35,902 nucleotides of DNA, taken from the NCBI GenBank assembly GCA_009692605.1, contig SHYV01000013.1, positions 1 to 35,902 on the forward strand, written 5' to 3'. Shown in pieces: positions 1 through 35,902 of the stretch; the first letter of the stretch is position 1, and each line of letters begins with the position of its first letter. A program made the position numbers and the translations under genes. The notes beneath the pieces are model-generated. The model had not been told where the DNA came from and ran no database searches. It was given only the letters and a program-made list of their open reading frames with translations. The stretch is from Myxococcales bacterium (GTDB lineage Bacteria > Myxococcota_A > UBA796 > SXON01).

Positions 1-146
1 ATACTGATACGGCTCGCTATTGTTTCACGACGGTGTTGCAGACCGCAGAGGGCCGCAGGCTCGTGGTCACCTTGCTCGGCGCCGATGGAAAGATGACACG
101 GTGGGCCGACATGAACCGCGTGCTGAGCTGGGTGGGGAGTGGCTAG
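1..146 (+). CDS. D-alanyl-D-alanine carboxypeptidase (peptidase S11 family), C-terminal fragment
   Basis: Only the last 47 codons are inside the window; the reading frame starts at base 3 and ends with TAG at 144-146. The visible peptide begins TDTARYCFTTVL, continues with a GRRLVVTLLGA strand and ends ADMNRVLSWVGSG. This matches the end of the penicillin-binding catalytic domain of S11 enzymes, where a conserved TG[YF]T segment near the KTG motif is followed by a strand carrying an ERDGRRLI.VVLG-like pattern and a helix with R..D...LL. These enzymes trim the terminal D-Ala of peptidoglycan stem peptides in the periplasm. No DacA-like C-terminal domain or membrane anchor follows. The active-site motifs lie outside the window, so the family call rests on a short C-terminal pattern. 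The next gene starts 3 bases after the stop. Confidence 0.7.
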   Translation, partial: TDTARYCFTTVLQTAEGRRLVVTLLGADGKMTRWADMNRVLSWVGSG

Positions 147-149
147 CCG

Positions 150-2405
150 GTGACCTTCGACATCGACCGGCTCGCCAGCGCGCTGCCCGGTACTCCTCGC
201 GCCCAGCTCCAGAAATGGGTCGATGCCTGGGAGGCGCGAGGGGAAGACGAGCCGAACGACTTTGTATCTTGGCTACACCACCACGAGGACATGCCCGAGC
301 GCGCTCTACGGGACGTGGCCACCGGGACGCCCGTGCTCCTGGACTCACGCGTGGTGGGTCACACGCTGCGTGTGCTCGGTGAGATCGGGCGGGGCGCCAT
401 GGGCGAGGTGATGCTCGCTCGGGACGAAGGCTTGCACCGCACGGTGGTCGTGAAGCGCCTGCACGCTCGGTTGGCGACGGAGCCCGAGCTGGTGCGGCGG
501 TTTGTCGCGGAAGCGCAGCTCACCGCCCAGCTCGACCACCCTGGCATTGTGCCTGTCCACTCGGTCGATGCCGCGCCCGGTGAGGCGCCCACCTACGCGA
601 TGAAGCTGGTGCGCGGCGAGACCTTGCGCGCCTGGTTCAACCGCGCCCGGGCGGCTGCGCTCGCCCAGACCCAGTCGGCTCGCCAAGGGGCCATGCTGGC
701 TCGCCCCGCTCCTCTCGCGGCCCGACTCGAGCTGTTCCTGCAGCTTTGCGAGCCGATCGCCTACGCGCACTCCCGAGGCGTGATCCACCGCGACCTGAAG
801 CCGGACAACGTGATGGTTGGCCCCTTCGGTGAGGTGTTCGTGATGGATTGGGGGGTGTCGCGGCTCATCGGCAGCCCTGACGCTGAGGGGTTGGCCCGCG
901 AAGGCACCGCCGACGGCGAGGGGACGCAGGCCGGAGCAGCGATCGGCACTCCGGCCTACATGTCGCCGGAGCAGGCGCGCGGCGAGAATACGACGATGGA
1001 CGGCCGCAGCGATCAGTTCACGCTCGGGCTGCTGCTCTACGAGCTGGCGACCCTGACTCGGGCCCGGGCCAGCGTGCAAGGGGGGGTGAGGATGTTGTTG
1101 GCCGCGGCGCAGGGCACGGTCGATCCGCTACAGCCGATCGCCGAGCCGATGTCTCGAGAGCTGCGCGCGGTGATCCAGCGGGCTACCGCGGCGGACCCGG
1201 ACCGGCGGTACGCGGATGTCCCCGCGCTCGCGCGCGACGTGCGGCGAATCCTGCGCGGGGAGCCGGTCTCTGCTGCGCCGGACACGCTGGTGCAGCGCGC
1301 CGGGCGGTGGGTGGGGCAGCGGCGGGAGCGGGTCGCGGTGGGGCTGGTGGTCACTGCGCTGGTCGGCCTTTCATTGGCCCTGCTCGCGGTGCTCGGCGGG
1401 CTGGCGGTGCGGGAGTGGGACCGGACCGCGGCCGAGGCGCGGGCCGCCGAGCTCCTTGCCGTGACCGCCGAGGCCGCCGTGCACGCGCGCGACCTCGATG
1501 GTGCCCTCTCTCACTACGAGGGGCTGCTCCGGGCGATCGCCGGGGTCGCGGAGCGCGCGCTGCCGGGCGACGCGACTACGCCGTTCTTTCTGGTAGCGGA
1601 CTACGCGGCTGGGGCCGCTGGGCTCGGCGGGAATGTGGGGGGGAATGGGGGGCCTCCGGACCTCGCTCCATCCGGCATCTACCGGGCGTCGGCGAGCTTC
1701 GAACATGCGGACCTCGCGCTGGCGCCCGGCGTCGATCCTACAGACCCCGGCACTGCGCGCCGGCTGCGGGTGCTCGCCTCGCTGCGGGACGTGCTCGCGA
1801 CCGCCCTTTTGAACAGCGTCACCGGGGTTCGGTCGTCCGGTGATCGGGCGCTGGTGCTCGACCAGGGGACACCCGTCGTTTGGACCTACGTCGCGACGAC
1901 TGAGGGGATCCTGGTGGGTTTCCCCGGTGTTGGCCGTTACCCGTCCGATTACGATCCGCGTGAGCAGTCCTGGTATCAGGAAGGTGCGGCGAGGGTCGGC
2001 CCGGGGTGGGGACGACCCTACATGGACGAGAGCGGGATGGGCTTGCTGGTCAGCTGTTCCATGCCCATCCGTGGCTCCGGCGGCGAGCCTGCTGGGGTGG
2101 TCGCGCTGGACCTCACCGTCCGGTACCTCGTCGATACGTGGCTTGCCCCGACGCGGGGTGAGGGGTTCCTGCTCGACGACACGGGCAGCGTCATCGCGCG
2201 GTCGGCCCCGCCGGATGCTCCTGCGGGGGCGTCGGGCTCCGTTCCGTCGCTGCCCTGGCCCGCAGCGAGCAGCGCAGTCGCGCTCGCGCCCAACGGGCAG
2301 CTCGTGGTGGACGACACCCTGATCGCATGGTCGCGCCTCGCTCATGCCTGGACCTACGTGCTGGCACGGCCGGCGGGTCCAGCCGATTTGGGCGGCGGGG
2401 GGTGA
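150..2405 (+). CDS. Membrane Ser/Thr protein kinase with extracytoplasmic Cache-like sensor domain
   Basis: A 751-residue GTG-start protein. A Hanks-type kinase domain spans about residues 73-370: glycine loop GRGAMGEV (80-87), candidate catalytic lysine in VVVKR (K102), alpha-C glutamate E121, catalytic loop HRDLKPDN (213-220), DWG in place of DFG (233-235), and activation/P+1 segment GTPAYMSPE (266-274). DWG is common in this bacterial kinase group, so activity is still expected. One hydrophobic segment (about 395-420) crosses the membrane. The C-terminal part (about 430-745) should face the periplasm and contains YDPREQSWY (601-609) followed by a GMGLLVS..MPI...G...GVV-DL pattern, typical of dCache ligand-binding domains. 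The architecture suggests cytoplasmic phosphorylation controlled by an external small molecule. The ligand and targets are not evident. A 24-base gap separates it from the fadH-like gene. Confidence 0.9.
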   Translation: MTFDIDRLASALPGTPRAQLQKWVDAWEARGEDEPNDFVSWLHHHEDMPERALRDVATGTPVLLDSRVVGHTLRVLGEIGRGAMGEVMLARDEGLHRTVVVKRLHARLATEPELVRRFVAEAQLTAQLDHPGIVPVHSVDAAPGEAPTYAMKLVRGETLRAWFNRARAAALAQTQSARQGAMLARPAPLAARLELFLQLCEPIAYAHSRGVIHRDLKPDNVMVGPFGEVFVMDWGVSRLIGSPDAEGLAREGTADGEGTQAGAAIGTPAYMSPEQARGENTTMDGRSDQFTLGLLLYELATLTRARASVQGGVRMLLAAAQGTVDPLQPIAEPMSRELRAVIQRATAADPDRRYADVPALARDVRRILRGEPVSAAPDTLVQRAGRWVGQRRERVAVGLVVTALVGLSLALLAVLGGLAVREWDRTAAEARAAELLAVTAEAAVHARDLDGALSHYEGLLRAIAGVAERALPGDATTPFFLVADYAAGAAGLGGNVGGNGGPPDLAPSGIYRASASFEHADLALAPGVDPTDPGTARRLRVLASLRDVLATALLNSVTGVRSSGDRALVLDQGTPVVWTYVATTEGILVGFPGVGRYPSDYDPREQSWYQEGAARVGPGWGRPYMDESGMGLLVSCSMPIRGSGGEPAGVVALDLTVRYLVDTWLAPTRGEGFLLDDTGSVIARSAPPDAPAGASGSVPSLPWPAASSAVALAPNGQLVVDDTLIAWSRLAHAWTYVLARPAGPADLGGGG

Positions 2406-2429
2406 TGCGCCTTGGGTTAGTCGGCGGTC

Positions 2430-4499
2430 ATGCCCGCCCCCCCCGTGCCCGCCGGCCCCTATCCCCACCTCCTCGCGCCCCTCGTCGTCGCGCACCTGAC
2501 GCTCCCCAACCGCGTGCTGATGGGTTCGATGCACGTTGGCTTGGAGGAAGAAGGGGGTGACTTCCCGAAGCTATCCGCTTACTTCGCCGAACGTGCGCGG
2601 GGCGGCGTAGGGTTGATCGTGACAGGCGGCGTGGCGCCGAACCGGGCCGGACAGGTCAAGCCCTTCGCGGCGACGCTGAATTCCTCACGCGAGGCGCGGC
2701 GACACAAGCACGTGACCGACGCGGTACACGCAGAGGGCGGGCGGATCTGCATGCAGATCCTCCACGCCGGGCGCTACGCCTACCACCCCTGGAACGTGGC
2801 CCCGACGCGCCTGAAGTCCCCGATCAGCCCGTTTTCGCCTTGGGGATTGACGGCGGGAGGGGTGCGGTCCACCATCAACGACTTCATCCAGTGTGCGCGG
2901 TTGGCGCGCGACGCGGGGTACGACGGGGTCGAGGTCATGGGCAGCGAGGGCTACCTGATCAACCAGTTCATCGTGCGTGCCACCAACCGCCGCACCGACC
3001 AGTGGGGGGGCGAGTACGCGGACCGGATCCGGTTCCCCCTGGAGATCGTGGATGGGATCCGCCAGGCTCTGGGCCCCGATTTCGTGATCATCTACCGGCT
3101 GTCGATGATCGACCTGGTCGCCGACGGCAGCAGTTGGCTGGAGGTGCTCGATCTGGCAAAGCGTGTCGAAGCCGCAGGTGCGTCAATCCTGAACACCGGG
3201 ATCGGATGGCACGAAGCGCGCGTGCCCACGATCGCGACCTCCGTGCCACGGGGCGCGTTCACGTGGGTGACCCGGCGGCTGCGGGAGGCGGGGGTGGTGA
3301 CCATCCCGATCGTCGCCAGCAATCGGATCAACACGCCCGAGGTGGCTGAGCATGTGCTCGCGAGCGGCGCGGCCGACATGGTGAGTCTGGCCCGGCCGTT
3401 CCTCGCCGACCCCGAATTCGTGCGGAAGGCGATGGAGAACCGGGCGGCCGACATCAATACATGTATCGCCTGCAACCAAGCCTGCCTCGACCACGTGTTC
3501 CAGAACAAGCGCGCTACCTGTCTCGTGAATCCGCGCGCTGCGTTTGAGACCGAACTCGTGTATCACAAGGTGTCGAAGGCGCTGCGGGTCGCGGTGGTCG
3601 GAGCCGGCCCCGCTGGGCTCTCCGCCGCGACGGTGGCCGCCGAGCGGGGCCACACCGTCACCCTGTTTGAGGCCGATGCGCACCTCGGCGGGCAGTTCGA
3701 CCTCGCGCGGCGCATCCCTGGCAAGGCAGAATTCGATGAGACCCTGCGATACTTTCAGCGGCGTATCGATGCGACGGGGGTCAAGGTGGAGCTGGGCCGC
3801 CGGGTCACAGCGGCCGACCTGATCGGTCTTTTTGATGCGGTGGTGGTCGCCACCGGTGTGACCCCACGGCGGATCTCGATCCCGGGTCATGATCACCCGA
3901 AGGTCCGGTCCTACGCCGAGGTGCTGCGTGGTGCGCCGGTGGGAGCGCGGGTCGCGATCATCGGCACTGGGGGGATCGGGCACGACGTCGCGGAGTTCCT
4001 CGCGCACGTCCCGGCGCCCCACGACGCGACTGAGCTGGCCGTGTTCCTTGCCGAGTGGGGTGTGGACGCGGGGTGGGGCTCAGCAGGGGGCGAGAACGAG
4101 CCGCGGCGCGGAGGCTTGATCGCCAGCGTCACGCCGAAGCCGGACCGCGAAATCGTGATGTGTCAGCGCTCGTCCGCGAAGGGCGGCAGCCGACTCGGCA
4201 AGACCACGGGCTGGATTCACCGCGCTGCGCTCAAGAAGCGCGGCGTAGAGGTCCTCTCCGAGGTCACCTATGAGCGGGTGGACGATGCGGGGTTGCACGT
4301 GCGGGTCGCCGGCGAGTCGCGGGTGTTGGCGGTGGACACGGTGGTGATCTGCGCGGGGCAGGTCTCACGCACGGAGCTGGTCGCGCCGTTGCGGGCCGCC
4401 GGGGTTCTCGTCCACGTCATCGGCGGGGCTGAGGAGGCCGCCGAGCTCGACGCCAAGCGGGCGATCGCGCGTGGGGCGCAGGTGGCGGCGGGGTTGTAG
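2430..4499 (+). CDS. fadH: 2,4-dienoyl-CoA reductase (NADPH), FadH type
   Basis: A 689-residue protein, near the usual FadH length of about 670. Residues 13-340 form an Old Yellow Enzyme-type FMN barrel. The candidate catalytic residues are in GSEGYLINQF (Y175) and NTGIGWHEARVPTI (H261). A [4Fe-4S] site follows as C345, C348, C352 and C364, with the same spacing as in E. coli FadH. The C-terminal half has an FAD-binding Rossmann motif VVGAGPAGLSAA (389-400) and an NADPH-binding motif IIGTGGIG (510-517). Known FadH enzymes reduce 2,4-dienoyl-CoA intermediates so that unsaturated fatty acids can enter beta-oxidation. The wider family also includes NADH:flavin oxidoreductases and demethylases, but the substrate-pocket sequence matches FadH closely. 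It may be cotranscribed with the kinase gene. Its 3' end lies 11 bases from the end of a pseudogene on the other strand. Confidence 0.93.
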   Translation: MPAPPVPAGPYPHLLAPLVVAHLTLPNRVLMGSMHVGLEEEGGDFPKLSAYFAERARGGVGLIVTGGVAPNRAGQVKPFAATLNSSREARRHKHVTDAVHAEGGRICMQILHAGRYAYHPWNVAPTRLKSPISPFSPWGLTAGGVRSTINDFIQCARLARDAGYDGVEVMGSEGYLINQFIVRATNRRTDQWGGEYADRIRFPLEIVDGIRQALGPDFVIIYRLSMIDLVADGSSWLEVLDLAKRVEAAGASILNTGIGWHEARVPTIATSVPRGAFTWVTRRLREAGVVTIPIVASNRINTPEVAEHVLASGAADMVSLARPFLADPEFVRKAMENRAADINTCIACNQACLDHVFQNKRATCLVNPRAAFETELVYHKVSKALRVAVVGAGPAGLSAATVAAERGHTVTLFEADAHLGGQFDLARRIPGKAEFDETLRYFQRRIDATGVKVELGRRVTAADLIGLFDAVVVATGVTPRRISIPGHDHPKVRSYAEVLRGAPVGARVAIIGTGGIGHDVAEFLAHVPAPHDATELAVFLAEWGVDAGWGSAGGENEPRRGGLIASVTPKPDREIVMCQRSSAKGGSRLGKTTGWIHRAALKKRGVEVLSEVTYERVDDAGLHVRVAGESRVLAVDTVVICAGQVSRTELVAPLRAAGVLVHVIGGAEEAAELDAKRAIARGAQVAAGL

Positions 4500-4510
4500 G
4501 GGTTGGCCGT

Positions 4511-5188
4511 TTAGCCACCTCGTAGGTGCAACCTCCGCCCTTCGACCTCCACATCCTCCGCCCAGATCAGCTCGTCCCAGGTTCGGTCTTTTCGTTGGTC
4601 GAAAATAACCAGTCAACCCTCGTCCCGCCCGACCCTTTCCAGGTACCGCACCAGCTGCGCAATACCGTCACGTCGGACGCTCTCGGCGCTGTCCCGCTGG
4701 CGGACCGCCCGGTGCCTGCCCCGTAGTCTCGCGAAACTCGGCCGCCCCCGTTCACGAGCCGCTGTAGAAAGCCCATGAAGGCGAGATGGGTGGTGGCTTC
4801 GAGGTAGCCGTCTTTGGCGTGGGCGTTCACGATGTCGGCGTTCTCTCGCCACCACCTCTGGAAGGCGCCCATCAGGGCTGGCAGGTCCAGCCCACCCAAC
4901 CCCACGGCGTACAAGACCGAGGTCCATCGCGTACTGGAAGTCGTCGGACTCGTAGTCGATCTGCCCATCGCCGAGCAGCACGGCCTGGAGGATCGGAGCG
5001 AGGCGAGCGTCCCGCAGCCGCTGGGCGAGGCTGTCGAGGTGGGTCGTTCGGGAGAGGATGAGCTTCTCCTTGGCCGCGTCCATGTGCTCGCCCGTGACCG
5101 TGTCCTCGATCCGTGGATCACCGAGCTGGCGGGCCGTCCCAACGCACTCGTCCGCGAACGCGTTGACCAGGATCGGCTGCCCCTGCGA
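4511..5188 (-). pseudogene. Decayed 3' half of an AAA-family ATPase / PD-(D/E)XK nuclease gene
   Basis: Joining reading frames recovers the C-terminal part of a known family of ATP-binding proteins with a PD-(D/E)XK-like tail. It starts with QPILVNAFADECV, then a helix with KEKLILSRTTHLDSLAQRLR, then DDFQYAMDLGLVR. Near 4920 the frame changes and continues with LPALMGAFQRWWREN and FLQRLVNGGGRVSRDYGAGTG. Near 4705 it changes back to GIAQLVRYLERVGRDEG, meets TGA at 4613-4615 where the family has Trp (TGG), and then reads LVIFDQRKDRTWDELIWAED to a TAA ending at 4511. The Walker A half is absent, and so is the stretch that should hold the catalytic D and ExK residues. At least two frame disruptions and one internal stop show that it is not functional. 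The 5' side is fused in frame to a transposase fragment. Confidence 0.75.
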
Positions 5189-5506
5189 TCCGTCGGCCGG
5201 CGTGACCTCGACCGCGTACTGCCACTGGATGTTGAACTTCAGAGCGTCGAGCACCTGAGCGTCGGTGAGCTCATCGACCTCCTTCAGCAGGTGCAGCCCG
5301 ACGAGCATCCGGATGCTGGCGTTCGGACACCCGTTGTCCTGATCGAAGCAGGCCCGGAACATCTCCTCGTCGATGAGCGGCAGCACGACCGTTCGGAACG
5401 CCTCCGTCCACGACCGCTCCAGCCGACGACGCTTCTTCGCCGACACGAGGTACTGCGACTCCATCAACGAGAGCTGCGGACTGGTCGGTCGGAAGATCGG
5501 GGACAC
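5189..5506 (-). pseudogene. Transposase 5' fragment (DUF772-type N-terminal domain)
   Basis: The first roughly 106 codons from ATG at 5506 look like the N-terminal domain of IS5/IS1182-type transposases: LPLIDEEMFRACFDQDNGCP, then the core MLVGLHLLKEVDELTDAQVL and a FNIQWQYAVEV segment. In intact relatives this domain is followed by a catalytic DDE domain, giving a protein of 400 residues or more. Here the frame runs instead directly into sequence of an AAA-ATPase/nuclease family at about base 5188. No DDE domain is present anywhere nearby. This is therefore a remnant left by insertion and deletion, not an active element. I could not identify terminal inverted repeats or target duplications with confidence. 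The IS family name is approximate. Confidence 0.7.
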
Positions 5507-5594
5507 AAGGGGCGAGGGCGGGGGGGAGCCTCGGGGACGAGGCGAGCGGAGACCCCAACGATCTCACATCCGACGGCCCTCGCGTGCGGGCGCG

Positions 5595-5615
5595 CCCGCA
5601 TACGCGGGGGTTTTT
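5595..5615 (+). terminator. Possible intrinsic terminator hairpin with T-tract
   Basis: A short hairpin CCCGC-atac-GCGGG is followed by G and five T on the + strand. A 16-bp perfect palindrome of alternating G/C blocks (5585-5600) overlaps it. No + strand gene ends just upstream, so it may be a relic of the lost mobile element or chance. It has no T-tract in the direction needed to end the fds operon. Confidence 0.25.
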
Positions 5616-5681
5616 ACAGTCGGCTCAAGGTTGCGAAAGGAGGATCGTGGAGCGTGGCCAATGATCAGTCTGGAACCCAGT

Positions 5682-5933
5682 TTACTTTGGCCCGTTCCTC
5701 GGCGTCAGCGTGGTCAGCCGCGCCCGGTTGGTCTGTACCGCCTCGAGCACGAGCGGCGACAGGTCGGGGCCGCCGGTGTCCACCACCCAGGCGACGAGCT
5801 GGTGGCGCATGCGCGGCTCCCAGAACCGGCGGAGGTGGCTCGCGACGCCCTCGACCGCGAGGGCGTGGTCGGGCTCGGACGCGAAGAACGCTCCGATCTG
5901 GTTGGCCATCCGGGCGAGCTTGGCGGGGGACAC
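5682..5933 (-). CDS. fdsD: Formate dehydrogenase subunit delta
   Basis: An 83-residue protein with GTG start at 5933, directly abutting the fdsA stop codon (TAG, 5934-5936). It has the FdsD pattern: MSPAKLARMANQIGAFFAS at the N-terminus, then HLRRFWEPRMRHQLVAWV in the middle and LSPLVLEAV near the C-terminus. In characterised NAD-dependent formate dehydrogenases (Rhodobacter, Cupriavidus) this small protein belongs to the fds operon and supports assembly or stability of the molybdenum enzyme. The C-terminal tail (NRARLTTLTPRNGPK) is less conserved. It is the last gene of the operon as seen here. In known operons an fdsC gene normally separates fdsA and fdsD, and it is missing. Confidence 0.88.
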   Translation of the reverse strand: MSPAKLARMANQIGAFFASEPDHALAVEGVASHLRRFWEPRMRHQLVAWVVDTGGPDLSPLVLEAVQTNRARLTTLTPRNGPK

Positions 5934-8738
5934 CTACTTCGCCTCGACCGGGGCGCCCTGATTCGGGGCCCGACGCACCTGGACCGCGGTGACCTTGTAC
6001 TCCGGACAGTTCGTCGCCCAATCGGAGAGGTCGGTGGTGACGACGTTGGCGCGGGTGATCGGGTGGTGGAAGGTGGTGTAGACGATGCCGGGCTGCACAC
6101 GCTGGGTCAGGTCTGCGCGCAGGCGGGTCTCGCCGGCCCGGCTCTTCAGCATCACCCAGTCCCCGTCGTTGATGCCGCGCTCCTCGGCGTCGTGCGGATG
6201 CAACTCCAGCACGTCCTCCGAGTGCCAACGAACATTTTCGGTGCGCCGGGTCTGCGCGCCAACGTTGTATTGGCTTAGGGTCCGCCCGGTGGTCAGAAGC
6301 ATGGGGTACATCGGCGTGACGCGCTCTTCGGTGGCCACGAACTCGGTGATGATGAACTTGCCTTTGCCGCGCACGAACTCGCCCACGTGCATGGTGGGCG
6401 TGCCGTCGGGCGCCGTCGCGTTGCACGGCCACTGGATGCTGCCGAGCTTGTCCAGCTTCTCGTAGCTGACTCCGGTGAACGTTGGCATCAACGAAGCGAT
6501 TTCGTCCATGATCTGGGAGGGGTGCTCGTAGTGCATCGGGTATCCGAGCTGCTCGGCGAGGGCGCAGGTGATCTCCCAGTCCGCCATTCCGGAGCGGGAA
6601 GGCATGACCTTGCGCACGCGGCCGATGCGGCGCTCGGCGTTGGTGAACGTGCCATCCTTCTCAAGAAACGTGGCTCCAGGGAGGAACACATGGGCAAACT
6701 TCGCGGTCTCGTTCAGGAAGATGTCCTGAACGATGACGCACTCCATCGCCCGGAGCGCGGCGTCGACGTGGCGTAGGTCGGGGTCAGACTGCGCGATGTC
6801 CTCGCCCTGCACATAGATCGCCTTGAAGGTGCCCTCCAGCGCTGCGTCGAACATGTTGGGGATGCGGAGCCCGGGCTCCGGGTCCAGGATCACTCCCCAG
6901 ACGCTCTCGAACCCTGCCCGCACGTTGGCGTCGGACACATGGCGGTAGCCGGGCAGTTCGTGGGGGAACGAGCCCATGTCGCATGCGCCCTGCACGTTGT
7001 TCTGGCCGCGCAGCGGGTTGACGCCAGCGCCCGGCTTCCCGAGGTTTCCGGTGCACATCGCGAGGTTTGCGATGGCGATGACCATCGTGCTGCCCTGGCT
7101 GTGCTCGGTGACCCCAAGCCCATAGTAGATCGCCCCGTTCCGCGCTCCCGCGTAGAGCCGCGCGGCCCCGCGTACGCTCGCTGCGGACACCCCGGTGATC
7201 GCCTCCGTGGCCTCGGGAGAGTTGTGCGGCAAGGAGATGAATGTGCGCCACTTTTCGTACTCGGCCACATCGCAGCGCGCCCTTGCGAACGCATCGTCGG
7301 CGAGGCCCTCGGTGACGATCACGTGGGCCAGGGCGTTGGCGAGCGCCACATTGGTACCCGGCCGGAGCTGCAGGTGGAACGCGGCCTCCACGTGGGGCTG
7401 GCGTACAAGCTCGATGGTGCGGGGGTCGGCGACGATGAGCTGCGCCCCTTCGCGTAGCCGACGTTTGAGCCGGCTCGCGAACACCGGATGGCCTTGCGTC
7501 GGGTTTGCCCCGATCACCAGGATCACGTCGCTGTGGTCGACAGAGGCGAAGTCCTGAGTTCCGGCGGACTCCCCCAGGGTAGCCTTCAGCCCGTAGCCGG
7601 TCGGGGAGTGGCAGACCCGTGCGCAGGTGTCCACGTTGTTGTTGCCGAAGCCCGCTCGGATCAGCTTCTGGACCAGCCAGGTCTCCTCGTTGGTGCAGCG
7701 CGAGGACGTGATCCCGCCGACCGAGGCCTGCCCGTACTTGGCTTGGATGCGCGTGATCTCGGAGGCCGCGTACTTGAGCGCCTCCGGCCAACTCACGACT
7801 GTCCAAGGATCCTCGGGGGACTTGCGGATCATCGGGGTGGTCACGCGGTCCTTGTGTGTCGCGTATCCCCAAGCGAAGCGGCCCTTCACGCACGAGTGTC
7901 CGTCATTCGCCTGGCCGTTCTTGTCCGGGACCATCCTGACCACCTCGTTTCCCTTCACTTCGGCCCGGAACGAGCAGCCGACGCCGCAATAGGCGCACGT
8001 GGTCTTCACCACGTGGTCGGGCTGACCGTGGTCCACCAGCGACTTCTCCATCAGCGTCGCGGTCGGGCACGCCTGAACGCAGGCACCGCACGAAACGCAC
8101 TCCGACGACATGAAATCGGTGCCGCCCGCCGAGATCACCGAGTCAAAACCCCGGCCCTGCACGGTGAGCGCGAAGGTGCCCTGAGTCTCCTCGCAGGCCC
8201 GTACGCAGCGCGAGCAGACGATACACTTGGTTGGGTCGAACGTGAAGTATGGGTTTGATGTGTCTTTTTCTGCCTCAAGGTGATTCGCGCCCTTCAACCC
8301 GTAGCGCACCTCACGGAGGCCGACCACGCCGGCCATGTCCTGCAGCTCGCAGTTGCCGTTCGCCGGGCAGGTGAGGCAGTCGAGCGGGTGATCGGAGATG
8401 TAGAGCTCCATCACGCCCCGCCGAAGCTGGGCGAGCTTCGGGGTCTGCGTCCGGACCTTCATGCCATCCTGGACCAGCGTGGTGCACGACGCTGGAAATC
8501 CTCGCTTTCCCTCGACCTCCACGATGCACAGCCTGCAGCTCCCGAACGCCTTGATCGAGTCGGTGGCGCACAAGCGGGGCACCTGGACCCCAGTCAAGCT
8601 GGCGGCGCGCATGATCGAGGTGCCTTCCGGCACGGTCACCGTAGTGCCGTCCACGTCGAGCGTGACCAGCGGGGCCGCCAAACCCAGTGCGGCTGGAGGG
8701 GCGGGTGTTCCAAGGTCTTGTTCTTTCACGGAGTACAT
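5934..8738 (-). CDS. fdsA: NAD-dependent formate dehydrogenase, alpha (Mo/W catalytic) subunit
   Basis: A 934-residue catalytic subunit for formate + NAD+ to CO2 + NADH. A NuoG-like N-terminus supplies a [2Fe-2S] site (C57, C68, C71, C85) and a His/Cys cluster (H117, C121, C124, C130). Two ferredoxin-like clusters follow (C172-C182 and C214-C224). The molybdopterin part begins with its own [4Fe-4S] site (C248, C251, C255, C283). The active site reads CARVCHSPTGYG: C376 is the Mo/W ligand (cysteine, not selenocysteine) and H377 the adjacent catalytic histidine. MGD-binding patterns such as LRGQNNVQGACDMG are present. Length and cofactor set match FdsA of soluble FdsABG enzymes. The ATG at 8738 is 2 bases after the fdsB stop, with GGAGGAAG upstream as ribosome-binding site. 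It is translationally linked to fdsB. Confidence 0.95.
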   Translation of the reverse strand: MYSVKEQDLGTPAPPAALGLAAPLVTLDVDGTTVTVPEGTSIMRAASLTGVQVPRLCATDSIKAFGSCRLCIVEVEGKRGFPASCTTLVQDGMKVRTQTPKLAQLRRGVMELYISDHPLDCLTCPANGNCELQDMAGVVGLREVRYGLKGANHLEAEKDTSNPYFTFDPTKCIVCSRCVRACEETQGTFALTVQGRGFDSVISAGGTDFMSSECVSCGACVQACPTATLMEKSLVDHGQPDHVVKTTCAYCGVGCSFRAEVKGNEVVRMVPDKNGQANDGHSCVKGRFAWGYATHKDRVTTPMIRKSPEDPWTVVSWPEALKYAASEITRIQAKYGQASVGGITSSRCTNEETWLVQKLIRAGFGNNNVDTCARVCHSPTGYGLKATLGESAGTQDFASVDHSDVILVIGANPTQGHPVFASRLKRRLREGAQLIVADPRTIELVRQPHVEAAFHLQLRPGTNVALANALAHVIVTEGLADDAFARARCDVAEYEKWRTFISLPHNSPEATEAITGVSAASVRGAARLYAGARNGAIYYGLGVTEHSQGSTMVIAIANLAMCTGNLGKPGAGVNPLRGQNNVQGACDMGSFPHELPGYRHVSDANVRAGFESVWGVILDPEPGLRIPNMFDAALEGTFKAIYVQGEDIAQSDPDLRHVDAALRAMECVIVQDIFLNETAKFAHVFLPGATFLEKDGTFTNAERRIGRVRKVMPSRSGMADWEITCALAEQLGYPMHYEHPSQIMDEIASLMPTFTGVSYEKLDKLGSIQWPCNATAPDGTPTMHVGEFVRGKGKFIITEFVATEERVTPMYPMLLTTGRTLSQYNVGAQTRRTENVRWHSEDVLELHPHDAEERGINDGDWVMLKSRAGETRLRADLTQRVQPGIVYTTFHHPITRANVVTTDLSDWATNCPEYKVTAVQVRRAPNQGAPVEAK

Positions 8739-8740
8739 GG

Positions 8741-10318
8741 TCAGCTTCCTCCAGCTAAAGCGCCTGCGTCGCTCCCGGCACCCGGGCGCAAGCCAAAGTC
8801 CTCGGGGAAGTGTTCAAGCGCGCTCAGCACCGGCCACGCTGTCATGCCCCCCAGCGCGCACAGGGAGGCGCTGGTCATCGTCTCGCACAGGTCGCGGAGC
8901 AGCGCGACGTTCTGTGGGCGCCGCTCGCCCTGTCGAATCCGATCGATGACCTCGACGCCCCGGGTGGAGCCGATGCGGCAGGGCGTACACTTGCCGCAGG
9001 ACTCGATGGCGCAGAACTCCATCGCGTACCGGGCCATCTTCGCGAGGTCCACGGAGTCGTCGAATACGACGACGCCCCCGTGGCCCACGATGGCGCCCTT
9101 CTCGACGAACGCCTCGTAGTCGAGGGGGATGTCGAGCGCGCTCGCCGGCAGGAATGCCCCGAGCGGTCCGCCCACCTGCACGGCGCGAACCGGTCGCCCG
9201 GTCGCGGTGCCGCCCCCGTAGTCGTAGACGAGGCTCGCCAGCGACACGCCAAACGGCACCTCCACCAGCCCGCCGTGCTTGATGTTTCCGGCCAATTGGA
9301 AGGGCAGGGTCCCGCGTGAGCGCCCTACCCCCCGGGCGCGGTAGGCCTCCGGCCCTTCGGCCAGGATCGCCGGCACCGAGCCCAGAGTCACCACGTTGTT
9401 CAGCGCCGTGGGCATCCCGAACAACCCCACCTGCGCGGGCATCGGGGGCCGGTACCGGACCTCTCCGCGCTTCCCTTCCAGGCTCTCCAGCAGCGCCGTC
9501 TCTTCTCCGCAGACGTACGACCCTGCTCCGCGGCGCAGCACGATGTCGAACGCCCTGCCGCTGCCACGCACCGAAGCGCCGAGCAGGCCGGCGGTGCGCG
9601 CTCCCGTGAGGGCAGCGAGCAGCACGCGCTCGCAGTCCGGGTACTCGCTGCGCAGGTAGATGTAGCCCTTGGTCGCGCCGACCCCGAGGCCCGCGATGAT
9701 CATCCCCTCGAACAGGGTGTAGGGGTCTCCTTCCATGAGCATGCGGTCGGAGAAGGTGCCCGAGTCGCCTTCATCGGCGTTGCAGACGATGTACTTTTGG
9801 GCGGCGGGCGTAGCCAGCACGGTTTTCCACTTGATTCCGGTGGGAAATCCAGCGCCGCCGCGTCCACGCAGGCCGGAGCCGGTGACCGTCTCTACGATGG
9901 CTTCGGGTGTCATCTCCAACGCGGCGTCGAGCCCTCGGCCACCGCCATTTTCGCGCCACTCCGCGTGCGACAGCGGGTCGATGACCCCCACCCGGGCGAA
10001 GACGAGGCGGTCCTGACGCGCGAGCCAGGGCAGCGCTTCGGTGGGGCCGAGGAAGAGCGGGTGGCTGCCGCCGTTCAGGAAATCGGCGGTGTACAGTCCG
10101 GGCACGTCGGAGGCGCGCACGGGCCCGTAGGCGACACGTCCACCCGGCGTGACGACCTCCACCAACGGCTCGAGCCACGCCAACCCTCGGGAGCCGTTCC
10201 GGACTACACGAACGTCGATGTCCTGCTGGGCGGCGCCGGTCTGTATCGCTCGCGCGACCCCGTCCGCGCCCATCGAGCGGGCGGCAGCGTCGGCGGGAAC
10301 GTAGACGGTCGGGCTCAT
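8741..10318 (-). CDS. fdsB: NAD-dependent formate dehydrogenase, beta subunit (NuoF-like, FMN/NADH)
   Basis: A 525-residue NuoF homologue that passes electrons from the formate site to NAD+. An N-terminal thioredoxin-like region (about 1-110) precedes the flavoprotein. The NADH/FMN-binding motifs are RGRGGAGFPTGIKW (151-164) and NADEGDSGTFSDR (180-192), with GAGSYVCGEETALLESLEG around 265-283. The [4Fe-4S] ligands are C441, C444 and C447 in ESCGKCTPCR, plus C487. The N-terminal extension fused to the NuoF core is the usual FdsB form and separates it from plain complex I NuoF. The start overlaps the end of fdsG by 4 bases (ATGA), so the two are translationally coupled. It acts in the cytoplasm as part of FdsABG. 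Confidence 0.94.
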   Translation of the reverse strand: MSPTVYVPADAAARSMGADGVARAIQTGAAQQDIDVRVVRNGSRGLAWLEPLVEVVTPGGRVAYGPVRASDVPGLYTADFLNGGSHPLFLGPTEALPWLARQDRLVFARVGVIDPLSHAEWRENGGGRGLDAALEMTPEAIVETVTGSGLRGRGGAGFPTGIKWKTVLATPAAQKYIVCNADEGDSGTFSDRMLMEGDPYTLFEGMIIAGLGVGATKGYIYLRSEYPDCERVLLAALTGARTAGLLGASVRGSGRAFDIVLRRGAGSYVCGEETALLESLEGKRGEVRYRPPMPAQVGLFGMPTALNNVVTLGSVPAILAEGPEAYRARGVGRSRGTLPFQLAGNIKHGGLVEVPFGVSLASLVYDYGGGTATGRPVRAVQVGGPLGAFLPASALDIPLDYEAFVEKGAIVGHGGVVVFDDSVDLAKMARYAMEFCAIESCGKCTPCRIGSTRGVEVIDRIRQGERRPQNVALLRDLCETMTSASLCALGGMTAWPVLSALEHFPEDFGLRPGAGSDAGALAGGS

Positions 10319-10860
10319 AGGGGCTTCTCGGCTTCGGCCGTGCAGGCTAAGGTCCTGCTGGCTTCGGGCAGGGGACTCATCTCGTCGATCACCTCGTCAA
10401 ACCGGGCGGGGTCAACGCGCCCGTGCAGCGTGCCATCGACGGTCATCGAGGGAGAGAGGGCGCAGTTTCCGAGGCAGTAGACGGGCTCTAGCGTGAAGCC
10501 GCCGTCGGGTCGGGTGCTGTGCATCTCCATGCCGAGCCGTTGGCGGGCGTGCTCCACGAGCGCGTCGGACCCCATCGCCTGACAGGACTCCGCCCGGCAG
10601 ATTCGCACGACCCTGCGGCCGGGCGGCTTCAGCCGGAAGTCATGGTAGAAGCTCACAACCCCGTGTACCTCCGCGCGGGACAGGTTCATCACGTCGGCGA
10701 CCCTGGGCAGCGCCTCGGGAGGCAGCCAGCCCAGCTCGTCCTGAATGGCGTGCAGGAGGGGGAGCAAACCTCCGGGTTCATGTGCGTGAGCTGTGATCGC
10801 GCGGCCTACCGTGGCGACGGGGTCCGGGCTGGTTGCGGGGTGAGAGTGGGCGGGCATCAC
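10315..10860 (-). CDS. fdsG: NAD-dependent formate dehydrogenase, gamma subunit (NuoE-like)
   Basis: A 181-residue NuoE-like [2Fe-2S] protein, the first gene of the fds operon. Ligands are C88 and C93 (CRAESCQ) and C129 and C133 (CLGNC). The upstream helical part has the family pattern LLHAIQDELGWLP and EVHGVVSFYHDF. It forms the electron-transfer module with FdsB. The frame opens with GTG at 10860 followed at once by ATG at 10857, and either could be the true start; no strong ribosome-binding site is visible for either. The 23-base gap to the upstream Uma2 gene leaves little room for a promoter, so the operon promoter may lie inside or before that gene. Confidence 0.93.
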   Translation of the reverse strand: MMPAHSHPATSPDPVATVGRAITAHAHEPGGLLPLLHAIQDELGWLPPEALPRVADVMNLSRAEVHGVVSFYHDFRLKPPGRRVVRICRAESCQAMGSDALVEHARQRLGMEMHSTRPDGGFTLEPVYCLGNCALSPSMTVDGTLHGRVDPARFDEVIDEMSPLPEASRTLACTAEAEKPL

Positions 10861-10883
10861 GAGTCGAAGGATAGCATGGTGGG

Positions 10884-11414
10884 CTACCCGTTCACCCTCT
10901 CCGCCTCCTCGGCGAGTCGAGCACGCAGCTCTGCCCAGCCATCGTAGATGTCGTCCACCGCGATTTCGGCGCCGATCGCCGGCAGCGGCACGCGCGCTCC
11001 ACTGGCGTAGCGCCGTCGCACCCAGGAGTCTTCGTCCGGCCGGGTGTAGACGTCAATGCGCGGACGTGCGTTGTCAACGATAACGTAGGTGGCCAGCATC
11101 TCAAGCGTAGCGTAGTGGTCGAACTTCTCGGTGCGATCGTACGACGCAGTCGACTTGGAGAGCAGCTCGAAGATCACCGTGGGGTTGACCGCGGCGTCCT
11201 TGTCCTCGTCATCGATGACGAAGGGGCCGCAGCCGACTGTCAGGTCCGGGTACGTCGCCAGCCCCGTCGCCGGGCAGCGGACGCGCAGATCGGAATCGAA
11301 GGCGCGGCAGCCTCGGCCGGACAGCGCGTTGCCGACGACGCGGCCGAGGTTGGTCTTGAGCAGCGAGTGGTCTGGGGTAGGCCTGCCATGGCCACGACCG
11401 TCCCATCGTGCCAC
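10884..11414 (-). CDS. Uma2 family (DUF820) PD-(D/E)XK nuclease, 5' end frameshifted
   Basis: A 176-residue open frame from GTG at 11414. The core matches Uma2 proteins: SDLRVRC, ATYPDLTV (candidate acidic residue D57), then NPTVIFELLSKST (E83) and YDRTEKFDHYATL. Normal members begin about 50 residues earlier with a segment like E.KHEY.DG....MAGGTP. That segment is present just upstream but in another frame: bases about 11384-11455 (minus) read EVKHEWHDGTVVAMAG. A single-base loss near 11382 breaks the join to TPDHSLL. No in-frame start was found for the upstream part, which also runs into the end of the acyltransferase gene. The gene is therefore probably inactive, or a sequencing error has split it. 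Uma2 genes are abundant and mobile in myxobacteria and cyanobacteria; their role is mostly unknown. Confidence 0.75.
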   Translation of the reverse strand: MARWDGRGHGRPTPDHSLLKTNLGRVVGNALSGRGCRAFDSDLRVRCPATGLATYPDLTVGCGPFVIDDEDKDAAVNPTVIFELLSKSTASYDRTEKFDHYATLEMLATYVIVDNARPRIDVYTRPDEDSWVRRRYASGARVPLPAIGAEIAVDDIYDGWAELRARLAEEAERVNG

Positions 11415-11441
11415 TCATGCTTGACCTCTCTGCCTGCTTCC

Positions 11442-12482
11442 TCAGCGCTCTGTCCAGCTTCCGGCGCGCTTCAAGTGCTCCTCGGCCTGCTGTGGCGACA
11501 TGCCCCCGCCCTCAACCGGCGGGTAGTCGTCGAACATCGGGAACACGTCGGTGCCGCGTACCCGGCGGCGCATTTGGAGGAAGTGCAGGTAGTGCTCGGG
11601 GTGCGCCCAGACCCAGGGCTCGAACACCTTCGCGATCGCCTGCAGGCCAGCCTTGGGCGATCCCTGCCAGGCCAGCTCTTCGCCGATGATCACCTTGTGG
11701 CGCGACTCGCCGGGCATCCTCAACACGACGGTCGGCAGCAGCGCGGCGCCGGTCTTCTTCCAGATCTGCACGGGCTGAAGCGAGAAGTTGGCGCGGCGCC
11801 CGAGGAAGTCCACGGTCTCCCACTTCTGCCCGCCGCCCCCGTCGAAGGCGAGCCCGAGCACCTCGTTGCGGTGTAGGCAGTCAAAAGCAGGCCGAAGGAA
11901 CCGGAACACGTTGATGTGCTGGACGGGCAGGAGCTTCTCCATCTCCCATCGTCGCTCCAGCGTCTTCTTCCAGAGGGGGGTCGTCCTCGTCTCCTTGAGG
12001 ATCTCCGCCCACACCGGCGGAGGGGCCGACAGTTGGCTCATGGTGTACCCGATGTGGCCGAGCGCCGGCATGATCATCTGGTTCGCGCCGAAGTGCCCGA
12101 TGAGCACGATCGCGCCCTTGCCTTTGACCCGCGCGCGGTCGAGGTGATCGCGCCCCTCGATCTCGCAGACCTGGTTGATGGTCTTTGGGTTGAGGTAGGG
12201 GTACCGGAGCACCTCAAGCTCGTTGTACATGGTGAGCCGCAGCGCGTCCTGCAGGATGCCTGCTTCGGTGCGGGGCATCTCCGGCCCGGCCGCGTAGATC
12301 CGTCGAAGCTCGTCCTGCATCTCGGTCGAGCCGGCCAGGCGCCTGACCAGCCCTGCGCCCACGCGGGCGATGCCCTCGATGGTGGAGCGCGGCAGCCGGT
12401 TGAGGGCGGCCTGTCCCGGGTAGTAGAGGCCGAGCCCGGCCAGATCCTTGAGCAGGGTCACCGGGTTGTGGGTCGGCTTCAT
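11442..12482 (-). CDS. LpxL/HtrB-like lysophospholipid acyltransferase family protein
   Basis: A 346-residue protein of the LpxL/HtrB acyltransferase superfamily, which moves acyl chains onto lipid A or related glycolipids at the inner face of the cytoplasmic membrane. The start overlaps the ligase stop by 4 bases (ATGA). The motif I region is IGHFGANQMIMP: H130 aligns with the catalytic His, but the acidic residue of HX4(D/E) is replaced by Q135. A second block, GLAFDGGGGQKWETVDFLGRR, matches the D-x-x-GG...FFG region that follows the active site in this family. The C-terminal half has a GAALLPTVVLR strand. There is no obvious N-terminal signal peptide. The pairing with an adenylate-forming ligase suggests that the ligase may supply or choose the acyl group. 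Substrate unknown. Confidence 0.75.
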   Translation of the reverse strand: MKPTHNPVTLLKDLAGLGLYYPGQAALNRLPRSTIEGIARVGAGLVRRLAGSTEMQDELRRIYAAGPEMPRTEAGILQDALRLTMYNELEVLRYPYLNPKTINQVCEIEGRDHLDRARVKGKGAIVLIGHFGANQMIMPALGHIGYTMSQLSAPPPVWAEILKETRTTPLWKKTLERRWEMEKLLPVQHINVFRFLRPAFDCLHRNEVLGLAFDGGGGQKWETVDFLGRRANFSLQPVQIWKKTGAALLPTVVLRMPGESRHKVIIGEELAWQGSPKAGLQAIAKVFEPWVWAHPEHYLHFLQMRRRVRGTDVFPMFDDYPPVEGGGMSPQQAEEHLKRAGSWTER

Positions 12483-14080
12483 GATTTCTGGGACGAGGGA
12501 GGGCGGCGGTCGTCCCTCTCCGGGTCCTGAGGCTGTGCGGACACCGCGCGCTTGTCGATCTTTCCGTTCGGCAGCTTGGGGATCTCGGCCCAGAACTCAA
12601 CGATGCGGGGCACCTTGTACAGCGCCATCCGATCCCTGCAGTAGGCCTGCAACGAGCGGACGGTGAGCCCTGATCCCGGCTGGGTCGTGACGATCGCGCG
12701 CGGGATCTCCCCCCTCAAGCGCTCTTCGGCGCGCACGACCACGACGTCGCGCACCTCGGGGTGCTGCTGGACCACCTGCTCGATCTCGAGCGGGAATACG
12801 CGGATCCCGCCGATCTTCAGCATCTCTGAACGCCGGCCTGCGAAGAAGATGAAGCCGTCTTCGTCTCGCTTCACGAGGTCGGTGGTCGCGTACCAGCCAT
12901 CCTTGAACTGCGCCGCGGTCTCGGCCGGCATGTTGACGTAGTGTGAGATGACCGACGGCCCCTTGATCCACAGCTCGCCGGCCTCGCCGGGGGAGACGTC
13001 GTCGCCGGCGGCGTCGACGATCCGGATTTCGTAGCCGGGGATTGCTTTTCCGGTGCTCCCCGCCCGGCGAAGGTTGCCCGCGAGCATCCCGAGGCCCACA
13101 CCCGACGCCTCGGTACATCCCCAGACCGGCAAGAAGCGAGCCTTAAACTTGGTCTCCATCCGGTCGTGGGTCTCCGGCGAGACGTACGCGCCTCCCGCCT
13201 CGAGCACGCGCAGGCTGGGTAAGCGCCCGCCCGCTCCGGAAGCTGCCCCGCCGTCAAGGTGGTCCAGGAGCATCTCGTAGAAGCTCGGCACCGCCATCAT
13301 CCACGTGACTCCGTGAGCGTTGATCGCGTCCGCGACCATACGCGGGTTCAAGGAGTCCACGACCACGAACGCGCCGCCAAACAGGATCGACCGATGGAAG
13401 AGCTCGTGCGGGTGAGCGAAGACGCTGAACATGCCCATGTAGACGTCACCGGCTTCGAACCCGAGCCCTTCTGACGTGGCGATGCCGTTGGCGATGATGT
13501 TGCGCGAGGTGGTGCTGGCGCCCTTCGGCCGGCCGGTGGAGCCCGACGTGTAGTTGTAGTAGCAGACGGTGTCCGGCCCCGGCTCGAACGCCGAGCGGTG
13601 GCCTGCGTGCTGGACGTGGGAGGCCCAACGGGTGCCGGCGTGGCGCCCCGTCGCGTCGACCGAGATGATCTGCCTGGGGTCGGGCAGCAGCGGCAGGAGG
13701 TGCTTCAGCAGGGCCTCCTGCGAGCCCTCGGTGACGACCGCGCGGATGTGCGCGGTCGTGAACTGGTCAGAGACCTGATCGGGGTGGAGCTTGAAGTTGA
13801 CGGGCACCTGGATCGCCCCCATGCGTGCGCACGCAAGAAAGCCGATGACGACCTCCGGGCGCTTGGAGAGCAAGAAGCCTACGGGGTCGCCGGGCTTCAC
13901 GCCGCAGGCCTCGAACAGGCAGGCCACCTGATCCACGTCGCGGTCGAGCTGCGCCCAGGTCCAGCTTTGGTGGCCGCCCAGCAGGGCCCGGGCGTCGGGC
14001 CAGCGCGCGGCGGCACGCCGGAGCAGGGCGCTTAGGCTGTAGTCGGAGAGGCTCGCGAGCTCGCTGGGGTCCGGATGCAC
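12479..14080 (-). CDS. Class I adenylate-forming enzyme (acyl-/aryl-CoA ligase, AMP-binding)
   Basis: A 533-residue GTG-start protein with the complete ANL-superfamily set: P-loop YTSGSTGRPKG (177-187), A5-like VWGCTEASG (319-327), a GWYATTDLVKRDEDGFIFFAGR segment with the ribose-binding Asp and hinge, KIGGIRVFPLEIE after it, and the C-terminal catalytic lysine in LPNGKIDK (K507). These enzymes activate a carboxylic acid with ATP and usually transfer it to CoA or a carrier protein. The sequence resembles benzoate- or cyclohexanecarboxylate-type CoA ligases as much as fatty acyl ligases, so the acid cannot be named. The 4-base overlap with the downstream acyltransferase points to joint use in a lipid-modifying pathway. 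No acyl carrier protein gene is next to it. Confidence 0.9.
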   Translation of the reverse strand: MHPDPSELASLSDYSLSALLRRAAARWPDARALLGGHQSWTWAQLDRDVDQVACLFEACGVKPGDPVGFLLSKRPEVVIGFLACARMGAIQVPVNFKLHPDQVSDQFTTAHIRAVVTEGSQEALLKHLLPLLPDPRQIISVDATGRHAGTRWASHVQHAGHRSAFEPGPDTVCYYNYTSGSTGRPKGASTTSRNIIANGIATSEGLGFEAGDVYMGMFSVFAHPHELFHRSILFGGAFVVVDSLNPRMVADAINAHGVTWMMAVPSFYEMLLDHLDGGAASGAGGRLPSLRVLEAGGAYVSPETHDRMETKFKARFLPVWGCTEASGVGLGMLAGNLRRAGSTGKAIPGYEIRIVDAAGDDVSPGEAGELWIKGPSVISHYVNMPAETAAQFKDGWYATTDLVKRDEDGFIFFAGRRSEMLKIGGIRVFPLEIEQVVQQHPEVRDVVVVRAEERLRGEIPRAIVTTQPGSGLTVRSLQAYCRDRMALYKVPRIVEFWAEIPKLPNGKIDKRAVSAQPQDPERDDRRPPSSQKS

Positions 14081-14203
14081 GGGGCTCCTGCGCGCGGTGC
14101 GAACCGCGAGAGGGTGAAAGGGGGGAGAGCCGGGCGCTCAGGTACACGGCGCTGGAGTGCGCGTCAACAGGGATGTGTCCCGGAGGAACCTGCGGGCCGG
14201 CTA

Positions 14204-14536
14204 TTATACGTTCAGCCCATCTTCGTAGGTGTCTTCCCACTGGTACGGCAGGTTCACGTCTTCTGCGGCCCAGAGCTGGCCCTCGCCGTCCACCAGATAG
14301 GGGTAAAGGTTCGCGTCCGGCGGGACGGTCCCCACCAGCAGCTCGGGGGCGTACTCGTCAATGAGCAGCAGGATCTCCTCCAGACTGGCCGCCGCATTCG
14401 CCGCGGCTTGAAGGCGGGGGTCGGGGATGAGCGCCGGGATCAGGTCGTCGGGATGGGACACCGAACCGCGCTCCCGGTGTAGGAGGAGCTGTAGACCGGG
14501 CCTCGCGCAGTCCATGGTCGCGCCGCCATCGTGCAT
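14204..14536 (-). CDS. Hypothetical acidic protein
   Basis: A 110-residue reading frame between crcB and the ligase gene, on the same strand as both. The C-terminal part is coherent: a helical stretch LQAAANAAASLEEILLLIDEY, then NLYPYLVDGEGQLWAAEDVNL and an acidic end, YQWEDTYEDGLNV. No signal peptide or membrane segment is visible and I do not recognise the family. The start is uncertain: ATG at 14536 or ATG at 14515. Neither has a clear ribosome-binding site, and the frame stays open further upstream inside crcB. A 123-base gap separates it from the ligase start. Confidence 0.5.
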   Translation of the reverse strand: MHDGGATMDCARPGLQLLLHRERGSVSHPDDLIPALIPDPRLQAAANAAASLEEILLLIDEYAPELLVGTVPPDANLYPYLVDGEGQLWAAEDVNLPYQWEDTYEDGLNV

Positions 14537-14631
14537 CTGGCACACGGCGTCGTTGGCCGGCGCAGCGGATGTGCGGCGCCTGACCGGATCCGCGGCGTCC
14601 GTCAGGGGCGTGTAGTGCGGCTCGGGTGATG

Positions 14632-15018
14632 TCAGCTCCCGGGCTGGGTCCACCTGACCAGCGCTACGCCCAGCGCGCCTGCCGCGAGGCAAGACCCCAG
14701 GGTCAGGCCCACGTTGCCGAACGCCGCGACCAAGCTCCCCCCCTGGAGCAGCCGGATGGTCTCGTGGTTGAACGTGGAGTAGGTCGTGAACCCACCCATG
14801 AAGCCGGTCGTCAGGAACAGCCTGGCCTCGGGGGTGAGAGAAGCACCGGCCTGACCGAGCTGCATCACGACGCCGAGCAGGAAGGAGCCGACGACGTTCA
14901 CCGTGAACGTGCCCCAGGGGAAACTGGCGCCGAAACGGTCGAGCATCCACGCGGACACGAGGAAGCGGGCCCCTGACCCGACCCCTCCCCCGAGCACGAC
15001 GAGCAGGAGCTGGTTCAT
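14632..15018 (-). CDS. crcB: Fluoride channel CrcB/Fluc
   Basis: A 128-residue membrane protein with the size and motifs of Fluc fluoride channels: GGGVGSGARF at the start of helix 1, GTFTVNVVGSFLLG in helix 2 (the pore Asn region), and TTGFMGGFTTYSTFNHET in helix 3 with the Phe/Thr/Ser fluoride track and central sodium site. A last hydrophobic helix and a short tail (VRWTQPGS) follow. Fluc works as a dual-topology dimer that lets fluoride leave the cell. The ATG at 15018 is chosen because it gives the canonical N-terminus; the frame stays open upstream but that extension has no membrane character. The gene diverges from a PAP2 phosphatase gene with only 40 bases between them. I looked for a fluoride riboswitch in the leader and did not find a convincing one. 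Confidence 0.93.
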   Translation of the reverse strand: MNQLLLVVLGGGVGSGARFLVSAWMLDRFGASFPWGTFTVNVVGSFLLGVVMQLGQAGASLTPEARLFLTTGFMGGFTTYSTFNHETIRLLQGGSLVAAFGNVGLTLGSCLAAGALGVALVRWTQPGS

Positions 15019-15058
15019 TGGGGGTTCTGTAACCGGAAGCGGTGTGCATGTTCTCCCG

Positions 15059-15838
15059 ATGTCGCTATCCCCATGGCCGGGCACTGCGCGGACGCTGGCC
15101 GCCTTCGCGGTGCTCGTCGGACCTCCGGCCTTCGCCGCACCGCAGGACTCGCGCTGGCCCGAGCCCACCGGGCTTGACAGCGTCTCGCCGCTGATGAGCT
15201 GTAGGCAGGCCCGGGCCGCCGGTCGCGGGGGCGCGGTCTGCGGGTGGAAGCTCGCGAGCGACGGTGCGACAGGGGGGAGCATGGCGCTCGGGCTCGGCGC
15301 CGCGCTCGCCTACACCGTCGAGCCGGGACAGGGTGGGCGTGCGGAGCCCGGCATCGCTTGGGCGAGCGGCTTTGCGGCGACGCTTGGGGCGGCCCAGCTG
15401 ACCAAGTCCCTGGCCTTGCGCCCGCGGCCGTACACCTACAGCACCGACTACGAAGCCCCCGCCGCGTCCTGCACGGCCCTCAGCGGGAACGAGCGTGACG
15501 ACTGCTCGTCCTTCTTCTCCGGTCACACCGCGAGCACCGCGTACAACCTGTTTTACGCAGCGTCCGCCATCGACACCTACTCAACTACACAGCGGCCCCT
15601 GCGGGCGGCGCTCGGCTACACAGCTGCGACGCTGGGCACCGCCTTCGTGGGCGCAGCGCGGGTTCAGGCCGGCCAGCATTTCTGGAGCGACGTCGCGGTC
15701 GGCGCCGTTGTCGGAGCGGGCCTTGGGCTGGCTGCGCCGCGGGTGACCCATGCCGTCAGCGGGATGGCTCCGGGCGACAGGAACGGGGTTGCCGGGCACG
15801 TCTCGACGACGTGGATCGGGGTCTCCGGGAGCTGGTGA
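15059..15838 (+). CDS. PAP2 family phosphatase, exported
   Basis: A 259-residue protein. Starting at ATG 15059 gives a typical signal peptide, MSLSPWPGTARTLAAFAVLV followed by GPPAFAA, with likely cleavage near residue 27. All three phosphatase motifs are visible: K116 with RPRP (121-124), SGH at 154-156 (in FFSGHTAS), and R201...H207...D211 (ARVQAGQHFWSD). The family removes phosphate from lipid phosphates, undecaprenyl pyrophosphate or small phosphomonoesters. A single periplasmic domain with few strong membrane helices suggests a soluble or weakly membrane-associated acid phosphatase, but the C-terminal half is hydrophobic enough for membrane contact. The frame stays open upstream to 14903, but that part overlaps crcB and lacks signal-peptide character. 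Confidence 0.88.
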   Translation: MSLSPWPGTARTLAAFAVLVGPPAFAAPQDSRWPEPTGLDSVSPLMSCRQARAAGRGGAVCGWKLASDGATGGSMALGLGAALAYTVEPGQGGRAEPGIAWASGFAATLGAAQLTKSLALRPRPYTYSTDYEAPAASCTALSGNERDDCSSFFSGHTASTAYNLFYAASAIDTYSTTQRPLRAALGYTAATLGTAFVGAARVQAGQHFWSDVAVGAVVGAGLGLAAPRVTHAVSGMAPGDRNGVAGHVSTTWIGVSGSW

Positions 15839-15886
15839 CGGCCCCGGCCCGGTCTTCGAGACAGGCGCCGTATTACCTCGTCCCGC

Positions 15887-16807
15887 ATGCCCGTCACCCT
15901 CGCAAACGATCACCTGCAGGTCACGGTGAGCCCGCAGCTTGGCGCGAGCCTGATGGGCTTGCGGGCCCGACTCCCCCGGGGCTGGACGGCCCTGATGCCA
16001 GAGCCGGGCTCGGCAGGCTGTGACCTTGCGGCCGCCAGCTTTGTCATGGCACCCTACTCAAACCGCATCTCGGGCGGGCGGTTCACCTTCGGAGGCCGTG
16101 GCTATGCGCTCGAAGACGGGCAGAGGCACGCCATGCACGGCTGTGTGCGCAAGCGTCCATGGCAGGTGCTCGACGTCGGCCCCACGCGCGTCCGGCTGCG
16201 CTTCCGCTCCAGCGATCACGCGGCTGTCAATTGGCCATGGCCCTTCGAGGTGGAGGTGTCCTATGCCCTCGATGGACCGACCCTGACCTCCAGCTTCGTC
16301 CTGACGAACCGGGGGGACTCCCCGATGCCCGCCGGGTTCGGCTTTCATCCCTACTTCTTGCGCGCACCGAGTCGCGAGGGGGAGGCAGTGTCTGTGCAGT
16401 TCAAAACCGCAGCGGTCTACCCCGACGCCCACGGCACCCGCATCCCCTCGGGCCCCGCCGCCCCCGTTCCCGCCTGCGACTACACCATCGAGCGCGCGCT
16501 GCTCCCCGCAGACTTCCACGACTTTTGCGCTGCGGGCTACGACGGCGGCGGCAGCATCACCTGGCCGGAGACCGGCGCCCGGATCGATTTTCGGGCCACT
16601 CAGGCGTTTGGGCACCTCGTGTTCTACAACCCGCCAGAGCCGTACTTCGCGATGGAGCCGGTCACCAACGCGAACGACGGCGTGAACCTGTTGGCGCGCG
16701 GCGACCTGACGTCAGGCATCGTGGGGCTCGACGGGAGCGAGGCGCTGTGCGGCGCGTTCGGGATGGAGGTGGTTCCACTGCTTTCCGGTGGACGCGCGGA
16801 GCCCTGA
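15887..16807 (+). CDS. Aldose 1-epimerase family protein
   Basis: A 306-residue GalM-like protein. Family landmarks in order: APYSNRISGG (N59, R60), HAMHGCVRKRPW (H84), GFGFHPYFL (catalytic acid candidate H154) and YFAMEPVTNANDG (catalytic base candidate E257). The ordering and spacing match aldose 1-epimerases (mutarotases), which interconvert alpha and beta sugar anomers in the cytoplasm. Homologues of this subgroup also act on hexose-6-phosphates or have unknown substrates, so the sugar cannot be stated. It begins 48 bases after the PAP2 gene on the same strand; the two may share a transcript but no functional link is obvious. No nearby sugar-catabolic genes. Confidence 0.88.
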   Translation: MPVTLANDHLQVTVSPQLGASLMGLRARLPRGWTALMPEPGSAGCDLAAASFVMAPYSNRISGGRFTFGGRGYALEDGQRHAMHGCVRKRPWQVLDVGPTRVRLRFRSSDHAAVNWPWPFEVEVSYALDGPTLTSSFVLTNRGDSPMPAGFGFHPYFLRAPSREGEAVSVQFKTAAVYPDAHGTRIPSGPAAPVPACDYTIERALLPADFHDFCAAGYDGGGSITWPETGARIDFRATQAFGHLVFYNPPEPYFAMEPVTNANDGVNLLARGDLTSGIVGLDGSEALCGAFGMEVVPLLSGGRAEP

Positions 16808-16934
16808 ACCGGCAATGACGGCATGGCTCGCCGCCGAACGCGCCCCCGCACGAACGCGGCGCTGACCAACCGAGCGGAGGGGCTTGACTGTTGGGCCTTT
16901 CGGGCTTGCCGCGCGTCTGGAGCGATGCGACGTG

Positions 16935-17555
16935 CTACGCGGTGACCGAACCGGCTTCAAGGCCGGCGCGGAGGCCCGCCGCGAGCTGCTTCGCCTGGGC
17001 CGACGTGGGCAGACCCAGCGTGGCGACCAGCGAGGCGGGGACCGGGCGGTTGCAGCTCTGCTCTAGCCGCTTCAGCGCCAACGACCGGGCGGCGGCGACT
17101 TGGGCGCGCGCCCGCCCATCGACCTCGCCCATGGCCCAGGCGTGGATGTCCCAGGCCAGCGTGGCGTGGCGCGCCTCGTCCCACGCGATGTGCCCGAACG
17201 CGGGCATCGTCCGCGCTTGCCATCCCGCCTCCAGCGCGGCGTAGGTCTCGTTCACGCAGCCTTCGACCATGTTCTCGATGGCACAGTCCGCGAGCGAGCG
17301 CGCCATCGCACCCATCTGGCGCGCGGCCCTGACAGATGGCCCCTCGTTCCGTTCGCAGGCCAGCAGCTGGTCGCCGTTGGCGTCGGGGCCATCATCGGTG
17401 CATCCCGTGACCTCCAGCGGCTCTGGGAAGATTTGGTTCTGGCACAAGATGGAGCAGGCCTCGTCGGTGAGCACGCCGTTGCCATCCAAGGCCGCGGCGT
17501 ATTCGGCGGCGGGGATCAGAAGCCCGCAGCGGCCTCCGTGGACCCGGTCTCGCAT
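16935..17555 (-). CDS. Ferritin-like domain protein, apparently shortened
   Basis: A 206-residue frame from ATG 17555; the frame stays open to 17669. The ATG at 17555 is preferred because GGAG lies 6 bases before it. The N-terminal part is cysteine-rich (GRCGLL, ACSILCQN, EVTGCTDD, LLACERNEG). The C-terminal part matches the second half of a ferritin-like bundle found in myxobacterial proteins: ENMVEGCVNETYAALEAGW, then IAWDEARHATLAWDIHAWA. In relatives as I recall them, a first helix pair with its own acidic/DE.RH motif lies between these parts; here CERNEG is followed almost at once by RQMGAMARSL, so that pair seems deleted. Metal binding and activity are doubtful. No signal peptide is visible although relatives are often exported. 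Confidence 0.6.
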   Translation of the reverse strand: MRDRVHGGRCGLLIPAAEYAAALDGNGVLTDEACSILCQNQIFPEPLEVTGCTDDGPDANGDQLLACERNEGPSVRAARQMGAMARSLADCAIENMVEGCVNETYAALEAGWQARTMPAFGHIAWDEARHATLAWDIHAWAMGEVDGRARAQVAAARSLALKRLEQSCNRPVPASLVATLGLPTSAQAKQLAAGLRAGLEAGSVTA

Positions 17556-17630
17556 GATCCGCTCCGTCCCATGGTCGGGGAGGGAGGGCCCCGCTGCCTC
17601 CACACGCGGCCAGAATCGTGGTGAGCGGGG

Positions 17631-17768
17631 ATGGAGAACCCTTTTGAGGGCATGAGCGGCATCATACACGATGACGTCCCCGCGGTGTGGTTGGAGAACA
17701 CGCCGGTCTGGGCGGCGAGGCTCGTGAACGGCATGGAGAAGGCGACCGGGCCGCCGGGGGAGGGGTGA
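17631..17768 (+). CDS. Small ORF, unknown function
   Basis: A 45-residue frame with ATG at 17631 and TGA at 17766-17768, beginning MENPFEGMSGIIHDDVPAVW and ending EKATGPPGEG. Third codon positions are strongly G/C, as expected for coding sequence in this genome, and the amino acid composition is balanced. It diverges from the ferritin-like gene (preferred start 17555). A GTG overlapping its stop (17765) opens a second frame to 18010 with poor, Arg/Gly-rich composition. It may be a true small protein or the leftover of a larger one. No known family recognised. Confidence 0.35.
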   Translation: MENPFEGMSGIIHDDVPAVWLENTPVWAARLVNGMEKATGPPGEG

Positions 17769-18105
17769 GCATCGTGGTCCGGGAGGCGTGGCGAGGGGAC
17801 GCCGGCCGCGACCTCACCGACCAGCAGCCCGCGGTGGGGAGGGGGCAGGCGCTCCGCGGAGGCCGCCACCGGGGGAGCGCTGACCTGATCGGTGGCCGTC
17901 ATCCTTTTCAAGCGTGCGGGCAGCCGCGCCCTTCGCCGCCATGCGCGCGGGCAAGGGTTTCTCATGCCGTCGGGCGCTGGAGCAGGGCCTTCGTATGCTA
18001 CACTTGATCTAACGGATTTACCTTGTTCCCAAGGCGTATTTGGGTGCGGCGGAGATCCGACGACGCGAAAATGCGTAATATCTGCATGTTCGCTACGATT
18101 TGGCC
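17769..18105. other. Stretch without a convincing gene
   Basis: About 340 bases. Long frames exist on both strands but have Arg/Pro/Ser-rich, unbalanced compositions typical of shadow frames. From about 17990 the base composition becomes more AT-rich, as expected for a regulatory region ahead of the + strand gene at 18173. No tRNA-like or riboswitch-like structure recognised. Confidence 0.5.
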
Positions 18106-18134
18106 TGGACAAAGGGCGGTCCCCGGGGTAGATT
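18106..18134 (+). promoter_or_regulatory. Predicted sigma-70 type promoter
   Basis: TGGACA (18106-18111), a 17-base spacer, and TAGATT (18129-18134) give 5/6 and 4/6 matches to the housekeeping consensus with ideal spacing. Transcription would start near 18141, about 32 bases before the ATG at 18173. It lies in a locally AT-richer stretch. Confidence 0.45.
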
Positions 18135-18172
18135 CGAGGTTGGAGTCAACCGAATCCCAAGGAAAACGACCC

Positions 18173-18421
18173 ATGACCGCCTATCCGAGCCCGTCCCCGT
18201 CCGCCCCCTACGCCGCCCCTGCTGAAGCCTTCGCGGAGCGGATGGCGACGCTTCGAGCGCCGCCCGCACTGTCCTCCGACCACGCCGTCGTCGAGCGCCT
18301 CGTGCGTGACGAAGGCAGGGAGGCGTACTGGCAGCTCCACAAGCGCCGGGAGTTCTGGAGAAACCATGCTTCACGCTACGCAGATGCCGAGGGAGCGTGG
18401 CTCTGGCAGGAGGCAGCTTGA
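18173..18421 (+). CDS. Hypothetical small protein
   Basis: An 82-residue protein. The ATG at 18173 is supported by AAGGAAAA about 8 bases upstream and by a promoter match at 18106-18134; the frame is open further upstream but that part would contain the promoter. The N-terminus is low-complexity (Pro/Ser/Ala). The C-terminal half is charged and aromatic, with DEGREAYWQLHKRREFWRNH and EGAWLWQEA, probably helical. No family recognised and no signal peptide. Its stop overlaps a probable TTG start of the next gene (TTGA), so the two are likely translationally coupled. Confidence 0.6.
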   Translation: MTAYPSPSPSAPYAAPAEAFAERMATLRAPPALSSDHAVVERLVRDEGREAYWQLHKRREFWRNHASRYADAEGAWLWQEAA

Positions 18422-19017
18422 GCGTCGTCGAAGTTGAGCCGCACCCGACGTATTTCCTGCCCGTTGTCACGTTTCTCGGGCTGGCGTTGGCGCTGGCCTG
18501 CGGCTCCGCCATCGAGCAGATGGAGTCGACTTATCTGGACCGGGTCCAGCGGATCGAGGCAGCCGCCGCTGTCGATGCATCGCGCAGTGCGGCCATCCTC
18601 GCTGAGCGCGACGCGTTCGCTGCGCGGTATGCTGCCCTCCCAACCGATCCGGTCGCCCGTGAGGCGCCGCTTGGCGTCCTCAATCAGGACATGCGCGCCG
18701 CGATCTACGCTGACGAAGCGGCTGCGGTGGCGGCTGCCGAAGTCGCAGGCGCTGCGATGCGTCCCAACCTACAGGGCTCCTGGTCCGGTCCGGGCGTCCA
18801 ACTGGTCATCGACCCGGGCGGGCAGGTGCACTCCGAGACGCACGCGAACGGGATGAACACGAACTTGGACGCCCCGCTGCAAACCGTCACGGGCACTGGG
18901 TTCGACGTGGGGGTCTTCGGCATCACGACACACTTCGTCGTCACCGTCCCGCCTCATGTAGTGGCGGGTCAGTGGATGATGACCGTCGATGGCGTCGAGC
19001 TCACTCGGAGTCCCTGA
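18418..19017 (+). CDS. Hypothetical membrane-anchored or lipoprotein-like protein
   Basis: A 199-residue protein from TTG at 18418, chosen because AGGAGG (18408-18413) lies 4 bases before it and the start overlaps the previous stop. A GTG at 18397 in the same frame would add 7 residues. After a short polar N-terminus, residues 12-28 are hydrophobic and end in LALALACGS. The cysteine could be lipidated, but the box is not canonical (A at -3), so a plain membrane anchor is equally possible. A charged helical segment (about 33-75) follows. A C-terminal beta-rich domain contains MRPNLQGSWSGPGVQLVIDP and FDVGVFGITTHFVV, reminiscent of a small extracellular sandwich. No family recognised. It is in a two-gene operon with the 82-residue protein. 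Confidence 0.6.
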   Translation: MSVVEVEPHPTYFLPVVTFLGLALALACGSAIEQMESTYLDRVQRIEAAAAVDASRSAAILAERDAFAARYAALPTDPVAREAPLGVLNQDMRAAIYADEAAAVAAAEVAGAAMRPNLQGSWSGPGVQLVIDPGGQVHSETHANGMNTNLDAPLQTVTGTGFDVGVFGITTHFVVTVPPHVVAGQWMMTVDGVELTRSP

Positions 19018-19079
19018 GCCCGGAACGGCGCCGCCATCTGAACTACAACGACCACGGCGGGTGTTGGACTCCTACCGAG

Positions 19080-19542
19080 CTAACGGTTCACCCAGTACGC
19101 GAGCAGGACGACGGCGCCCATCCCGATGACGATGACGGCGACGGCGCATCCGAGCATTCGCATGGCCTCCCAGCCTCTGGCGATTCTCTGGGCGTCCTCT
19201 CTGGCGCGCCGGGTCGTCGTTCACCCGGTACGAGAGCGTGCGCCGCGCGCCGCCGACCGCCAGCCTCTGGCCGTTGTAGCCGCCGCGGCCCTCGCGCCGC
19301 CCTTCGCCGGGGAGATCCACCGAAGCGTTGCGGAACGTGTCACCATCGGCCCCGGCTGCCGGGTGGACGCTGAGGGTGTCGCCGGTGCGGGCGTCGAGCG
19401 TGACGACGCCGGACTTCGTCAAGACGCGCAGCCGCGTCGAGCGCGCGGACAGCGTGAAAGGACGCTTCTCCGTCGACGCAGAGCGCCGCAGGTCGGAGCG
19501 CGTCCACGCGACCCGGGGCGCGTCGCGAGGAGCCATCGCCAC
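19080..19542 (-). pseudogene. Frameshifted gene for a small protein with C-terminal membrane segment
   Basis: Two overlapping minus-strand frames seem to belong together. The first, from ATG 19542, reads a plausible domain: STEKRPFTLSARSTRLRVLT, TLDARTGDTLSVHPAAG and LSYRVNDDPAR, with alternating strands like a small beta domain. It then decays into Arg-rich sequence. From about 19200 a second frame continues with REDAQRIARGWEAMRM and a clear membrane helix CAVAVIVIGMGAVVLLAYWV, ending VNR-stop at 19080. One extra base near the PAR codons would explain the break. It may be a genuine inactivating mutation or a sequencing error. Without the repair, the first frame ends at 19072. It lies 54 bases downstream of the transglutaminase gene, on the same strand, as a possible operon tail. 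Confidence 0.45.
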
Positions 19543-19596
19543 GGGCTTAGCCCTGTTCGAACGAAACCGCTCCGCATTGGCCGGCGCCGGTTCGGG

Positions 19597-21492
19597 TCAG
19601 TCCAGCCCCTCGAACGGATGATCCCGTCGCTTCCGAACCGCCCGACCGAGGTCCTGGTCCGCCCGTCTGGCGGCTTCGAGTGCAGCCTTCAGGTCCCCGC
19701 CGCCGTACTTTCCTGAGTACACAGCCGCCGCGAGGCGACCCAGAGGCTCCCCGAGATCGGGTCTGATCTGGGCGGCCAGCATTCCGAGCGGCACGTCGGC
19801 TCTGCGAACGCCGAGCGCTCCGAGTCGGCGCCGGGCACGAGCCGCCACCTTAGCCAGCGCGTCCGATGGACCGGCGCGCTTCCGTACGACCAGGAGCCCG
19901 CTGGCCAACTGCGCCAACGCTGCGAGGACGTACGCACCGATGAGCATGGTGAACGTCACGATGAGGCCGGTGCCGGCTGCCCACTGCGGGGGCGGGCGAC
20001 CGGCCAGCGCGGCGGCGCCGCGCCCGATCGACTCGAGCCCGCCGGACTGATCGCCGAGGTCGTAGTTCACGATCCAACGCGACCAGCGGTCCTGTACGCG
20101 GGAGATCATCGCGGAGAGCCCGGGCGGCGCGACGGGAGGGAGGCCGTCGACCGGGGAGGCGTCGTAGATCCGCCAACCGGTGGGGGTCGGCACCTCAACC
20201 CATGCGTGCGCGTTGGCCTGGCGGACGACGATTGAAACGCCGTCGGCGTCGAGCTCTCCGGACCAATACCCGGTGCCCAGCCGCGCCGGTACGCCCCGGG
20301 CGCGGAGCATCACCGCGAGCGCGGTGGCGAAGTACTCGCAGTGGCCGGTGCGGCGTTCGAACAAGAACGCCGCGAGGGCATCGCCTTCGGGTGTCGGGGG
20401 CGTGGCGAGGTAGGCGTAGCTCGCCGAAAGGTACCGCTCCAGCTCGGCGGCGAGGCGGTCGGGGTCGGTCTCTCCGGGGGCGATCGACTGGGCGAGGGGC
20501 ACCACTCGCGGGTCGAGGTCGGGGAGCTGCGAGAGCGCCGCCCGGGCTTGGCTGTCGAGCGAGGGGGCTCGCCCGGGACCCCTCCGGACCCGCGCGACAT
20601 ACCGGGTGCCGCGCGCCCCTTCGTGATGAAAAAAGGTTCCGTCCCCGTCGTGGAGCAGCTGGCCGATCCCTTGGATCGCCAGCGTCTCGAAGGGGGCGAA
20701 GGCGACGCTGCCGAGGGCCGGCTCGAGCTCGACCTCGGCCTCGGTGTCAGCGTCCGCCGGCGAAGGCGGGCGCTGGGCCGGGAGGGTCGCCGCCCACCGC
20801 GTTCCGTCGAAGTGGTCCAGCCCGCGGCCCCGTACATAGAACGGGCCGGGGACAGGCACGCCGTCTCTGGTCCTGACGCGAAGGTGCATGACCACGGCCT
20901 GATCATCGCGCGAGCTGGTCGTGTCGTCGCCGAGCATCACCTCGTTGGCGGCTCCGCTCGCGGAGGCGGACGCGAGATATCCAGCGTTGAGGCGTGGAAG
21001 GAGGATGAAGAGCCCCACCGCGAGGCCGGCCACCGCCGCACCGGTGGCGAGGCTGCGCAGCCCGATGGGGAGCGTTTGGCCCACCTCGATGCGCATGAGC
21101 GCGGCGGGGAGCAGGAACGCCTGCGCGATCAGGACCGGGGCCATGGTCAGGCTCTCGGTGCGCAGGCAGCCCAGCAGCAGCAGCAGGCCCCCGAAAAGCA
21201 GGACCAGCCGGGCATCGTTCCGGCCCGAGCCGGTCCAGACCCGGTGAACGAGCAGCCAGCCGACCAGCACCGCGAGGCCGTCCTGCGCGACCCCGGCGAG
21301 GGTGAAGCCCCCCAGCGCGAGCAGGGTGGCGATGTGGATGGGGATCACCGCTCGTGCGGACAGTCGAGGGGGACGGAGGAAAACGCCGAGGAGGGCGAGG
21401 GCGCCGACGAACGTGGCGGTACCGCCTCCGAACAGCAGTCCCACGAGGTCGAAGCCCACGACGAAGAGCCCCACCCGACCGGCGCCCATCAC
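19597..21492 (-). CDS. Transglutaminase-like membrane protein (TgpA/DUF3488 type)
   Basis: A 631-residue membrane protein. The N-terminal third (to about residue 170) holds several hydrophobic helices as in DUF3488/TgpA proteins. The large extracytoplasmic part contains a transglutaminase-like cysteine protease fold with the full triad: C385 in RRTGHCEYFA, H429 in NAHAWVEV and D444 in YDASP. A further membrane helix lies near 500-530, followed by a cytoplasmic helical tail (GVRRADVPLGMLAAQI). Together with MoxR and DUF58 genes this is a widely conserved but poorly understood module; TgpA is essential in Pseudomonas aeruginosa and thought to act on the cell envelope. The start is GTG at 21492 or ATG at 21489, both overlapping the DUF58 stop. 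Confidence 0.9.
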   Translation of the reverse strand: MMGAGRVGLFVVGFDLVGLLFGGGTATFVGALALLGVFLRPPRLSARAVIPIHIATLLALGGFTLAGVAQDGLAVLVGWLLVHRVWTGSGRNDARLVLLFGGLLLLLGCLRTESLTMAPVLIAQAFLLPAALMRIEVGQTLPIGLRSLATGAAVAGLAVGLFILLPRLNAGYLASASASGAANEVMLGDDTTSSRDDQAVVMHLRVRTRDGVPVPGPFYVRGRGLDHFDGTRWAATLPAQRPPSPADADTEAEVELEPALGSVAFAPFETLAIQGIGQLLHDGDGTFFHHEGARGTRYVARVRRGPGRAPSLDSQARAALSQLPDLDPRVVPLAQSIAPGETDPDRLAAELERYLSASYAYLATPPTPEGDALAAFLFERRTGHCEYFATALAVMLRARGVPARLGTGYWSGELDADGVSIVVRQANAHAWVEVPTPTGWRIYDASPVDGLPPVAPPGLSAMISRVQDRWSRWIVNYDLGDQSGGLESIGRGAAALAGRPPPQWAAGTGLIVTFTMLIGAYVLAALAQLASGLLVVRKRAGPSDALAKVAARARRRLGALGVRRADVPLGMLAAQIRPDLGEPLGRLAAAVYSGKYGGGDLKAALEAARRADQDLGRAVRKRRDHPFEGLD

Positions 21493-22442
21493 AGCAGGGC
21501 CAGCGTGGTGAGCAACGCCCTGCGGTGGTGCGTACCCGTGGCAGGCTCTACGCGGACCCCGTCCGCCTCCAGCCCCACGGCGTCGCCGCGCCCCGTATGC
21601 TGGACGACCTGCGCGGTTGCCCTGCGGATCTGCTGCTCACGCAGATCGCCCGCTCCGTCGACCTTCACCCAGACGCGACTGCCGGCCTCCCCGGTGCGGA
21701 GCATCACCATCGGTGTGCCGATGCGCGCGCTGGACCGGGCGTGGATTCGCCTGACCGGGTCTCCCGGATGGTACTCCCGAAGCCCGTAGAAGTCCCCGGT
21801 CTGCTCCACCCCGCCGCGGGGGCGCTCGCCCTCGACTCCGTCCCCGGGGCCTCCGAGCGCGGCGGGCTGGCGCTCCGGCGCTGGGTATACCAGCACCGTT
21901 CCGGGCACCTCCAGATCGCGGTAGCGCAGCAGCAGGCCGAAAGGGTAGCTCGAGCCGACCCGGATTCGGGAGTAGTGGTGCTCTCCGCGGGTTGGAAAGG
22001 TCCAGTCCGCTGGGGCCCCCGCCCCCGTCCCCGGCTCCACTCGGCTGACCTCCGCGCTGGCGAGCCCTCCGTCCAGCTCCCGCACGTGGATGGCCAACGC
22101 GGGCCCGATCCGGCGAGGGTTGTCGACCATCAGGGAGCCTCGCGCCGGCTGGCCCGCGAAGAGCTCGGGCGGCAGCGACCTCCGGGCGGAGAGCCCCCTC
22201 AGGTTCCACTCGGCCAGGACGTTGTTCGCAACAAGGATGCCCATGGTGACGGACAGCACCGCATAAACAAGGTTGTTCCCAGTGTTCATTGCCCCAACGG
22301 CCACCCCGAGCATCACCACGAGGTACCAAGCCCCGGCGGCGGTCGGACGAACGCGGTTGTACTGGTTTCCCCAGGAGCGCACTCGCTCGCCGAAGCCCGC
22401 GCCGGCGTTGGGAGCCGGGTCCTCGCGGGCGCTGTCGGTCAT
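21489..22442 (-). CDS. DUF58 domain protein
   Basis: A 317-residue protein. Two N-terminal hydrophobic helices (GAWYLVVMLGVAVGAMNTGN and YAVLSVTMGILVANNVL) anchor it. The DUF58 signature is present as GDFYGLREYHPGDPVRRIHA, followed by a strand with PMVMLRTGEAGSRVWVKVDG, resembling the von Willebrand A-like core of this family. The metal-binding DxSxS pattern of true vWA domains is not evident. These proteins partner with MoxR ATPases. The ATG overlaps the moxR stop by 4 bases and the stop overlaps the next start, so the three genes are translationally coupled. Confidence 0.88.
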   Translation of the reverse strand: MTDSAREDPAPNAGAGFGERVRSWGNQYNRVRPTAAGAWYLVVMLGVAVGAMNTGNNLVYAVLSVTMGILVANNVLAEWNLRGLSARRSLPPELFAGQPARGSLMVDNPRRIGPALAIHVRELDGGLASAEVSRVEPGTGAGAPADWTFPTRGEHHYSRIRVGSSYPFGLLLRYRDLEVPGTVLVYPAPERQPAALGGPGDGVEGERPRGGVEQTGDFYGLREYHPGDPVRRIHARSSARIGTPMVMLRTGEAGSRVWVKVDGAGDLREQQIRRATAQVVQHTGRGDAVGLEADGVRVEPATGTHHRRALLTTLALL

Positions 22443-23422
22443 ACCGGCGCCCGCACCCCGGCCAGCACCGCGTCCATCGCGCGATCGGCGCCAGCCGCCC
22501 CCCCGGCACCTGTCGCCCCCCCGGCACCTGTCGCCCCCCCGGCCCCCTCCGCGCGGGCCTGCACGCGGTGGACCAGCGCGGGCTTGGCGATCACCCGGAC
22601 ATCATCCGGGAGCACGTGGTCGCGCCCTCGCAAAAGCGCGAGACCCCGCGCGGCGCGGGCGAGCGCCTCCGCTCCCCGGGTGCTCACCCCACGGATCAGC
22701 GCGGGGGAGCTGCGCGTCGCAGCCACGAGATCGAGGATGTAATCCTCGATCTCGGTGTGCATCCGGATGTTGGCACAGGCCTCTCGCAGCGCGTTTACCT
22801 GCTCGGCGCTGAGCACAGCGTCCTGAGCCCGCTCACCAGCTCGTTTTGCGTCCCCCCGAAGGACGGCGCGCTCTGCCTCCCGGTCGGGGTACCCCATGCT
22901 GCTTCGGAGAAGGAACCTGTCCAATTGCGCGTCCGGCAGGGGCCAGGTCCCGTACAGCTCGAATGGGTTCTGCGTCGCGATCACGAGGAAGGGGGAGGGG
23001 AGTCGCCGGGTCTCGCCATCGGCCGATACTTGACCCTCGTTCATCGCCTCAAGCAGCGCCGACTGAGTGCGTGGAGGGGTGCGGTTCAGCTCGTCGGCGA
23101 GCACTACGTTCGCGAAGATCGGTCCGGGGCGGAAGCGCAGCTGCGGTCCGTCGCGACCGGACGGGTCGAGCACGCTCGCACCGAGGATATCGGAGGGCAG
23201 AAGATCGCTGGTGAATTGGATGCGGGCGAAGCTGCCGCCCAGAGCCCGGGCCACCGCGAGGCCGAGCGTCGTCTTCCCGACCCCCGGGACGTCCTCGAGC
23301 AAGAGGTGGCCACCGGTCAGCACGCAGATCAGCGCGAGCTCCACCACGTTTCGCTTGCCGAGCACCTGAGCCTCTACCGCCGCCTGCAGCCGCTGAAGGC
23401 TCGAGAGGGTGCTCCCGTCCAT
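22439..23422 (-). CDS. MoxR family AAA+ ATPase
   Basis: A 327-residue MoxR-type ATPase. Walker A is PGVGKTT (46-52 region), Walker B is VVLADE (106-111) followed by NRTPPRTQSALLEAM, and sensor 1 lies in IATQNPFE. MoxR proteins act as chaperone-like remodelers, often loading metals or activating vWA-type partners; the partner here is likely the adjacent DUF58 protein. The start at 23422 is chosen because it overlaps the upstream lipoprotein stop by one base (TGATG) and gives the normal MoxR N-terminus; the frame remains open upstream only as a shadow. Near the C-terminus, a tandem GAGGAT hexapeptide repeat is encoded by an 18-bp direct repeat; this linker is not part of the AAA core. Confidence 0.92.
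   Translation of the reverse strand: MDGSTLSSLQRLQAAVEAQVLGKRNVVELALICVLTGGHLLLEDVPGVGKTTLGLAVARALGGSFARIQFTSDLLPSDILGASVLDPSGRDGPQLRFRPGPIFANVVLADELNRTPPRTQSALLEAMNEGQVSADGETRRLPSPFLVIATQNPFELYGTWPLPDAQLDRFLLRSSMGYPDREAERAVLRGDAKRAGERAQDAVLSAEQVNALREACANIRMHTEIEDYILDLVAATRSSPALIRGVSTRGAEALARAARGLALLRGRDHVLPDDVRVIAKPALVHRVQARAEGAGGATGAGGATGAGGAAGADRAMDAVLAGVRAPV
22505..22540. repeat. 18-bp tandem repeat inside moxR (two full copies plus partial)
   Basis: The unit ggcacctgtcgccccccc occurs twice head to tail and is followed by a partial third copy. On the coding (minus) strand it encodes repeated Gly-Ala-Gly-Gly-Ala-Thr. Because the unit is a multiple of three, copy-number change keeps the frame. 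Confidence 0.85.
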
Positions 23423-23904
23423 CAGTCCGCCGCCGGGATGAATTCCCCCACGGTGGTGGTCGGGTAGGTGCAGCCGGCCTCCATCGTGTCGTCCTCCGTT
23501 GCGATCACGGTGTAGGTTTCGGTGCCCGCCCACTCGGCGTCGCCATCGACGCAGGTCGCGCCATCGGTCTCGATCTTCGCCGTGCCGGTGAGCTGCCACT
23601 TCAGCGCGCCTTCGGCTCGGTCGTCCTCGCCGATCACCACGGTCTGGTAGGAGAGGTTGCAGCCGGACAGGCTACCCGCGGCGAACACCTCCCCGTTGGC
23701 GTAGATCGAGGCGGCAGAGGCGTCGAACGCGACCGCGTACTCAAAGACCTCCTCCCACCCTTCTTCGTTTCCGGGATGACAGGTGTCGGGGCCGATCCCG
23801 GTGACCGTCACGGTGTACACTAGCGCGTCGTCAGGCACGTCGGAATTGTCGATGCAGCCGGTCAGCGGAAAGCCCAGAACGGCGAGGAGGGGGAAGAAGG
23901 GCAT
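23422..23904 (-). CDS. Putative outer-surface lipoprotein, unknown function
   Basis: A 160-residue protein. Choosing ATG 23904 gives a canonical lipoprotein signal, MPFFPLLAVLGFPLTGCIDN, with lipobox LTGC and lipidated Cys at position 17. The frame extends upstream to 23970 but that adds non-signal sequence. The mature part is acidic and beta-rich and contains further cysteines (DTCHPG, SGCNLS, ATCVDG, AGCTYP), probably disulphide-bonded in the periplasm. No family recognised. Its stop overlaps the moxR start by one base, making it the first gene of the lipoprotein - MoxR - DUF58 - transglutaminase operon. It may be an envelope partner of that system. Confidence 0.75.
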   Translation of the reverse strand: MPFFPLLAVLGFPLTGCIDNSDVPDDALVYTVTVTGIGPDTCHPGNEEGWEEVFEYAVAFDASAASIYANGEVFAAGSLSGCNLSYQTVVIGEDDRAEGALKWQLTGTAKIETDGATCVDGDAEWAGTETYTVIATEDDTMEAGCTYPTTTVGEFIPAAD

Positions 23905-23994
23905 GCGGTTCTCTGTCAGGGCGGTCCACAGAGGGTAACCGGAAACCGGCGCGAAGTCGGGGTCGGGCACCCGCGCGTTTCACGCCGGCCATGA

Positions 23995-24023
23995 TTGACT
24001 TCGGGGTCCTCGGGCCCTACATT
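23995..24023 (+). promoter_or_regulatory. Predicted strong sigma-70 type promoter
   Basis: TTGACT (23995-24000), a 17-base spacer, and TACATT (24018-24023) give 5/6 and 4/6 consensus matches with ideal spacing. It directs transcription into the TPR protein gene, whose GTG start at 24057 lies about 27 bases after the expected start site. Its position argues against an upstream ATG at 23991 as the start codon, since that ATG would precede the promoter. Confidence 0.6.
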
Positions 24024-24056
24024 GCGCCGCCATCACCCTTTGCCTTTGGAGCCCAC

Positions 24057-26579
24057 GTGGCCGATTCGACCAATGCCCCGCTTTTCGTTGTTCGTCCTGC
24101 CGATGTGGAGGTCCTGCGGGGGCATCTCGCGGCGGCGGTTGCGGGCGAGGCTCGCGCCGTGCTGATCGAGGCTCCGCTCGGCGGCGGAAAGCGCGCTGCG
24201 GTAGGCGAGCTGCTCCGCGGCGTGAACACCGCAGACACCGTGGTGGTGCGGGTCGCCCTCTCCGATGAGGAAGACGGCCTGAAGACGGTGCTCCGCCTCT
24301 ACGGCGCGCTCTACGGCGCGCTTTACCGCGAGCCTCAGCTCAAGGGCCGCGTTGAGCTTACCCTCAACGGCGCCCTTCCCAGCTACCCCAAGCGCGTGCA
24401 GGGCTGGATTCAGGCGTTCATCGAGGGCCTCAAGAAGAGCGCGCCTACTCCCGGCGAAGACAGCTTTCAGGTGTCGCTCCCACGCGACAACCCGATCACC
24501 GGGCTCGGCGAGATCATCGCGGCCATCGCCACGCGCATCCCCGTCGTCCTCGATTTGCAGAACGTCTTCAACAGCCATTCGATCGCCACCTTCGCGATGC
24601 TTGAGGCGCTGGTCGACCGCAAGGACCTGCACCTGCTCGCGCTGCTCGGCACCGAGAGCGTGGACGAGGTCGCTCGCGCCTGGATGCCCGCACCCTGGCT
24701 CGACCTGCAAGACCGACGCGCCGAACAACTGCACAAGCTGGTGCTCGCGCCCTGGGGTGCCGACGAGGTAGCCACCTACGCCACCTCCAAGGGGTACTCC
24801 CTCGCGGCAACGGCGCGCGTCGCCGAGCTCGCGCAGGGTCGACCTGCCTTTGTCGCCGAGCTGTGCGACCTGCTCAACGAGCGAGGACTGCTCGACAGCG
24901 ACCTCGCCGGGGAGACGCTCATCTCGCTCACGCCCACCGCGGTTGACGCCGATGAGCTCGAGGAGGCCCCCGAGCACAAGGAGGGCGAGCGTAAGTACGC
25001 GACGGTTGACGCTGCACCGCGGGTCCAGTTCCTCTCCTCCCTGCTTGGCCTCGGGTTTCCGTCCGGGCTGGTCGCGGACATGGACGGCTGGGATCGGGAC
25101 AGCGTAGACGACCTGTTCGACGCTTCCGAGGACCTCGTCAAGGAGCTGCAGTTCTCTAAGGGGCTGAACACGTGGGTGTACCAGTTCCACAAGGGTATCT
25201 ACCGGCAGGCGATCCTGGACGCGAACGCGACCCCCGAGGGGCATGAGCTCGCGCAGCGGGTCGCCACCTTCCTCGAGCGGTTCCTCGTTCCTCGCGGCTA
25301 CGAATTCATCGTGAAGACCCACCGGATGTACGCCGAGCACGGCGCTCTCCAGCGCGCGGTGGCCCTGCGCTCGATGGCGCTTGGAGCCGACCGCCCCGAC
25401 GTCTGGGCGATGATTCAGGACCACGTGAAGTACCACGCGGGCATCGCGTGGCCGGAGCCCATGCGCCGGACGATCTACCTGAACCTGGTGGAGCGTCTGG
25501 TCCAGAACGGCGATCCGGATCAGACCGAGAAGCTTGTTCAGGAGGCCATCAGTTGGGCGAAGGAGCGGAACGACGGCTTCTTCGTCGCGTGGCTCACCTT
25601 CGCCGGCAGCCGGCTCGATTTCCGTCGCCAGGACATGTACCGGGCGCGGGATCGGGCGAAGGACGCGCTCCGTGGCTACACCGAGCTGGGAGACAAGGGC
25701 AAGGTGGCTGAGGTGGAGAACCACCTCGCGCTCGTCGAGCATCAGGATGGCAACGCCAACGCGGCGCTTGAGCACCTGCGGTTGGCGCTGGAGGCCAACA
25801 ATACGCCCCCTGTGCAGGCCAACGCGGAGTTCATCCGCGGCCTGATCGCCCGGCAGGCGAAGAAGCCGGCCGATGCAGCCGAGCACTTCCGTCGCGCCAA
25901 CGAGATCGGCGGCAGCGTCGGCATGGCGCAGCTTGCGCTCGAGGCGGGCTTCTTTTACGGTGAGGCGCTGGTCGCCAGCCAGCAGGTGCAGAAGGCGGCG
26001 GACGTGCTGCTGCGGGTCGCGCAGATCGCCCAGTCCTTGCAGAACCACGCCCGCGAGCGCGCCACCGTCGCGCTCCTTGCGCAGGTTCGCGGCATGCTCC
26101 ACCAGTACGAGGGTGCGCTGCAGATGGCACAACGCAGCTTGCAGCTCACGCAGGAGATGAAGCTCGAACGGTTCGTGCCCATGGACGTGTTCAACGTCGC
26201 GTTCTTCCAGCTACAGCTTGGCCGGAACACCGAAGCCCACGCCCTGCTCGTCAAGGCCCGTGCCATGATCACCGAGTCGGATGATCCCAATTTCCGCCGC
26301 GAGCTGCACCTGCAATTCGGCGCTGCCGCGCTGCGTATCGGCGAGCAGGCTCAGGCGATGGACGGATTTGGCAAGGCCGTCGCGCTGGCCAATACGACCA
26401 AGGCCTGGCCCCGGCTGGTGGAGGCGGCCGAGGCGCTGGCCGACATCCACATGGCGCGCGGGCAGAAGGCCGAGGCTGCCAAGCTCCTCCAGCAGGCGGT
26501 GACCGCGGCGGAGGCGGGCAACCTTCGCGAAGAGCGTAAAGGGCTGCGGCGTAAGCTTGAGGATGCGACCGGAGCCTGA
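24057..26579 (+). CDS. Large TPR protein with N-terminal STAND/AAA-like domain and degenerate P-loop
   Basis: An 840-residue protein from GTG 24057, supported by GGAG 6 bases upstream and a promoter at 23995-24023. Residues about 10-300 resemble the ATPase module of STAND regulators (MalT/LuxR-like AAA16): VLIEAPLGGGKRAA at the Walker A position and PVVLDLQNVF at the Walker B position, then winged-helix-like segments. Both nucleotide motifs are altered: the first Gly and the Ser/Thr of the P-loop are missing (GK followed by Arg), and the usual DD of Walker B is D-L-Q. From about residue 440 on, helical repeats of TPR type fill the protein (for example AEVENHLALVEHQDGNANAA). No C-terminal DNA-binding domain. 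Probably a cytoplasmic scaffold or signalling adaptor. Confidence 0.75.
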   Translation: MADSTNAPLFVVRPADVEVLRGHLAAAVAGEARAVLIEAPLGGGKRAAVGELLRGVNTADTVVVRVALSDEEDGLKTVLRLYGALYGALYREPQLKGRVELTLNGALPSYPKRVQGWIQAFIEGLKKSAPTPGEDSFQVSLPRDNPITGLGEIIAAIATRIPVVLDLQNVFNSHSIATFAMLEALVDRKDLHLLALLGTESVDEVARAWMPAPWLDLQDRRAEQLHKLVLAPWGADEVATYATSKGYSLAATARVAELAQGRPAFVAELCDLLNERGLLDSDLAGETLISLTPTAVDADELEEAPEHKEGERKYATVDAAPRVQFLSSLLGLGFPSGLVADMDGWDRDSVDDLFDASEDLVKELQFSKGLNTWVYQFHKGIYRQAILDANATPEGHELAQRVATFLERFLVPRGYEFIVKTHRMYAEHGALQRAVALRSMALGADRPDVWAMIQDHVKYHAGIAWPEPMRRTIYLNLVERLVQNGDPDQTEKLVQEAISWAKERNDGFFVAWLTFAGSRLDFRRQDMYRARDRAKDALRGYTELGDKGKVAEVENHLALVEHQDGNANAALEHLRLALEANNTPPVQANAEFIRGLIARQAKKPADAAEHFRRANEIGGSVGMAQLALEAGFFYGEALVASQQVQKAADVLLRVAQIAQSLQNHARERATVALLAQVRGMLHQYEGALQMAQRSLQLTQEMKLERFVPMDVFNVAFFQLQLGRNTEAHALLVKARAMITESDDPNFRRELHLQFGAAALRIGEQAQAMDGFGKAVALANTTKAWPRLVEAAEALADIHMARGQKAEAAKLLQQAVTAAEAGNLREERKGLRRKLEDATGA

Positions 26580-26586
26580 CCGTAGC

Positions 26587-26614
26587 TTGACAAACCGGCG
26601 GGCGCTGAGATAGT
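26587..26614 (+). promoter_or_regulatory. Predicted sigma-70 type promoter for the DUF2934 gene
   Basis: A perfect TTGACA (26587-26592), a 16-base spacer, and GATAGT (26609-26614; 4/6) lie between the TPR gene stop and the DUF2934 gene. The expected start site is about 10-15 bases before the ATG at 26633, with the GGAGG ribosome-binding site in between. Confidence 0.55.
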
Positions 26615-26632
26615 CGGCGTCCGGAGGTTGAA

Positions 26633-26920
26633 ATGGCCGCGAAGAAGTCTGAAAAGAAGCCGATCGTCACCGCATCTGCGGTTGACGAGTCAAGCACGAA
26701 CGCCCAGAGGCCCGCCCGGAAGCCGCCGGCGCGGGTCGCGGTGGCCGCAGCGCCTGAGACGCTGGCTCCCGTGGCTCCGGTCGCTCCCGTTGCACCTACG
26801 CACGACGAGATCCGGGAGCGGGCGCACGCGATCCACCTTGGCGGGGCCGGCGGCTCGTCGGTGGACAACTGGCTGAGGGCCGAGCGCGACATCCGGTCGG
26901 AGCGAGGCTTTTCGGCCTGA
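26633..26920 (+). CDS. DUF2934 domain protein with Lys/Ala/Pro-rich N-terminus
   Basis: A 95-residue protein with GGAGG 5 bases before its ATG. The first 55 residues are basic and low-complexity (MAAKKSEKKP, RPARKPPARVAVAAAP, then three VAP repeats). The C-terminal 35 residues match DUF2934: HDEIRERAHAIHL, a short Gly-rich turn, and SVDNWLRAERDI. The function of DUF2934 is unknown; it is often found in small proteins with basic tails in Proteobacteria, Acidobacteria and Myxococcota. The Lys/Pro/Ala tail recalls histone H1-like extensions and could contact DNA, but that is a guess. It has its own promoter and faces the folE2 gene convergently. Confidence 0.75.
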   Translation: MAAKKSEKKPIVTASAVDESSTNAQRPARKPPARVAVAAAPETLAPVAPVAPVAPTHDEIRERAHAIHLGGAGGSSVDNWLRAERDIRSERGFSA

Positions 26921-26931
26921 GGGGCGCAGTG

Positions 26932-26956
26932 CCTCGGCGGGCGCTGTCAGCCGAGG
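26932..26956. terminator. Hairpin between convergent genes, no T-tract
   Basis: CCTCGGC (26932-26938) and GCCGAGG (26950-26956) form a 7-bp perfect stem with an 11-base loop, between the DUF2934 gene and the convergent folE2 gene, overlapping the last codon of folE2. There is no T-tract on either strand, so terminator function is uncertain. Confidence 0.3.
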
Positions 26957-28101
26957 AACCGCTCCGGGTCGGCGAGGATCCTTGCCATCAGCTCCGGGGG
27001 CACGACCCCGGCGCGTAGCAGCACCAAGGGCACCTCCACGCCCAGCGCGCGAGCCAGCCTGCGCAGCGCTGGCTCCGCGAGCCGTCGCTCGTCGCTCTCC
27101 ACCTTTGAAAGCAGGCTGTGACTGACCCCGATCCGGCTTGCTAGGTCGCCCTGCGTCCAGCCCTTCTGGCCCCGGCAGCCACGCAGCCACGCGCCGAAGG
27201 AGGGGCTGCCCTCAGGAATGGTTGTTGGGCTCCCCTCCCGGTCCGGCTCGGCGTGGACCGAGCGCGTTGGCCATTCCAGGCTGGCGAACGCGGAGTGGTT
27301 GTGGATTGACTCGATGTTCTCGACCTCCACCGACAGCCAGGTCACGGTGGCCGGGTGCGCGCGAAGTACGCGGACGGTGTCCCGGAGCAGGTCCTCGACG
27401 AACACCGGATGATCGTAGGCGCGCTCGGTGACGTACTTCTCGTCTTCGCGCTTTAGTAGGCCGTAGACGGGCGAGGATGCGACGGACTCAACGGCCTCCA
27501 CGACGTCCTCGATCCAGAGCATGCCGCTGGAGCGTGCTCGGACGCGAACGTAGCCCCGCTGATTGTGCGCGCCTCGGTCACTGACCGCCTTTGAGCATGG
27601 ACACAGCGTGGTGACCGGCACTTCGACGCGCAGCTCGAACGTGAAGTCCTCTCCGTTTCGCTCTGCGTGAAAGCCGCATCGGTAGGCGTTCAGGGAGGTC
27701 GCGCGGCTGACTGGCGCGGCGCGCCGAAGAAAGTAGGGAAACGTCGCGTCGAGCTGGGCGCGCTCGGCCCCGAGTCGGCGTTGCATGGTCATCATCAGGT
27801 CGGGGAGGTTCTTCAGGGAGAGCTCCGACTTGACGTCGTTGAGCACCTCGACGAAGCGGCTCATGTGCGTGCCCTTGATGTCAGCCGGCAGCGCGACGGT
27901 GGCGTCCAGCACCGCGACGGTGTGCTGCATGCCGTCCTCGCGATCCCATACGGTGATCGGCCAGGACAGGCCCTTGATGCCGACGCGGTCGATCGCGATG
28001 CCACGCTCGTCGGCGTGGCTGGCGTGATCGGCCAGGCCTGCCCGGGATGCGGGGGGCGAGCCGGTTTGGCGGGCGAGCGGGCCGGATGCGCGTGTGGTCA
28101 T
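26947..28101 (-). CDS. folE2: GTP cyclohydrolase IB (FolE2) fused to a C-terminal XRE-type helix-turn-helix domain
   Basis: A 384-residue protein, about 100 longer than usual FolE2. Residues about 30-275 are a complete GCYH-IB catalytic domain: GIKGLSWP, VTTLCPCSKAVSDRGAHNQR (C167, C169, H179), SSPVYGLLKREDEKYVTE and ENIESIHNHSAF (E264, H267, H269). It hydrolyses GTP to 7,8-dihydroneopterin triphosphate, the entry to folate and 7-deazaguanine (queuosine) synthesis, in a metal-tolerant manner. After a 25-residue linker, residues 301-360 form an XRE helix-turn-helix: FGAWLRGCRGQKGWTQGDLA, then SRIGVSHSLLSKVESDERR, then LRRLARALGV. The last 25 residues (LRAGVVPPELMARIL) are also typical of XRE proteins. 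The reading frame is continuous with no stop between domains. It diverges from queD, with a 13-bp inverted repeat in between. Confidence 0.93.
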   Translation of the reverse strand: MTTRASGPLARQTGSPPASRAGLADHASHADERGIAIDRVGIKGLSWPITVWDREDGMQHTVAVLDATVALPADIKGTHMSRFVEVLNDVKSELSLKNLPDLMMTMQRRLGAERAQLDATFPYFLRRAAPVSRATSLNAYRCGFHAERNGEDFTFELRVEVPVTTLCPCSKAVSDRGAHNQRGYVRVRARSSGMLWIEDVVEAVESVASSPVYGLLKREDEKYVTERAYDHPVFVEDLLRDTVRVLRAHPATVTWLSVEVENIESIHNHSAFASLEWPTRSVHAEPDREGSPTTIPEGSPSFGAWLRGCRGQKGWTQGDLASRIGVSHSLLSKVESDERRLAEPALRRLARALGVEVPLVLLRAGVVPPELMARILADPERFLG

Positions 28102-28125
28102 GCGGGCGGCTACCGGTTATTTACA

Positions 28126-28138
28126 AAGTTGTCAACTT
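28126..28138. promoter_or_regulatory. Perfect 13-bp inverted repeat, candidate operator between folE2 and queD
   Basis: AAGTTG-T-CAACTT is perfectly symmetric around one central base, in the 62-base AT-richer gap between the divergent folE2 (start 28101) and queD (likely start 28164) genes. Read on the minus strand it contains TTGACA (28135-28130), which could be the -35 element of folE2, though no good -10 follows at normal distance. Size and symmetry suit a dimeric XRE-type regulator. Confidence 0.5.
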
Positions 28139-28163
28139 CATCCCTCCAGCAGGTTTGCCAAAA

Positions 28164-28610
28164 TTGGAAAGTACCATCACATGCACCCGGCGCATCGAGT
28201 GGGATGCGATGCATCGAATCCCCCGACACGAGTCGAAGTGTGCGGCGTTTCATGGGCATCGTTACGCCGCGGAGCTGACATGCGAGGCTCCGCTGGATGA
28301 CCGCGGCCGGGTCATTGATTTTGGCGTGGTGAAGGCGCTGGTCGGTGGTTGGATCGACGAGCACTGGGACCATACGGCGATTCTCCAGCGAGATGACCCC
28401 GAGCCGGCGATACGCGCGCTCGCCGAGGCCAACGCGCGTTTCGGTCGTCCTGTCTACTGGATGGACCTGCCGCCGACGGCGGAGTGCATGGCGGCGGAGC
28501 TGGCAAGGGTCGCGCAGGAGCTGCTGGCCCCGACGGGGGTGCGGCTGGTCTCGCTCCGATTGTGGGAGACCCCCAACGGCAGCGCGGAGTGGCGCCTGGC
28601 GACGAGATGA
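28164..28610 (+). CDS. queD: 6-carboxy-5,6,7,8-tetrahydropterin synthase / PTPS family (QueD)
   Basis: A 148-residue protein of the 6-pyruvoyl-tetrahydropterin synthase family. Zinc and catalytic residues are visible: DAMHRIPRHE (first His), KCAAFHGHRY with the CxxxHGH spacing of QueD (not the ExxHGH of PTPS-III), WDHTAIL (Asp/His of the catalytic relay) and LWETPNGSAEW (substrate-binding Glu). QueD converts dihydroneopterin triphosphate to 6-carboxytetrahydropterin in queuosine synthesis, the step after GTP cyclohydrolase. The TTG start at 28164 is chosen because it gives the usual N-terminus (ESTITCTRRIEW) and the open frame upstream overlaps the operator and folE2; no strong ribosome-binding site is seen, so the start is uncertain. 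It overlaps the next gene by 4 bases (ATGA). Confidence 0.88.
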   Translation: MESTITCTRRIEWDAMHRIPRHESKCAAFHGHRYAAELTCEAPLDDRGRVIDFGVVKALVGGWIDEHWDHTAILQRDDPEPAIRALAEANARFGRPVYWMDLPPTAECMAAELARVAQELLAPTGVRLVSLRLWETPNGSAEWRLATR

Positions 28611-29665
28611 GCTGGTCGGGAAAGGCGCTCGGCGGGTTGTTCGGGGCGCTGGTCGGGGGGCCGATCGGCGCCGGTGTGGGAGCGGCGGTAGGGCATTACC
28701 TCGGGGACGCGGGGGCCAGCCCGGACGACAGGCCCAGAAATCCGCTTGAGGTCCTGCGCCTGAACTGGGTGCACCACGTGTTCCGGGCAGCCGGTCCTGG
28801 CGTGGAGATCGCCCCAGTGTGGGTGGCGCGAGGCCTGCGGGACCGGGACGTGACCGTTCGCATGGATGCTGCGGACCGCTGTGAGGCTGCGGTGGCGACG
28901 CCTGAGCACGCGTTGGAGGAAATCGAAGCGCCGATCTGGTTCATTCCGTACAGCTGGTTCGGCGACGACGAGGAGCAGGCCACCGAGGTCGTCGTCACGC
29001 TTCGCGCCGGAAGCCACGATGCGCTCGACCGGGGACGGTTCACCATCCCGATGCCTCGCCGCGTTCGACGATTGGGCAACAGCGGTCCCGGCCGCGTAGT
29101 GATGGCGCTGGTGGCCTGCGCGCGCGCCGGGGGGAGGGTGCTCTCCGTTGAAGACCGTGAGTGGATCCGGCTCCGGTTCGAGGACGGACATCCGCTGGAC
29201 TCCTCCGGACGGCTATGGCTGGGCGGTTGGATGGACGAACTGTCCGCTGCTGACGTTGGCAGGCTGACGCCGGCGAAGGTCGGAGAGCGGCTGGCGACGC
29301 GGGTGGATGTACAGGCCGGGGAGCGCATCGTCATGTGGTTGATGCACGGCGCGCGCGCGGTCTGGCCCGGTTGGGCGGCAGAGCAGTTCATCGGTGAGCT
29401 GGCTTCGACCCTGGGCCTCGCGGCGCGGCTCGAAGGGCTGTGGGCTCAGGTCGCGCGTGAGCCTGACCCGGTCGCGCTCCTCAAGGCAGTGGCAACGCTT
29501 GGGATCGCGGCGGGGACGCCGCCCGACGAAGCCCGCCGTGCGTACCGGGCCCTGTTGATGCGCTGGCACCCAGACCGGGCGAGGACCCCGGCAGACGCAG
29601 AGGGGTTCACCCGTCAGTCCGCGGCCATCAACGCTGCGTGGGCGATCTTCGCAGCGCCGCGATAG
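28607..29665 (+). CDS. DjlA-like protein: glycine-zipper segment, TerB-like middle, C-terminal J domain
   Basis: A 352-residue protein starting at ATG 28607, overlapping queD by 4 bases. Residues 7-33 form a hydrophobic glycine zipper (GGLFGALVGGPIGAGVGAAV), probably membrane inserted. Residues about 45-155 are a beta-rich segment of unknown type. A helical TerB-like part (about 160-275) is followed by a J domain (about 296-352) with the Hsp70-activating motif HPD at 321-323 (RALLMRWHPDRA). The order anchor - TerB - J domain is that of E. coli DjlA, a membrane DnaK co-chaperone linked to envelope stress, but the extra beta-rich segment is not standard. It is sandwiched between queD and ribE in one operon without an obvious metabolic link. 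Confidence 0.8.
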   Translation: MSWSGKALGGLFGALVGGPIGAGVGAAVGHYLGDAGASPDDRPRNPLEVLRLNWVHHVFRAAGPGVEIAPVWVARGLRDRDVTVRMDAADRCEAAVATPEHALEEIEAPIWFIPYSWFGDDEEQATEVVVTLRAGSHDALDRGRFTIPMPRRVRRLGNSGPGRVVMALVACARAGGRVLSVEDREWIRLRFEDGHPLDSSGRLWLGGWMDELSAADVGRLTPAKVGERLATRVDVQAGERIVMWLMHGARAVWPGWAAEQFIGELASTLGLAARLEGLWAQVAREPDPVALLKAVATLGIAAGTPPDEARRAYRALLMRWHPDRARTPADAEGFTRQSAAINAAWAIFAAPR

Positions 29666-29674
29666 CCGCCGGCC

Positions 29675-30331
29675 GTGTTTACCGGACTGGTCGATCACCC
29701 CGGAAGGATCGTGCGCGTCGCGCCCAGCGGCGGCGGCCGCACCCTCGCGATCAACAGCCGGTTCACCGATTTCGTGCTCGGGGAGAGCATCGCCTGTGAT
29801 GGCGTTTGCCTGACCGTCGAGCGCTGGACGGGGTCCACGTTCGAAGTGACCGCAGGGGAGGAGACGCTGCGGGTGACCACCCTCGGCGCGGCGGCGGCCG
29901 GCGATGAGCTCCATCTGGAGCGTGCGCTTCGTCTTGGTGACCGCCTCGGGGGACACCTGGTTCAGGGACACGTCGACGGGGTCGGCACCGTCATCGCGGT
30001 GGTGCCGGGTGCGGCATGGACGCGCGTCGACTTCAGCGTTCCCGTCGAGCTGTCCAGGTACATCGCGCCGAAGGGCAGTATCACGGTGAATGGTGTCAGC
30101 CTGACTGTGAACGCGGTCACCGGGGGCCCGGGGGTGCCGGGTTCGTTCAGCGTAGGCCTGGTGCCGCACACCCTCGCGATCACCCGACTGGGAACGTACC
30201 GCGTCGGAACCAGGGTCAACGTCGAGACGGATCTTCTCGCCCGGTACCTTGAGCGCCTCTCGGTTTTCCAGGGGCCAGCCTCCGCGGCAGTTGACCTTGA
30301 CCTCCTGCTGCGCTCCGGATTTTCAGGCTGA
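29675..30331 (+). CDS. ribE: Riboflavin synthase (alpha subunit)
   Basis: A 218-residue protein with GTG start at 29675 giving the invariant N-terminus MFTGLV, 9 bases after the djlA-like stop. Two similar lumazine-binding domains are visible: the first with SIACDGVCLTVE and the second with GSITVNGVSLTVN, joined by GGHLVQGHVDGVGT. The C-terminal oligomerisation helix with ETDLLARYLERL follows, then a short extension to GFSG. The enzyme dismutates two 6,7-dimethyl-8-ribityllumazine molecules to riboflavin plus a pyrimidine. It is followed by ribB in the same direction, as in many rib operons; ribD and ribH are not in the window. Confidence 0.94.
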   Translation: MFTGLVDHPGRIVRVAPSGGGRTLAINSRFTDFVLGESIACDGVCLTVERWTGSTFEVTAGEETLRVTTLGAAAAGDELHLERALRLGDRLGGHLVQGHVDGVGTVIAVVPGAAWTRVDFSVPVELSRYIAPKGSITVNGVSLTVNAVTGGPGVPGSFSVGLVPHTLAITRLGTYRVGTRVNVETDLLARYLERLSVFQGPASAAVDLDLLLRSGFSG

Positions 30332-30428
30332 CGTTCCCGGCTCCGCCGTCGCCCGCGCTCGATCCCCCATCCTGCTTCCTCCCTCCTCCCTCCTGCGTCA
30401 CCGCACCCCTACTGCTCCCGGATTCCCC

Positions 30429-31535
30429 ATGTCGTTTCAGGTCTATCCCTCCGATCCCGAGACGCGCGTCCGGCTTGCTCTCGACGACATCCGCAACGGC
30501 AAGATGGTGATCCTCATCGACGACGAGGACAGGGAGAATGAAGGCGACCTGACGCTCGCGAGCGATCGCGTCACGCCCGAGGCCATCAACTTCATGGCGA
30601 CTCACGGCCGCGGGCTGATCTGCGTGACGCTGACAGAGGATCGTGTTGCGACCCTCAACCTGCCGATGATGGCCTCGAACAACCGCTCCCCGTTCTCCAC
30701 CGCCTTTACGGTCTCCGTCGAGGCCCGCGACGGCGTGACCACGGGGATCTCAGCCGCCGACCGGGCGCGCACGGTGCAGGTGCTCAACGACCCGTCCACC
30801 GGGCCGAACGACCTCGTGACGCCCGGTCATATGTTTCCGCTGAAGGCCCGAAATGGCGGTGTGCTGGTTCGGACCGGGCAAACCGAGGGCTCGGTCGATC
30901 TCGCTCGGCTCGCCGGCCTGAGCTCCTCGGGCGTGATCTGTGAGATCATGAACGACGACGGCACGATGTCGAGGCTGCCTGATCTTGAGCGGTTCGGGGA
31001 GAAGCACCAGATCCACATCGTCGCGGTGGCCGATCTCGTGCGATGGCGGCTGAAGTACGAACAGCTCGTGACGCCGGTCCTCGATCTGCCGATCGCCACC
31101 GAAGAATTCGGTGCCTTCCAGGCTCGGGTATATCAGGCGATGGGGGGCGGGCTGCACCTCGCGTTGTGGTCTGGCGAGCTGGTGGGGCCGGTGCTGACGC
31201 GGGTGCAGGCGTCGAGCGGGCCGGTAGACGTGCTTCGCGCGTTAGCGAGCGGCTCTCAGGGGCCGCTTCGAGGGGCGATGGCGGCCATCGCACGGGAGGG
31301 CAAGGGAGTGTTGCTGTACCTGCATATCGACGGCAGCGGACCGGATGCTCTGCTTGCCCGGATGCGCGGGGAGGCGTCGAAGCTGGACCCGTTGAGGGAG
31401 CTGGGCCTCGGCGCGCAGATCCTTGCCCATCTCGGTGTGCGGGAGATTCGACTCCTGACGAACAACCCCCGGAAGATCGTGGGTCTGGACGCTTTCGGCC
31501 TCCACATCGTGGAGCACGTGCCGTTGGGAAGCTGA
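30429..31535 (+). CDS. ribB: 3,4-dihydroxy-2-butanone-4-phosphate synthase fused to a degenerate GTP cyclohydrolase II-like domain
   Basis: A 368-residue protein. Residues 1-205 are a complete RibB domain: [11 protein letters not shown] (acidic metal-binding site), [38 protein letters not shown] and [16 protein letters not shown]. It converts ribulose-5-phosphate to 3,4-dihydroxybutanone-4-phosphate plus formate. The C-terminal half aligns with GTP cyclohydrolase II at its end ([20 protein letters not shown]), but the zinc site has no cysteines ([20 protein letters not shown] where RibA has SECLTGD.FGS.RCDC), and the RQEGRGIGL motif is replaced. This matches the RibBX type known from Proteobacteria, so cyclohydrolase II activity is not expected. 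ATG 30429 is the conserved start. A pyrimidine-rich 97-base gap separates it from ribE; no FMN riboswitch motif was recognised there. Confidence 0.92.
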
Positions 31536-31536
31536 T

Positions 31537-32931
31537 TCAGCCGAAGGTGATGTCTTGCATTCGGATGTTGAGCCGCCCGATCCTGTAATTTAGATTTGAG
31601 CGGCTGATTCCAAGCGCCCGGGCGGCGTGGGCTTGCACGCCCCCGGACTCTTGAAGCGCGTCGATGATCAGCCGGCGCTCTACCTGATCGAGCGCGAAGG
31701 GCAGCCCCCCGGCCCCGATGTCGGCGATTCGGATACCGACTCCGCCTGGTCGCTCGACGATGTCTGAGTCCGGAAGGTGCACGATCGCCACATCGCCACC
31801 TGCCGCGAGCAGCACCGTGCGCTCCATGAAGTGCTCCAGCTCCCGGATGTTCCCGGGCCACGCGTGCGCTTGCAGCTCACGCATCGCAGCGGCGCTGAGC
31901 GTTGGCTCTCGTCGCCCGTGCCGTTCCGCGAACTTCTTGCAAAAGTGGGCGACCAGCAGCGGGATGTCGTCGCGCCTCTCTCGAAGGGGTGGGATCTTGA
32001 TATTAAATACGTTCAACCTGTAATATAGGTCCGCTCGAAAGGTGCCAGTTTGGACCTCCTTTCGCAGGTCCCTGTTGGTCGCGCAGATCACGCGGACGTC
32101 GACCTTCACCGGGATTTCGCCACCCACCCGGGTGAAGACGCCGCCTTCCAGCACCCGCAGCAGGCGGACCTGAACGCTCGGGGGAATCTCTCCGATCTCG
32201 TCCAAAAATAGGCTTCCGCCGTCCGCCTGTTCGAATTTCCCCTGATGCTGGCGAGTGGCGCCGGTGAACGAGCCGCGCTCGTGGCCGAACAGCTCGCTCT
32301 CAAGCAACGTCTCGGGGAGCGCGCCGCAGTTGACCGCGACCATCGGCCCGTGAGCACGGCGGCTGCGGTAGTGGATGGCGTGAGCGATGAGCTCCTTGCC
32401 GGTGCCGGTCTCGCCGTTGATCAGCACCAGAGCGTTCGAGTCCGCGACCGCCTCGATCTGCCCGTACACGTCCCGCATCGGGCGCGAGATGCCGATCATG
32501 TTGGCGAAGCCGTATTTTTCGGTCACCTCCTGCCGAAGCTGGGTCAGCTCGCGCTGCAACGCCCGAGTCGCCAGCGCCCGGCCCAGCAGCAGGAGCAGCT
32601 CGTCCCGCTCCACGGGCTTGATGATGTAGTCGGACGCCCCCGCCTTCATGGCGGTGACAGCGTCCTTGACCGAGCCGAAGCCGGTCATCACCACCACGCG
32701 AGTGTCCGGCCAGTGCTGGCGGACCTCGTCGAGCAGCCTCATCCCTGAGCCTTCGGGCATGTTGACGTCGGTGAGCAGGACGTCGAAGGGCGACTCCCGA
32801 AGGAGCTGGAGTGCCTCCGCCACCGACGAGGCGAGCGAGACCTCGCATTCGGCTTTTCGGAGGTTGACGGACAGCGCGGTTCGGACGGCGCGATCGTCGT
32901 CCACTACGAGGACTCTGGCGGATTTCAGCAC
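31537..32931 (-). CDS. Sigma-54-dependent response regulator (NtrC family)
   Basis: A 464-residue GTG-start protein. The receiver domain (1-120) has the acidic pair D11/D12, phosphoacceptor D55 in LLTDVNMPEG, T83 and K105 in IIKPV. The AAA+ domain has Walker A GETGTGKE (173-180), the sigma-54 contact loop as GSFTGA (220-225; Ser replaces the usual Ala), Walker B LFLDEIGE and CATNRDL. A C-terminal Fis-type helix-turn-helix reads ARALGISRSNLNYRI. It should activate sigma-54 promoters after phosphorylation by a histidine kinase, which is not in the window. It starts 2 bases after the sppA stop on the same strand, so both are probably cotranscribed. It is convergent with ribB, whose end is 1 base away. 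Confidence 0.93.
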   Translation of the reverse strand: MLKSARVLVVDDDRAVRTALSVNLRKAECEVSLASSVAEALQLLRESPFDVLLTDVNMPEGSGMRLLDEVRQHWPDTRVVVMTGFGSVKDAVTAMKAGASDYIIKPVERDELLLLLGRALATRALQRELTQLRQEVTEKYGFANMIGISRPMRDVYGQIEAVADSNALVLINGETGTGKELIAHAIHYRSRRAHGPMVAVNCGALPETLLESELFGHERGSFTGATRQHQGKFEQADGGSLFLDEIGEIPPSVQVRLLRVLEGGVFTRVGGEIPVKVDVRVICATNRDLRKEVQTGTFRADLYYRLNVFNIKIPPLRERRDDIPLLVAHFCKKFAERHGRREPTLSAAAMRELQAHAWPGNIRELEHFMERTVLLAAGGDVAIVHLPDSDIVERPGGVGIRIADIGAGGLPFALDQVERRLIIDALQESGGVQAHAARALGISRSNLNYRIGRLNIRMQDITFG

Positions 32932-32933
32932 CG

Positions 32934-35456
32934 CTAGTTGATCTCAAGCCGATACGGCATCATCGCGAAGACCGTCGTGTCGCGGAGCATGACAAGTGAC
33001 CAGAACGGCTCCAGATCCTCGGCCAGCTCCACCGGCAGCCCACCCCAGATGGGCTTGGACCCAGCCACCCTCTGGATTCCTGCCCGGATCAGCGCGGTCG
33101 GCACGTCGCCGTCGCCGCCTCCCCACGGGTCGAACGCCACGAGTGTGTAGGGCGCATCTTCGTCGATGCCGGCCTCCCTTCTGGCGCGCTCGACCGCGTC
33201 GTATAGGCCGCCGAACGCGTCGATGAGCCCGTGCCTGGAGGCCGCCGTGCCGCTCCAGACCCTCCCGCGGGCGACTTCTTCGACGGCTTCGTCGGACATT
33301 TCCCGGCCAGCGGCCACCTTCGACGTGAACTGGGCGTAGGTGTCGCCGATCATCCGGTCAAGCGAGGCCAGCTGGACTTCGTCGAAGGGCTTGGACATCG
33401 AATGCATCGATGCGTTGCGGCCGCGGTCGAAGATTTCGGTTTCGATGTGCAGCTTCTCGAACAAGCCCTGCACGTTGTACTTGCCGCCATACACGCCGAT
33501 GCTGCCGGTAACCGTGGATGGCTCGGCGTAAATCGCGGTGGCGTTCGTGGCCACGTAGTACCCGCCTGACGCTGCGTACCCGCCCATGCTCACAACGACA
33601 GGCTTGTGCTCGTCCATCAGTCGGCCCACGGCGCGCCAGATCTCTGCGGACGCGAACGCCGACCCACCGGGGCTGTCCACGCGCAGGACTACGGCCTTGA
33701 TGGCAGAAGTGTTGCGTGCCTGATCAAGGGCGCGCACAACGGTATCGGACCCGGTGAATCCGCCGCTCAGGAAGCCGCCCGAGCTGCTTTCTCCCTCTGA
33801 AATCGGCCCATCCACCGTGATCACCCCGATCGCGCGTTGGGGCTGCCAGCCGGAGTGATCCGGCGACTCCTCATAGGCGTCGTCCAGAAAAAGGGCCCGG
33901 CGGCCGAAAACGACGTGGAGCTCATCCTCGACCTCGTCGGGGTACATCAGCGCGTCGACGAGGCCGTTGGCGAGCGCTTCATTCGCCGTGAACGGCCCCT
34001 GATCGATGAGCGATTTGACGTCCTCCGGGCTTTTGCCGCGGCCGATCACGATCGCAGCCTGAAGCTGTTCGGATAGGTCGTCGAGGAGCGCGTCCATCTC
34101 CTCCCTCGCCGGATCAGAAGACCCGGTGTTGGTCCATTGCTCCGGGGCTGACTTGTATTCAGCGCGCTTGCGGTATTGGGCTTGTACGCCGACGAGGTCG
34201 AGAGCGCCCTTGAAGAACTGCAGCTCCGCCGACAGGCCGACGAGGTTGATCCCCCCGGCGGGGTGCAGGTACACCCGGTCGGCCACAGAGGCCAGCATGT
34301 ACGCGGAGTTCGACGCTTCGCCGTCGATGTACACCACAACGGACTTCCGGGCGCTCCTGCAGTCCAGAAGGAGCTTGCGGACCTCCTCCACCTGCGCGAA
34401 GCTGAACGGGACCTGCCGAACGCGGACGAGCACACCACGAATCTGGGGGTCCTCAGATGCGCTCTTCAGGCGCCTGAGCAGGGTGAGATAGCCCTCTGGG
34501 GCGGGGGCGAGCAGAGTGCCACGCGGGTTGTAGGGGTACGGCCCATCGAGGGAGAACTCGGCGACCTTCTTGCCGGGGACGAACACCTGATCGGCTCCCG
34601 GGATGCTGGCGATGTACCCCCCGACCCCGGGGTTCGTCGGGTCTCCCAGACCGGCCGATCCGTTCAGCCCGACGGCCATGTCTGCGAGGTGCAGCTCCAG
34701 CGCCGCTCCGACCACCGTCGCGGTCCGGTCCAGGAGGGGGATGTCGGCGTAGGTGCGAAGCCAGACCCCGCGCAGCGGCTTGATCCGCAGCGAGCCGACC
34801 GCGTGTTGCTCCATCGCTGAGTTCGGCGCTGCGACGGCCCGCCAGTCGAGGCCGGCGGTCACGGCGTCGTTCCAGGGACGCACCGCCAGACCACCCCCGT
34901 ATTCGGTCGACACGCCGAGGTCGGGTGCGGGGTTACCGACGTTGAGCACGCGGCCCGCAAATCCGAGAAATGGCACCGGCCGCCACGCCAGGCCGAGGTC
35001 CCAGGAGACGAAGTTGTTGTCACCGCCGTCTGGTAGCTGCCAGTGCACGGCGGAGCCGAGCGCGAGGCCCTTAGCGAGCCGCAGGGAGGCGCCGGTGGAG
35101 AGGGTCCACCAGCCTGCGTCGATTCCGGTGGAGTCGACGAACTGGCGGTAGCCGACGCCGAGCCCGAGCCCGTCCCCGGTGGTGGCGAGCGTGAATGCGC
35201 TGAGCCCGCCTTGCAGCGCCGTGGTTCGGTAGTACGCGGCGTACCCAGCGTCGCGATCATAGTTCATCAGCGCGGGGTTCTGGAAGAGGACGTGCACTCC
35301 GTCTTCTCCGGCGAGGCTCTTGAACGGCAGGTCTGGGCGCTCGGTAGACGGGGAGGCCGTCTCAGCCGCTAGCGCGTGACCAACGCAGAGTCCGCGGACA
35401 GCGGCGAGCAGCCCGAGGGCGACCGGGAGCACGGGGAGACGTGAAGGGAGGGGCAT
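32934..35456 (-). CDS. sppA: Signal peptide peptidase SppA (S49) with N-terminal outer-membrane barrel-like domain
   Basis: An 840-residue protein; GGAG lies 5 bases before the ATG. It opens with a signal peptide (likely cut after ALA, residue 30). Residues about 45-290 contain alternating amphipathic strands with Gly/aromatic girdles (GLGLGVGYRQF, LALGSAVHWQL, GFAGRVLNVG), resembling PorV/UPF0164-type outer-membrane barrels. From about 300 on it is a long-form SppA with two S49 repeats: catalytic lysine K435 in RAEYKSAPEQW and nucleophile S630 in GGYAASGGYYVA, the residues used by E. coli SppA across the two halves. The usual N-terminal membrane helix of SppA is replaced by the barrel region. 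It probably sits at the outer membrane facing the periplasm. A sigma-54 regulator gene follows after 2 bases. Confidence 0.9.
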   Translation of the reverse strand: MPLPSRLPVLPVALGLLAAVRGLCVGHALAAETASPSTERPDLPFKSLAGEDGVHVLFQNPALMNYDRDAGYAAYYRTTALQGGLSAFTLATTGDGLGLGVGYRQFVDSTGIDAGWWTLSTGASLRLAKGLALGSAVHWQLPDGGDNNFVSWDLGLAWRPVPFLGFAGRVLNVGNPAPDLGVSTEYGGGLAVRPWNDAVTAGLDWRAVAAPNSAMEQHAVGSLRIKPLRGVWLRTYADIPLLDRTATVVGAALELHLADMAVGLNGSAGLGDPTNPGVGGYIASIPGADQVFVPGKKVAEFSLDGPYPYNPRGTLLAPAPEGYLTLLRRLKSASEDPQIRGVLVRVRQVPFSFAQVEEVRKLLLDCRSARKSVVVYIDGEASNSAYMLASVADRVYLHPAGGINLVGLSAELQFFKGALDLVGVQAQYRKRAEYKSAPEQWTNTGSSDPAREEMDALLDDLSEQLQAAIVIGRGKSPEDVKSLIDQGPFTANEALANGLVDALMYPDEVEDELHVVFGRRALFLDDAYEESPDHSGWQPQRAIGVITVDGPISEGESSSGGFLSGGFTGSDTVVRALDQARNTSAIKAVVLRVDSPGGSAFASAEIWRAVGRLMDEHKPVVVSMGGYAASGGYYVATNATAIYAEPSTVTGSIGVYGGKYNVQGLFEKLHIETEIFDRGRNASMHSMSKPFDEVQLASLDRMIGDTYAQFTSKVAAGREMSDEAVEEVARGRVWSGTAASRHGLIDAFGGLYDAVERARREAGIDEDAPYTLVAFDPWGGGDGDVPTALIRAGIQRVAGSKPIWGGLPVELAEDLEPFWSLVMLRDTTVFAMMPYRLEIN

Positions 35457-35604
35457 CCGGGCTCCGATGCTCCCCTGTAACGCATGGCCGGTTCCCTCCG
35501 CCCCGGGTCGCGCGCAGCGCCGCGCATCCGGCTCGAGCCGCGAGGGACCTCGGTTCGTACCGATGGCCTCCTTGGACGGATTTCTCTTTGCACGTCAAGA
35601 GTAG

Positions 35605-35622
35605 TGTGAACCTGCATTCACA
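35605..35622. promoter_or_regulatory. Dyad TGTGAA-N6-TTCACA, candidate regulator site
   Basis: Perfect 6-base arms separated by 6 bases. It resembles a CRP/FNR-family half-site pair (TGTGA...TCACA) but the gap between the TGTGA and TCACA cores is 8 rather than the classical 6, so the binding family is uncertain. Confidence 0.35.
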
Positions 35623-35664
35623 ACATCTGCATCCTAAATGTTCAGAAGTTTGTCACTATTTCGC

Positions 35665-35677
35665 TCAAGTGACTTGA
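35665..35677. promoter_or_regulatory. Perfect 13-bp inverted repeat TCAAGT-G-ACTTGA
   Basis: Symmetric around a single central base inside the AT-rich core between sppA and the gene at 35788. It has the same 6-1-6 layout as the folE2/queD dyad but a different sequence. Confidence 0.35.
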
Positions 35678-35686
35678 AATATAGCG

Positions 35687-35698
35687 TCGCCTAGGCGA
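35687..35698. promoter_or_regulatory. Perfect 12-bp palindrome TCGCCTAGGCGA
   Basis: Even, perfectly self-complementary sequence at the edge of the AT-rich region, 9 bases after the 13-bp dyad. CTAG is generally rare in bacterial DNA, which makes a chance occurrence somewhat less likely. Confidence 0.3.
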
Positions 35699-35787
35699 GA
35701 CTCCTCAGAGCTCGCGCCCCTGCGCGCGCCCTGCCTCGCTCCGCCAGCCTTGCCCCCGTTCCACTCCGCCCCGACTCCGAGGTCGCC

Positions 35788-35902
35788 ATGCGGCTCCGCC
35801 CGTTCAGCCACGTTCAAGTTCGCGCCGTCCTCCTCCCTGTCCTTATGGGCGTAGCGCTCACGTGCGCGATGCCGGCGCAGGCGGATGACCCGGTACCCGC
35901 CG
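35788..35902 (+). CDS. Secreted protein, N-terminal fragment (runs off the window)
   Basis: ATG at 35788 opens a frame that continues to the window end. The 38 visible residues are a signal peptide: basic start MRLRPFSHVQVR, hydrophobic core AVLLPVLMGVALTCAM and cleavage site PAQA before DDPVPA. GAGG lies a few bases upstream of the start. The mature protein is outside the window, so no function can be given. It is divergent from sppA across the AT-rich regulatory region. Confidence 0.7.
   Translation, partial: MRLRPFSHVQVRAVLLPVLMGVALTCAMPAQADDPVPA

Follow-up and report, generated by a model that had tools for sequence, protein, structure and literature searches.

The gene described here encodes a GTP cyclohydrolase of the IB type (FolE2) that continues, in one frame, into a C-terminal helix-turn-helix (HTH) domain of the XRE type, and we propose that this protein, FolE2-HTH, is a bifunctional, self-regulating enzyme that would bind twofold TTGNC sites and, most likely, repress its own promoter. 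We give this reading a probability of about 0.7. The fusion itself is genuine: it is an old feature of its group, and selection acts on it. Few enzymes serve also as their own transcription factor, and FolE2-HTH would add to the trigger enzymes a cofactor-pathway enzyme that stands at the folate/queuosine branch; its candidate operators are short and defined, the regulator domain and its candidate DNA site have apparently been kept and lost together, and the relatives that lost the HTH provide natural controls.

Architecture of the fused protein

The sequence-only reading had placed an unbroken FolE2 plus XRE frame at positions 26947-28101 of the window, that is, of the whole stretch of 35,902 nucleotides that was analysed. 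Pfam, NCBIfam and AlphaFold2 confirm this frame; the coordinates hold, and the strand, which had not been given, is minus (the plus-strand reading of the same positions contains 7 stops). The gene and its parts are as follows.

26947..28101, minus strand: folE2-HTH gene, 384 amino acids plus stop, a single unbroken frame
27283..28035, minus strand: FolE2 (GCYH-IB) catalytic domain, residues 23-273, from PF02649 and Foldseek
27214..27264, minus strand: linker, predicted to be disordered, residues 280-296, pLDDT below 50, fast-evolving
27025..27198, minus strand: helix-turn-helix domain of the XRE type, residues 302-359, HTH_31 and HTH_3 both over their cut-offs, helices modelled
27097..27120, minus strand: residues 328-335, the domain's third helix in the AlphaFold2 model, presumed to be the recognition helix
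26950..27024, minus strand: conserved C-terminal tail, residues 360-384, from the alignment of 31 fused proteins

By its profile matches, the N-terminal domain is a complete GTP cyclohydrolase IB above the curated cut-offs, namely, 283.3 bits for the Pfam family PF02649 (GCHY-1; cut-off 25) at residues 23-273 and 266.9 for the NCBIfam FolE2 equivalog NF010200 (cut-off 215). The domain predicted earlier at residues 30-275 is thus present, with its start moved to near residue 23. Six residues (C167, C169, H179, E264, H267 and H269) are invariant in 31 of 31 aligned fused proteins, and we take the CPC, GAHNQR and HNH motifs of FolE2-HTH to be the active site. The C-terminal domain matches the Pfam profiles HTH_31 at residues 302-359 (50.7 bits, cut-off 27) and HTH_3 (43.9, cut-off 23), which bears out the earlier placement of an HTH at about residues 301-360; it is followed by a conserved tail that the sequence-only reading did not mention, with the consensus LRAGVVPxxLLARxxADPEGFL in the 31 aligned fused proteins. 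The AlphaFold2 model has a mean pLDDT of 84.9, the catalytic domain being mostly confident, the blocks of residues 301-384 lying between 80 and 97, and residues 280-296 falling below 50. In Foldseek, the catalytic domain aligns with the GCYH-IB structures 8g8v and 3d2o at TMt 0.88-0.90, and the C-terminal domain with the XRE regulators ClgR, NHTF and C.BclI, these matches being weaker than the FolE2 ones; a PDB sequence search agrees with Foldseek for FolE2, ClgR and NHTF. The role of residues 328-335 as the recognition helix is presumed from the XRE fold of the model.

Distribution, origin and selection

Fused genes were found in 33 of the 71 genomes of the window's class, one of them (G273) split over two contigs, and in 3 of the 57 genomes of a second class of the same phylum, where the gene of G280 is cut at position 339. 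The phylogenetic spread of FolE2 plus HTH, proposed earlier as a check, is therefore a recurrence in 36 genomes with the domain order conserved. Within the order, 35 of 63 genomes gave a FolE2 match with an E of at most 1e-60, and in 30 the match extends through the HTH; in the remaining five of these 35, namely G005, G007, G041, G051 and G054, FolE2 ends at profile positions 267-276 and has no HTH. Among 377 sampled genomes of the phylum, 72 had FolE2 matches, and no further fused family emerged. The look beyond the phylum was a scan of named genomes in which 80 of 457 candidates were listed: at least 11 are fused and 69 unfused. The fused entries among the matches listed all come from metagenome-assembled genomes (MAGs), and the titles of those 11 read proteobacterium, Pseudomonadota, Deltaproteobacteria, Polyangiaceae, Myxococcales or Myxococcota; these relatives suggest that the group consists of uncultured kin of the myxobacteria, in the Myxococcota. 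The FolE2 proteins examined outside the fused group are without the linker and the XRE domain. One MAG, G020, has two fused copies, L035 (G020:C291) and L160 (G020:C11); since its contamination is estimated at 7%, two organisms may stand behind them.

The sequence-only reading had named two findings that would speak against the fusion. One was a frameshift or a missing stop codon; fused frames recur in other species, 31 of them aligned. The other was the presence of folE2 and xre as two genes in close relatives, and no separate xre gene or remnant beside the HTH-less folE2 was detected by profile in L146, L177 and L178, the check in G007 and G041 covering the downstream frames. That reading knew of no FolE2 with a DNA-binding tail, and our search of the open-licence literature likewise found no description of a FolE2 with an HTH or of such a regulator.

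In a maximum-likelihood tree of 64 catalytic domains, all 37 fused rows fall into one group (98/99), which also holds four unfused rows (G005, G051, G054 and L041), and the remaining 23 unfused rows lie on the opposite side of the 98/99 branch; the tree is midpoint-rooted, its fused/unfused label needs 5 changes, its bootstrap has not fully settled, and it was built without L145, L179 and L180 (no or partial folE2) and without G041. The simplest reading of this tree is that the fusion arose once and that a few lineages later lost the HTH; such losses show that the enzyme can manage without the domain. The unfused FolE2 of L041, a Planctomycetota MAG, sits inside the fused clade with a weak placement (82/86); it may have been transferred and have lost the HTH, or it may be misplaced.

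Across 11 close pairs, the catalytic domain has a dN/dS of 0.03-0.18 and the HTH one of 0.03-0.45; for the linker, where 8 of the 11 pairs were computable, it is 0-0.99. The HTH is under purifying selection, yet evolves faster than the enzyme domain.

Gene neighbourhood and other GTP cyclohydrolases

A gene of the PTPS family starts on the other side of the upstream spacer of folE2-HTH:

28164..28610, plus strand: queD-like gene (PTPS family), divergent, start unsure, in-frame TTG at 28164

Its product matches PF01242 (86.8 bits vs 22.4) over 28182-28595 and scores 60.9 bits for the QueD equivalog, below the cut-off of 89.25. In the window, as in genera g1, g2, g4, g5 and g6, folE2 and a queD-like gene are divergent; the order is queC-queE-folE2 in L166, L174, L176, L035 and L038, and queE-folE2 in others. 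All six products scanned, namely QueC in L166, L174 and L176 and QueE in L166, L174 and L159, pass the equivalog cut-offs, and the que neighbours at the other loci are assigned by motif only. folE2-HTH is linked to the synthesis of 7-deazaguanine (queuosine) as much as to folate. About 1 kb past queD, at 29675-31535 on the plus strand, lie genes for riboflavin synthase and DHBP synthase / GTP cyclohydrolase II, so that several routes derived from GTP have genes near one another here.

Among 58 genomes scanned for the other GTP cyclohydrolase family, 7 match PF01227 with 222-245 bits and an eighth, G045, matches it partially with 142 bits; NCBIfam confirms FolE in one of these eight (G037). FolE2 is present in 35 of the 58 and in none of those eight. 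Weaker PF01227 matches, of 64-143 bits, occur alongside canonical FolE in some genomes and alongside FolE2-HTH in others. The notion that FolE2-HTH is the sole GTP cyclohydrolase I was dropped, since taking the weak matches for QueF proved wrong: those examined are a divergent FolE-like paralogue, found at L239:518-1015 (minus strand) in G005 and at L237:657-1091 (plus strand) in G024, and both of these scanned paralogues fall below all NCBIfam FolE cut-offs.

Candidate operators

Both candidate operators of the window lie between folE2 and the divergent queD-like gene.

28155..28170, strand not assigned: proposed operator 1, reading TTGCCA-N4-TGGAAA along the plus strand
28120..28135, minus strand: proposed operator 2, TTGACA-N4-TGTAAA, covering the -35-like hexamer of folE2
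28130..28135, minus strand: -35-like TTGACA, read by eye
28107-28112, minus strand: weak -10-like TAGCCG, 17 bases after TTGACA and directly before the ATG, read by eye

Operator 1 is the sole match of TTKCCANNNNTGGMAA in the genome of the window, where the reversed control likewise matches once. Operator 2 agrees with TTGNC-N6-GNCAA in 7 of 8 letters, and its position is identical in four congeners. A consensus promoter scan of the window found no promoter. A weak -10-like hexamer abuts the ATG at many fused loci, which suggests that the message may be leaderless.

The form of the site shared by g1 and g6, TTKCCA-N4-TGGMAA, occurs 10 times across 9 whole genomes, the reversed control giving 1 (in G000). 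Seven of the 10 are in the queD-folE2 spacer, one per genome in 7 genomes; there is no match in G004, where the spacer is cut by a contig end, nor in G008. The three remaining sites, considered as a wider regulon, were taken as chance: that of G002 is in a hairpin-like repeat, that of G003 inside long frames, and that of G001 in a frame that, we assume, resembles a subunit of NADH dehydrogenase. The g3 form, taken with a -10 TA, gives 11 matches in 13 genomes, 6 of them at folE2, and its control 4. The f7 form, with 6 sites in 5 genomes (2 at folE2), is weak, since its control gives 3. Two further g3-type sites in G017 were likewise set down to chance and not to a regulon; these near-identical, promoter-like sites (L200 and L206) stand beside a duplicated, unrelated ORF of about 450-500 amino acids, apparently a repeated element. 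In g3, where queD is located apart from folE2, no site was seen by eye upstream of queD. In L174 (G185), the spacer upstream of queC holds several TTGAC repeats, resembling an operator array. A search of 6 sources with Rfam for RNA switches returned only a tRNA, in L174. The generic palindrome test gave a modest result, 6 of 28, where shuffles averaged 1.2 and reached at most 5.

The earlier suggestion that FolE2 regulates transcription through DNA, perhaps at 28100-28165, has in part gained ground: the dyads at 28155-28170 and 28120-28135, the conserved, selected HTH, and the lack of the dyad in five relatives without the HTH are comparative support for DNA binding and self-regulation, whereas its proposal that GTP, pterin product or metal is sensed is conjecture.

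Joint scoring of the dyad

The pattern scored jointly consists of the half-site TTGNC, arranged as TTGNC-N6/7-GNCAA or mirrored outward, no more than 110 bp from the operon start. The 37 fused loci scored include L035, the second copy in G020 (contamination 7%), and L038, from a named MAG; L175 (G244, start unplaced) and L039 (a duplicate of L176) are left out. At least 7 of the 8 letters are present at 34 of the 37 loci and all 8 at 20, the other 3 loci reaching only 6. Shuffled sequences gave means of 3.9 (at least 7) and 0.16 (8) of 37, with maxima of 10 and 2 in 100 sets, and the upstreams of other long ORFs at the same loci, many of which are not true promoters, gave 10 of 217 and 1 of 217. 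When clustered at 85% identity, L180 being left out, all members have at least 7 letters in 17 of 19 clusters, and 8 in 11 of 19.

For FolE2 without an HTH, scored directly upstream of folE2, the counts are 5 of 25 at 7 or more letters and 0 of 25 at 8, G041 being absent from these 25 controls; this first comparison was unequal, the fused loci having been scored at the operon start, and both sets were rescored alike later. Scored only directly upstream of folE2, the fused loci reach at least 7 letters in 27 of 37 cases and 8 in 10 of 37. The generous count, which admits the upstream of any same-strand ORF within 2 kb, gives 35 and 21 of 37 for the fused loci and 10 and 1 of 25 for the HTH-less FolE2. 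The HTH-less relatives G005, G007, G051 and G054 (the start of the last being unsure) score 5, 6, 5 and 5, and at most 6 in the generous count; G041 scores 6. The comparison of 34/37 fused loci with 0/5 HTH-less relatives yields a Fisher p of 6.6e-5, uncorrected for kinship. The dyad figures overstate the certainty, because many of the scored sequences had served to devise the pattern; G244 (L175), the only locus scored after the pattern was fixed, has 7 of 8 letters. Taken together, these counts are a strong comparative signal, drawn with a pattern partly devised on the same data, that the candidate dyad follows the fused HTH and not FolE2 as such.

Proposed mechanism and alternatives

We envisage that the N-terminal GTP cyclohydrolase IB would start the synthesis of pterins and of 7-deazaguanine (queuosine), and that the C-terminal XRE domain, held on a flexible linker, would bind TTGNC dyads at the promoter of its own gene or operon, be it folE2 with divergent queD, queE-folE2, or queC-queE-folE2. 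Known GCYH-I enzymes are oligomers, so that a single dyad could be bound by a pair of HTHs from adjacent subunits. Repression appears to be the most likely effect, as the site overlaps a TTGAC at -35 distance in g1, g3 and f7 loci; we infer that the HTH domain binds this dyad and represses by doing so. A further step, which we put forward tentatively and at slightly less than even odds, is that the FolE2 domain acts as a sensor, with GTP, product, metal or the tetramer state switching the XRE domain on its own que/fol promoter. If so, the first enzyme would itself read the flux into pterins and queuosine, at a place where other bacteria have a preQ1 riboswitch or Zur.

Set against the sensor is a simpler sub-case of the self-regulating enzyme, in which the FolE2 domain senses nothing and the HTH represses its own gene by protein level, as controller proteins or antitoxins do. 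We consider this feedback by concentration quite possible, if on the lesser side of even: the operator is local and, in g1/g6, near single-target, the controller protein C.BclI is among the structural matches of the HTH, and the long disordered linker could uncouple the two domains; it leaves unexplained, however, why the HTH is fused to this enzyme instead of forming a separate regulator.

It is unlikely that the dyad belongs to another regulator and that the fused HTH serves something else, for instance, nucleoid attachment or the stability of the oligomer. These genomes do contain XRE domains in plenty, and weak matches are numerous elsewhere, but the site follows the fused HTH and, in g1/g6, has almost no other genomic copy. 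Still less probable is that the dyad is mainly an extended -35 element plus chance, with no operator and with a degenerate or decorative HTH. The left half-site TTGAC does double as a -35 hexamer, and the pattern was tuned by eye on the scored sequences; on the other hand, the HTH is under purifying selection, the right half-site lies outside any -35, and the other ORF upstreams, though many are not true promoters, match in only the 10 of 217 cases given above.

That Zur controls folE2, the HTH being uninvolved, seems very improbable, as the conserved site tracks the HTH and the candidate dyad is, as we take it, unlike Zur boxes. It has in its favour that folE2 is listed, in an excerpt of PMC6103462, as a Zur target in several bacteria. 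An assembly or sequencing artefact that joined two genes, conceivable in that the window comes from a draft genome of 186 contigs, was rejected as having practically no chance, given the recurrence of the fused frames, in conserved domain order, across the 36 genomes.

Comparison with known systems

With FolE2 (PF02649; 3d2o, 5k95, 8g8v), the protein shares the whole catalytic domain, its fold and a score above the NCBIfam cut-off, and differs from it by the added linker and XRE domain. The C-terminal domain has the fold of ClgR (3f51), NHTF (3vk0) and C.BclI (2b5a), and resembles the first two also in sequence, whereas these PDB entries are regulators without an enzyme domain.

FolE2-HTH combines an intact enzyme domain with a DNA-binding domain kept by selection, and is a FolE2 variant that we regard as new and that probably acts as trigger enzymes do. 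The DNA-binding domain of PutA, a proline dehydrogenase and repressor, differs in fold from XRE. PutA is nevertheless alike in being an enzyme with a DNA-binding domain that acts in a divergent spacer, as is proposed here for folE2/queD; it differs in the enzyme, in its catabolic pathway, and in that proline is known as its signal. PMC8249747 describes PutA as a trigger enzyme whose binding is confined to the spacer between the divergent putA and putP, and names five enzymes doubling as transcription factors in E. coli K-12. RbkR, an archaeal riboflavin kinase that the excerpt of PMC8305020 lists as both gene regulator and enzyme, is, like FolE2-HTH, a cofactor-pathway enzyme with an HTH domain, and differs in being archaeal, in the enzyme, and in the N-terminal position of its HTH.
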